Below, piece by piece: positions 1 to 46,610 of a stretch of DNA of 46,610 nt; the first letter of the stretch is position 1; every line of letters begins with the position of its first letter. Made by a program: the position numbers and the translations under genes. The DNA comes from Deltaproteobacteria bacterium. GTDB lineage: Bacteria > Desulfobacterota > Desulfobacteria > Desulfobacterales > SpSt-501. The stretch lies in contig JACRCN010000077.1 in assembly GCA_016219005.1 (NCBI GenBank), forward strand, positions 1 through 46,610, written 5' to 3'. The notes below the pieces were generated by a model. That model searched no databases, was not told where the DNA came from, and was given only the letters and a program-made list of their open reading frames with translations.

Positions 1-464
1 ACCTTGCGGATATCGTCCTCATGGATGCGGGCGTGTTCGTAGGCCCAGCGGATGAAACGGTCGAGCTTGCCTTTGCCGTGGAAGGCATGCAGGCCCTCGC
101 GGTCAAGATCCTCTTCCTGCATTTCCCGGACGATGCGGATGGTCTCATGCCGCACGGCGCTGAACCCATCGATCAGCTCATCCAATGCAAGCCCATCGTA
201 TTTGCGGGTCTGGGTCAGGTTGAACCGGTTCACCTCGAAATCCGGCGGGGAGCCTTGTCCACCGGATAGGATGTCTTTGAAGAGCCAGTGCATGGAGCGC
301 TCGATGGCGATAAAATGTGCCAGGACCTGCTTCACCGTCCACTGGGCCCCGTCCAGGTAAACTTTGGTGCGAAGCTCATCCGCGCTCAGCGACTTGAAAA
401 ACAACACGGTCTCCGCTAGTCCCTTTTCGAGCTCGGCTGCTATTTCATCTCGACGATCCGTCAT
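1..464 (-). CDS. DinB-family protein (partial, C-terminus beyond the window)
   Basis: The minus-strand frame opens with ATG at 464 and stays open to base 1, giving 154 codons without a stop, so the C-terminus is missing. The sequence fits the DinB/DUF664 four-helix-bundle superfamily: an N-terminal helix ending in a VKQVLAHF segment near residue 50, and a second HxxxH motif (YEHARIHEDD) near the visible end. Members of this fold use three His residues to bind a divalent metal; many are thiol-dependent transferases or have no known function. No operon partner is visible on its 5' side, where about 420 bp lack a gene. The family call is by motif recognition only; substrate cannot be assigned. 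Confidence 0.72.
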   Translation of the reverse strand, partial: MTDRRDEIAAELEKGLAETVLFFKSLSADELRTKVYLDGAQWTVKQVLAHFIAIERSMHWLFKDILSGGQGSPPDFEVNRFNLTQTRKYDGLALDELIDGFSAVRHETIRIVREMQEEDLDREGLHAFHGKGKLDRFIRWAYEHARIHEDDIRK

Positions 465-886
465 GGCGTCTCCAAATATTCAGCATGAATACTGATGGGA
501 TTGGGATAGAGCAGCGGAAGCGGCGGCTGCATGATCAGGCTTCTCCTTCACGGGGTTTCTTTTTCCTGGTCTTGCCTGCCAGCGCCGATTCCATCTCCAA
601 AGGCTTTTCAACGCGTAGAAGCAAGCGGTAGTAGGTCTATGACAATTCTGAACGCAGTGCGTTCACTTTCGAGTAAGCAAGAAAAAATCCGCTGTTCGAA
701 GAACGTTGAGGATAGGAATTTTCCACGGCACAGCCTCATACAGGTGATGCTGGTGGAACCCGTTGAGCGATGCTTTATGGGAAAAAAGATGGAGAGAGAG
801 CTTTACAACTGAGTGTAGTGCTGAAAAATTGCTTTATTACGCAAGAATCCGGCTACGCAGATTCCTTGGAAGAATGTGTAGTCTGA
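465..886. other. Intergenic stretch, no convincing gene
   Basis: Open frames on both strands here have low-complexity, Ser/Phe-rich translations without recognisable motifs. One minus-strand tail (about 33 codons ending TGA near 533, Lys/Arg-rich at its end) could be a gene remnant but has an in-frame stop just upstream and no start context. I see no RNA gene or clear promoter here. Confidence 0.5.
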
Positions 887-1108
887 TCATGCTGCGTAGC
901 GAATAATCTCCAACTCGGCAGAAGAATCGACCTTATCGAGAATCTCCTCCATTCGTTTCATCACGAAATCGTCCAATAAATATTCACTGCAGTTCTCGCA
1001 CTGCAAAACCGGCAGGCCTTTCATGATAACAATGGTGGTGTCATCAACCTTGAACGGCAAATCAGTGGTTAATGGCTTCATTTTCGATCCACAGACATGA
1101 CATTTCAT
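887..1108 (-). CDS. YgiT-type zinc finger protein (putative antitoxin)
   Basis: A 73-residue protein with two CxxC pairs: Cys3/Cys6 (MKCHVCG) and Cys37/Cys40 (LQCENC). This is the pattern of the YgiT/MqsA N-terminal zinc-finger domain. The ATG at 1108 was chosen because it puts the first CxxC at residue 3, as in the family, and because it overlaps the upstream gene's stop by 4 bp (ATGA), a sign of translational coupling. A longer frame starting at 1144 would add 12 residues unlike the family. There is no C-terminal HTH of the full-length MqsA type, so this is the short form usually encoded beside a DUF4258 protein. In such pairs it is thought to act as the antitoxin. The role is inferred from context. 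Confidence 0.82.
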   Translation of the reverse strand: MKCHVCGSKMKPLTTDLPFKVDDTTIVIMKGLPVLQCENCSEYLLDDFVMKRMEEILDKVDSSAELEIIRYAA

Positions 1109-1449
1109 GGGGTGCGCCTCCTCGTCCTGAAATCCCGTTCCCATTCTGCAGGATTCGGGAAATAAGCGGTAATGATTCGGACATTATCTTCTTCCAGGTC
1201 CACTGCAAAAACGATGTGGATAATATCATTGCGATAGGCTGAACGAACAAGATAGCTGGGGAGGTATTTATCCTCCTGGTATTCTTCAAGTATTTCGTAG
1301 CTGGCATGGGAGTCAAGAATAGCTCTCCGGCGGATAAATCGGTGTCTTAGACGCATATTGACGTGATATGTCCAAAAAACCTTGCCTTGCCTGACGCACT
1401 TTCGAATAAACCCTAAGGGGTCGTTGGATAGGATTCTCTCACGTGGCAT
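1105..1449 (-). CDS. DUF4258 domain-containing protein (putative toxin)
   Basis: A 114-residue basic protein with the features of DUF4258: a WTYHVNMRLRHR segment near residue 26, a central YLPSYLVRSA strand, a strand in the place of the family's 'HVVF', and a closing ITAYFPNPAEWERDF block. DUF4258 proteins resemble the RelE/HigB ribonuclease fold and are generally found in front of a YgiT-type zinc finger protein. That is the case here: the stop overlaps the next ATG by 4 bp. The arrangement supports a two-gene toxin-antitoxin operon with the toxin first. Toxicity is inference. It could also be a stress-related regulator with no toxic activity. Confidence 0.8.
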   Translation of the reverse strand: MPRERILSNDPLGFIRKCVRQGKVFWTYHVNMRLRHRFIRRRAILDSHASYEILEEYQEDKYLPSYLVRSAYRNDIIHIVFAVDLEEDNVRIITAYFPNPAEWERDFRTRRRTP

Positions 1450-1581
1450 GACTCACCCCGCAGGCAGAGTTCCACTCGGCATCTCTATCGTATTGGTACT
1501 ACAATCGAAAGTCAATTAGTGCCTGGTTTTTTCCGTCATATGTTTCGTCCAGCCAAGTCTGGCGTTGAGACTGATCCGGCC

Positions 1582-2481
1582 TCAGCAACCGTGGTTTTTA
1601 TTTATAACAGATCGCGTGGTTGCCATGAAGGCCTTCTGTTTTGGTGAAATCCAACGTTCCTTATACCAAACCATAAGAATGGCCACTTCGAACCGGCCGT
1701 CTTTCCATTTTACGGGCGCCAGCTTCTTGCTCGCTATCTCCGCGCCAACCGTCATTTTCGGCAATACGGTGAGGCCAAGTCCCTGAACCGCACATTCCTT
1801 CAGGGAAGCAACGCTATTGAGCGTAATCGTATTTTGAATGGAAATTCCCTGCGCCTCCAGAGTTTTTTCAAAAGTCCTACGATAGCTGCAGTCGACTTTT
1901 GAGAGCAGAAAAGTCTCTTCCAGCAAATCGTTTGCCCGCACCTGCTTTTTCAACGTGAGTGGATGTCCCGCCGCAGCTACGAGCATGATGTTTTCGAATC
2001 CAAGGACCTCTGACTCAAGATCGGCATCGTCGATGGATTCCGTCAAAAGGAACCCAAGATCCGTGACACCCTTGCGCAAATCCTGTGGAAGACCTTCATG
2101 CGTGCACGCGGTAAAGGTCAAGCGAACCCCCGGGTGTTTTGATACAAACTCCTTGATGACCGGCGGGAATCGATAAATCGCAAGGCTTTCCGGCATCCGA
2201 ATGGTCAGCGAACCTCGGGGCTTTCCTTCGCCCGTCAATTCAGAACGCGTTTCTTCCTCCAGCGCGGAAATTTTTTCTGCATATTGAACCAGCCGTTCGC
2301 CAGCCTCCGTGAGAATAATGCTTTTCCCCAAACGATCGAAAAGCTTGACGCCCAGTTCCTCTTCAAGCGCATGGATTTGAGCCGAAACGCTCGACTGGGC
2401 ATAGTGCAGCATTCGGGCCGCCCTGTTAAAACTCAACAACCTGGCCACCTTGATAAACGACCTCAGCTGCCTGATTTCCAT
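1582..2481 (-). CDS. LysR family transcriptional regulator
   Basis: A 299-residue LysR-type regulator, the usual length for the family. Residues about 1-60 form the winged HTH: MEIRQLRSFIKVARLLSF, the recognition helix AQSSVSAQIHALEEELG, then LFDRLGK. The rest is a type 2 periplasmic-binding-fold effector domain. The ATG at 2481 is preferred over the longer frame starting at 2580 because LysR proteins begin with M-x-x-x-Q-L-R/K. The upstream extension would run through the divergent promoter region. It is divergent, across 125 bp, from the C_GCAxxG_C_C gene and the MerB-like selenoprotein gene, so it probably controls them and itself. The effector is unknown. Confidence 0.92.
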   Translation of the reverse strand: MEIRQLRSFIKVARLLSFNRAARMLHYAQSSVSAQIHALEEELGVKLFDRLGKSIILTEAGERLVQYAEKISALEEETRSELTGEGKPRGSLTIRMPESLAIYRFPPVIKEFVSKHPGVRLTFTACTHEGLPQDLRKGVTDLGFLLTESIDDADLESEVLGFENIMLVAAAGHPLTLKKQVRANDLLEETFLLSKVDCSYRRTFEKTLEAQGISIQNTITLNSVASLKECAVQGLGLTVLPKMTVGAEIASKKLAPVKWKDGRFEVAILMVWYKERWISPKQKAFMATTRSVINKNHGC

Positions 2482-2561
2482 AAAGAGTCCTGTAATCGAA
2501 AGATTCGATACGTCCGATCTAATTAAATCGTTTGACCCGATATCAATCATCATATTATCGT

Positions 2562-2575
2562 ATATTTCGAAATAT
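2562..2575. promoter_or_regulatory. Palindrome in the LysR/redox-gene divergent promoter
   Basis: ATATTTCGAAATAT is a perfect 14 bp palindrome, lying 81 bp upstream of the LysR start and 32 bp upstream of the divergent gene. LysR proteins bind dyad-symmetric T-N11-A sites in such intergenic regions, so this is a candidate operator. It is assigned by symmetry and position only. Confidence 0.5.
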
Positions 2576-2606
2576 GACAATACTCCGTTGAAAAGGGAGG
2601 TCTCAC

Positions 2607-3071
2607 ATGGACAGAATACAAAGAACCTTAGAGCTTCAAAGAAATGGCGGGCTCAACTGCTCGCAGGCTATCCTTACAAGTTTCGGCGAACAATTTGACA
2701 TCTGCCCCGAATAGGCCAGAATCATCGGCAGGCCATGGGGTGCGGGCATCGGACAGTTGGCGGAGACCTGCGGGTACCTTACCGGTGCCGTTCAGATTTT
2801 AGCCCACGCCTATGATCAAGACGATGAGGGCAAGGCTAGAATGGACGTTTTCCGAGCAGTTCAAGAACTCTTCAAGCGGTTTGAGAAGAAGCGTGGAAGT
2901 ACCAAATGCCGAGAGTTGCTCGGCGTAGATTTCAGCACGAAAGAGGGCCTGTTAAAGATCAAAAGCGAGGGGCTTGTACAAAAAATATGTTGTAGCGCGG
3001 ATGGTATCGGGCGTGATGCCGCGGAGATTCTTGAGGAGATTATCAAGTCGCGAGAAAAGTTTCCAAAGTAA
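2607..3071 (+). pseudogene. C_GCAxxG_C_C family redox protein with in-frame amber codon
   Basis: The frame from ATG 2607 reads as one C_GCAxxG_C_C family protein of about 154 residues except for a single TAG at 2712-2714 (codon 36). Family landmarks occur on both sides: GLNCSQAIL near residue 18 before it; then RPWGAGIG, ETCGYLTGAV, STKCRELLG and a C-terminal ICC followed by DAAEILEEI after it. No frameshift is needed. A good Shine-Dalgarno (AAGGGAGG) precedes the start. The family is small, Cys-rich and thought to be redox active; members are often near metal or redox genes. Here it lies 47 bp before a MerB-like selenoprotein gene. The amber codon may be an inactivating mutation, a read-through or pyrrolysine codon, or a sequence error. 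It aligns with a non-Cys position, so selenocysteine is unlikely. Confidence 0.72.
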
Positions 3072-3118
3072 CACTCCGGTTCGGCCGGAGGACCCACGGG
3101 GCTCGACAGGAGGGGAGC

Positions 3119-3826
3119 ATGAATGACAAACAGCTGTTAGATAAAGCCTTTCACTTTATAATGGAAACTTTTGTTAAACGCGGGGATGCTCCCCATTACA
3201 CGGAGATTGCCAAAAATTTTGGCATACAGCCAGACGAAGGCAAAAGGATTCTCATAGACCTGATGAATACTCGCGTAATGCCGATGTGGCTATACCCGGG
3301 CACGGATTTAATAGTGTCGTTTGCGCCGTTCAACAACCTGCCGACGCAATACCGTATTACTGTTGAAGGGCAGCAGAAATGGTTTGGACAGTGAGGTTTT
3401 GAAGCCCTGGCGGTCTGCTGGGTCTTTCCGGGAAAAGCGATTCAGATCGATGCGCCATGTTTGGATTGCGGTGAGCCCATGCGCATAGTTGTGTGCGATG
3501 GCAACATAGAAAGTCAGGACCCGGCCGGAATTCATGGATATGTTGATATCCCCTTGAGCAAATGGGCCGAGGACTGGTCTTTCACGTGAAGTCGAATTCA
3601 TCTCTTCCGGTCGGAAGAGCATGTAAAAAACTGGTCGGCGTTTCGAAAAGGAACAGATGAAGCGATTCTGCCCCTCTCCAAGATTATGGCTATCCTGAGC
3701 ACACCCCGCCACAGTGCAAAATTGAACGGCCATTACGTTTCCTCTGCGCCGGAATATGCATCCTTATTTCTTCAGAGGCTGAGGGAGGTAACTAACGATT
3801 CGGCATTCTGGAGCCCAAAGGCTTAA
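3119..3826 (+). CDS. MerB-like (alkylmercury lyase family) selenoprotein with two predicted selenocysteines
   Basis: Read through two in-frame TGA codons, this is a continuous 235-residue protein ending at TAA 3824-3826. Start ATG 3119 follows an AGGAGGGG ribosome site. An N-terminal winged-helix-like part (residues 1-90) precedes the MerB core. TGA at 3392-3394 (residue 92) sits where MerB has catalytic Cys96 (CALDTL in MerB, U-GFEAL here); Glu95 replaces Asp99. TGA at 3587-3589 (residue 157) sits at Cys159 (FCCHVHFF in MerB, FT-U-SRIHLF here). DPAG, a CLDC pair and SEEHVKNW also match the family. Each TGA is followed by a SECIS-like hairpin. MerB cleaves carbon-mercury bonds using two Cys and one Asp; a selenol version may act on organomercury or on another organometal or alkyl substrate. 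TGA is the normal stop of many neighbouring genes, so recoding must be local. Substrate is inference. Confidence 0.88.
3401..3428 (+). promoter_or_regulatory. SECIS-like element 1 (for TGA 3392)
   Basis: Seventeen bases after the first TGA lies a GGTC sequence (3412-3415), part of GGTCTGC, which is also the apical sequence of the E. coli fdhF SECIS. A lower stem forms between 3401-3407 (GAAGCCC) and 3420-3427, with one bulged base. The inner stem has mismatches, so this element is weaker than the second one. Confidence 0.6.
3599..3623 (+). promoter_or_regulatory. SECIS element 2 (for TGA 3587)
   Basis: A perfect 7 bp stem (CTCTTCC 3602-3608 with GGAAGAG 3613-3619) closes a GGTC tetraloop at 3609-3612, the same apical loop as the E. 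coli fdhF SECIS. Three more pairs (3599-3601 with 3621-3623) extend it across a single bulged C. The loop begins 19 bases after the TGA, as expected for a bacterial SelB-binding hairpin within the coding region. Confidence 0.85.
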
Positions 3827-4093
3827 AGGCAGGGGAGATTAACCCGGATAGACCTTGAAGCCTTCGATCCTTGCCGATGAATCAAATCCTTCTCCTCCAA
3901 TTCCGGGGGAGAGGGCAGGCTGGGAGGCCATTGGAATTCCAGCTCGATTCTCTCCGCAGTGCGGATGGGTTCCATGGCAATCGACCTTGCTTCGCAGCAG
4001 GATGGCTCGCTTGATCATATTTCTCGTATCCGCGAACCGCTTGCAGCACGGGGGGACGATGAGGCGCCAGGCGCACCGGGGCTGCCGGATGCC

Positions 4094-7000
4094 TCACTGG
4101 GGCTTAGGGGCCTGGCGCGCGGGCTCCACCTTGACGGCGCTGAACCTGGAGCGGAGTTTTTTCTGCAGGGAGTCCATGTAGAGATAGAAAACCGGCGTCA
4201 CAAAAAGGGTCAGCATCTGGGAGAAGAGCAGCCCCCCCACCACGGCCAGGCCCAGCGGCTGGCGCGACTCGCCGCCGGCTCCCCAGCCGACCGCGATCGG
4301 CAGGGTGCCCACCAGGGCGGCAAAGGTGGTCATCATGATCGGCCGGAACCGGACGATGCAGGCTTCGTAGATCGCCTCCACCGGCTGCTTGTGTTCGACA
4401 CGCTGGGCCTCGAGGGCGAAGTCGATCATGATGATGCCGTTTTTCTTCACCAGCCCCACCAGCAGGATCAGCCCCACGAACGAGTAGATGTCCAGCTGCG
4501 CGTTGAAGATCAGCAGCGTGAGCAGCGCCCCGACCCCGGCCAGCGGCAACGCGGACAGGATCGTGATCGGGTGGATGAAGCTCTCGTACAGGATCCCGAG
4601 AACGATGTAGATCACCAACACGGCCACCACCAGCAGCACGCCCAGGTTCTTGAGCGAGGACTCGAAGACCTGGGCCGTGCCCTGGAAGTTTGCCGTTATG
4701 GTGGCCGGCAGCAGCCTGCGGGCCAGGTCGTTCAGGCCTGCGACGGCGTCCCCCAGGGCAAAGCCGGGCCCCAGGTTGAAGGAGACGGTGACGGACGGCA
4801 GCTGGCCGCTGTGGTTGATGGTCAGCGGTCCGTAGCCCCGGGTGATTTTCGCAACGGCATCGAGGGGCACCAGCGCGCCGCCGGAGGAGCGTACGTAGAG
4901 CAATGAGAGGGCCGAGGCATCGAGCTGATACTCGGGTTTCAACTCCAGGATCACCTGGAACTGGTTCGTGTCGGCGTAAATCGTCGATATCTGACGCGTG
5001 CCATAGGCGCTGTAGAGGGCATCCTCGATCTGTGCGGCCGAGATGCCCAGCGACGCCGCCTTGTCCCGATCGATATCGATATTGATCTGGGGGTTTTTGA
5101 TCTGCAGGTCGGTCGTCACGTCCTGGAAGCCCGGAAGCGCCTGTATTCCGGAAGCCAGCTGCGGTGCAACGCGGTAGAGCTCGCCCACATCCGGGCCCTG
5201 CAGCGTGTACTGGTACTGGCTCTTGCTCAGCCGGCCGCCCAGCGAAATGGCCGGCGGGTTTTGCAGGAAGGCGCGGATTCCGGGTACCCGGGACATCTTC
5301 TGCCGCAACTGTTGGATGACCTGATCGGCCGACGCCTCCCGCTCCGAGCGGGGCTTGAGCCGTATGACCAAAATGCCGCTGTTGCTTCCGGTGATGCTGC
5401 CGGCCCGGGCGCCGGCACTGGACATGAACGCCTCGATGCTCGGCTCCTGGGCTGCGACCGCCGCGAGCGCCTGTTGCTGCCGTTTCATCGCCTCCCAGGA
5501 GATGCCTTCCGCGGCTTCGGTCAGACCGTAGATCAGCGACCGGTCCTCATTGGGGATGAACCCCTTGGGCACCACCCGAAACAGCCAGACCGTGGCGATC
5601 ATGACCAACACCAGGAAGACCAGGGTGAAGCGGCGATTTTCCAGAAACCATCGCAGGCTGCGCTTGTACAGCGCCAGCATCCCGTCGTAGATCCTTTCGG
5701 ACGCATCGTAGAGCCTGCCTGGGGGTTGTTCCGCATGCGACCGCAAAAAACGGCTGCAGAGCATGGGCGTGAGCGTGAGCGCGATCACTCCCGAAATGAG
5801 AATGGCCACGCCGATGGTGACGGCGAACTCGCTGAACAGCCGGCCCAGGATGCCACCCATGAACAGAATGGGGATGAACACCGCCACCAGCGACAGGGTC
5901 ATGGACACGATGGTGAACCCGATTTCTCTGGATCCATTCAAGGCCGCTTTGACGGGTCCCTCGCCCATCTCGATATGCCGGACGATGTTCTCCAGCATGA
6001 TGATGGCGTCGTCCACCACGAAGCCGACCGCCAGGATCAATGCCATGAGCGACAGGTTGTCGATATTGAATCCCAGCAGGTACATCACCACGAAGGTGCC
6101 CACCACGGACATCGGTATCGCCAAGCTGGGAATCAGCGTGTAGGACAGCCGCCGGAGGAAAAGAAAGATTACCAGCACGACGAGTGCAAGCGTGAACAGC
6201 AGGGTGAACTGCACGTCGTGTACAGACGCCTGGATGGACATCGAGGCATCATACAAAATATTGAGGGAGACGGAGGCGGGCAGCTGTGCTTGAAACACCG
6301 GCAGCAGTTGCTTGACCGCTGAAGCCACCTCCACGGTGTTCGTCCCCGGCTGGCGCTGAACCGCCAGGATGATGGCGCGCTGGTCGACATACCAGGCCGC
6401 GGTCTTGTTGTTCTCGACGCTGTCGAACACGGCGCCGATGTCGCCCAGCCTCACCGGCCGGCCGTCGCGATAGGTGACGATGATGGAGCCGTAGGGTTCG
6501 GCGTTCAAAAGCTGGCCGCTCGCCTGGACGGTGAAGGCCTGCTGAGGCCCATAGAGGGTCCCGGTGGGCAGGTTGACGTTGGCCCGGCTCACGGCTTCCT
6601 CCACCTGATCGATCCCGATGCCCCGCGAGGCCATCTCCCTGGGATCCAGTTGGACGCGCACGGCGTATTTCTGGGCACCGAACACCTGCACCTGGGCGAC
6701 CCCGCTGACCATCGATATCCGTTGGGCCATCAGGGTCTCGCCGTATTCGTTCAGCGTGTAAAGCGGAAGCGTGGGCGAGGTCAGGGCGATGCGCAGGATC
6801 GCCTGGTCAGCCGGGTTGACCTTGCGAAAGTAGGGCGGGGTCGGCATTTCCTTGGGCAGGTTGCGGGCCGCCCGGGAGATGGCTACCTGCACGTCCTGGG
6901 CCGCGGCATCGATGTCGCGGTGCAGGGCGAACTGCAGCGTGATCTGGGTGCTCCCCAAAGAGCTGGTGGAGGTCATGGAATCCAAACCGGCAATCGCCGA

Positions 7001-7213
7001 GAACTCCCTTTCCAGGGGGGTGGCAACGGCCGAGGCCATTGTGTTGGGATTGGCGCCCGGCAGCGACGCCGTGACTTGGATCGTCGGGAAATCCACGTTG
7101 GGCAGGTCGCTCACCGGCAGCTTGGTATAAGCCAGGATGCCGAAGATGAGGATGGATAGCATCACCAGGGTCGTCATGACCGGCCGGCGGATGAAGAGCT
7201 CCGAAATGTTCAT
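4094..7213 (-). CDS. RND family multidrug efflux permease (MdtB/MdtC-like)
   Basis: A 1039-residue inner-membrane RND pump of the HAE1 class, the usual length. It begins MNISELFIRRPVMTTL, followed by the first membrane helix and the LPVSDLPNVDFPTI segment typical of MdtB/MdtC. The proton-relay Asp pair is seen in TM4 (GFVVDDAIIMLENI, about residues 400-415) and the TM10 lysine in LVGLVKKNGIIMID. These proteins export drugs, bile salts, metals or lipophilic molecules by proton antiport as trimers, together with an adaptor and an outer-membrane channel. The adaptor gene is just upstream on the same strand; no TolC-like gene is in the window, so the channel must be encoded elsewhere. The substrate cannot be predicted from the sequence. 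Confidence 0.95.
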   Translation of the reverse strand: MNISELFIRRPVMTTLVMLSILIFGILAYTKLPVSDLPNVDFPTIQVTASLPGANPNTMASAVATPLEREFSAIAGLDSMTSTSSLGSTQITLQFALHRDIDAAAQDVQVAISRAARNLPKEMPTPPYFRKVNPADQAILRIALTSPTLPLYTLNEYGETLMAQRISMVSGVAQVQVFGAQKYAVRVQLDPREMASRGIGIDQVEEAVSRANVNLPTGTLYGPQQAFTVQASGQLLNAEPYGSIIVTYRDGRPVRLGDIGAVFDSVENNKTAAWYVDQRAIILAVQRQPGTNTVEVASAVKQLLPVFQAQLPASVSLNILYDASMSIQASVHDVQFTLLFTLALVVLVIFLFLRRLSYTLIPSLAIPMSVVGTFVVMYLLGFNIDNLSLMALILAVGFVVDDAIIMLENIVRHIEMGEGPVKAALNGSREIGFTIVSMTLSLVAVFIPILFMGGILGRLFSEFAVTIGVAILISGVIALTLTPMLCSRFLRSHAEQPPGRLYDASERIYDGMLALYKRSLRWFLENRRFTLVFLVLVMIATVWLFRVVPKGFIPNEDRSLIYGLTEAAEGISWEAMKRQQQALAAVAAQEPSIEAFMSSAGARAGSITGSNSGILVIRLKPRSEREASADQVIQQLRQKMSRVPGIRAFLQNPPAISLGGRLSKSQYQYTLQGPDVGELYRVAPQLASGIQALPGFQDVTTDLQIKNPQINIDIDRDKAASLGISAAQIEDALYSAYGTRQISTIYADTNQFQVILELKPEYQLDASALSLLYVRSSGGALVPLDAVAKITRGYGPLTINHSGQLPSVTVSFNLGPGFALGDAVAGLNDLARRLLPATITANFQGTAQVFESSLKNLGVLLVVAVLVIYIVLGILYESFIHPITILSALPLAGVGALLTLLIFNAQLDIYSFVGLILLVGLVKKNGIIMIDFALEAQRVEHKQPVEAIYEACIVRFRPIMMTTFAALVGTLPIAVGWGAGGESRQPLGLAVVGGLLFSQMLTLFVTPVFYLYMDSLQKKLRSRFSAVKVEPARQAPKPQ

Positions 7214-7380
7214 TTTGTCTTCTCAAACCGGATAGGCTCGCACGTTCCTGTTTTCGATGGCCTTGTAAGGAATCTGAATTCAAGGCGCGCAAGCCACGCG
7301 CAGTACGGGGCGCACAACTCGCACGCCCCAGTGGCGGCGGGGCGGCGCACAATCCCGAAGTCGGGATATTCACAGGGCCA

Positions 7381-8529
7381 TCATGAGTTGGAGACTTGGA
7401 CCTTGGAGCCCGGCACCAGCCGCAGCTGCCCTTCCGTCACGACCGTATCGCCTGCCGATAGCCCCTTGTCGATCACCACGTCGTCTCCGATGCTTATCCC
7501 GGCCACCACGGGCCGGGACTCCACGGTCATGTCCGGCTTCACCACATAGACAAATTGACCGTCCTGTCCGACCTGGATGGCCATCGACGGGATGACGACG
7601 GCATCGTTGCGGGTGGTCAGCGTCAGGATCACCGTCGCAAACTGACCGGGCCACAGGCGGCGCTCCGTGTTGGCGAAGCTGCCCTTGAGCAGGACCGTGC
7701 CCGTCTGGCTGCTCACCTTGTTGTCCAAAAAGCTGAGTGTTCCGGTCTCGGTCTTTTCCCGGCTGTCCGGGATGATCGCCTCCACTTTCAGCTGCCCCCC
7801 GGCCATGTGGGCCTTGATCTGCGGGAGATACTGCTGGGGGACCGCAAAGCCAACGTAGATCGGCATGATCTGGGCGATGTCCACCATGCCGCCCTTGTCG
7901 TCGTTGGCCTTGATCTGAGTGCCCTCGTCCACCAGGAGCCGGCCGGTCCGGCCGGCCATCGGGGCCTTAATGAAGCAGTATTCCAGCTGCAGTTTGGCTC
8001 TGTCCACAACGGCCCGGTCGGCGTCGACCGAAGCCCTCAGCGCCTCGAAGTTGGCGCGGAACTGTTCGTACTTGTCGCTGCTGACGAAATTCTTGGCGAC
8101 CAGCTCGGCATAGCGCCGGGCATCCATTTCCGCCTTGTCGGCGAGCGCCATGTCGCGCCCGAGCCGGGCCTGGGCCTCCTTGAGAGCCACCTCGGACGGC
8201 CGCGGGTCGATCGTGAAGAGCAGGTCCCCCTTCCTGACATCCTGGCCCTCACGGAAATGGATACCCATCAACTGGCCGTCGACCCGCGATTTGATCGACA
8301 CCGTCGCATAGGCTTCGACCGTGCCGACCGCATGCAGCTGCACGGGGACCGCCTTCTGGATCGCGGTGGTCACCTTCACCGGGACCAGCGGATCGCGCTT
8401 CTCGCGCTGGGGCCGGCCGTCGGTGCGGGTCATCAGGATGATGACCAGGGCGCCCGCCATCAGGGTCAGGGCAATCGCAAGAGCCTTCAGGGGGTTGCGC
8501 CTTGGGCGGTTTGGAAGATCGTTTGCCAT
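7381..8529 (-). CDS. RND efflux periplasmic adaptor subunit (MdtA-like)
   Basis: A 382-residue membrane-fusion protein: a short basic cytoplasmic start, a single membrane helix (ALAIALTLMAGALVIIL), then the adaptor fold. The lipoyl/biotinyl-like half motif GTVEAYATVSIKSRVDGQL and REGQDVRKGDLLFTIDP are followed by an alpha-hairpin (about residues 100-150), the second lipoyl half (IKAPMAGRTGRL) and beta-barrel strands. The ATG at 8529 (MANDLPNRPRR) was chosen because the longer frame from 8622 adds residues unlike a signal anchor; the ribosome site is weak. It precedes the RND permease gene by 167 bp on the same strand and should form one pump with it. Confidence is high for the family and moderate for the exact start. 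Confidence 0.92.
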   Translation of the reverse strand: MANDLPNRPRRNPLKALAIALTLMAGALVIILMTRTDGRPQREKRDPLVPVKVTTAIQKAVPVQLHAVGTVEAYATVSIKSRVDGQLMGIHFREGQDVRKGDLLFTIDPRPSEVALKEAQARLGRDMALADKAEMDARRYAELVAKNFVSSDKYEQFRANFEALRASVDADRAVVDRAKLQLEYCFIKAPMAGRTGRLLVDEGTQIKANDDKGGMVDIAQIMPIYVGFAVPQQYLPQIKAHMAGGQLKVEAIIPDSREKTETGTLSFLDNKVSSQTGTVLLKGSFANTERRLWPGQFATVILTLTTRNDAVVIPSMAIQVGQDGQFVYVVKPDMTVESRPVVAGISIGDDVVIDKGLSAGDTVVTEGQLRLVPGSKVQVSNS

Positions 8530-8785
8530 GCTGACTGCTCTCGGGTTGGTTTCGTCGACGCAACCGATGCACCCGCGCGACGGGTGTTGTACTCCATAAG
8601 TTATAATATCGGTCTTTTTCACCAGAAATTCAATAAAATTAGCAAATTCCTTCTGTTTCGACGGATCCGGAAGGGGCGGGAAAACCGGTGCATCTCGTGT
8701 GCTTCACGGCCAGAACGTATGACGTGGGGCGCCGTTGGCAATAACGGGCCGCAACCGGGTGATCGGCGGTCTGCGGTTTTCCGCG

Positions 8786-9457
8786 TCAGCGGCGGACGCA
8801 CTCAAAGCCGGGGATGCTGACGTAATGCTCCAGGCGGTTTAACCCCCATGACGCCAGCGACACCAGCGCCAGGTAGATCGCTCCAACGACGAAGAAGACT
8901 TCCAGATATTTGAAAAACATCGACGCCAGGATCTTGGCTTCACCCGTCAGCTCGATGCATGTCACCATGTAGGCCAGGGAGGAGTACTTGATCAGGTAGA
9001 TGAGCTCGTTGCCGCAACCCGGCAACGCCCGGCGGATGGCCTGGGGCAGCAGGATGGAATAGACGGCCCGGGCCCGGCTGAAACCCAGCGATCGGGCGGC
9101 CTGCAGCTGGCCCTGCTTGATCGAGCGCAGCGCCCCGCGCACGTACTCGGCATGATAGGCGCCGCTGCAAAGGGAAAAGCCCAGCACCGCCGCCGCAAAG
9201 GGGCTCAAGTAGATGCCCAGCTGGGGCAGACCGAAATACCAGAGATAGAGCTGAACCAGCAGCGGGAAGCCGCGGAACAGAAGACCATAAATTTCGGACA
9301 GGCGCTTCCAGAAGGGGCGCCCGTAGACCCGCAGGGTGCCCGCCAGGATCCCGATGACGAGACCGAGCACCGCCGAGGGCAGGATCAGGCCGATGCTGAC
9401 CCACAGGCCCCGCAGCATGGCGGGCGCAACCTCCTGGGTATAAAACGACAGGTCCAT
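8786..9457 (-). CDS. Polar amino acid ABC transporter permease
   Basis: A 223-residue inner-membrane permease of the HisM/GlnP type (HisMQ family). Several membrane helices are visible. The cytoplasmic coupling loop EYVRGALRSIKQGQLQAARSLGFSRARA lies in the middle and matches the family EAA motif (E-x-x-R-G-A-L...G-Q...A-A...G). It is the last gene of a minus-strand operon: binding protein, permease, ATPase, this permease. It starts 5 bp after the ATPase gene ends. With the partner permease at 10250-10924 it should form a heterodimeric channel. The exact amino acid is not predictable. Confidence 0.93.
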   Translation of the reverse strand: MDLSFYTQEVAPAMLRGLWVSIGLILPSAVLGLVIGILAGTLRVYGRPFWKRLSEIYGLLFRGFPLLVQLYLWYFGLPQLGIYLSPFAAAVLGFSLCSGAYHAEYVRGALRSIKQGQLQAARSLGFSRARAVYSILLPQAIRRALPGCGNELIYLIKYSSLAYMVTCIELTGEAKILASMFFKYLEVFFVVGAIYLALVSLASWGLNRLEHYVSIPGFECVRR

Positions 9458-9462
9458 GCCGG

Positions 9463-10236
9463 TTACGCCGTCTCCCGGGGCCTGTTGTGCAGGCGTGCGA
9501 TTTTGGAGCAGAACTCCCGGGTGCGCTCCTGCTGAGCGTGGTTGAGGATCCGTTCCGGCGGGCCCTGCTCGAGGATGACTCCGTTTTCCATGAAAAGTAT
9601 CTCGCTCGCCAGGGTCCCGGCAAAGCCGATCTCGTGGGTCACGAGCGCCATGGTCATGCCGCCGGCTGCCAGGTCGCGGATCACCGCGTGCACCTCGCCG
9701 ATCAGCTCCGGGTCCAGGGCCGAGGTCGGCTCGTCGAGCAGCATCACCTCCGGGTCCATGGCCAGGGCCCGGGCGATGGACACGCGCTGCTTCTGACCGC
9801 CGGAAAGCTCGGCCGGGTACTTGGACACATGCTCCGCCAGCCCCACGCGAGCAAGCTCCGCCAAGGCCCGTTCGCGGGCCTGGGGTTTGGCGATTTTCTT
9901 GACCCGTACCAGGCCGATCTGCACGTTCTCCAGCGCCGTGAGGTGGTCGAATAGGTTGAAGTCCTGGAAGATCATGCCGATTTTCTGCCGGTAAGCGTAA
10001 AGCTCGGGCTTGTTCGCGGGGTGGATCGCCTGCTCCCGCAGGAAGACGCGACCCTGCTCGAAGCTCACCAGGAAATTGATGCAGTGCAACAGCGTGCTCT
10101 TGCCGCTGCCCGACGGCCCGAGGATGACCTTGATGTCCCCCTTGAACAGCTCGAGCGACACCCCCTTGAGCACCTCGGCATCCCCGTAGCGCTTGTGGAT
10201 ATTTTCCAGCCGTAGAACCGGTTGTGTGCGGGTCAT
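9463..10236 (-). CDS. Amino acid ABC transporter ATP-binding protein (GlnQ/HisP-like)
   Basis: A 257-residue ABC ATPase. Walker [10 protein letters not shown] lies near residue 40, the Q-loop in [12 protein letters not shown] near 90, the signature [15 protein letters not shown] near 145, Walker [15 protein letters not shown] near 165, and the switch His in LVTHEIGFA near 200. This is the PAAT (polar amino acid) subclass that pairs with HisMQ permeases. It sits between two such permease genes with 13 bp and 5 bp gaps, in one operon with the binding protein upstream. It energises uptake of a polar amino acid. The C-terminal ending NRPRETA is short and ordinary. Confidence 0.95.
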
Positions 10237-10249
10237 GGCAGCCGCCCCC

Positions 10250-10924
10250 TCACCGGATGTAGCCGGACATCGCGACCCGCTCCTCCAGGACGCGCAAAGC
10301 CTTGGTCCCCAGGTAGGTCAGAAGCAGGTAAATGAACCCCACCATGATGTACAGCCAGAAGTGCTGGTAGGTGCGGGAGGCCACGTGGTTGGCCCGGGCC
10401 ATGAGCTCCGCCACCCCCAGGGCGTAGGTCACGGCCGAGTCCTTCATGATGACCGTGTACTCGTTGGACCAGCCCGGGATGGCGAGCCGCAGGGCCTGGG
10501 GCAGGATGATGAAAATGATCGCCCGGGCGTCGCTCATGCCGATGGCCCGGGCGGCCTTCATCTGCCCGGACGGCACGGCGAGGATAGCCCCGCGCAGGAT
10601 CTGGGACTGGTAGGCTGAACTGATCATGCCTAATACGACGATGGCGATGGTGAACGGGGAGAGCTCGATTTCGAGGGCGGCCAGGATGCCGAAGTAAAAA
10701 AGGAAGAGCAGCACGAGCAGCGGGATGCCCCGAAAAAACCACACGTAAATCCCCGTCGGCCGGCGCAGCCAGCGGGGACCGTAGACCTGGGCCAGGGCCA
10801 GCAGAAGACCCAGTCCCAGCCCCATGGCCAGGGCGCCGCCCACCACCGTGAGGGTGACGCCGACGCCCCCCAGCACGTAAGGCAAGCCTTCCGCGACCGC
10901 GGTCATGCCGTCTTGAATGCCCAT
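10250..10924 (-). CDS. Polar amino acid ABC transporter permease
   Basis: A 224-residue HisMQ-family permease. Membrane helices alternate with the coupling loop [29 protein letters not shown] (family EAA motif with R-G-A, G-Q and A-A). It pairs with the second permease of the operon. The binding-protein gene is 253 bp upstream, separated by a terminator-like hairpin. Thirteen bases separate its stop from the ATPase start. No further specificity is visible. Confidence 0.93.
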
Positions 10925-10938
10925 CTATGGCGCGCCTT

Positions 10939-10979
10939 AAAAAAGCAACGGAAGGCTGAAGCGGCCGCTCCAGCCTTCC
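10939..10979 (-). terminator. Rho-independent terminator/attenuator after the amino acid binding protein gene
   Basis: On the minus strand a 9 bp GC-rich perfect stem (10971-10979 with 10950-10958) closes a 12-base loop. Five bases later comes a run of six T (10944-10939). It lies between the binding-protein gene and the first permease gene, so partial termination would give more binding protein than membrane components. Confidence 0.78.
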
Positions 10980-11177
10980 AACCTATTTATTGATTTTGTG
11001 TAACTGCTCAGGTGGTCAGGCTGAAGACTGACGGGAATAACGATCATCCATGACATCATCACCGGCCAACGGTTCCAAACGATTTTGCGTTGGGTGATCG
11101 CGCATGTCTTTTCCTTCAGTCTATCTACCTTCAGTCTATGCTAATATGAATGGTTGACATGCACCGCGCTCAAGCAA

Positions 11178-11939
11178 TCATTTCAATTCCCACTTCTTCA
11201 CGAGTTCCTGAAACTTGGGAGAGGCCTTGAGCTTCTTCCAGCCCTCGTTCAGCTTTTTCAGGAACTCGGCCTCATCCTTGCGCACGGCATACCCGTAGTT
11301 GGTGTCGGGCTGGCCGTAGTTGCCGATGGTCTTGACCTTCAGCTTCTTGTCCTGGGCATTTTTCAGCGCCGTATTCGATACGGCGGCGCAGTCCGCCCGG
11401 CCGTTGGAAACGTCCTCGATGGCGAGCGGGGTCGTGTCGTAGGCTTTCAGCTCGAAGCTGTAGCCCTTCTTCAGAAGGTTTTCGGTCATCCACTTGGACT
11501 CGGCGCTGCCCCGCAGCAAGGCGATCTTGCGGCCGGGCTCCAGGCACTGCTTGTCCGTGAGCTTGGAATCGTTTTTCACCACCAGCAGCTGCTTGACCGT
11601 CCAGTAGGGTTCGGTGAAATTGACCGCCGCCTGGCGTTCCGGGGTGATGCTCATGCCGGAGGCGATGACGTCGATCTTCTTGGCCTGCAGGGTCGGCACG
11701 ATGGCCGCCCAGTCGGTGGGCTGGTGCTTGACCTTGAATTTCATCTCCTTGGCGATCCAATCCAACGCATCGATATCGAACCCTGCCGGCTTTCCGTCCT
11801 TGTCGACAAAGGAAAACGGCGGGTAGGCGGCGTCGAAGCCGTTGACGTAAACTTTATCCTGGGCCAAACCCGCAACCGCCCCCAGGCCGATCAAGGCCGC
11901 CACAGCCAACACACACAGGACACCGGATTTTTTCAACAT
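11178..11939 (-). CDS. Amino acid ABC transporter substrate-binding protein
   Basis: A 253-residue family 3 solute-binding protein with a Sec signal peptide (MLKKSGVLCVLAVAALIGLG..., predicted cleavage near residue 26 after GLA). The mature part starts YVNGFDAAYPPFSFVDKDGKPAGFDIDAL, followed by MSITPERQAAVNFTEPYW, both signatures of polar amino acid binding proteins. It is the first gene of the operon with two permeases and an ATPase. It would capture the amino acid in the periplasm. The ligand-binding Arg and Asp of this family are probably in the ITPERQ and later NGRADC segments. The exact ligand is unknown. Confidence 0.94.
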   Translation of the reverse strand: MLKKSGVLCVLAVAALIGLGAVAGLAQDKVYVNGFDAAYPPFSFVDKDGKPAGFDIDALDWIAKEMKFKVKHQPTDWAAIVPTLQAKKIDVIASGMSITPERQAAVNFTEPYWTVKQLLVVKNDSKLTDKQCLEPGRKIALLRGSAESKWMTENLLKKGYSFELKAYDTTPLAIEDVSNGRADCAAVSNTALKNAQDKKLKVKTIGNYGQPDTNYGYAVRKDEAEFLKKLNEGWKKLKASPKFQELVKKWELK

Positions 11940-12119
11940 ACACCCTCTCCTTTCTGTTTAAATGAGATCTCGCCTTACACGCGATGGGCCATCGGCGCCA
12001 AGCGACCGTCGGCGGCATCGGCAACGGTCAAACCGGCGGGACGCGGAAGCGCCACCGCCTGCAGCTATAATCCAATCCGAAACCCTTTACAAGCGCTATC
12101 GCCTTTGCGCAGCCAGCCC

Positions 12120-13439
12120 TCACGCGTCCGCGGGCGGCGGGGTCTTGATGGCCTTGATCAGGACCTTGTCCACGCGGTGACCGTCCATGTCCACCACTTC
12201 GAAACGGAAACCGCCCCAGTCGAAATGCTCACCGGCGGAGGGGATCCGTCCCAGGCAGGCCATCACCAGGCCGCCCAAGGTCTGGTAAACCCGCTCCTCC
12301 TCGAAGGGCAGCTGATTCACACTCAGGAGTTCCTTCAGCTCGTCGGAGAGCACCTTTCCGTCCACCAGCCAGGAGCCGTCCTCGCGCCGGACGATTTCGG
12401 CCTCCGGGGGATCTCCCGGCATCGGCATGTCGCCGACGATGGCCTCGAGAATATCGCTGGTCGTGACCAGCCCCTGGAACCCGCCGTGCTCGTCAATAAC
12501 GATGGCGATATGCGAGCGTTTCACCTTGAACCGATCGAGCATGTCCAGCGCCGACATGCTCTCCGGCACGAACATGGCCGGCCGGAGCACGGCCCGCAGA
12601 TCGATCGGCCGGCAGCTTAGGTTCTGGGACAGCAGGTCTTTCGCGTTCACCAGGCCGATGATGTTGTCGATCTGCCCCTCGGCGACGGGATATCGGGAAT
12701 GACCGGTGGCCGTTATTTCGCGCTGAATCTCCTCGGAAGGATCATCCGGGTCCAGCCAGATCACAACCGGTCGCGGTGTCATGAGGGCACTCACGGACAG
12801 GTCGCCCAGGCGGAGCACCCGCTCGACCATCTCCTGCTCGGTGGGTTCGAACAGCCCCACCCGGGTGCCCTGTTCGATCATCAGCTTGATCTCCTCCTCG
12901 GTGACCGGGCTTGCGGAAGCGAGGTTGATGCCCAAGAGCCGCAGGATGAGATCGGTGGAACGACTGAGCACGTAAACTACCGGATACGTCACCCGGGACA
13001 GGGTGCGCATGGCGGGCGCGAGCGCCGCGGAGATGCGCTCCGCTTGGTTCAGGGCAATCCGCTTGGGGACCAGCTCGCCGATGACGAGCGACAGGTAGGT
13101 GATGCACAGCACGACCAGGCCGAAGCTCACGATCCCGGCGTGGGGCGCCAGCCAGGGAACGAGGCTCAGCTTCGCGGCAAGCCTTTCGGCGATGGTCGCG
13201 CCGCCGAAGGCGCCGGCCAGGACACCGACCAGCGTGATGCCGATCTGGATCATGGAGAGAAACCGGTTGGGCGAATCGGCCAGATCGAGGGCGACTTGCG
13301 CCCCCGGGTGGCCCTCTTCCGCCTTTTGCTGGAGCCGCGCCCGCCGGGATGCGACCAGGGCGATCTCCGACATGGCGAGCACGCCGTTGACTATAATCAG
13401 GGTAAAGATGATGATGATCTCGGTTGCAAGTGAATCCAT
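12120..13439 (-). CDS. CNNM/HlyC-type membrane protein with CBS domains
   Basis: A 439-residue protein of the TlyC/hemolysin family. Residues 1-200 form the DUF21 membrane domain (MDSLATEIIIIFTLIIVNGVLAMSEIAL with E/S-rich start, then GITLVGVLAGAFGG and LVIGELVPKRIAL). Two CBS domains follow (about 215-335; SALMTPRPVVIWLD and HIAIVIDEHGGFQGLVTTSDILEAIVG), then a CorC_HlyC domain at the C-terminus (SWLVDGKVLSDELKELL). Relatives (CNNM, CorB, MpfA, YtfL) are linked to magnesium or other divalent cation export; true haemolysis is not expected. It is separated by 43 bp from the TauE/SafE gene upstream on the same strand. The transported ion is inferred from family. Confidence 0.93.
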   Translation of the reverse strand: MDSLATEIIIIFTLIIVNGVLAMSEIALVASRRARLQQKAEEGHPGAQVALDLADSPNRFLSMIQIGITLVGVLAGAFGGATIAERLAAKLSLVPWLAPHAGIVSFGLVVLCITYLSLVIGELVPKRIALNQAERISAALAPAMRTLSRVTYPVVYVLSRSTDLILRLLGINLASASPVTEEEIKLMIEQGTRVGLFEPTEQEMVERVLRLGDLSVSALMTPRPVVIWLDPDDPSEEIQREITATGHSRYPVAEGQIDNIIGLVNAKDLLSQNLSCRPIDLRAVLRPAMFVPESMSALDMLDRFKVKRSHIAIVIDEHGGFQGLVTTSDILEAIVGDMPMPGDPPEAEIVRREDGSWLVDGKVLSDELKELLSVNQLPFEEERVYQTLGGLVMACLGRIPSAGEHFDWGGFRFEVVDMDGHRVDKVLIKAIKTPPPADA

Positions 13440-13482
13440 ATCGATATCGAATCCATTCGGGATGGCGATGACTTCACGACAT

Positions 13483-14277
13483 TTAAAGAACGCCCCAGAT
13501 AATGCGCGTTGCGATCACAATGAGAAACACTGCATACACGCGTTTGAGGGTGACGACTGGGGTTTTATGGGTCAGTTTGGCCCCCAGGGGAGCCAGAAAA
13601 AAGCTGAAGCAGGTAATGCCGAAAAGCGCCGGCAGGTAGAGATATCCAAGATGCGGCGAGGGCAGGTCCGGAACCGATAAGCCATTGACGATATACCCTA
13701 TCGTGCCGGCAACCGCGATGGGAAAGCCGATCGCCGCCGAGGTGCCGATGGCGTGATGGACCGGCACATTGCACCACATCATGAATGGAATCGTAAGCGC
13801 TCCGCCGCCGATGCCGACCAGACTGGAGAAAACTCCGACAACTCCGCCAACACCCGTCATGCCGGCCGCCCCGGGCAACTGGCGGCTCGGCTTGGGTTTG
13901 AAATTGCTGAGCATCTGAGCCGCGACGTAGTACAGGAACAGCGCAAAAAACACTTTGAGAGACGTTGTTGAGAGCCGGGCGGCTATGTACGTTCCGGAAA
14001 AAGTGCCGATGAGAATACCCAAAGTGATGCGCCTGAAGATATCCCATCGCACCGCACCGTGTTTATGATGCATCCAAAAGCTGGACACCGAAGTGAACAG
14101 GATGCATCCGAGGGAGGTGGCCAGGGCGATCTGCATGATGTACTGCGACGGAAAGCCTTTAGCGCTGAACAAAAAGACCAGGATCGGCACGATAACGATC
14201 CCGCCGCCGATACCCAGAAGTCCGGCGAGGATGCCAACGACTCCTCCCGCAAGAGGATAGAGAATCCATTCCAGCAT
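13483..14277 (-). CDS. TauE/SafE family sulfite/sulfonate exporter-like permease
   Basis: A 264-residue integral membrane protein with about eight helices and the two family repeats. The first begins PLAGGVVGILAGLLGIGGGIVIVPIL (residues about 7-32) and the second is GVGGVVGVFSSLVGIGGGALTIPFMM (about 140-165), with the typical GIGGG in each. The ATG at 14277 (MLEWILYP) was chosen because the longer frame from 14379 runs into a mobile-type repeat. TauE/SafE proteins are thought to export sulfite, sulfoacetate or similar anions. The MITE-like repeat and a terminator separate it from the CoA transferase gene upstream, so it may not be co-transcribed with the TRAP operon. The substrate is unknown. 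Confidence 0.88.
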   Translation of the reverse strand: MLEWILYPLAGGVVGILAGLLGIGGGIVIVPILVFLFSAKGFPSQYIMQIALATSLGCILFTSVSSFWMHHKHGAVRWDIFRRITLGILIGTFSGTYIAARLSTTSLKVFFALFLYYVAAQMLSNFKPKPSRQLPGAAGMTGVGGVVGVFSSLVGIGGGALTIPFMMWCNVPVHHAIGTSAAIGFPIAVAGTIGYIVNGLSVPDLPSPHLGYLYLPALFGITCFSFFLAPLGAKLTHKTPVVTLKRVYAVFLIVIATRIIWGVL

Positions 14278-14322
14278 ATCCAACGTCTCCGGCCGGGACC
14301 AAGCAATGCGTGGTTTGTTTGA

Positions 14323-14465
14323 CAGGGTACTGAAAAACCGCGCCTCAGGCCGTGATCCGACGTTGAGCGGCTTCTGCAAATGCTCGCTTCTCGTCGAGCA
14401 TGCCGCGCTTTACAAAACGCCGCACGCCTTGGCTGAAAGCCCGATGCTTGTTCTTGAACACCCTG
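14323..14465. repeat. MITE-like dispersed repeat, copy A
   Basis: A 143 bp element bounded by CAGGGT...ACCCTG with longer imperfect terminal inverted repeats (AGGGTACTGAAAAA against the complement of TTCTTGAACACCCT). A second copy lies at 17747-17888 with about three quarters of bases shared, including CGCCTCAGGCCGTGATCC, ATGCCGCGCTTT and CCGATGCTTGTT. It encodes no protein. Confidence 0.8.
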
Positions 14466-14492
14466 TTTGAGAATTGATACATACAACAAACC

Positions 14493-14515
14493 CGGGAGGA
14501 TTGCGAGTCCTCCCG
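14493..14515 (-). terminator. Terminator of the TRAP/CoA-transferase operon
   Basis: An 8 bp perfect stem (CGGGAGGA 14493-14500 with TCCTCCCG 14508-14515) around a 7-base loop, with a T-rich stretch downstream on the minus strand. It lies 30 bp after the end of the CoA transferase gene. Confidence 0.72.
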
Positions 14516-14545
14516 AGTTTATCGAATTGGGGGGCGGGATGGGGT

Positions 14546-15763
14546 TTAGACCTCGCGATTGATCACGTTTTCCGTCTTCAGCAGTTCAATTTCCGCTTTC
14601 GTATAGCCGAGAATATCTTTCAAGACCTGTTCGGAATGCTCCCCCAGAAGAGGGGCCGGGGCATAGACTTCACCCGGCGTTTCCGAGAGGCGGATGGGAG
14701 AGCCCACAATCCTCATCTTGCCGACGCGCGGTTGATCAACCTCCACGAGCATTTTCCGATAGGCAATGTGCGGATCCTCGCAGATTTCTTTTATGTTGTT
14801 GGCAGGCGAATGCGGCAACCCGGCCTTGCCCAGCAGATCCAGCCATTCCTTTCTGGTTTTTTTCTTGAACTCCGGGATCAAAATCTGCTCCAGACCCTTC
14901 CGGTGCTTTGTCCGCAAGGGATTGGTGGCGAACTTGGGGTGATCGCCCAGATCCTCCCGGCCGATCAGCTTGCAGAAGCTTTTCCACAAGTTATCATTGC
15001 CCAGTGCTATGATCAGATGAGAGTCGTCCTTGGTCGGGAAGGACTGGAAGGGGACGATGGATGGGTGGGCGCTGCCGAGAGGGCCGGGGACCTCCCCGCT
15101 GATCGTATAGCGCACGACGGCGTTCTCCAGCACGGTGAAAAGCCCATCGATCATGGCCCCGTCGAAATGCTGCCCTCGGCCTGTTTTTTCCCGGTGCATC
15201 AGGGCCGCCATTATTGCGATCGTCGCCTGATGCCCGGCAAAAATGTCCCCCACGGATGAACCGACCCGACACGGCGGCCCTCCCTCGGGGCCGGTGATGC
15301 TCATCAAGCCGCTGTACCCCTGGGCCACCATGTCGTAGGAGGGGCGGGCGTCATAGCCCGGTAGCGAGTCCTGGCCGAATCCGCTGATGGATGCATAAAT
15401 GACCTTGGGGTTGATGCGCTGCAGCTCTTCCCACCCGAAGCCCAGCTTCCGCATCGTCGTGGGCCTGAAGTTCTCGACCACCACATCCGAAATCTTGATC
15501 AGATCCGTCAGGATTTTTCTCCCTTTTTCCTGTTTCAAGTCCAGCGCCAGGCTCTTCTTGTTGCGGTTGAGACTGATAAAATAACCCGAATTGTTTTTCC
15601 CGCCGCTGCCGGCGAAAGGCCCGAACTCGCGCGCGTCATCTCCATGCAGAGGTTCAACGTGAATCACCTCGGCCCCGAGGTCCGCCAGAAACATCGTGCA
15701 GGTGGGAGCCGCCAGCACATGGCTCAGGTCTACCACTCGAATATTTTCCAAGGCTCTGCTCAT
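14546..15763 (-). CDS. CaiB/BaiF family CoA transferase
   Basis: A 405-residue class III CoA transferase, the usual length. It starts with the family signature LENIRVVDLSHVLAAPTCTMFLADLGAEVIHVEP, then ENFRPTTMRKLGFGWEEL and ISGFGQD. The catalytic Asp is probably Asp173 in SSVGDIFAG. These enzymes move CoA between acyl donors and acceptors, such as succinyl-, formyl- or (R)-benzylsuccinyl-CoA, through mixed anhydride intermediates. The gene follows the TRAP transporter genes (88 bp after the large permease) and precedes a terminator. The context suggests activation of the imported organic acid as its CoA thioester. The acid cannot be named from the sequence. Confidence 0.94.
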   Translation of the reverse strand: MSRALENIRVVDLSHVLAAPTCTMFLADLGAEVIHVEPLHGDDAREFGPFAGSGGKNNSGYFISLNRNKKSLALDLKQEKGRKILTDLIKISDVVVENFRPTTMRKLGFGWEELQRINPKVIYASISGFGQDSLPGYDARPSYDMVAQGYSGLMSITGPEGGPPCRVGSSVGDIFAGHQATIAIMAALMHREKTGRGQHFDGAMIDGLFTVLENAVVRYTISGEVPGPLGSAHPSIVPFQSFPTKDDSHLIIALGNDNLWKSFCKLIGREDLGDHPKFATNPLRTKHRKGLEQILIPEFKKKTRKEWLDLLGKAGLPHSPANNIKEICEDPHIAYRKMLVEVDQPRVGKMRIVGSPIRLSETPGEVYAPAPLLGEHSEQVLKDILGYTKAEIELLKTENVINREV

Positions 15764-15851
15764 GGGTCGACTTCCTTTCGTTTAATAACACGGCTAACCC
15801 CGGATGCGGCTCTGCCCCTGGAGCGCCCCGGCTTGAGTTATGAAAATGGGT

Positions 15852-17177
15852 TCAGCGGATCATCTGGGCCGGCAGCCAGGTGGCGAGCTGCGGGAAAAAG
15901 CACAGGATCGCGATTCCAGACAATAGAAGCCATATGAAGGGGAGCGAGCCCCGCAGCACTGTGGCGAGCGGGATGTCGGGCGCGATGCCCTGGACGACGT
16001 ATAGGTTGAGCCCCACGGGAGGCGTAATGAGACCGGCTTCCAGGTTCAGGGTGATGACGACGCCGAACCAGATGGGGTCGAAGCCCAATCCCGTAATGAT
16101 GGGATGCAGGATGGGGCAGATAATCAGAATGATGGCGACGGGCGGCAGAAAACATCCCGCCACGAGCAGCAGGACGTTGATGAGCGCCATGATCACCCAT
16201 CGATCCACCTGGAGCGCCACGATTTGCTGGGCCAGGGTCTGGGCGATGTAGAGGTTGGTCAACACCGAGCCGAACAGAAAGGAGGTGGCGATGATCATCA
16301 TGATCATGGTGCTTTCCTTGCAGGTACGCATCAGGATGTTCGTCACCTCCCGGATTCTGTAAATCCGGTAGAACATCATGGCCACGATGAGCACCAGGAA
16401 AGCCCCCACGCCGGCGGCCTCGCTGGGCGTGGCCCAGCCGGTGTACAGCGAAGAGAGAACCAGCGCCACCACGATAACCAGCGGGAAGATCTTGGCGGTG
16501 ATGGAGAGCCTTTCGCCGAGCGAGTAGGTTTTTTCGTCAGCCATTTGGAAACCGGCCGCCAGCTTCAGTCTGCGGTTGCGCAAATAGGCGAAAGGCACCC
16601 AGGAGGCAAAAAGAATCGTCATCAGCAGCCCCGGAACAATTCCGGCGATGAAGAGCTTGCCGATGGACGTCTCGGTAGCCATTCCGTAGACGATCATGGT
16701 GACGCTGGGCGGGATCAGAATGCCCAAGGTGCCGCCGGCGGTGATGATTCCGGTGGCCAGGCCCTCGGGATAGCCGCGCTTGCGCATCTCGGGGATGCCC
16801 ATGGTCCCGATGGCGGCAGCGCAGGCGGGGCTGGACCCGGTAAGGGCTGCAAAGATAGCGCAGGCACCGATGTTACCAATACCTAAGCCTCCAGGCACTT
16901 TGTAAAGCCAGCGGTGGAAGCACTCGTACAGGTCCGACCCGGCCCGGGTGAGGGCTGCGATCATCCCCATAAAGATGAAGAGCGGGATCGACAACAGTCC
17001 AAAATCGTTCACCCCTTCAAAGACCGTCTCCGCTACAACGGAAATCTGGTTAGCGTCCATGAAGAGGACCATCGCCACCATGGAGGTCACCCCCAAGGCG
17101 AACGCGATGGGCATGCCGCTGAAAAGAAAGACGATGGCAATAAAGATGACGATAGCACCCACAACCAGTGGATCCAT
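15852..17177 (-). CDS. TRAP transporter large permease (DctM-like)
   Basis: A 441-residue TRAP-T large membrane subunit with about 12 helices. Landmarks are VFLFSGMPIAFALGV at the start, IPLFIFMGMIA, GSSPACAAAIGTMGIPEM, GTLGILIPPSVTMIVYG and LITPPVGLNLYVVQG near the C-terminus. The start at 17177 (MDPLVVGA) is preceded by AAGGAG at good spacing; the longer frame to 17411 would overlap most of the small permease gene. It lies 14 bp after the DctQ gene. It forms the sodium-coupled translocation unit for the substrate delivered by the DctP protein of the same operon. Confidence 0.95.
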   Translation of the reverse strand: MDPLVVGAIVIFIAIVFLFSGMPIAFALGVTSMVAMVLFMDANQISVVAETVFEGVNDFGLLSIPLFIFMGMIAALTRAGSDLYECFHRWLYKVPGGLGIGNIGACAIFAALTGSSPACAAAIGTMGIPEMRKRGYPEGLATGIITAGGTLGILIPPSVTMIVYGMATETSIGKLFIAGIVPGLLMTILFASWVPFAYLRNRRLKLAAGFQMADEKTYSLGERLSITAKIFPLVIVVALVLSSLYTGWATPSEAAGVGAFLVLIVAMMFYRIYRIREVTNILMRTCKESTMIMMIIATSFLFGSVLTNLYIAQTLAQQIVALQVDRWVIMALINVLLLVAGCFLPPVAIILIICPILHPIITGLGFDPIWFGVVITLNLEAGLITPPVGLNLYVVQGIAPDIPLATVLRGSLPFIWLLLSGIAILCFFPQLATWLPAQMIR

Positions 17178-17191
17178 ACGGTATCTCCTTG

Positions 17192-17725
17192 TTAACGGCC
17201 TGCAGATTTTACAGCGCCGGAGCTGGCCCTGTTCTTCGGGAAGAGCATCTCGGCCCCCTTGACGACATACTGGAGCCCGGTGAGGAACATCCCCACGGGG
17301 ATGAGCGCATAAGGATAAACCAGCGGCACCGACAGCAGCGATGACGATCGCCAGCTGCCCTCGTAGGCCTCCCACCACATGACCCCGCCGCGGTAGGCCA
17401 GAAAAAAACAAAACCCCATGGCGATGGCGGAGGTGACAAGGTCGAGCTTGCGGCGCACGCCGGCGGGTAGATTAATGATGAGCATATCGATATGGATATG
17501 CGCGTTTTCTTTCAGCCCGTAGGGCGCGCCCAGGAAGGTCCCGGCGATGAGCAGATACACAGCCGTCTCCACCTGCCATATGGTGGGGATCTTGAACACG
17601 TAACGCACCACCACTTGTTCGACAATGATCAGGGTTGCGGCCAGGATGGACAGGGCGGCCATGTATCCCGAGATCTGGGACAGCCGGTTGATTTGCATGA
17701 AAAAGGCATTTCGAGGCTCTGACAT
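17192..17725 (-). CDS. TRAP transporter small permease (DctQ-like)
   Basis: A 177-residue DctQ protein with four membrane helices. Typical features are QVVVRYVFKIPTIWQVETAVYLLIAGTFLGAPYGLKENAHIHIDMLI in the middle and LVYPYALIPVGMFLTGLQYVVKG near the end. It pairs with the large permease 14 bp downstream. It is separated from the DctP gene upstream by 253 bp that hold a hairpin and copy B of a dispersed repeat, so a mobile-type repeat has settled inside the operon. Confidence 0.93.
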   Translation of the reverse strand: MSEPRNAFFMQINRLSQISGYMAALSILAATLIIVEQVVVRYVFKIPTIWQVETAVYLLIAGTFLGAPYGLKENAHIHIDMLIINLPAGVRRKLDLVTSAIAMGFCFFLAYRGGVMWWEAYEGSWRSSSLLSVPLVYPYALIPVGMFLTGLQYVVKGAEMLFPKNRASSGAVKSAGR

Positions 17726-17746
17726 GATTGGTTCTCCCGGATTTAG

Positions 17747-17888
17747 CAGGGTATTGAAAAATGGCGCCTCAGGCCGTGATCCAGCGTTGCGCAGCTATTG
17801 TAAATGCTCACATATCAGTGAATATGCCGCGCTTTCCAAAACGCCGCGCACCGTGGCTGACACCCCGATGCTTGTTTTTCATCACCCT
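17747..17888. repeat. MITE-like dispersed repeat, copy B
   Basis: A 142 bp copy of the element at 14323-14465 in the same orientation, beginning CAGGGTATTGAAAAA and ending TTTTTCATCACCCT, again an imperfect terminal inverted repeat. It sits between dctP and dctQ of the TRAP operon. Confidence 0.8.
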
Positions 17889-17927
17889 TAAAGGTCGCTC
17901 ATGTTCCGTCGGTTCGCCGTGGGGTTC

Positions 17928-17954
17928 CCCTCCGAGGGGATATGTCTCGGAGGG
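17928..17954 (-). terminator. Hairpin downstream of dctP
   Basis: A 9 bp perfect stem (CCCTCCGAG 17928-17936 with CTCGGAGGG 17946-17954) and a 9-base loop lie 24 bp after the dctP stop. There is no clear T-run, so it may be an attenuator or an mRNA-stabilising structure. Confidence 0.5.
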
Positions 17955-17978
17955 CCGCCGGATCCGATATGGGTCGGG

Positions 17979-18989
17979 CTATTTCACGGCCAGATCCAGA
18001 AGTTCCTTGCCCGCCGGGACATCTTTCGCGAACGCTTTCCAAGCGGTTTCTTTGGCTACTTTTTCCCAGGCCTGCCATTCTTCCTTGGTCATTGCGTGGA
18101 CTTTAACGCCCTTTTCGCTGAAGACCTTGGTCACTTCCTTGTTGGCGGCAATGGCGTCGTCGCGTGCCTTCTTTTCCATCTGGATGCCTACAGTCTCGAA
18201 AATCTTCTGCTGAGCGGGCGACAGCGACGCCCACGTCTTCATGCTCACCACCAGCGGCTCGCACATGTACCAGATGGCGTAATTTTCAGGGGTGTTGAAA
18301 TGCTCCAATTGCTCATAGAGGCGGAAGGAGATGAAGGATTCGGCGGATGTCAGGCAGGCGTCGAGCACTCGGGTCTGAAACGCCATGTAAATTTCAGAGG
18401 ATGCCATGCTGGTGATGGAAGCGCCCTGAGCGTTGAGCATGGTCTCAAACATTTTGCCGGCCGCGCGGAACTTCAACTGCTTTGCGTCGGATGGCAGAAT
18501 TACGGGTTTACCCCGGCTGCCGATGCCGCCGCCGTACCAGAGCCAGGTGAGGATCTTCATCCCCTTGTCTTCGCAGATCTTCGCCACGCGCCGGCCGATC
18601 TCCTTGTTGCGCCAGGCCATGCCTTGATCCACTCCGGCAATGATGCAGGGCATCAGGGTGATTTCGAACTCAGGCACTTTGCCGGAGGCGTAGGCCAGAG
18701 GGAAGATGGACATGTCCAGCGCGCCTTTGAGCATGGCGTCGTATTGGGCCGTTGGTTTGAAAAGCGCTGATGAGGGGAAGACCTTAAAAGTCACGGCACC
18801 GGCTGTGGCCTTCTCAACTTCCGCAGCAAATTTCACCGCTAGATCGTGGCGGGCGTCCGCTTCGGCGAATTGATGAGAGATTTTCAGTTCCACGGCCATT
18901 GTCAAAGAAGGAGCCAACAAAAAGATCCCTGCGAACACGGACACCGCAACCGTCGCCCACCCTTTTTGACTTTCCTTTCTCGGGTGCAT
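17979..18989 (-). CDS. TRAP transporter substrate-binding protein (DctP-like)
   Basis: A 336-residue DctP-family periplasmic binding protein. The start at 18989 (MHPRKESQKGW) has AAGGAG upstream and gives a signal peptide with the helix ATVAVSVFAGIFLLAPSLTMA, cleaved near VE. The mature part starts LKISHQFAEADARHDLAVKFAAEVEKAT. LKFRAAGKMFETMLNAQGA contains the conserved substrate-binding Arg region (family R-x-P/G). It ends in a TAG stop, rare among the core genes here. It is the first transporter gene after a GntR regulator. The ligand is probably a carboxylate by family. Confidence 0.94.
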   Translation of the reverse strand: MHPRKESQKGWATVAVSVFAGIFLLAPSLTMAVELKISHQFAEADARHDLAVKFAAEVEKATAGAVTFKVFPSSALFKPTAQYDAMLKGALDMSIFPLAYASGKVPEFEITLMPCIIAGVDQGMAWRNKEIGRRVAKICEDKGMKILTWLWYGGGIGSRGKPVILPSDAKQLKFRAAGKMFETMLNAQGASITSMASSEIYMAFQTRVLDACLTSAESFISFRLYEQLEHFNTPENYAIWYMCEPLVVSMKTWASLSPAQQKIFETVGIQMEKKARDDAIAANKEVTKVFSEKGVKVHAMTKEEWQAWEKVAKETAWKAFAKDVPAGKELLDLAVK

Positions 18990-19032
18990 TTTCCTATCTC
19001 CTTCCGGGTAAGAGGAATCCCCATGGGGGAGT

Positions 19033-19722
19033 TCAGGGTGAAAAACGGTTGTGTTTTTCACCCTGGTCATGCCTGTCATAAAGGTTGACCAGCGCGTTGC
19101 ACTGGCGTTCGAGATGGCGTTTCATGAGCGTTTCTGCTGCATAGGCGTCGCGACGGCGCAGCGCATCCAGGATATCCCGATGCTCGCGGATGGACTCATC
19201 GAAACGCTGATCTTCGTAAATTTGCTGGTGCCGATAGAGGGCGACTTTTCCCCGCAGCTTGGCCACGACGTCGTCCAAAACGCGGTTGCCGGCCAGTTCC
19301 TGGATCAGGGCATGGAAAACGTTGTTGGCGGCAACGTACTTGTCTCGGTCGCCTTCAGCGTAGTGGGTTTCAAGCTTCTGGTGGAGCCGCTCGATTTTCC
19401 GCCATCCGGCGGGCGTCAACTTTTGCGCGGTCAGCCGGGCGCAGATGCCCTCCAGCACGCTCATGACCATGAACATCTCTTGAATTTCGTTCATCGAGGG
19501 CTGTCGAATGTGTACGCCCCTGTGCGGAAAAAGCTCCACCAAACCCTCTGATTCCAACACCCGGAGGGCTTCCCTGAGAGGGGTACGGCTCACGCCGATC
19601 TGCTCGCAAATTTCGGTCTCAATGATCCGCTGGCCCCGGACGAGAACGCCTTTGCGAATCATCTCGCGGAGCTTCCCGGCCACGTCTTGATGCAGGGCTC
19701 GAATATTAATTTGTTTCAACAC
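19033..19722 (-). CDS. GntR family (FadR/FCD subfamily) transcriptional regulator
   Basis: A 229-residue GntR regulator. The winged HTH occupies residues about 1-75 (VAGKLREMIRKGVLVRGQRIIETEICEQIGVSRTPLREALRVLESEGLVEL), and the FCD effector domain follows with metal-binding His in the second half (EHRDILDALRRRDAYAAETLMKRHLE). The start is taken as GTG 19722, 4 bp after AGGAG; TTG at 19719 is an alternative. The upstream ATG at 19791 overlaps a clear operator palindrome and is unlikely. The gene is first in line before dctP, dctQ, dctM and the CoA transferase gene, so it should regulate them in response to the imported acid or its CoA derivative. Confidence 0.9.
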   Translation of the reverse strand: MLKQINIRALHQDVAGKLREMIRKGVLVRGQRIIETEICEQIGVSRTPLREALRVLESEGLVELFPHRGVHIRQPSMNEIQEMFMVMSVLEGICARLTAQKLTPAGWRKIERLHQKLETHYAEGDRDKYVAANNVFHALIQELAGNRVLDDVVAKLRGKVALYRHQQIYEDQRFDESIREHRDILDALRRRDAYAAETLMKRHLERQCNALVNLYDRHDQGEKHNRFSP

Positions 19723-19774
19723 CAGGCTCCTACCATTTCTGGCGGCAACGGTCCGGCATCTGCCGGATGAAAAA

Positions 19775-19791
19775 TTGTATACATTATACAA
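19775..19791. promoter_or_regulatory. GntR operator upstream of the TRAP operon
   Basis: TTGTATA-CAT-TATACAA is a perfect 7+7 bp inverted repeat with a 3-base centre, 53 bp upstream of the gntR start. It resembles the TTGTATAC-type sites bound by FadR/VanR-class regulators, so autoregulation of the whole operon is likely. The site is seen; the binding protein is inferred. Confidence 0.75.
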
Positions 19792-20147
19792 AATGTGTTT
19801 ATCACTACCAGTTTAATTAAGTCAACAAAAAATATTGAACGATCTTCAAAATAAACGGCACAATAAAAATATATTTATCGCTTTGTATTCTTGGGTGGTA
19901 ATAATGGGGGTTACTCCTCACGATACGGGGGCCTTCTGCTCGTTACGGTCGGCGGAGGGTGGTACGCATGGATCATGATATCAAACTCGGAGGGGCCGCC
20001 GCGAGGTCGGTCCTATGAGAGCCATGGCCGTGGATATTGATCTGGAATTCGGAGTAGTGTAAGGAACGGAAATAATTCTCATCCATGTTTTTCCTCAGAG
20101 ACTCACGAAGACTCGACTCCACCAACCCGTCAGGGAACCTGAACCAC
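19792..20147. other. AT-rich divergent intergenic region
   Basis: About 350 bp between the gntR operator and the HD gene. The left 130 bp are much richer in A and T than the surroundings and probably hold the promoter of the gntR operon. No gene, repeat or RNA was recognised. The HD gene may use an upstream ATG at 20085 inside this stretch. Confidence 0.5.
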
Positions 20148-20735
20148 ATGCCGCAGACCGCCAAAGCATACGGCCCAAGGCTCTACGATGCCATCGAACT
20201 GGCCGCCCGGGCACATCACGGCCAGGTGCGCAAGGGCACCGAGATCCCGTACATCGTGCACCCCCTGGCGGTGGCCGGCATCCTGATCCGCGCCAACTGT
20301 CCGGAGCATCTGATCATCGCCGGCATTCTGCACGACACGCTCGAAGATACACCGGTGAGGTTGGAAGAAATCCGGTCGCAATTCGGCCGTGAGGTGGCCG
20401 ACCTGGTCGTCGCCCTGTCGGAACCCGACAAGAAAGCTCCCTGGGAGGAGCGCAAGGCGCACACCATCGACCACCTGGAGCAGGTGGCAACGCTGGATGT
20501 GCTTCTGGTGTCCGTGGCCGACAAGCTGGACAACATGCGCGCCATCCGCGATGGGCTCGAAAGCGATGGCGAGGATTTCTGGCTGCGCTTCAACCGGCCG
20601 CGCGAAAGCCAGAAGTGGTATTATCAGCGCCTGGCCGGCGTGTTCCAACGCCGCATCTCGGCGGGTGCGGGCGTTGCACTGGCTCAAGCCTTTAAGGTTG
20701 AAGTCGTACGGGTCTTTGGGGCGATTCCGGCTTGA
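20148..20735 (+). CDS. HD domain phosphohydrolase (SpoT/Mesh1-like)
   Basis: A 195-residue single-domain protein matching the HD hydrolase part of RelA/SpoT enzymes. It shows AARAHHGQVRKGTEIPYIVHPLAVAGIL (residues about 19-48), the metal-binding ILHDTLEDT near residue 68, and VSVADKLDNMRAI near residue 123. In SpoT this domain removes pyrophosphate from (p)ppGpp. No synthetase or ACT domain is present, so it is a small alarmone hydrolase-type protein or a related nucleotide phosphohydrolase. The start at MPQTAKAYGP was chosen because the region before it is not conserved-looking. It stands alone, 202 bp before the next gene. Confidence 0.85.
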   Translation: MPQTAKAYGPRLYDAIELAARAHHGQVRKGTEIPYIVHPLAVAGILIRANCPEHLIIAGILHDTLEDTPVRLEEIRSQFGREVADLVVALSEPDKKAPWEERKAHTIDHLEQVATLDVLLVSVADKLDNMRAIRDGLESDGEDFWLRFNRPRESQKWYYQRLAGVFQRRISAGAGVALAQAFKVEVVRVFGAIPA

Positions 20736-20937
20736 GCGGCCCTCCATCACCAAAACATACAATTTCGCTTGTCTTGAATCCTGTTGTTGTGTTAGAAAGT
20801 AGGCTTTAATTCCAGAAGGAGCAGGAGTGTCTCCCGCCCTTTTTTGTGGAGGTGCCGTTCGGCGACCGCTGCCGAAGCGATCGCCATCGGTTGGGTCGTC
20901 TTTGGTTCAAACCACGTTGAAACGAGGAGGAATCGCA

Positions 20938-21921
20938 ATGAAAAGAGTTCTCATGTCGGGTCTCGCAATACTGATGGTGTTCGCGCTGGCCGGGCCGGCG
21001 GCGGCACAGTACAAAGCCACGATGAAGCTGGCCTCCACCCAGAGCATGGACCACCCCTACATGGTCGGTGCCCAGAAGTTCGCGGACCTCATCAAGGAGC
21101 GCACCAACGGCCGTATCGAAATCAAGCTCTACCCCAGCAACCAGCTCGGCAAGGGCGAGCGTGAAATGACCGAGGGCATCCAGCAGGGCGCCATCGACCT
21201 GCTCGTTACCTCCACCGGACCATTGGGCGGCTTCAGCCCGTCGATCAACATCCTGGACTTCCCCTTCCTGTTCCGGGATTTCAACCACGTGGACCTGGTG
21301 CTGGACGGCCCCATCGGCCGCAAGCTGCTCGATGACTTCGAAAAGGCCAACATCAAAGCCCTGTCGTTTTGGGAGAACGGCTTCCGCCACCTAACCAACG
21401 CCAAGATGTCGGTGAAAAAGGTCGAGGACGCCAAGGGGCTTAAAATCCGCACCATGGAAAACAAGGTGCACCTGGCGGCCTGGAAGGAAGCCGGCCTGAA
21501 CCCCACCCCCATGGCGTGGGGCGAGGTCTACACCGCCCTGCAACAGAAAGTCATCGACGGCCAGGAAAACCCGATCGCTGTTTACTACGCTTCCAAGTTC
21601 TGGGACGTTCAGAAGAATTTCTCGCTCACCGCGCACGTGTATTCGCCGTCGCCCTTCCTGATGAGCAAGAAGACCTTCGACGCCATGCCCAAGGCGGACC
21701 AGGAGCTGTTCGTGAAGACCTCCTACGAGGCGGGCAAGTTCCAGCGCAAGATCAACCGCGATGCCGAGGAAGCGAAGCTTCAGGAGATCGCCAGCAAGGG
21801 TGTCACCGTGGTGCGCGACGTGGACCGTGAGAGCTTCAAGAAAATCATGGCCCCGATCTACGGTCAGTTCAGCAGCCAGTTCAGCAAGGCCGACATCGAC
21901 GCCATCATGAACGCGAAGTAA
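20938..21921 (+). CDS. TRAP transporter substrate-binding protein (DctP-like)
   Basis: A 327-residue DctP-family protein. The start MKRVLMSG follows a strong ribosome site (GAGGAGGAATCGCA) and a signal peptide cleaved near AAAQ (residue 22). The mature part begins YKATMKLASTQSMDHPYMVGAQKFADLIKERTNG; LKIRTMENKVHLAAWKEAG holds the conserved substrate-binding Arg, and ALQQKVIDGQENPIAVYYASKF is the family C-terminal signature. It starts a TRAP operon with dctQ and dctM. The gene order and the next gene (dehydratase) suggest a hydroxy or sugar acid as ligand, which is inference. Confidence 0.95.
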   Translation: MKRVLMSGLAILMVFALAGPAAAQYKATMKLASTQSMDHPYMVGAQKFADLIKERTNGRIEIKLYPSNQLGKGEREMTEGIQQGAIDLLVTSTGPLGGFSPSINILDFPFLFRDFNHVDLVLDGPIGRKLLDDFEKANIKALSFWENGFRHLTNAKMSVKKVEDAKGLKIRTMENKVHLAAWKEAGLNPTPMAWGEVYTALQQKVIDGQENPIAVYYASKFWDVQKNFSLTAHVYSPSPFLMSKKTFDAMPKADQELFVKTSYEAGKFQRKINRDAEEAKLQEIASKGVTVVRDVDRESFKKIMAPIYGQFSSQFSKADIDAIMNAK

Positions 21922-21934
21922 CTTGTATGAACCA

Positions 21935-21973
21935 AACGGGCGCCCTTTCGGATCGGCAGCAAGGGCGCCCGTT
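21935..21973 (+). terminator. Hairpin between dctP and dctQ
   Basis: A 13 bp perfect stem (AACGGGCGCCCTT 21935-21947 with AAGGGCGCCCGTT 21961-21973) with a 13-base loop, followed by GTTTATC. It lies 13 bp after the dctP stop. It probably terminates part of the transcripts or protects the 3' end of the dctP message. Confidence 0.75.
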
Positions 21974-22003
21974 GTTTATCCTGACACCTCAGAGGGACCG
22001 GCC

Positions 22004-22495
22004 ATGCGCGCCTTGCAGAATTTCAACGAATTAATGCTGAAAATCGGGAGCTGGGGGACAGTTCTCTTCATGGCCGTCATCGCCACCGTTATCCCCTATG
22101 AAGTCATCGGCCGTTACGTGTTCGAAAGCATGAGCACCTGGTCCGGCGAGGTCTCCACCTACTCCCTGGCGTGGGCTTCCATGCTCGGCGGCGCCGTGGG
22201 CCTGAAGAAAGGCTACCAGGTCAAGATGGACTCGGTGGTGGAATCCGTGCCGCCGGTGGTGGCCAGGGTCTTGAAATTCATGGCCTACCTTTCGGCCCTG
22301 TTTTTTTTCGGCATGATGTTCGGCTTCGGCCTGTTTCAGACCATTTACAACTGGCAGCAGACGTCGCCGGCCATCGGCATCATCATGAGCATCCCCTATG
22401 CATCACTGCCGGCGGGCTTCTTCATCATGTTTTTTCTGACGCTGGAGGAATTTTTGGCATTCCTCGGTCTGGGGTCGAAAGGAGCTGCCGCATGA
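22004..22495 (+). CDS. TRAP transporter small permease (DctQ-like)
   Basis: A 163-residue four-helix DctQ protein. The start MRALQNFNELMLKIGSW at 22004 follows AGAGGGACC. Family features are EVIGRYVFESMSTWSGEVSTYSLAWASMLGGAVGLKKGYQVKMD in the middle and SIPYASLPAGFFIMFFLTLEEF near the end. Its stop overlaps the ATG of the large permease by 4 bp (ATGA), so translation is coupled. It links to the DctP protein encoded 82 bp upstream past a hairpin. Confidence 0.93.
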   Translation: MRALQNFNELMLKIGSWGTVLFMAVIATVIPYEVIGRYVFESMSTWSGEVSTYSLAWASMLGGAVGLKKGYQVKMDSVVESVPPVVARVLKFMAYLSALFFFGMMFGFGLFQTIYNWQQTSPAIGIIMSIPYASLPAGFFIMFFLTLEEFLAFLGLGSKGAAA

Positions 22496-23772
22496 TCACC
22501 GTTTTCGCTTTTTCCTTCATCGGGCTCTTGTGCATCTCCGCGCCCATCACCGTGGCCCTGGGCGGCTCGGCCATGGCCTATGCCCTGATCAGCGGCAACG
22601 TCCCGATCACCACCCTGATCCAGACCACCTTCGGCGGCCTGGCCACGTTTCCGCTGCTTGCGATTCCGCTCTTCATGCTGGCCGGCAACCTCATGAACGA
22701 GGGCGGCATCACCCCGGACCTGGTGCGCTTCGCGCGCCTGCTCCTGGGGCACATCAAGGGCGGGCTGGGCCTCGCCACCATTCTTGCCTGCGCGATCTTC
22801 TCGGCCATCTCCGGGGCCGCCGTGGCCACCGCGGTCGCCATCGGCGTCGTCATGATCCCGGCCATGAAGGCGGCCGGCTACGATGAAGACATGGGCGCCG
22901 CCATCACCTGTGTGGCCTCCTGCATGGGCCCCATCATTCCCCCCAGCATACCGTTCATCATCTACGGGGTCGCGGCCAACGTGTCGGTCGGCGCCCTGTT
23001 TTTAGGCGGCGTGTTCCCGGGGCTGCTGTTGGGCCTTTTCTTGATGTTCTACATGTACTACGTGGCCCGCAAGCGCAATTATCCCACCGACCCCAAGACC
23101 CCTACCCGGCAGATCCTGGTTGCGGCCTGGAAGGCCATTCCGGCACTTTTCATGCCCGTCCTGATCATGGGCGGTATCTTGAGCGGCATGTTCACCCCCA
23201 CCGAAGCGGCCGGCGTTACCGTGGTCTATGCCGTGATAGTAGGGATCTTCGTCTACCGGAAACTGACATGGAGCAGCTTTCCCAAGGTGCTGCTGCAGGC
23301 CGGGCTCGAGTCCGGCATGGTCATGCTCTTGATCGCCCTCTCGGAGCCCTTCTCCTGGATCGTGGCGGCCGATCAGATCCCGCAGATCCTGATCGACTGG
23401 ATCTCGACGCTGACCACCTCGCCCTACGCGATCCTGCTGCTCATCAACGTCTTTCTGCTGCTGCTCGGGATTCCGATCGAAACCGCACCGGGCATCGTTA
23501 TCGTAACCCCGGTATTGGCGCCGATCGCGGTCACCATGGGCATCGACCCGGTGCACATCGGCATCATCATCTGCCTCAATCTCGTACTAGGGCTGGTCAC
23601 GCCACCGGTGGGGGCGGTTTTGTTTGCGGTCTGCGGGGTCGGCAACATCAGCATCGACCGCCTGGGCAAGGCTGTCTGGATGCCGTTTTTCGTGTCGCTG
23701 ATCGTGCTGGCCCTCGTGACCTATGTACCCTGGCTCAGCACCTGGCTCCCGAAGACCCTGCTAGGGTATTGA
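22492..23772 (+). CDS. TRAP transporter large permease (DctM-like)
   Basis: A 426-residue DctM protein with about 12 membrane helices. Landmarks are SAPITVALGGSAMAYAL, IPLFMLAGNLMNEGGI, ISGAAVATAVAIGVVMIPAM, MGPIIPPSIPFIIYG, GMFTPTEAAGVTVVYA and LVTPPVGAVLFAVCG. It begins inside the dctQ stop (ATGA). The longer frame to 22171 is just an open extension through dctQ. It forms the ion-coupled channel of the TRAP system. The dihydroxy-acid dehydratase gene starts 114 bp downstream on the same strand. Confidence 0.96.
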   Translation: MITVFAFSFIGLLCISAPITVALGGSAMAYALISGNVPITTLIQTTFGGLATFPLLAIPLFMLAGNLMNEGGITPDLVRFARLLLGHIKGGLGLATILACAIFSAISGAAVATAVAIGVVMIPAMKAAGYDEDMGAAITCVASCMGPIIPPSIPFIIYGVAANVSVGALFLGGVFPGLLLGLFLMFYMYYVARKRNYPTDPKTPTRQILVAAWKAIPALFMPVLIMGGILSGMFTPTEAAGVTVVYAVIVGIFVYRKLTWSSFPKVLLQAGLESGMVMLLIALSEPFSWIVAADQIPQILIDWISTLTTSPYAILLLINVFLLLLGIPIETAPGIVIVTPVLAPIAVTMGIDPVHIGIIICLNLVLGLVTPPVGAVLFAVCGVGNISIDRLGKAVWMPFFVSLIVLALVTYVPWLSTWLPKTLLGY

Positions 23773-23886
23773 TGCAAGGAGCGGCTCCGCCGTTCGTGTG
23801 CCGCCGCCCTATGGCAAAGTTAGACAGTTCCGGGTATCCGGGTTTCTCCGAGTGCCGGGGCTGACGAGTGTCGAAAGGATCATCCT

Positions 23887-25581
23887 ATGGCAACCCATCC
23901 AGGTTCCCGCGGCCCCCTGCGCTCATCCGTCATGACCAAAGGTGTGGATCGCGCCACCCACCGCTCGCTGCTTTATTCCATGGGCTGGCGGCCGGAGCAC
24001 CTCGAAAAACCCCTGGTGGCCGTGGTGAACTCGTTCAACGAGCTCATGCCCGGCCACGTCCACCTGAACGCCCTGTGCCAGGCCATCAAGCTCGGCATCG
24101 CCGAGGCCGGCGGAACCCCGCTCGAGTTCCCCTCCATCGCGGTCTGCGATGGGCTCGCCACCGGTCACACGGGCATGCGCATGCCCATGCCCAGCCGCGA
24201 GCTTATCGCCGACTCGATCGAGCTCATGATCACCGCCCACGCCTTCGACGCCATGGTGCTCCTGACCAACTGCGACAAGGTCACCCCCGGCATGCTGATG
24301 GCGGCAGCCCGGCTGAACATCCCGGCTCTCCTCGTCTCCGGCGGGCCCATGGACACCGGCTGCTTTCACGGTAAGCGCGTCTGCTACAACGACCTGATGG
24401 AGGCCGAAGGCCTGGTGGAACGGGGCAAGATGCCGCCCGAGGAGCTGGCGGCCTTTGAGGAAGTGGCCGTATGGGGGCCGGGCGCCTGCGCCATGATGGG
24501 GACAGCCAACAGCATGAACATCCTGGCCGAGGCCCTGGGCATGACCGTGACCGACAACGCCCTCACCCCGGCCACCTCCGGGGCCCGGATGGCGATCGCC
24601 CGGCGGGCCGGCCGGCAGATCATGGATCTTCACAAGCAGAACATCCTGCCCCGGGACATCCTGACGCCTGCCGCCTTCGAAAACGCCCTGGCCGTGGACA
24701 TGGCCGTGGGCGGCTCCACCAACACCTGCCTGCACCTTCCGGCCATCGCCGCCGAGGCTGGGCTGCCTCTCGGCCTGGCGGAGTTCTCCAAGGCCGCCGC
24801 ACGGGTGCCGCACCTGGTCCTGCTCAAACCCGCCGGCCGGCACTTCCCGCTGGATTTCTACAACGCCGGCGGGGTCGCCGGCCTGATGAAGGAGCTCCTG
24901 GACAACGGCAAGATCCACGGGGAGTGCATGACCGTGACCACCCGGAGCATGGGCGAGAACCTGGCCGCCCGCCGGATCGTCGACGAGGACGTGATCCGGC
25001 CGGTGAAAAACCCGCTCAGCCCGACCGGCGGTCTGGCCATCCTTTCCGGCAGCCTGGCGCCCGAGGGGGCGGTGGTCAAGAAGGCGGCGGTTGCGCCCGA
25101 AATGCTCAAGCACAGCGGCCCGGCGCGGGTCTTCGAACAGGAGGAAGAGGCGCTCGCGGCCATTTTCGGCGGCAAAGTCCAGCCGGGGGACGTGGTGGTG
25201 ATCCGCTACGAAGGGCCCAAGGGCGGGCCGGGCATGCGCGAGCAGCTCCTGCCCACGTCGGCCATCATCGGCATGGGCCTGGGCAAGTCCGTGGCCTTGG
25301 TGACCGACGGCCGCTTCTCCGGCGCCACCCAGGGAGCCTGCGTGGGCCACGTGACGCCCGAGGCCTACCTCGGCGGGCCGATCGCCTTCGTGGAGGAAGG
25401 CGACACCATCGCCATAGACATCCCCGCCGGGAAAATAGACCTGGCCGTACCGCCGGACGTGATCGAGCGGCGGAAAAAGAACTGGCGTGTTCCCGAGCAC
25501 ACCGGCCTGGCAAAGGGAAGCCTGCTCGAGCGCTACCGGCGCCTCGTCGGTCCGGCCACCCGGGGTGCGACCTTTGAGTAA
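23887..25581 (+). CDS. ilvD: Dihydroxy-acid dehydratase / IlvD-Edd family dehydratase
   Basis: A 564-residue IlvD/Edd enzyme, typical length. It has [15 protein letters not shown] (about 47-60), [14 protein letters not shown] with Cys87, [12 protein letters not shown] with Cys129 and Lys131, and [14 protein letters not shown] with Cys201. These are the three cluster-ligand Cys and the metal-binding Lys of the family. It removes water from 2,3-dihydroxy acids to give 2-keto acids. In valine/isoleucine synthesis the substrates are dihydroxy-isovalerate and -methylvalerate. No other ilv gene is near; instead a TRAP transporter precedes it and peptide transporters follow, so a catabolic sugar-acid dehydratase is a real alternative. 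It is preceded by GAAAGGATCATCCT as ribosome site. Confidence 0.88.
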
Positions 25582-25681
25582 AAATATGAAATCGTATTCT
25601 CTTGACTGAAACACCTGCGCCCTGCATTATGCTTTACGCTTATCGTCGGCAGGGGGTGAATGTCGTTTTCGAACCCTTGGA

Positions 25682-26671
25682 ATGTGGGTCGTGTCCTCGC
25701 GCATGCTCAGCATCCGGAACCTCAAGACCTATTTCCGCACTCCCAAGGGCCTGGCCCGGGCCGTGGACGGCGTCAGCCTGGACATCGGCCCCGGCGAAGT
25801 CGTGGGCGTGGTGGGCGAATCCGGATGCGGCAAGTCGGTCATGGCGCTCTCCATCCTGGGGCTCCTGCCCCGGCCGCCCGCCTACTTCGCCGGCGGCGAG
25901 ATCCTTTTCAACGATCAGGACCTCCTGAAATTCAAGCCCGATGAGATGCGCCGACTGCGGGGCAACCAGATCAGCATGATCTTCCAGGAGCCCATGTCGG
26001 CGCTGAACCCGGTCTTCACGGTGGGCAACCAGTTGCAGGAGGTCTTTCAGGTCCACCGCAACCTCGGCCGGGCCGAGGCATTGCAGAACGCAATCGACAT
26101 GCTCGCCAAGGTGGGGGTACCCGCCCCGGAACGGCGGGTCCGGGAATACCCGTACCAGCTCTCCGGGGGCATGCGCCAGCGGGTCATGATCGCCATGGCG
26201 CTGGCCTGCCGGCCGGCGCTCCTTTTGGCCGACGAGCCCACCACGGCACTTGACGTGAGCATCCAGGCCCAGATCATCGAGCTCATGACGGCATTGAAAG
26301 AAGAGCTCGACACCGCCATCCTCCTCATCACCCACGACCTCGGCGTGGTGGCCGAGATCACCCGGCGCGTGGCCGTCATGTACACGGGCAAGATCATGGA
26401 GGAGGCGCCGACGCTCGATCTCTTCGACGCCCCGCTGCACCCTTACACCCGCGGGCTTTTGACCTCCATCCCGCGCGCCGATGCCTCCTTCGAAACCGAG
26501 AGCCTGACCGAAATCAAGGGGGTCGTGCCAAGTGTGGCGGCCCTTCCGCCGGGCTACCACTTCGAGCCCCGCTGCCCGGAGGCGATCGATATCTGCCGGG
26601 CCCAGGCACCCGCGCTGGAAGAGGCCCGGCCCGGACACCGGGTGGCCTGCTGGAGGGCGGCCCATGCCTGA
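25682..26671 (+). CDS. Peptide ABC transporter ATP-binding protein (DppD-like), system 1
   Basis: A 329-residue ATPase of the oligopeptide/dipeptide family. It has Walker A GESGCGKS (about residue 48), the Q-loop [11 protein letters not shown], signature [17 protein letters not shown], Walker [13 protein letters not shown], switch [12 protein letters not shown], and the C-terminal oligopeptide-type extension [18 protein letters not shown] with Cys residues that may bind a cluster in DppD proteins. The start may be ATG 25682 or the internal ATG 25703 (MLSIRNL), neither with a strong ribosome site. It overlaps the next ATPase gene by 8 bp. It is the first gene of peptide system 1. Confidence 0.93.
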
Positions 26672-27710
26672 GTTGCTCACGGTGCAAAACCTGGTCAAGC
26701 ACTTTCCGGTGCGACGGGGATTCCTGGGCCGGAGGACGGCCGTGGTACACGCCGTGGACGACGTCTCCTTCAGCCTCGGGGAAAACGAAACCCTGGGGCT
26801 CGTGGGCGAGTCGGGCTGCGGCAAGACCACCACCGGATTCAGCATCCTGCGCCTCATCGAGCCCACCTCGGGCGAAGTCTGTTTCCGGGGCGAGAATATC
26901 CTCTCCCTCCCTCCGGAACGGCTGCGCCACCTGCGGCGCCACATGCAGATCGTCTTCCAGGACCCGTTCGGCTCGCTCAACCCGCGCCTGACCGTGGAGC
27001 GGGTCATCGAGGAGCCGCTGCTCAACCACGAGGACCTGAGCGGGGCGGAACGCCGCATCCGGGTGCAGGAGGCGCTCGTCATGGTGGGCCTGCTGCCGGA
27101 GCACATGACCCGCTTCCCGCACGAGTTCTCCGGCGGCCAGCGCCAGCGCATCTGCGTGGCCCGGGCGCTCGTGCTGCGCCCCCGGCTCGTGATCGGCGAC
27201 GAGCCCGTTTCGGCCCTGGACGTTTCGGTGCGCGCCCAGGTCCTGAACCTCATGATCCGGCTGCAGCGCCAGCTCAATCTCTCCTACCTCTTCATCTCCC
27301 ACGATCTGGCGGTCATCCGCTACGTCAGCCACCGCGTCGGGGTGATGTACCTGGGCCAGATCGTGGAGTTGGCCGCAACCAAGGCGCTGTACGCCCGGCC
27401 GCTGCACCCCTACACCTGGGCTCTGCTCTCCGCCGTGCCCGTGCCCGATCCGCGCCGCGCCCGCCAGCGCATCATTCTCGAGGGCGATGTCCCCTCTCCC
27501 ATGAACCCTCCGGCGGGGTGCCGCTTTCACCCCCGCTGCACGGAGGTGAAATCCATCTGCCGGGAGCAAGCCCCGATCATGCGGGTGGTGGAGGACAACC
27601 ACGCGGTCAGATGCCATCTCTATGAAGATGGCGAACCATGGAACCCCGCGCCTCCCCTGCATCGGAAACCGGAGGCGGGCGACAAGCAACCTAAAGGAGG
27701 AAATGCATGA
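26664..27710 (+). CDS. Peptide ABC transporter ATP-binding protein (DppF-like), system 1
   Basis: A 348-residue ATPase starting [16 protein letters not shown] at 26664, inside the end of the DppD gene. It shows Walker [11 protein letters not shown]-loop VFQDPFGSLNPRLTV, signature [15 protein letters not shown], Walker [13 protein letters not shown], switch FISHDLAVIRY, and the C-terminal CRFHPRCTEVKSICREQ extension. DppF-type subunits have the V-S-A-L-D variant next to Walker B, as here. Its last codons overlap the ATG of the binding protein gene by 4 bp. With DppD it forms the heterodimeric motor of the transporter. Confidence 0.94.
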   Translation: MPELLTVQNLVKHFPVRRGFLGRRTAVVHAVDDVSFSLGENETLGLVGESGCGKTTTGFSILRLIEPTSGEVCFRGENILSLPPERLRHLRRHMQIVFQDPFGSLNPRLTVERVIEEPLLNHEDLSGAERRIRVQEALVMVGLLPEHMTRFPHEFSGGQRQRICVARALVLRPRLVIGDEPVSALDVSVRAQVLNLMIRLQRQLNLSYLFISHDLAVIRYVSHRVGVMYLGQIVELAATKALYARPLHPYTWALLSAVPVPDPRRARQRIILEGDVPSPMNPPAGCRFHPRCTEVKSICREQAPIMRVVEDNHAVRCHLYEDGEPWNPAPPLHRKPEAGDKQPKGGNA

Positions 27711-29206
27711 AGAAGAAAACGGCTTCAACGATTCTGGGAATCATGCTGGCTTTGGTTCTGGCCGTCGGGCCGGCCCTGGCCAAGGACAAGAACACTCTGG
27801 TCGTGGTCCAGGAGGCCGAGCCGGTGGGCCTGGACATCATGCAGAGCTCGATCCAGACCACCATGAGCGTCGGCTACAACATCCACGACACCATTCTCAA
27901 GCCCCAGGAGGACGCGACGGTCAAGCCGGGCATGGTGGAGAAATGGGAAAAAGTGGACGATCTGACCTGGAAGTTCACCCTGGTCAAGGGGGCGACCTTC
28001 CACAACGGCGAGCCGATCAATGCGGCCGCGGTGAAATTTTCCTTCGACCGGCTCATGAGCGACGCGCTCAAGAGCCCGCACAAGGGCAAGCTCACCAGTT
28101 TCAAAGGGGTCGAAGTCCTGGACGACCGAACCTTCAAGATGTCGACCTCCCAGCCCTACGCCCCGGGCCTCTACATGCTCGCCCAGTACCTGTTCGTGGT
28201 CCCGCCCGAGTACGTCAAAAAAGTGGGGGATGCCGAATACAACCTGAACCCCGTGGGATCCGGACCCTACAAGTTGGACAAGTGGGTCAAGGGCCAGGAG
28301 ATTCTTTTGACGGCGTATGACAAGTACTACGGCCCCAAGCCGGCCTACCACAAACTGGTCTTCAAGGGCGTGCCCGAGGAGGCCTCCCGCATCGCGTCGC
28401 TGATGACCGGCGAGGCGGACGTGATCAGCGGTGTACCCGTTCAGCAGCGCCAGAAGATCGTGGATTCGGGCAAGGCCTACCTCACCGACCAGATGGGGTC
28501 CATGAACTACCTCGGCCTGAACACCTACGAGAAGCCCTTCAGCGATGTGAAGGTGCGGCAGGCGGTCAACTACGCCGTCAACCGCCCGCTGATCAACAAG
28601 GCGCTCTTCAAGGACAAGGCTATCCTCTGCACCGGCCCCATCAGCCCGCGCACCTTCGGCGCCGACCCAGGTCTCAAGCCCTACGCCTACGACCCGGTCA
28701 AGGCCAAGCTGCTGCTGGCCGAGGCCGGCTACCCGAACGGCTTCGAGACACGGCTGGCCTTCGGCACCTACATGCCCCAGGTCCAGGAGCAGGCCGAGGC
28801 CATCGCGGCCGACCTCGCCAAGGTGGGGATCAAGGTGAAGCTCGAACCTTACGAACGCGCCGTCATGTGGGACAAGTACAAGAATAAACTGCACCAGATG
28901 TACATCTACTTCTGGGACGATGCGCCGGAGCCCGACCGCTACGTGTACTCCCTGTTCCACTCCAAGAGCCGCGACTACTACTACAAGAACGAGCAGGTCG
29001 ACGCACTGCTCGACAAGGGGCGGTCCACCATGGACCCGGCCGCCCGGGCGAAGGTCTACAACGAGATAGACCGGATCCTGTACCAGGACGCCCCGTGGAT
29101 CTATCTCTACGTGATCCCCGAGGTCTACGGCGTCGCAAACGCGGTGGACTACAAGGGTCTGCGCGATGGGTATCTGATCATGAACACGGCCAAACCGAAG
29201 AAGTAA
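27707..29206 (+). CDS. Peptide ABC transporter substrate-binding protein (family 5), system 1
   Basis: A 499-residue extracytoplasmic solute-binding protein of family 5. A Sec signal (MKKKTASTILGIMLALVLAVGPALA, cleavage near residue 25) precedes the mature protein with EPVGLDIMQSSIQTTMSVGYNIHDTI, then a signature region with KFTLVKGATFHNGEPINAAAVKFSFDRL near residue 90-115. It binds peptides, opines or related compounds in the periplasm and delivers them to the two permeases encoded downstream. Ribosome site AAAGGAGG precedes the ATG at 27707, within the last bases of dppF. The ligand cannot be deduced. Confidence 0.94.
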   Translation: MKKKTASTILGIMLALVLAVGPALAKDKNTLVVVQEAEPVGLDIMQSSIQTTMSVGYNIHDTILKPQEDATVKPGMVEKWEKVDDLTWKFTLVKGATFHNGEPINAAAVKFSFDRLMSDALKSPHKGKLTSFKGVEVLDDRTFKMSTSQPYAPGLYMLAQYLFVVPPEYVKKVGDAEYNLNPVGSGPYKLDKWVKGQEILLTAYDKYYGPKPAYHKLVFKGVPEEASRIASLMTGEADVISGVPVQQRQKIVDSGKAYLTDQMGSMNYLGLNTYEKPFSDVKVRQAVNYAVNRPLINKALFKDKAILCTGPISPRTFGADPGLKPYAYDPVKAKLLLAEAGYPNGFETRLAFGTYMPQVQEQAEAIAADLAKVGIKVKLEPYERAVMWDKYKNKLHQMYIYFWDDAPEPDRYVYSLFHSKSRDYYYKNEQVDALLDKGRSTMDPAARAKVYNEIDRILYQDAPWIYLYVIPEVYGVANAVDYKGLRDGYLIMNTAKPKK

Positions 29207-29238
29207 AAGCCATCCCGCTGCGCAAGATGGCTTCAGGG

Positions 29239-29311
29239 TTCGAGGGGTCGAGGGTTCAAGGGTAAAATAAAAAATACACTTTCTGTTCACTTGAACCCTT
29301 GGACCCCTCAA
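29239..29311 (+). repeat. Imperfect inverted repeat between binding protein and permease genes
   Basis: Arm 29239-29260 (TTCGAGGGGTCGAGGGTTCAAG) is matched by 29290-29311 in inverted order with two or three mismatches, around an AT-rich loop with a run of A. It can form a long hairpin and might attenuate transcription after the binding-protein gene, or be a dispersed palindromic repeat. Confidence 0.65.
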
Positions 29312-29373
29312 GCCACCGGCTTCCGCCGGTGGATGGTTTACTTTAATCACAAGGGCAGGCAACGAACTCGATT

Positions 29374-30300
29374 ATGGGCCGCTACCTCCTCAAAAGGCTC
29401 TGGCACACGGTTTACGTGGTCGTGGGCATCTCGATCATCAGCTTCTTCTTCATCCACTTGTCGGGGGACCCGGTGATGCTCATGCTGCCGGGCGATGCCT
29501 CCATGGCGGAAGTCGAGACCCTGCGGCAGCAGCTGGGGTTCAACGACCCGCTCTACGTCCAATACTGGCACTTTGCCAGCCGGGCGGTGACGGGCGATCT
29601 CGGGGTGTCTCTTTACCATCGCGTGCCCGCGATCCGCCTGATCATGGAAAGGCTGCCGGCAAGCCTCGAGCTCGCCGGCGCCGCCATGCTGATTGCGCTG
29701 GTCGTTGCCATCCCCCTGGGGGTCATTTCGGCGGTCAAGCGCGGATCGCTCTGGGACATGTCCTCGATGCTGGGAGCGCTCTTCGGGCTCTCCATGCCCC
29801 ACTTCTGGCTCGGAATCATGCTGATCCTGCTTTTTTCCGTGACCCTGGGGTGGCTGCCCACCTCGGGCCGCGGCACGCTCGCTCAGCTCGTCATGCCGTC
29901 CCTGGCCCTGGGTCTGAGCCTGATGGCCATGTTCGCGCGCCTCACCCGCTCGGTGATGCTGGAGGTCCTGAGCCTGGACTACGTGCGCACCGCCCGGGCC
30001 AAGGGGCTGCGGGAAAAGATCGTCATCGGCAAGCACGCCCTCAGGAACGCCCTGATCCCGCTCGTGACCGTGGCGGGCATGCAGTTCGGGTTTCTCATCG
30101 GCGGCACCGTCATCATCGAAACGGTGTTCGCCTGGCCGGGCGTGGGCCGCCTGGTGGTGCAGGCCATCTTCAGCCGGGATTACCCGCTCGTGCAGGCGAC
30201 GGTACTGGTGCTGGCGGTGATCTTCGTGGTCGTCAACCTGCTGGTGGATCTGATCTATCTTTACCTCGATCCCCAGATCAGCTACCTGGAGCAGAAATGA
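29374..30300 (+). CDS. Peptide ABC transporter permease (DppB-like), system 1
   Basis: A 308-residue inner-membrane permease of the DppB/OppB type: N-terminal helix, then IHLSGDPVMLMLPGDASMAEVETLRQQLGFNDPLYVQYWHF, a conserved periplasmic domain of this family, and five more helices. The coupling loop LSLDYVRTARAKGLREKIVIGKHALRNALIP (about residues 200-230) is the binding-protein-dependent transport motif. Its stop codon overlaps the ATG of the next permease by 4 bp. It forms the channel with the DppC protein. Confidence 0.95.
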   Translation: MGRYLLKRLWHTVYVVVGISIISFFFIHLSGDPVMLMLPGDASMAEVETLRQQLGFNDPLYVQYWHFASRAVTGDLGVSLYHRVPAIRLIMERLPASLELAGAAMLIALVVAIPLGVISAVKRGSLWDMSSMLGALFGLSMPHFWLGIMLILLFSVTLGWLPTSGRGTLAQLVMPSLALGLSLMAMFARLTRSVMLEVLSLDYVRTARAKGLREKIVIGKHALRNALIPLVTVAGMQFGFLIGGTVIIETVFAWPGVGRLVVQAIFSRDYPLVQATVLVLAVIFVVVNLLVDLIYLYLDPQISYLEQK

Positions 30301-31214
30301 ACCGGCCGGCCGCTTCCCCGGAAAGATTCCGGCACCTGCGGGCCTCGCTCAGGCTGTGGGGAGAAACCCTGCGGGCGCTCGCGCGGTCCCCGGGTGCGGT
30401 GGCCGGGGGGGTCCTGTTCGCGCTCATCATCGGTACAAGCATTTGCTTCCAGATTTTCTACACGAAGGACCCCCTGGCGCAGGATCTGCTGGCCCGGTTG
30501 ACGCCGCCGTTCTGGCAGGAGGGAGGCAGCCTCGCCTACCCCCTGGGCACCGACAACCTCGGCCGGGATGTGCTGGTGCGGATCCTCTATGGCAGCCGGG
30601 TCAGCCTGATGGTGGGTTTCGCCTCCGTGCTCGTCGCCTGCGGGGCGGGCATCGCCCTGGGCCTGATCTCGGGCTACTACGGCGGTCGGACGGACAGCGT
30701 GATCATGCGCGTGGCCGACGTCTTCATGGCCTATCCCTTCATGCTGCTCACCATCTCCATCATCGCCGTCCTGGGCAACTCCATTTTCAACCTCATCCTC
30801 GTGCTGGGTCTTTCGGACTGGGTGACCTATGCCCGCACCATCCGCGGCAGCGTGCTCAGCATCAAGGAAAAGGAGTTCGTGCTGGCCGCCCGCAGCGTGG
30901 GTACCCGCAACCGGGTGATCCTGCTGCGGCATGTTTTCCCCAACGTGCTCTCCCCCATCCTGGTGCTCGGCACCGTGCGGGTCGCCAACATCATTATCTG
31001 GGAGAGCGGCCTGTCGTTCCTCGGCATGGGGGTGCCTCCGCCCATGCCCACCTGGGGCCGCATGCTGGCGGAGGGCCGGGTGTACATCACCGATGCCTGG
31101 TGGCTGGTGACGCTGCCGGGACTCGCCATCATGCTGACCATTCTCTCGATCAACCTCTTGGGCGACGGCCTGCGGGATGCGCTGGACCCGCGGCTCAGAA
31201 ACATCCCAGGATAA
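30297..31214 (+). CDS. Peptide ABC transporter permease (DppC-like), system 1
   Basis: A 305-residue permease starting at ATG 30297 within the dppB stop. DppC hallmarks are an N-terminal cytoplasmic segment, YPLGTDNLGRDVLVRILYGSRVSLMVG, the coupling loop EKEFVLAARSVGTRNRVILLRHVFPNVLSPI, and ESGLSFLGMGVPPPMPTWGRML near the end. It is the partner of DppB and the last transporter gene of system 1. The next gene, saccharopine dehydrogenase-like, starts 20 bp later, so it is probably in the same operon. Confidence 0.95.
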   Translation: MNRPAASPERFRHLRASLRLWGETLRALARSPGAVAGGVLFALIIGTSICFQIFYTKDPLAQDLLARLTPPFWQEGGSLAYPLGTDNLGRDVLVRILYGSRVSLMVGFASVLVACGAGIALGLISGYYGGRTDSVIMRVADVFMAYPFMLLTISIIAVLGNSIFNLILVLGLSDWVTYARTIRGSVLSIKEKEFVLAARSVGTRNRVILLRHVFPNVLSPILVLGTVRVANIIIWESGLSFLGMGVPPPMPTWGRMLAEGRVYITDAWWLVTLPGLAIMLTILSINLLGDGLRDALDPRLRNIPG

Positions 31215-31234
31215 TTCAAAAGGAGCATCTCTCA

Positions 31235-32404
31235 ATGAAAGCACTCGTTCTCGGCCTCGGCCTTCAAGGCAAAGCCGCGGTCCATGACCTCGAACACTGC
31301 ACGGCCGTCACGCAGATCGTGGCCGCGGACATCGCGGCCGACAAGGCCCGGGCTTACATCGCGCAGAAAGGCTACCGGAAAGTGCGGGTCGTACCGTTGA
31401 ATGCGGCGCAGCCGGAACTTCTGGAGCAACTACTGCGGGAGGTCGATCCTCACGTCGTGGTCTGCATGCTGCCGCCGGACTTTCAGACGGGCATCGCCCG
31501 GGCCGCGATCGGTGCCGGCGTGCCGTTTGTCAGCTCCAGCTACGCCGGGTCCCTGCCGGAGCTCGACGGGCTGGCGCAGGCAAAGGGAGTCACCGTTCTG
31601 CCCGAGATGGGCATGGACCCCGGCATCGACCTGATCCTGGGCCGGCTTGCCGTCGATGAGCTGGACGTGGTGCATGGCATGCGATCTTATGGAACCGGGC
31701 TGCCGGAGCCGGCCTGCGCCGCCGACAACCCCATCCATTACAAAATCACCTGGACCTTCGAGGGCGTTCTCAAGGCTTACATGCGCCCGGCCCGTTTCCT
31801 GAGGGACGGCAAGGAGATGACGATTCCCGGCGGCCAGATATTCCGCAAGGAGAACGGCCACACCCTCGACGTCCCGGGCGTCGGCGCCATGGATGCCTAC
31901 TACAACGGAGACGCCCTTCACTACATCGATGTCTTCGGCCTGGGCTCTGAACTCAGGGAAATGGGCCGCTTCGCCACGCGCTGGCCGGGCCACAACCAGT
32001 TCTGGGATGTGATGGCCGAATTGGGCTTCCTGGACGAGGCCCGGACCCGGATTGGAAATACCGAGATCTCGCCGCGCCGGTTTGTCCTGGAGCATCTCAC
32101 GCCCCGGCTCCAGTTCCAGGATAGCGAGCGGGACATGGTCATCATCCACGTGGAGGCCTGGGGATTAAAAAACAGCAGGCCGCTGCGGGTCGCCTATGAG
32201 CTGATCGACTACCGGGATCTGGCCACCGGCTTTTTCGCCATGAACCGCACGGTCGGATTCACCAGCAGCATCGCCGCCCAGCTGATCCTGGCCGGCAAGA
32301 TCCGGAAGGCAGGGGTGCTCACCCCGGTCCGCGACGTGCCGGCGCTGGAAGTGGTGCGGGAGTTGGAGCAGCGCGGCATGAAGGTCCAACGCCGGGTGGA
32401 ATGA
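31235..32404 (+). CDS. Saccharopine dehydrogenase family protein
   Basis: A 389-residue protein resembling the saccharopine dehydrogenase half of the eukaryotic aminoadipate semialdehyde synthase. It has an N-terminal Rossmann fold (MKALVLGLGLQGKAAVHDL), VVCMLPPDFQTGIARAAIGAGVPFVSSSY, EMGMDPGIDLILG and GLPEPACAADNPIHYKITWTFEGVL. The enzyme would oxidise saccharopine to glutamate and aminoadipate semialdehyde. Start ATG 31235 follows AAAAGGAGC. The neighbour downstream is the matching lysine-ketoglutarate reductase, so the two form a split lysine degradation pair. A different opine-like substrate remains possible. Confidence 0.88.
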   Translation: MKALVLGLGLQGKAAVHDLEHCTAVTQIVAADIAADKARAYIAQKGYRKVRVVPLNAAQPELLEQLLREVDPHVVVCMLPPDFQTGIARAAIGAGVPFVSSSYAGSLPELDGLAQAKGVTVLPEMGMDPGIDLILGRLAVDELDVVHGMRSYGTGLPEPACAADNPIHYKITWTFEGVLKAYMRPARFLRDGKEMTIPGGQIFRKENGHTLDVPGVGAMDAYYNGDALHYIDVFGLGSELREMGRFATRWPGHNQFWDVMAELGFLDEARTRIGNTEISPRRFVLEHLTPRLQFQDSERDMVIIHVEAWGLKNSRPLRVAYELIDYRDLATGFFAMNRTVGFTSSIAAQLILAGKIRKAGVLTPVRDVPALEVVRELEQRGMKVQRRVE

Positions 32405-32509
32405 GAAGTGCAGAAGCTCAAAGCTGAAAGCTCGAAGCTAAAATACAAGAAGCTATCCTAAAGCGGAAACCGTGGAGACCGTTCAGCGTCGTACGCGGAG
32501 AGGGAATCG

Positions 32510-33832
32510 ATGAAAGTTGGTATCCGAAACGAAGACAAAAGCCGGTGGGAGCGGAGGGTGCCGCTGGTGCCCTCCGACCTGGCAGCTCTCAGAGACGCCG
32601 GCATCGATGCCGTGGTGCAGGCCAGTTCCCACCGGGCCTTTGCCGATGACGAATTCACTCAGGCCGGAGTGCCCGTCCAAAAAGATCTGGGCGACTGCAA
32701 CGTCATCATCGGCATCAAGGAAATCCCTCCGGCCAAACTGGAGGCCGGCAAGGTGTATCTCTACTTTGCCCACGTCTTCAAGGGCCAGCCAGCCAACATG
32801 CCCATGCTGCGGCGCCTGCTGGAGCTGAAGACCACCCTGCTGGACTACGAGCGCATCGTGGACGCGAAAAACCGCCGCCTTATTTTCTTCGGCCGCCACG
32901 CCGGCCTGGCCGGCATGATCAACACGCTGTGGTCGCTGGGCAAACGCCTGGAAGTCGAAGGCATCCCGTCTGCCTTCAGCCGCCTGAAACAGGCCCGCGT
33001 CTATGCCGACCTGTCGGGCGCGCGTGAGGACCTGGGAAGGATCGCCGCGCGTATCGCTGCCGACGGAGTCCCCGAGGCGATTCACCCCCTGGTGGTGGGC
33101 TTCACCGGGTACGGCAACGTGTCCCAGGGAGCCCAGGAGATCCTGGACCTCCTGCCGGTCCGGACGATTTCACCCGCCGAGCTTAAAAGCGTGGCGCACG
33201 ACCGCGCCCGCGATGCCCGGGTGATCTACAAGGTCGTGTTCAAGGAGGCGGACCTGATCGAACCGCTGGAAGCAGGCAAGGTCTTCGATCTGGACGATTA
33301 CTACCGCAAGGGAACCGGTGGGTATCGCAGTGTTTTTAATCGCTATCTGAATGATATCTCCGTCCTGGTCAACTGCGTCTACTGGGATGGGCGCTACCCG
33401 CGGCTGCTCACCCTGCCCCAGTGCCGCACCCTTTGGGCGCCCGGCCGAAGCCCCAAGCTCAAGGTCATCGGCGACATCGCCTGCGACGTGAACGGCTCGG
33501 TCGAATGCACCGTCAAGCCCACCGATCCGGGGAACCCGGTTTACGTCTACGAGCCCGGAACGGACAAGGCAATAGACGGCTTCGCTGGCGACGGCCCGGT
33601 CATGATGGCCGTGGAAATCCTGCCGTCCGAAATCCCGCGTGAATCCTCCACCGCCTTCAGCCGCGTTCTGAAACAGTTCCTGCCGCACCTGGCAATGGCC
33701 GATTTGTCGAAGCGCTTTGCCGATCTCGCGCTGCCGCCGGAACTCAAGCGCGCCATGATCGTTCACCGGGGCGAACTGACGCCTGACTATGCCTATTTGA
33801 ATTCGTTTCTGGCGTCCGCTGCCCGGCCCTGA
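32510..33832 (+). CDS. Lysine-2-oxoglutarate reductase-like protein (saccharopine-forming)
   Basis: A 440-residue protein with the N-terminal AlaDH/PNT-like fold. It starts MKVGIRNEDKSRWERRVPLVPSDLAALRDAG; the GIR-x-E-DK-x-x-WERR-x-PL signature is that of the lysine-ketoglutarate reductase (LKR) domain of aminoadipate semialdehyde synthase. IIGIKEIPPAKLEAGKVYLYFAHVFKGQ and LIFFGRHAGLAGMINTLWSLG are also typical, and a dinucleotide-binding VVGFTGYGNVSQGAQEIL occurs near residue 200. It condenses lysine and 2-oxoglutarate to saccharopine with NAD(P)H. It lies 105 bp after saccharopine dehydrogenase. A ribosome site (GAGAGGGAATCG) precedes the ATG. Confidence 0.88.
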   Translation: MKVGIRNEDKSRWERRVPLVPSDLAALRDAGIDAVVQASSHRAFADDEFTQAGVPVQKDLGDCNVIIGIKEIPPAKLEAGKVYLYFAHVFKGQPANMPMLRRLLELKTTLLDYERIVDAKNRRLIFFGRHAGLAGMINTLWSLGKRLEVEGIPSAFSRLKQARVYADLSGAREDLGRIAARIAADGVPEAIHPLVVGFTGYGNVSQGAQEILDLLPVRTISPAELKSVAHDRARDARVIYKVVFKEADLIEPLEAGKVFDLDDYYRKGTGGYRSVFNRYLNDISVLVNCVYWDGRYPRLLTLPQCRTLWAPGRSPKLKVIGDIACDVNGSVECTVKPTDPGNPVYVYEPGTDKAIDGFAGDGPVMMAVEILPSEIPRESSTAFSRVLKQFLPHLAMADLSKRFADLALPPELKRAMIVHRGELTPDYAYLNSFLASAARP

Positions 33833-33950
33833 GTTCCCGGGGCCCCGGTTGAAATTGATATGAATTTGCCATTTCACTGCTTTTTCTTCTGAATACTTGC
33901 AACCGACCCGCTGACGGCGCGCGCGGGTACAGTTTTTATCTGAGGGAAAA

Positions 33951-34775
33951 ATGAAGATTTTTATTTCGGCAGACATCGAAGGCATTGGCGGAGTGGTGCG
34001 GGGCGAGCAGTCCAGCCGGGACGCTGCGGATTATGCCCATGCCCGGAAGCTGATGACCGCCGAAGTCAATTCGGCCATCCGGGGCGCCTTTGACGGCGGG
34101 GCCACGGAGGTTGTTGTCACCGACGCCCACAGCATCGGCCTCAATCTGATCAGCGATGAAGTCGACGAGCGGGCCAAGTTGATCTTGGGCACCCCCCGGC
34201 GGCTGGGGATGATGGAGGGCGTGGATCTGGGCTGCGATGCCGCTTTTTTCCTGGGCTACCACTCCTCGGCCGGCACTGCCCAGGCCGTGATCGCCCACAG
34301 CTACCGCCGGCGGGTGGCTGAAATCAGGCTCAATGGCCGCAAAGTGGGCGAGTTCGGTTTCAACGCCGCCCTGGCCGGTCATTTCAATGTGCCGGTGATT
34401 TTGGTCAGCGGCGACGAGGCGGTTTGCGCCGAGGCCCGGGCGCTGTTGCCCCAAATCCTTGCCGCCCCCGTAAAAAAGGGGCTGGGCGCCTACGCCGCGT
34501 TGTGCCTTCACCCCAAGCAGGCGCAAGCCCTGATCCATCAATCCGCCAAACAGGCGCTGTCATCGACCGAACGGGGAGCCATGCCGTCCATCGGCCAGCC
34601 GACCGTGCTGGAGGTAAGATTCACCACGGCCTCGGCCATCGACCGCTGCCTGCGCCTGCCGGGCGCTGAACTGCGGGATGGAACGACCCTGCGGTACGAG
34701 GCCCGGGATGTTTTGGAAGCTTTTCAGGTCTTCAACGTCATGGCCGACCTGGCCGAACTGGTACCTCATATCTGA
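33951..34775 (+). CDS. M55 family D-aminopeptidase (DppA-like)
   Basis: A 274-residue metallopeptidase of family M55, whose type member is the zinc-dependent D-aminopeptidase DppA of Bacillus subtilis. Metal and catalytic positions are visible: Asp8 and Glu10 in ADIEGIGG, His60 in VVTDAHS, His104 in LGYHSSAGT, His116 in VIAHSYRR and Glu134 in GEFGFNAA. DppA forms a decameric ring and cuts D-Ala-type N-terminal residues. The gene sits between the lysine-degradation pair and a second peptide transporter, which fits processing of imported D-amino-acid peptides, for example from peptidoglycan. Ribosome site GAGGG precedes the ATG. No signal peptide: cytoplasmic. Confidence 0.93.
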   Translation: MKIFISADIEGIGGVVRGEQSSRDAADYAHARKLMTAEVNSAIRGAFDGGATEVVVTDAHSIGLNLISDEVDERAKLILGTPRRLGMMEGVDLGCDAAFFLGYHSSAGTAQAVIAHSYRRRVAEIRLNGRKVGEFGFNAALAGHFNVPVILVSGDEAVCAEARALLPQILAAPVKKGLGAYAALCLHPKQAQALIHQSAKQALSSTERGAMPSIGQPTVLEVRFTTASAIDRCLRLPGAELRDGTTLRYEARDVLEAFQVFNVMADLAELVPHI

Positions 34776-34808
34776 TGGACCCCCAACTACGGGGAAGATA
34801 CATAGCGG

Positions 34809-35801
34809 ATGCATCAGTCACAGCCAGCATTGCACGTGAAGGGGCTCAAGACCCAGTTCCGATCTTATGACGCCGTGGCCAAGGCGGTGGATGACGTTTC
34901 GCTGGATCTGTATCAGGGTGAAACCCTGGGACTGGTGGGAGAGTCCGGCTGCGGCAAAAGCGTCACGGCGCTCTCGATCATGCGGTTGATCAAAGACCCG
35001 CCTGGCCGCATCTGCGCGGAAGCGATCCGCCTGGGTGAGATCGATCTGCTCAAGCTCTCCCCGAAACAGATGCGGCAGATCCGGGGCGGCCGCATCTCGA
35101 TGATCTTTCAGGAGCCGATGACCTCCCTGAACCCGGTCTTCACCGTTGGATCCCAGATTGCCGAGATGTTCCAGACTCACCGCGGGGCAAGCGGAGGCGA
35201 GAGCCGGGAGCGCTCTGTGGAGATGCTCAAAAAAGTCCGGATGCCGGCCCCGGAAAAACGCGCCAGGGAATATCCCCACCAGCTCTCCGGCGGCATGCGC
35301 CAGCGGGCCATGATCGCCATGGCGCTTGCCTGCAACCCCGAAATCCTCATCGCCGACGAGCCGACCACCGCGCTCGACGTAACCATCCAGGCCCAGATCC
35401 TGGACTTGATGATGCGCCTGAAGGAGGAGTTCGGGGCCGCCATCATGATGATCACTCACGATCTGGGCGTCATCGCCCGGATTTCCCAGCGCATCATCGT
35501 CATGTACGCCGGCAGGATCGTCGAAGAGGGTCCCACCGCTGTTTTCTTCGAGTCTCCGGCGCACCCGTATACGCGGGGGCTGCTGAAATCCATTCCAAGG
35601 CTGGGGGAGCGCTCCCGCTTGGGGCGTACCCGGCTGCAGGAGATCAAGGGAATCGTGCCCAGCATCTTCGACGTGCCGCCCGGCTGCAGCTTCAACCCGC
35701 GCTGTTCGGAGGCCATGCCGATCTGCTCCCGGGAAGCCCCGCCGCTTTTCGATTTGGGCGATGGGCACCGCGTCCGTTGCTGGCTTTTTGCCGGCCATTG
35801 A
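34809..35801 (+). CDS. Peptide ABC transporter ATP-binding protein (DppD-like), system 2
   Basis: A 330-residue peptide-family ATPase. Walker [10 protein letters not shown]-loop [15 protein letters not shown], signature [16 protein letters not shown], Walker [13 protein letters not shown] and switch [12 protein letters not shown] are all present. The C-terminal oligopeptide extension with [19 protein letters not shown] carries the Cys typical of DppD. It starts 33 bp after the M55 peptidase gene and lies 8 bp before dppF of system 2. It is clearly paralogous to the DppD at 25682. Confidence 0.95.
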
Positions 35802-35809
35802 GGTGAATC

Positions 35810-36772
35810 GTGGCACCATTGCTGGAGGTTAAGGATCTGACGGTGCACTTTCCGGTGCGCAGGGGCCTGCTCGCCCGACAGCGCCAATATGTCCACGCCG
35901 TTGACAATGTCTCCTTCACCCTGGCCGAAGGGGAGACCCTCGGCCTGGTCGGCGAGTCCGGCTGCGGCAAGACCACGACGGGCCTGGCCGTTCTGAGACT
36001 GATCCCGTTCACGTCGGGCCAGGTTATTTTTCAGGGTCAGGACTTGAGCTCATTGAACAGGGCCGAGCTGCGCCATTTCCGCAGGCAGATGCAGATCATC
36101 TTTCAGGACCCTTATTCCTCCCTGAACCCCCGCATGACCGTCCAGCGCATCGTCAGCGACCCCCTGAAGATCCACGGCCAGGGGAACTCCCGCGAGAGGG
36201 CGGAGCGCGTCGCCTACCTCCTGGAAAAGGTCGGCCTCACCCCCGAGCAGGCCAGCCGCTATCCCCACGAGTTTTCCGGGGGACAACGGCAACGCATCGG
36301 CATCGCCCGGGCGCTGGCGCTCAGCCCCAAGCTCATCATCAGCGATGAACCGGTGTCGGCCCTCGATGTCTCGATCCAGGCCCAGATCATCAACCTGCTC
36401 ATCGACCTGCAGAAGGAATTTGCGCTTTCCTACATCCTCATCTCGCACGACCTGGCCGTCGTAGAGTACATCTGCGATCATGTGGCCGTGATGTATCTGG
36501 GTCAAATCGTCGAAACGGCCCCCTACCGTGACATTTACACCGACCCCCGGCACCCCTACACGCAGGCCCTGCTCTCGGCCGTGCCGACGTTTGATATCAG
36601 CGCCGCGTACGAAATGTCCGTCCTGGCCGGCGATGTGCCCAGCCCCATCCAGCCGCCGCCGGGCTGCCGCTTTCATCCCCGCTGCCCCATTCGCATGGAT
36701 GAATGCAACCGCATCGAACCGGCGATGAAGGAGGTGTCCCCGGGTCACTTTGCCGCCTGTCTCGCGCTGTGA
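35810..36772 (+). CDS. Peptide ABC transporter ATP-binding protein (DppF-like), system 2
   Basis: A 320-residue ATPase with a GTG start at 35810, seen from the GAGGTGA ribosome site and from the N-terminal sequence [19 protein letters not shown]. It has Walker [41 protein letters not shown], Walker [24 protein letters not shown] and the Cys-containing [19 protein letters not shown]. It belongs to the DppF type. The binding protein gene of this system follows after 360 bp with a palindromic repeat in between. Confidence 0.94.
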
Positions 36773-37132
36773 CGCCGGGTCGGCCGGCGCGGCCGTGCCG
36801 GTCGCTGCCCGGCGGGAAATCCGTGGATGGGCAGCCTGTTGTGTTTGCAGGCGTATTAATATAGATGGGCTCGTAACGAGTCGATTTACAGAGGACTTTG
36901 TAAGAAGCTCCAAATTAAAATCCCCCCACCCCCTTTGCTAAAGGGGGAGTAAGAGGATCCCGGCGTCTCTCCCCCTTTGGAAAAGGGGGCCGGGGGGATT
37001 TCGTTCCACTGTTAGGATAGCGCAACGCGCCATAACCGGCTTTTTGCGAAGTCGTCAATATAGCGTTTCACATCCGAATCGGAAGCGGGTGGTTGCGTAA
37101 GGTCCGTTAACTTAAACGAAAGGAAGGTAACT
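36773..37132. other. Intergenic region between dppF and binding protein gene, system 2
   Basis: No gene is seen. The stretch holds the palindromic repeat at 36916-37003 and, at the right end, a ribosome site (GAAAGGAAGG) for the next gene. Part of this region probably carries a promoter for the binding protein gene, because transcription from dppF would meet the large hairpin. Confidence 0.5.
36916..37003. repeat. Nested palindromic repeat with CCCCCTTT / AAAGGGGG arms
   Basis: An outer pair (AAAATCCCCCC at the left, GGGGGGATTT at the right) encloses two smaller palindromes: ACCCCCTTTGCTAAAGGGGG and CCCCCTTTGGAAAAGGGGG. Together they can fold as a cruciform or a double hairpin. This looks like a dispersed palindromic repeat. 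Confidence 0.72.
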
Positions 37133-38671
37133 ATGCGCATCAAGACTGTGATCAGTTGCATCGGTTTGATCCTGGCGTTGTGCGGTGGTTTCATCGCCGC
37201 CGAGCCCTCGTTCGCGGCTCCGGCCCTGGTCGTCGCGGTCGAGTCGGCGCCGAGGTCGATGAACCCCCACAGCGAAAACGGCGATGCCACTCTGGGCCCT
37301 ATGACCAACATTTTCGACGGCCTGATGCAGAGGCAAAAATCGGACGGCAAAATCGTGCCCGCCCTGGCTGAAAAGTACGAGCACCCGGATCCGCTGACCT
37401 GGAAGTTCTACCTGCGCAAGGGCGTCAAGTTCCACAACGGCAACCCTTTCACCGCCGCCGACGTCAAGTACACGTTTGAGCGTCTGACCAACCCCGAGGT
37501 ATCCCAGTTCGTCAACGACGGCAAGGCGATCGCCTCCATCGAAACGCCGGACGATTACACGGTCATCGTCAAGACCAAGGACCCGATCCCCTGGTTCATC
37601 GACAACATGCACCAGGTCTTCATCATGGACAAAGAGTCCTCCGAGTCGCGCTCCGAAGGCGATATCGGGGTTGCCCCCATCGGTACCGGCGCCTACAAGG
37701 TGACCGAGTATGTCAAGGGGTCCCATCTGAAGCTGGAAGCCAACCCCAACTACTGGGAAGGGGCGCCGCCGATCAAGAATGTGGAGATGAAGTTCATCAC
37801 CGAGCCGTCCACCCGGTTTGCCGCCCTGGCCTCGGGCCAGGCCGAGCTGATCAACGGCGTGCCGGTGGAGCTGATCGACAAGGTCAAGGAAAACAAAAAC
37901 CTCGAAGTCATGCGCCGGCCGGCCCGCCGGGCCATCTTCCTGGTGGTGACCAACCGGCCGGGCACGCCCACCGCCGACCCGCGCGTGCGCAAGGCCATGT
38001 CCATGGCCATCAACGAGGACGAGATCATCAAGAAACTGATGCGCGGGCAAGCGTCGGCCGCATCCCAGATGGTCGACCCGCCCACCGTGGGCTACAGCCC
38101 CGACATCAAGCGGCTGGCGTATAACCCGCAGGAGGCCCTGAAGCTGTTGAAGGAAGCCGGTTTGGAGAAAGGCTTCGAGATCACCCTGGCGGGTCCGAAC
38201 GACCGCTATGTGATGGACAAGCAGATCTGCGAGGCAGTGGCCAAGTACCTGGCCAAGGTCGGCATAAAAGTGAATCTGGACGTCAAGCCCAAGTCCATCT
38301 ACTTCACCGAGGTGATGGAGAACAAGCACGACTTTTACATGATGGGCTGGTTCGACGGGACCTATTCCGGTGCCCGCACCTTCTTCCGCCACCTGCACTC
38401 GATCGACAAGAACGCGGGCTACGGTGACTGGAACGGCTCGCGCTCCTCGGACAAGGACATCGACCAGGTGCTCGAGAAGACCAACCAGATCGTCGACAAG
38501 ACCCAGTACGTCAAGACCCTCCAGGAAGCCAACAAGATGGCCATGGAGCGCGTCCGCGTGATTCCGCTGCACTACCAGATGGACCTCTACGCGGTGGCCA
38601 AGAAAAACGGCCTGCAGTTCACCCCGCGGCCCGACCAGTGGTTCGTTTTCAAGGACATGTCGAAAAAGTAA
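37133..38671 (+). CDS. Peptide ABC transporter substrate-binding protein (family 5), system 2
   Basis: A 512-residue family 5 solute-binding protein. The signal peptide MRIKTVISCIGLILALCGGFIAAEPSFA ends near residue 28; the mature protein has PRSMNPHSENGDATLGPMTNIFDGLM, KFYLRKGVKFHNGNPFTAADVKYTFERL (the family signature), GTGAYKVTEYVKGSHL and FRHLHSIDKNAGYGDWN. It feeds the system 2 permeases. It differs clearly from the binding protein of system 1, so the two transporters probably have different ligands. Confidence 0.94.
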   Translation: MRIKTVISCIGLILALCGGFIAAEPSFAAPALVVAVESAPRSMNPHSENGDATLGPMTNIFDGLMQRQKSDGKIVPALAEKYEHPDPLTWKFYLRKGVKFHNGNPFTAADVKYTFERLTNPEVSQFVNDGKAIASIETPDDYTVIVKTKDPIPWFIDNMHQVFIMDKESSESRSEGDIGVAPIGTGAYKVTEYVKGSHLKLEANPNYWEGAPPIKNVEMKFITEPSTRFAALASGQAELINGVPVELIDKVKENKNLEVMRRPARRAIFLVVTNRPGTPTADPRVRKAMSMAINEDEIIKKLMRGQASAASQMVDPPTVGYSPDIKRLAYNPQEALKLLKEAGLEKGFEITLAGPNDRYVMDKQICEAVAKYLAKVGIKVNLDVKPKSIYFTEVMENKHDFYMMGWFDGTYSGARTFFRHLHSIDKNAGYGDWNGSRSSDKDIDQVLEKTNQIVDKTQYVKTLQEANKMAMERVRVIPLHYQMDLYAVAKKNGLQFTPRPDQWFVFKDMSKK

Positions 38672-38676
38672 ACCCA

Positions 38677-38708
38677 CGGGGGAAACCCGCTTCGGCGGGT
38701 TTCCCCCG
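38677..38708 (+). terminator. Strong hairpin with TTCG loop after the system 2 binding protein gene
   Basis: A 14 bp perfect stem (CGGGGGAAACCCGC 38677-38690 with GCGGGTTTCCCCCG 38695-38708) is closed by a TTCG tetraloop, a very stable structure. It lies 5 bp after the stop and 27 bp before the next permease start. It lacks a T-run, so it may work as a 3'-end stabiliser or a partial terminator. Confidence 0.78.
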
Positions 38709-38734
38709 CAACGTCTGACTCAGTTGCCCGGCCC

Positions 38735-39703
38735 ATGCTCACGTACCTGACGCGCCGCCTCATCCAGGGAGTCATCGTCCTTCTGGCGGTCTCCTTTGTG
38801 TGCTTCATCATTTTTCGCTACATGGGAGACCCGGTCATTTCCATGGCCGGGCAGTATGCCACGGCGGCCGAGCGCGACGAGATCCGCAAGATCTTCGGTC
38901 TGGATCAGCCGCCCTATGTCCAGTACTGGCGATTCCTGACCAACGCGCTGCGCGGCAACTTCGGCATCTCCTACGAGACGCGGCTGCCGGCGCTGGGCCT
39001 GATCGTGGAGCGGATACCGGCCTCGGCGGAGCTGGCCGCCTCGGCCATGGTCTTTGCTTTCACGGTCGGCGTGGGGCTGGGGGTTCTGGTGTCCGCCAAC
39101 CCCCGGGCCTGGCTGAGCCGGGCGGTCATGGCCGGCTCGCTCGGCGGTATTTCGATCCCCACGTTCCTGATCGGTATCGTCCTGATCATGGTGTTTGCCG
39201 TCCAGCTGGGAATCCTGCCGCCCTTCGGCCGTGGAGAGACGGTTAAACTCGGAAATTGGTGGAGCACCAATTTCCTCAGCCTGGACGGCCTGGAGCACCT
39301 TATCCTGCCGGCCTTCACCCTCGGCATGTACCAGTTGGCCGTGCTGTTGCGGCTCACCCGCTCGGGCATGCGCGAGGTGCTCACCACCGAGTACATCAAG
39401 ACCGCCTGGGCCAAAGGGCTCTCACCGGCCCGGGTGGTGTTCAAGCATGCGCTGCGCAATGTGCTGATTCCGGTGGTCACCGTGGCCGGGCTGCAATTCG
39501 GCGACCTCATCGCCTTCTCGCTGGTGACCGAAACCATCTTCCAGTGGCCGGGGCTGGGCAACCTGCTGCTCACCTCCCTTTACGAATCCGACCAGCCGGT
39601 CATCGTCACCTATATTTCCCTGGTAGCGGTGTTCATTCTGACCATCAACATCATTGTCGACCTGCTCTACGCGCTCCTGAACCCCAAGATCCGGTACGGA
39701 TAA
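38735..39703 (+). CDS. Peptide ABC transporter permease (DppB-like), system 2
   Basis: A 322-residue DppB-type permease: N-terminal helix, then FRYMGDPVISMAGQYATAAERDEIRKIFGLDQPPYVQYWRFL, a periplasmic domain, five helices and the coupling loop LTTEYIKTAWAKGLSPARVVFKHALRNVLIPVV. It ends LNPKIRYG as many DppB proteins do. The next permease starts 10 bp downstream. The coding region is GC-rich and typical of the core genes. Confidence 0.95.
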   Translation: MLTYLTRRLIQGVIVLLAVSFVCFIIFRYMGDPVISMAGQYATAAERDEIRKIFGLDQPPYVQYWRFLTNALRGNFGISYETRLPALGLIVERIPASAELAASAMVFAFTVGVGLGVLVSANPRAWLSRAVMAGSLGGISIPTFLIGIVLIMVFAVQLGILPPFGRGETVKLGNWWSTNFLSLDGLEHLILPAFTLGMYQLAVLLRLTRSGMREVLTTEYIKTAWAKGLSPARVVFKHALRNVLIPVVTVAGLQFGDLIAFSLVTETIFQWPGLGNLLLTSLYESDQPVIVTYISLVAVFILTINIIVDLLYALLNPKIRYG

Positions 39704-39713
39704 GCGACGCCCC

Positions 39714-40595
39714 ATGTCCCAGCGCAAAAACCGTTTCCTCTATGATTTCTTCCGCGACCCCGCGGCCATCCTGGGCGCGGCCATCATGATCGTGTTCACC
39801 GCCGCTGCCCTTCTGGCGCCGCTCATCGCCCCCCACGACCCGTATGACCTGAAAACAGTGGAACTCGGCGACTCCCTCAAACCCCCGGCCTGGGAAGAAG
39901 ACGGCGACCCCGAATTCCTGCTGGGAACCGACGACCAGGGCCGGGACATCCTGAGCACCATCATCTACGGCCTGCGCACCTCACTGACCGTGGGATTCAG
40001 CGTCATGCTGCTGGCCGGCACTTTCGGGGTGATCATCGGGTTGTTGGCCGGCTACTACGGCGGCATCCTGGATGCCGTCACCATGCGCACGGCCGACACC
40101 GTGTTTGCGTTCTCCACCACGCTCCTGGCCATTCTGTTCCTGGGCCTTTTCAAGCAAAGCGGCGTGGGGATCGTCATCCTGGCCATCTGCATCGCCGACT
40201 GGGTTCGCTATGCCCGAACCATGCGGGCGAGTGTCCTGGAAGTGCGGGAGGAGGCGTACATCACGGCCGCCAAAGCCACCGGCGCGAACGACTTCCATCT
40301 CCTGCTCATCCATCTTCTGCCCAACGCCCTGCCGCCCATCTTTGTCATCATGGCCGTGGACCTGGCCGCCATCATCATGCTGGAAGCGACCCTGAGTTTT
40401 CTGGGCGTGGGGGTCCCCATCACCAAACCTTCGCTCGGGATGATGATCGCAAGCGGCAAGAACTACATCTATGCCGGGAACTGGTGGCTGATTGTCTTTC
40501 CGGGTGCAACACTGGTTCTTTTCGTTCTGGGCCTCAACCTGCTTGCCGACTGGCTGCGCGAAGAACTCAATCCCAGAATCCAGCGCAGCCGGTAA
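39714..40595 (+). CDS. Peptide ABC transporter permease (DppC-like), system 2
   Basis: A 293-residue DppC-type permease. It has FLLGTDDQGRDILSTIIYGLRTSLTVGF, the coupling loop REEAYITAAKATGANDFHLLLIHLLPNALPPI and EATLSFLGVGVPITKPSLGMMI. It ends the long plus-strand peptide block. A GC-rich hairpin lies 9 bp after its stop. With DppB it forms the channel of system 2. Confidence 0.95.
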   Translation: MSQRKNRFLYDFFRDPAAILGAAIMIVFTAAALLAPLIAPHDPYDLKTVELGDSLKPPAWEEDGDPEFLLGTDDQGRDILSTIIYGLRTSLTVGFSVMLLAGTFGVIIGLLAGYYGGILDAVTMRTADTVFAFSTTLLAILFLGLFKQSGVGIVILAICIADWVRYARTMRASVLEVREEAYITAAKATGANDFHLLLIHLLPNALPPIFVIMAVDLAAIIMLEATLSFLGVGVPITKPSLGMMIASGKNYIYAGNWWLIVFPGATLVLFVLGLNLLADWLREELNPRIQRSR

Positions 40596-40604
40596 CGGCA
40601 GGCG

Positions 40605-40623
40605 CCCCGCTGCGGCAGCGGGG
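40605..40623 (+). terminator. Hairpin closing the peptide transporter operon
   Basis: CCCCGCTG (40605-40612) pairs with CAGCGGGG (40616-40623) around a 3-base loop. A T-run is missing, so it is a weak terminator candidate placed 9 bp after the last stop. Confidence 0.55.
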
Positions 40624-41234
40624 GATGGCATTTGCCTGACCGTAACGTCGGGTTTTGAACCTGCAATTTCGCTTCGATCTTTGCTCTCTGATCTCCGCCA
40701 CAATCCGCTTGCCTTTTCCAAACCCTCATTATAGCCTATGCGTGCTTTCCCCTCTCCGATCCATTAACCCTTCGGCCTCCGGCAAGGGGTTCGCCTCAAG
40801 GTGGTGTCATGCAGAACGCAAGCACCGTCCTCCGTCCGCGACCATCCCGATTCCAGCCCGCAGCCTCATCCCCGTCGAGTGATGCCCGCTCATGGGTTAC
40901 AAGAACAAAACTGCAAGTTGCCGTGTGCGCACCATCACAGTCAGTGCACCCCGCAGACCTGTGGACATTTGGAGGCGTAGATATCGCCGAACTTCATCGA
41001 GGATCTTCGGGTGGTTTGAATCATTACTCGACAGGGGACCAAGCATGCACCTTCCTTATCAAGGCCTTCGGCGATGAATGGCTGATAACACGCATAGGGG
41101 AAAATGCCCGAAAACCAACTTGATATCAAATTATCAGGGCGAAATGCCAACTTAATAACGGTGGTTATGCGACAGCGGTTGTCCGCCGAGGGGATGCCCG
41201 GTGGTGAGCGCTGCGAGGGCAGGAGGACCGAGGT
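40624..41234. other. Intergenic border of the accessory region
   Basis: About 600 bp without a convincing gene. A frame at 40809-41123 (104 codons) has a patchy translation without a family match, though its last 35 codons look more protein-like than the rest, so it may be a gene remnant. This stretch marks the change from GC-rich core genes to lower-GC accessory DNA. Confidence 0.5.
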
Positions 41235-41603
41235 ATGGTGTCGGAGTTGCATCGCCTGAGTGAGCGTTGGTTTCAGGCGTGGCTGGATAAGGACGCCGCG
41301 ACCGTGGAACGGCTGGCGGCCGAGGACTACCTCTACGTTGCCCCGAGCGGGTTGACCCTCGATCGTCAGGCCATCCTGGCGGTCATCCGTTCTCCGAGCT
41401 ATCGGCTCGATCATGGCACGCGCACCGAGGTCGTTGTCCGCGCCGTGGGCCAGGATGCGGGCGTGGTGCGGCACCACTATCAGGGTGCTGGCTCATTCGA
41501 GGGCACTTCCTTCACGGATGACCAGCGGTGTGTCATGGTCTGGGAGAGACACGCCGGCGAATGGCGACTCGTGATGGAGCAATGCTCCTTCAGCAGCAAG
41601 TAG
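41235..41603 (+). CDS. NTF2-like / DUF4440 family protein
   Basis: A 122-residue protein of the SnoaL/NTF2-like fold. LSERWFQAWLDKDAATVERLAAEDYLYVAPSG is the typical first helix-strand unit, followed by AVIRSPSYRLDHG, VRHHYQGAGSFEGTSFTDDQRCVMVWERHAGEWRLVMEQCS. DUF4440 proteins are small cone-shaped folds with varied roles (isomerase, hydrolase or ligand binding). The start follows AGGAGGACCGAGGT. The stop is TAG. An attC-like site follows 35 bp later, so the gene may be an integron cassette. Proteins of this fold are common in cassettes. No catalytic residues can be assigned. Confidence 0.86.
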   Translation: MVSELHRLSERWFQAWLDKDAATVERLAAEDYLYVAPSGLTLDRQAILAVIRSPSYRLDHGTRTEVVVRAVGQDAGVVRHHYQGAGSFEGTSFTDDQRCVMVWERHAGEWRLVMEQCSFSSK

Positions 41604-41638
41604 GGCGCATACTGCCCGGCTTGGCGGCGGGGTATCAC

Positions 41639-41735
41639 GCCGAACCAGCCGCTGCACCTGACCGCGGCGGCATGGCGGCTTTCCGGGGCTCACTGTCTCA
41701 TCAGCCGCCGCGGCAGGTGAGCTTGGTCGTTAGCC
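41639..41735 (+). other. attC-like site 1 (integron recombination site)
   Basis: An imperfect inverted repeat of 97 bp ending at GTTAGCC (41729-41735). The left arm has GCCGAAC (41639-41645) and CACCTGACCGCGGCGGC; the right arm has the complement with one base missing (an extrahelical A), then a GGTCGTTAG end. Simple sites at both ends, two stem boxes and extrahelical bases are the attC design. The left end deviates from the consensus RYYYAAC at one position. Confidence 0.6.
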
Positions 41736-41910
41736 TGCGAGGGAGCACGCCGTGCCTGTATTTCGACTTGGTAGGGATTCAGAAGGACGAATTCTTCAGG
41801 CCCCAGAATCTGGCATGGGATACCAAATCATTCGGTATCGGGCGGAGTTGCTGGTTGTGCTCAACGCGTCGCTTGTCTTGGATCAATGTCAGTTATGCCG
41901 CGTACTATAA

Positions 41911-42384
41911 TCGCAAGCGAAGAGAAACTGCCGGGATTTCGTTGAATCGGTTCGGAATGAAAAGATTGAAAATCCTTCCAATGATACTGTAGGTGGGGTT
42001 ATTCTGGGTGGCGCTGATTTCGTGAACTGGATTAAGCAGGAATTTTTAAATAAGGATTCAGATAGTAAAGAAAGGCCCCAACTTAGAAGTCTGAAACCCA
42101 GGCTTACGCCAGAGGACCTGATAGCTGTTGTTTGTGAAGAGTTTGACTGTGAGCGTGAGACAGTTTTAAGAAAAGGTAGAAAGAGGAATCTTGCCCGAGA
42201 TTTGGCTATTTATCTCAGCCGGGAAATGACAGGAGAAAGCGGAGTCGCCTTAGGCCGCTATTTCGGTGGCATATCCGGAGCGGGTATTGTAGTCAGGTAT
42301 AATCATATCGCCAATAAGATTGAATCCGATCGCAAACTGAAAGCGCGGATTAATAGAATCAGGAAGAAAATAATTAATATTTAA
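41911..42384 (+). pseudogene. C-terminal fragment of a RAYT (REP-associated tyrosine transposase, Y1_Tnp)
   Basis: An open stretch of about 157 codons begins after a TAA at 41908-41910 and has no proper start. It reads CRDFVESVRNEKIENPS, then GGVILGGADFVNWIKQEF, and ends with a DnaA-C-like helical domain (RLTPEDLIAVVCEEFDCERETVL... GISGAGIVVRYNHIANKIESD). This is the C-terminal half of RAYT proteins with a DnaA-type HTH. The N-terminal catalytic part with HUH and Tyr is missing here. A GTG start at 42022 could produce a 120-residue piece, but the fragment is probably dead. A related N-terminal fragment lies at 45316. Confidence 0.75.
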
Positions 42385-42436
42385 GATGCGACCCTCGATC
42401 CTAATCCTCGCTTCCAAACCTACATAGGAGGGAAAA

Positions 42437-42901
42437 ATGAAGAATATAAAAATGGTGATTGCGTTTATGGCGTTCGTGGTAGCCACAGCTTTTGCCCCGA
42501 TTGCATCGGCGCAACAAGCAAGTACGACCCCCCTCTATGAACGATTAGGCGGCCTCAAGGGCATCACGGTAGTCGTTGATGACTTCATCAACCGGCTCCT
42601 GATGAATAAGGAGCTGAACAAGAATCCCGCCATTAACGCAGGCCGCAAGAGATCCCCTGCGCCTTATCTTAAGTTCCAGGTATCACAATTGGTCTGCGAG
42701 TTGGCCGGCGGTCCGTGCAAATACACAGGAAAGGCGATGAAGGAATCACATACTCATTTGAACATCAGCGAGAAAGAGTGGGACTTGATGGCCAAGGAGT
42801 TCCAGAAATCCCTGAACAAATTTAAAGTCCCGGCGGCCGAACAGAAGGAGCTGTTCGATATGGTCGGCAAAACGAAAGCGGACATAGTCGTTAGGAGGTA
42901 G
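42437..42901 (+). CDS. Exported group 1 truncated haemoglobin
   Basis: A 154-residue protein with a Sec signal (MKNIKMVIAFMAFVVATAFAPIASA, cleavage before QQ at about residue 26) and a globin of the truncated group 1 type: PLYERLGGLKGITVVVDDFINRLL, then a proximal-His region KESHTHLNISEKEWDLM and a terminal helix. Truncated haemoglobins bind O2, NO or other small ligands and may detoxify NO. An exported form would act in the periplasm. The start has AGGAGGG at good spacing. TAG stop. An attC-like site follows 6 bp after the stop, so the gene fits a cassette. Heme ligation is inferred. Confidence 0.9.
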   Translation: MKNIKMVIAFMAFVVATAFAPIASAQQASTTPLYERLGGLKGITVVVDDFINRLLMNKELNKNPAINAGRKRSPAPYLKFQVSQLVCELAGGPCKYTGKAMKESHTHLNISEKEWDLMAKEFQKSLNKFKVPAAEQKELFDMVGKTKADIVVRR

Positions 42902-42907
42902 GCGCAA

Positions 42908-42971
42908 TCCTAACCATGCGGCGCACCGGGCGCGATAGAAAGCGGCGCGCCGGTGACCGCGAACGTTGGGC
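42908..42971 (+). other. attC-like site 2
   Basis: A 64 bp imperfect inverted repeat. Left end TCCTAAC (42908-42914), then GCGGCGCACCGGGCGCG; right arm GCGCGCCGGTGACCGCG and then GTTGGGC (42965-42971), a perfect match to the GTTRRRY core site of attC. Paired boxes GCGG, CACCGG and CGCG are separated by unpaired single bases, as in attC. It lies between the haemoglobin and DUF3795 genes. Confidence 0.72.
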
Positions 42972-42995
42972 ATCCGCCAAAAGAAAGGAATTCCT

Positions 42996-43343
42996 ATGCG
43001 CGAAGTTTTAGCTGACGTTGAACGGGTAGCGTATTGCGGTCTGTACTGCGGTGCATGTGGCAAGTATGTCAATGAGAAATGCGACGGTTGCCATGCGAAT
43101 GCGAAGGCATCCTGGTGCAAAGTCCGGGCTTGTTGCATCGAGAAGCACCTGACATCGTGCGCCGATTGTGATGAATTCAACGATCCAGGACAATGCAAGA
43201 AATTCAATAATATTTTCTCAAAACTATTTGGATTTATATTCAGGTCGGACAGGTCAGCTTGCATCGATTGTATCAAGAATACCGGTCTTGAAGCGTATGC
43301 AAAGAAAATGGCCGAATCGAGGCTTCATTCATTCAAAAGATAG
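42996..43343 (+). CDS. DUF3795 domain-containing protein
   Basis: A 115-residue Cys-rich protein of the DUF3795 family. It starts MREVLADVERVAYCGLYCGACGKYV with the CxxxCxxC pattern, then CDGCHANAKASWCKVRACCIEKHLTSCADCDEF and CIDCIK. About 14 Cys suggest metal binding or a role in redox or metal stress. The ATG at 42996 follows AAAGGAATTCCT; the longer frame from 42966 starts inside an attC-like site and is unlikely. TAG stop, followed after 3 bp by another attC-like repeat. The function of DUF3795 is unknown. Confidence 0.9.
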   Translation: MREVLADVERVAYCGLYCGACGKYVNEKCDGCHANAKASWCKVRACCIEKHLTSCADCDEFNDPGQCKKFNNIFSKLFGFIFRSDRSACIDCIKNTGLEAYAKKMAESRLHSFKR

Positions 43344-43346
43344 CTT

Positions 43347-43422
43347 GCCCGACCAATCATTCCAGCTGACGTTGCAGGCGCGCGAACCGCGTCCGCAACA
43401 GAACTGAATTCTTTCGTCGGCC
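43347..43422 (+). other. attC-like site 3 (divergent core)
   Basis: A 76 bp imperfect inverted repeat. Left end GCCCGAC (43347-43353), then AATCATTCCAGCTGACGTTGC; the right arm is the matching complement (GCAACAG, ACTGAATTCTTT) ending in GTCGGCC (43416-43422). Both ends carry C-G instead of T-A at the same position of the core, so pairing is kept. It separates the DUF3795 and GNAT genes. Confidence 0.58.
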
Positions 43423-43430
43423 GCCATGAC

Positions 43431-43925
43431 ATGACAGCTGTTCAAATCAGACCGCAGCGTGTATCCGACGCCAGGAAGTTTCTCGAAATCCTTCTGCACC
43501 CGAAGTTCATCTATTTCCCTGCAAAGCCCAAGAGCGTCGAGCAAGAGAAGGAATTTCTGCGACTCAACGCGGAAAAAAGGCGCAAACGTGTTGAGTTCAA
43601 CTTCTCCGTCATCATGGGAGGCCGGCTCGTAGGTGGCATAGGCATTAAGGTGGACCAGCAACGAAGGTATATCGGTGAAATAGGATACTTCATCGATCAC
43701 AGTTGCTGGGGGAAAGGCTTGGCCACAGCGGCGGTTCGACTTGCGGAACGATACGCATTCAGCCAGCTGAAATTGAAACGACTGGAAATCGTCACGCACA
43801 TACGCAACATTGCCAGCCAGAAAGTGGCGGAGAAATGCAGATACAGAAAAGAAGGAATACAGCGGGGAAAAATTCTTCATAACGGGAAGTACGTGGATGC
43901 CGTCCTTTTCGCAAAGACGAGATAA
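43431..43925 (+). CDS. GNAT family N-acetyltransferase
   Basis: A 164-residue acetyltransferase of the RimJ/RimL-like GNAT type (Acetyltransf_3). Residues about 60-95 have VIMGGRLVGGIGIKVDQQRRYIGEIGYFIDHSCWGKGLATAAVRLAERYAF; the R/Q-x-x-G-x-G/A acetyl-CoA loop corresponds to CWGKGLATAAV. LKRLEIVTHIRNIASQKVAEKCRYRKEG is the typical ending before a Gly-containing strand. The ATG at 43431 lies 9 bp after the attC-like core, as for a cassette gene. No further attC-like site was seen after its stop. The acceptor (aminoglycoside, ribosomal protein, peptide) is unknown. Confidence 0.92.
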   Translation: MTAVQIRPQRVSDARKFLEILLHPKFIYFPAKPKSVEQEKEFLRLNAEKRRKRVEFNFSVIMGGRLVGGIGIKVDQQRRYIGEIGYFIDHSCWGKGLATAAVRLAERYAFSQLKLKRLEIVTHIRNIASQKVAEKCRYRKEGIQRGKILHNGKYVDAVLFAKTR

Positions 43926-43999
43926 GGCTGCGAACAGAGCCACCTAGCGGATCGGTGGGCCGCTGATGACCGAATCTTTTGTCGCCAGATAATTTCTTA

Positions 44000-44028
44000 T
44001 TGACAAATACGAACGGTCGTACTATTTT
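44000..44028 (+). promoter_or_regulatory. Promoter with embedded operator for the tetR gene
   Basis: TTGACA (44000-44005) and TATTTT (44023-44028) are 17 bp apart, a near-consensus sigma-70 promoter. The spacer contains ACGAACGGTCGT (44009-44020), an imperfect palindrome. The ATG at 44035 is only 6 bp downstream of the -10 box, so the transcript should be leaderless or nearly so. Confidence 0.75.
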
Positions 44029-44034
44029 ATTTCC

Positions 44035-44616
44035 ATGGAAAAAGGCGATACCACCAGGCACGCTATTCTGGACGCCGGACTCAAAATGGCCACCCAATTG
44101 AGCCTTGAAAGCGTCACTATCGGTCATCTGGCCAAAGTGACCCAAATGTCTAAAAGCGGCCTGTTTGCCCACTTTCAATCCAAAGAGAACCTTCAGATCG
44201 GTATCATGCAACATGCAGGCGAGCTTTTTGCCGAAAGGGTGGTCATTCCGGCCCTGATGGCAAAAGCCGGCATCCCGCGTGTCAAAGCCCTTGTTAATAA
44301 TTGGATAAAGTGGAGTTCCAAGATGACCGGCGGCTGTATATTTGTCTCATCCAGCACTGAGTTTACAAGCCGTCCCGGCAAAGTGCGGGATTTTATCTTG
44401 GAACAGCAAGAAGCATGGCTGGATAGCCTGCGCCGCATAGCACGCTCGGCTATACGTGTCGGTGATTTCAAGAAAGACATCGACTGCGACCAGTTTGCCT
44501 TTGATCTGTATTCCCTGCTGCTAGGGTTTCACCTCTACGATAGAATGCTCAACCATGAGGATACCAAGAAACGCCAGGATGTCGCCCTGGATCGGCTGTT
44601 GGACAATTACCGGTAG
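44035..44616 (+). CDS. TetR/AcrR family transcriptional regulator
   Basis: A 193-residue TetR regulator. The N-terminal HTH spans residues 5-52 (RHAILDAGLKMATQLSLESVTIGHLAKVTQMSKSGLFAHFQSKENLQ, with the family S-x-x-x-L/Y-x-H/Y-F motif). The C-terminal ligand domain resembles the TetR_C_6 type (AGCIFVSSSTEFTSRPGKVRDF region, FDLYSLLLGFHLYDRML). It probably binds ACGAACG-TCGT palindromes, seen in its own promoter and 95 bp downstream of its stop (44711). It would repress itself and the next gene. The effector is unknown. TAG stop. Confidence 0.92.
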   Translation: MEKGDTTRHAILDAGLKMATQLSLESVTIGHLAKVTQMSKSGLFAHFQSKENLQIGIMQHAGELFAERVVIPALMAKAGIPRVKALVNNWIKWSSKMTGGCIFVSSSTEFTSRPGKVRDFILEQQEAWLDSLRRIARSAIRVGDFKKDIDCDQFAFDLYSLLLGFHLYDRMLNHEDTKKRQDVALDRLLDNYR

Positions 44617-44710
44617 ATTTCACCGCCGTCTCAATCCAATCAACATCAAACCGTAAATGAATTAAGGAGCGCTCATAGCTATCTGGATTGAAAAATTAGA
44701 CAATAACAGC

Positions 44711-44722
44711 ACGAACGTTCGT
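44711..44722. promoter_or_regulatory. Second TetR-type operator
   Basis: ACGAACGTTCGT is a perfect 12 bp palindrome that repeats the half-site of the operator in the tetR promoter. It lies 110 bp upstream of the small gene at 44832, near weak -35 (TAGACA) and -10 (TATTAA) candidates, and so probably controls that gene. Confidence 0.7.
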
Positions 44723-44831
44723 ATTAACCATTTGAAACCGGCCAGCACTCGCTTTTTGCTGCAACTCCTCTGAGACATTGCGCCTATGTATCTGCCGTGG
44801 CGTGACAATGAGGACCTAAAAAAGGGGGATT

Positions 44832-45053
44832 ATGATGCACTACCATCAGGAAATCATCGAAACGTATTGTCGGTCCGACTTTGAACAGCGACTGTCACTT
44901 TATCTTTCATACCCTTCACTGCGCAACACATTCATTCGAATCGATCAGGGCGAATATGAAAGAAAACAGGCACTCCAGCGAAATTCAACAAGGGTTAAAG
45001 CCGGCTGCAATCGGATAATTTCTTGGGCTCTCGGCCTGCAAAAGTTCCTTTAA
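44832..45053 (+). CDS. Small hypothetical protein downstream of a TetR operator
   Basis: A 73-residue open frame with a ribosome site (AAAGGGGGATT) at normal distance from two tandem ATG codons. The protein is basic and Tyr/Arg-rich (MMHYHQEIIETYCRSDFEQRL) without signal peptide or membrane helix. I do not recognise a family. The upstream palindrome is the same as in the tetR promoter, so the gene may be a target of that regulator. It might also be a decayed 5' part of a longer gene. Confidence 0.55.
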   Translation: MMHYHQEIIETYCRSDFEQRLSLYLSYPSLRNTFIRIDQGEYERKQALQRNSTRVKAGCNRIISWALGLQKFL

Positions 45054-45315
45054 GAAACAATCGCAAGTAGCGTGAAGTCATGCGGTTGTGTTTGAACCAA
45101 AAGACCGGCTTTAACAAATTGTTGATAAAACATTTGACAACAATTTCCTGCGCATCCTTCGGGTACACACCGAAGATTTCAGAATGCTGACGTTTTTGCT
45201 GTATTTTCGAGGAATTCAGAATTCATGGTGAACGCCAAATAATTAGGGCGGAAGTAGTGGAGCGCCCCTGTTTTTATGTGTTGCAGTCGCAAAGAAAGGT
45301 CGCCAGGCATCAACC

Positions 45316-45495
45316 ATGCCTCGCAGAGCCCGCATCGATGCTTCATGTGCCTTGCACCATGCCATTTGTCGTGGTATCGAACGCAGCAAGATCTTTCGGG
45401 AGGATTCCGGTGTCTCACTTAAGAGCGCTGCAAAAACAACCGCAGCGAGTAATAAAGCTCTTCAAACACCCGAAAGTGGCACATATGCGGCATAG
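45316..45495 (+). pseudogene. N-terminal fragment of a RAYT transposase
   Basis: The frame at 45316 begins MPRRARIDASCALHHAICRGIERSKIFREDS, the start of Y1-type RAYT transposases (family M-P-R-x-x-R-I-D-x-x-G-x-x-x-H-x-I-x-R-G-I-E-R). After about 31 codons the sequence loses similarity and ends at TAG 45493-45495. The catalytic HUH and Tyr are missing. It appears to be a leftover from a deletion or fusion. The flanking 45054-45315 holds nothing else I can recognise. Confidence 0.72.
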
Positions 45496-45536
45496 TTACC
45501 CTATTTGATTGCCGATTTAATAATCGAAAGTCTCCA

Positions 45537-45998
45537 ATGAGCCAACAATCCGTACGTGATTTTTTCTCTTCCCGCAATCTGGACATTCCAATCATCGAAT
45601 TGGCGGTCAGCACAGCCACCGTCGAATTAGCCGCTAAAGCGCACGGTGTGGAGGCTGGCCGTATCGCCAAGACCCTTTCGTTTCGATTGAATGATGGCCG
45701 TGTAATCATATTGGTGGCGCGCGGTGACGCCCGTATCGATAACCGGAAATTCAAGGACGCCTTTGGCAAAGGCAAAATGTTGCCTCCGGAAGAGGTTGTA
45801 GAGTTGACTGGGCATCCTGTCGGCGGTGTTTGTCCGTTCGGCCTAGCACAACCTCTGCCGATCTATCTGGATCAATCCTTGAGGGATTTCGATGAGGTTC
45901 TGCCTGCCGCGGGGGCTATTCACACTGCAATACGGATCAGCCCCGCGCAGCTGGCCGAAGTCACCGACGGCCAGTGGGTAGATGTCTGTAAGCTATAG
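45537..45998 (+). CDS. YbaK/EbsC family protein (putative aminoacyl-tRNA deacylase)
   Basis: A 153-residue YbaK/EbsC domain protein, typical length. The pattern includes VELAAKAHGVEAGRIAKTLSFRLNDGRVIILVARGDARIDNRKFKDAFGKGKMLPPEEVVELTGHPVGGVCPFG, with the conserved Lys (AKTL) and the GHPVGGVCPFG loop of the family. YbaK-type proteins hydrolyse mischarged Cys-tRNA(Pro), and relatives such as ProXp act on Ala- or other mischarged tRNAs. It is in lower-GC DNA and stands alone, with TAG stop. The specific tRNA is unknown. Confidence 0.92.
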   Translation: MSQQSVRDFFSSRNLDIPIIELAVSTATVELAAKAHGVEAGRIAKTLSFRLNDGRVIILVARGDARIDNRKFKDAFGKGKMLPPEEVVELTGHPVGGVCPFGLAQPLPIYLDQSLRDFDEVLPAAGAIHTAIRISPAQLAEVTDGQWVDVCKL

Positions 45999-46160
45999 AC
46001 CTCCTTTTTTGTGTTATCCGATTAGCTCGACCGGCCGGATTGGGTCGTTTACCGAAATACGCCTGTTGCTCCAGCAGCATATATACTAATTCACTAGCGC
46101 TCTAACCCAGGGCAGCGTTGGGCAATTAACCACACTCCAGATTTAGGATAGGAACTATGT

Positions 46161-46610
46161 ATGCAATACGATGCCCAAGACCCGAAACTATCGAAAAATC
46201 TCTTACCAAAGATTGCGAAGACAAGACGGGGCGATGTGGAATATGTTGAGGTCGGCACCGGCCCCGTCGTCATCTCCTTGCATGGTGCTATGGGTGGATA
46301 CGACCAGAGCCTGATTCTTGCTCAAACAATTGGCGGTGCAGGTTATCGCTATCTTTGCGTGAGCCGGCCAGGCTATTTGGGTACGCCATTGATCTCTGGC
46401 CGTAGCCCTGAACAACAGGGAGATCTCATTGCGGCATTACTGGAAACGCTGGACATCACGCAGGCTTGTGCTATTGCCGTTTCAGGCGGCGGGCCATGTG
46501 CCGTTCAGTTTGGCCTGCGACATCCCGGCCTTTGCAAAAGCCTTGTGCTGATTTCAACATGCGCCACCCCGCTTGACACCAAAATTCCGGCTTATTTCAA
46601 TATAATGACT
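46161..46610 (+). CDS. Alpha/beta hydrolase (partial, C-terminus beyond the window)
   Basis: The frame from ATG 46161 stays open to the window end (150 codons). It matches the alpha/beta hydrolase fold: VEYVEVGTGPVVISLHGAMGGYDQS (oxyanion-hole HG near residue 42), VSRPGYLGTPL, and the nucleophile elbow IAVSGGGPCAVQFGLRHP with the catalytic Ser in V-S-G-G-G near residue 109. The catalytic Asp and His lie beyond the window. AGGATAGGAACT precedes the start. An ATG 4 bp upstream is in another frame. Substrate unknown; it could be an esterase, dehalogenase-like or C-C hydrolase. Confidence 0.88.
   Translation, partial: MQYDAQDPKLSKNLLPKIAKTRRGDVEYVEVGTGPVVISLHGAMGGYDQSLILAQTIGGAGYRYLCVSRPGYLGTPLISGRSPEQQGDLIAALLETLDITQACAIAVSGGGPCAVQFGLRHPGLCKSLVLISTCATPLDTKIPAYFNIMT

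Follow-up and report, generated by a model that had tools for sequence, protein, structure and literature searches.

A MerB-fold protein with selenocysteine predicted at both catalytic cysteine positions

The DNA analysed here (the window) is a stretch of 46,610 nucleotides from contig JACRCN010000077.1 of a Deltaproteobacteria bacterium, and it carries at 3119..3826 on the forward strand a MerB-like gene interrupted by two in-frame TGA codons. The first one (codon 92, site 1) lies at 3392..3394 and the second one (codon 157, site 2) at 3587..3589, at the positions of MerB Cys96 and Cys159, respectively, as established from frame reading, relatives and profile alignment. When both codons are read as selenocysteine (Sec), the frame, which ends in a TAA stop, gives a single protein of 235 residues, and the gene so defined is backed by the PF03243 search and by an AlphaFold2 model; its coordinates and frame are exactly those of the first-pass annotation. 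Without readthrough the first frame piece has 91 residues, which is the product that standard gene calling had been expected to return. Sequence reading places a ribosome-binding-like AGGAGG (3108..3113) 5 nt 5' of the ATG, whereas alignment locates the codons of Glu95 (3401..3403, at the MerB Asp99 position) and of a CxxC motif formed by Cys114-Leu-Asp-Cys117 (3458..3469), in which Cys114 occupies the place of MerB Cys117; all of them are on the forward strand. The two TGA codons fall inside the sole PF03243 match of the host genome (E <= 0.001). The estimated contamination of this genome is 4.67% and the owner of the contig is not certain, though the gene is also found in relatives of the same order.

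Directly upstream (2607-3071, forward strand) there is a gene coding for a C_GCAxxG_C_C redox protein, which contains an in-frame TAG at codon 36 when it is read from the ATG at 2607. This gene may be broken, or its start may lie further on; pyrrolysine at the TAG was rejected, as PylS is below the cut-off in the host genome.

Membership of the MerB family was evaluated with Cys substituted for Sec, both in the PF03243 search and in the AlphaFold2 model. Read through in this way, the protein scores 70.4 bits against PF03243 (cut-off 27, E=1.8e-19) over residues 73-191, which span both UGA codons. The model (mean pLDDT 96.2, pTM 0.92) is most similar to Hg-bound MerB2 (PDB 5c17; Z 17.2 over 192 residues) and to MerB (Z 15.7), the first unrelated fold having a Z of 4.7. 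In a profile built from the window protein and 42 relatives, U92, E95 and U157 align with MerB Cys96, Asp99 and Cys159, and in this respect the alignment proposed in the first-pass annotation, including Glu95 at the position of the essential Asp99, was correct. According to the available text of PMC4525700 and PMC8261052, MerB binds the metal by Cys96 and Cys159, and Asp99 is the proton acceptor and donor. The signature used for canonical MerB (Cys96, Asp99, Cys117 and Cys159), as described in the accessible parts of PMC8261052 and PMC12874090, is retained in the window protein only as Cys114 for Cys117, with UGA at both Cys96 and Cys159 and Glu95 at Asp99. The NCBIfam MerB equivalog NF009710 gives 28.3 bits, below its threshold of 193 bits. 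That the window protein has the MerB fold and active-site layout can nevertheless be regarded as virtually certain.

Relatives were collected in several scans. In the phylum, 395 genomes yielded 60 PF03243 places in 50 genomes; read as site 1/site 2, they are Sec/Sec in 36 cases, Cys/Cys in 16, Cys/Sec in 5, and Sec/Cys, Sec/gap and Ser/gap in one case each. The three single cases are all interrupted or out of frame, and therefore the MerB-like gene is decayed or mis-assembled in some genomes. The 36 Sec/Sec places comprise 27 of family A, window included, and 9 of family B, the A-versus-B pairs printed being 11-19% identical. Within the order of the window 389 genomes were scanned and 46 had a match: all 25 full-length family-A places (24 besides the window) are Sec/Sec, and 12 of the 30 other places, examined by eye, consist of six Sec/Sec members of a branch C (L218-L221, L227, L228), five of family B, also Sec/Sec (L222-L226), and one Cys/Sec (L229). 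Representatives of B and C also score above the PF03243 gathering value. Branch C is a third Sec/Sec branch of MerB, and L218 comes from a genome of the window's own genus. Some Sec/Sec genes are located in single-contig genomes (G282, G451, G550, G529), so that an assembly error is unlikely to account for the double UGA. A scan of named genomes, whose patterns demand a Cys codon at one site and hence cannot detect Sec/Sec, produced 77 loci, of which 73 are Cys/Sec and 4 are truncated or out of frame as extracted, with Cys/Cys in none of the 73; they derive from metagenome-assembled genomes titled Rokubacteria, Acidimicrobiia, Nitrospinota, Chloroflexota, Tectomicrobia and several proteobacterial groups. 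Homologues with Cys at 92 and 157, named beforehand as the support to look for, are thus available in 16 of 60 places, besides those with Sec at site 2 alone (5 of 60 places and 73 of 77 named loci). The viral contig scan turned up no relative.

As regards the other active-site positions, Glu95 is invariant in A1 and A3, and A2 has an invariant Asp129 three residues past the first Sec; Asp is found at the Asp99 position in family B and, by eye, in the branch-C loci. Cys114 is invariant in A1, and the whole CxxC (Cys114, Cys117) is invariant in 19 aligned family-A proteins. Some variants were also seen among the relatives. The acidimicrobial versions (L143, L144, L154-L156, L159, L163-L165, L167, L170) have about 381 residues owing to a C-terminal extension, which in L144, the one tested, has no Pfam match, and L065 4491-5174 (G356) has Sec at site 2 inside a Cys/Cys branch of MerB relatives of about 300 residues.

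The first-pass annotation had also described a hairpin with a GGTC loop 17-19 bases after each TGA, and both are in place on the forward strand. SECIS-like hairpin 1 (3401..3427) has a core 6-bp stem (3406-3411/3417-3422) closed by the loop GGUCU (3412-3416), which begins 17 nt past the UGA, whereas SECIS-like hairpin 2 (3599..3623) shows, as had been reported, a perfect 7-bp stem (3602-3608/3613-3619) with the loop GGUC (3609-3612), which begins 19 nt past its UGA, and an outer extension of 3 bp beyond a bulge. Taken singly, hairpin 2 of the window surpasses most of its dinucleotide shuffles (z -2.35, 5 of 200 as good); hairpin 1 does not (z 0.12, 98 of 200 as good), and at site 1 the case is made by conservation. 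A site-1 stem of at least 5 bp in the expected register is present in 27 of 27 family-A Sec sequences (window included) versus 26 of 73 Cys sequences, and pairing reaches 100% in 25 distinct Sec rows versus 67.4% in 69 Cys rows. This hairpin is nearly invariant in family A and its covariation is weak, the observed values being reached by 18 of 500 shuffles. In family B the site-1 hairpin is different, lies 21-37 nt past the UGA and varies too little for covariation.

The site-2 stem reaches 5 bp or more, with the loop beginning 19 nt past the UGA, in 98 of 100 family-A rows and in 9 of 9 family-B rows, and the GGTC loop is found in 89 and 9 of them, respectively. Pairing holds in 96.9% of the cells of 83 distinct family-A rows, while column shuffles average 89.9% and none of 500 is as high; 30 cells (83 rows x 7 pairs) are altered on both sides, a number that 0 of 500 shuffles reach, and sliding the register by 1-3 columns lowers pairing to 44-58%. 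In family B the sequence is TTCC-GGTC-GGAA, encoding Arg, or TTCT-GGTC-AGAA, encoding Trp; the two are compensatory alternatives, and the choice between them also determines the amino acid. Among the 16 Cys/Cys rows the GGTC loop does not occur and such a stem appears in 2. The site-2 register is not matched by any of the 5 remaining Cys/Sec rows from the phylum scan; their SECIS, if present, would be of another kind. An Rfam search of 3000-4000 matched no SECIS family. Altogether, a SECIS element is strongly supported at site 2, and at site 1 it is supported by conservation only.

The selenocysteine machinery, whose four genes had been named as the ones to be sought, is complete in the host genome: selA (609 bits), two selB (378 and 281), tRNA-Sec (55.5) and selD (374 and 361). 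The tRNA-Sec adjoins one selB on C100; a second candidate of 47.1 bits, barely above the gathering score, is on a small contig. The two selB genes (L002, L003) are different from each other and the two selD genes (L185, L186) have an in-frame TGA; these pairs reflect either a true duplication or a mixed bin. Regarding the genetic code, TGA is the stop of 11 of the 18 other intact window genes (stop read), for which reason it is not generally reassigned as a sense codon. selA is above the cut-off in 48 of 50 phylum-sample genomes with a MerB match, including 28 of 28 with Sec/Sec, the two without it having only Cys/Cys, and in 30 of 34 named Cys/Sec genomes searched (drawn from the 73 Cys/Sec loci); the other four are drafts, one of them with a fragment at a contig end. 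A lack of selABC and homologues without Cys/Sec at both positions, which had been anticipated as speaking against this decoding, did not occur.

The exchange between Sec and Cys is restricted to one site in family A, since in its 100 rows site 2 is always Sec and site 1 is Cys in 73 and Sec in 27. On a tree of 93 rows (51 Sec/Sec and 42 of the 73 Cys/Sec), calculated with both site columns masked, five Sec/Cys changes at site 1 are needed and five are forced by starred branches, so that site 1 of family A has undergone five or more switches from Sec to Cys or back; a tree with all Sec/Sec rows in one clade is rejected (p-AU 6e-5). Within a Cys/Sec group, the window pairs with L212, another Sec/Sec locus from the same order (G505) that is 60% identical to it. 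Two Cys/Sec members of this group, L107 (about 4801-4830) and L109 (about 4919-4948), retain a GCTGGC-GGTCT-GCTGGC hairpin beside the site-1 Cys codon, which suggests a fossil SECIS and, if the direction of change is the one this implies, a loss of Sec to Cys there. For six pairs of closely related Sec/Sec genes, one pair from family B and five from family A, dN/dS is 0.07-0.31 before site 1, 0.09-0.31 between the sites and 0.06-0.22 after site 2. With values of 0.06-0.31 in all three segments of the six pairs, purifying selection acts in relatives on either side of both UGA codons. Past site 2, identities of the window protein with L107, L108 and L110 range from 33/75 to 42/78.

Two readings of the gene do without Sec, and both were rejected on the relatives' UGA positions, selection, TGA stops, Sec system and hairpins. 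If the UGA codons were ordinary stops in a decayed merB, with hairpins due to chance, the unexceptional site-1 hairpin, the 3 of 60 relatives interrupted or out of frame and the in-frame TAG of the gene just upstream would be easily accommodated; however, decay does not explain why UGA falls on precisely these two codons in 36 of 60 places of the phylum scan and 25 of 25 of the order scan, why selection is maintained past both codons in relatives, why the site-2 hairpin covaries and why selA accompanies double-Sec genes in 28 of 28 phylum-sample genomes; this reading is very improbable. More improbable still is the reading of UGA as Cys or Trp through a code change or suppression: the alternation of UGA with Cys codons among relatives speaks for it, but TGA terminates most of the other intact window genes read, the genome has a full Sec system, and hairpins lie downstream of the UGA codons, with looser pairing at site 1 in relatives that have a Cys codon there. 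From these sequence comparisons, decoding of both UGA92 and UGA157 as Sec appears highly probable.

The function of the protein is a separate question. UGA92 and UGA157 would be decoded by SelB and tRNA-Sec, each by means of its own downstream hairpin, so giving an active site with two selenols and a carboxylate in which Sec92, Sec157 and Glu95 would stand for MerB Cys96, Cys159 and Asp99. By analogy with MerB, the selenolates would hold the metal of an organometal compound and Glu95 would pass a proton to the carbon, breaking the carbon-metal bond. Proton-assisted cleavage of the MerB type is the simplest reading, given Sec, Glu and Sec at the three corresponding positions, and a double-Sec MerB-fold protein, with both UGA codons decoded by the Sec system and acting as a MerB-type carbon-metal lyase, is probably the best explanation of the locus; taken alone, lyase activity may be considered likely by analogy, while organomercury compounds, methylmercury included, are the best candidates for the substrate, although for organomercury as the natural substrate the chances are slightly under even. 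Against the lyase reading would count, as judged from the genes present, the replacement of Asp99 by Glu, the absence of a mer operon or conserved neighbour and MerA being mostly below the cut-off; besides, a tight Se-Hg binding could hamper product release. Rather unlikely, yet the main competitor, is a double-Sec MerB-fold protein with a role other than the cleavage of carbon-metal bonds, for example the sequestration or transfer of mercury, selenium or arsenic species, or redox catalysis by a reversible Se-Se or Se-S pair with the participation of Cys114 and Cys117. The invariant CxxC of the 19 aligned family-A proteins and the flavodoxin-like gene (by eye) upstream at nine loci of the ~300-residue branch agree with it, as do the lack of mer genes among the tested neighbours, MerA usually below the cut-off and neighbourhoods that are unconserved past close relatives. 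On the contrary, the retention of Glu or Asp at the proton-donor position (Glu95 in A1 and A3, Asp129 in A2) and the match of fold and active-site layout with MerB favour the lyase.

Concerning the gene neighbourhood, the Pfam-tested neighbours of the window gene encode a LysR regulator, the C_GCAxxG_C_C protein, RND efflux components and an amino-acid-type ABC transporter, with no mer operon among them. Clustering of the neighbours of double-Sec genes revealed no conserved partner, only lineage synteny and common enzyme families; the flavodoxin-like gene lies just upstream in nine loci of the ~300-residue branch (8 Cys/Cys, 1 Cys/Sec). Among 36 double-Sec genomes, 28 from the phylum sample and 8 from the order scan, MerA is above the cut-off in 3, the host genome not being one of them, and HgcA in 27. 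At G000:C75:2500-7500 (L233) the host genome encodes an HgcA with NVWCAAGK, which we take to be the HgcA motif, and next to it a ferredoxin-like frame that contains two cysteine clusters and ends in CC, presumably HgcB traits; on this sequence evidence the genome has a mercury-methylation gene pair made up of HgcA and an HgcB-like neighbour. In the phylum sample HgcA is above the cut-off in 19 of the 28 genomes with a double-Sec gene and in 95 of the remaining 367, a strong raw enrichment (Fisher p 1e-5). It is no longer significant when families are considered separately (Mantel-Haenszel OR 3.0, p 0.12), in a calculation that included only genomes with a printed family and under-counted those without a match, which works against the association. 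The enrichment is a lead only, and shared ancestry and habitat alone may explain it. The available text of PMC8261052 reports HgcAB in none of the genomes with MerB but without MerA; the host genome carries HgcA and an HgcB-like ferredoxin together with a MerB-like gene.

Several known systems resemble the window protein in part. SaoL (MerB-like organometallic lyase, NF040728), the closest of the described relatives, is likewise related to MerB and has Sec at the Cys159 position, but the accessible part of PMC13188914 lists it with a single Sec in a CU motif, whereas the window protein has Sec also at the Cys96 position; its score against NF040728 is 41.8 bits, under the cut-off of 140, and at site 2 Thr precedes Sec with no CU motif. 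L092, a SaoL member among the loci collected, scores 175 bits and has C then U at site 2. MerB of plasmid R831b (PDB 3f0o, 3f2f) has the same fold, the three positions Cys96, Asp99 and Cys159 and an equivalent of Cys117, with Cys, Asp and Cys where the window protein has Sec, Glu and Sec, at about 15% identity. MerB2 (PDB 5c17), the closest structure (Z 17.2) and also the best PDB sequence match (1.6e-14 with the profile), has Cys at both sites and Ser at the Asp99 position instead of Sec, Sec and Glu. A MerB-family selenoprotein was predicted earlier as 'organic mercuric lyase MerB2' and 'alkylmercury lyase MerB-like protein' in what could be consulted of PMC7435645 and PMC9312934, and possibly corresponds to the family-A Cys/Sec form; the table of the 2026 review PMC13188914, as far as accessible, gives one Sec for its MerB-like entry. 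Two Sec residues are also listed there for a protein linked to metals, NF041115 (UxxU, putative mercuric reductase), in which they form a local UxxU, in contrast with the window protein, whose Sec residues are 65 apart and aligned with a known catalytic pair; NF041115 is absent from the NCBIfam matches of the window protein. In the main texts, so far as available, of PMC13188914, PMC9312934, PMC7435645, PMC2398784 and PMC8318568 there is no double-Sec MerB; the terms MerB, mercur and lyase do not occur in PMC5029168 and PMC12013277. The proposal of a double-Sec MerB-like protein is thus supported, with the qualification that a Sec relative of MerB with one Sec (SaoL, PMC13188914) was already in print; for Sec at both sites no description was found in the literature covered, in part as excerpts, and there may be an earlier one. 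No model of NCBIfam release 20 (June 2026) scores above its cut-off with the window protein, with the representatives of families A and B or with a branch-C piece of 169 residues.

To our knowledge, the replacement of both catalytic cysteines of a single enzyme by Sec is unusual. Here it is found in three branches, and site 1 of family A exchanges with Cys, so natural matched Cys/Sec and Sec/Sec enzymes are available, with Cys/Cys forms in more distant branches. Mercury is bound far more tightly by selenium than by sulfur, and for this reason product release becomes a direct mechanistic question. The ocean survey of PMC12874090, in the portion available, discarded merB sequences without Cys96, Asp99, Cys117 or Cys159 and called its counts minimum estimates; merB screens that filter on these four residues overlook double-Sec genes. 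As a tentative and rather doubtful extension, these genes might represent a large and so far unnoticed group of diselenol organomercury lyases, spread over three or more branches of the MerB superfamily and with many carriers having hgcA, in such a way that one cell could both make and break methylmercury, a class missed by merB surveys that end genes at UGA and drop sequences without Cys96/Cys159.

The host genome also shows a weak HgcA-like match at G000:C43:33960-34337 (62 bits, below the cut-off), which lies in a 490-codon frame with one in-frame TGA and is possibly, on its sequence, another selenoprotein related to corrinoid proteins.
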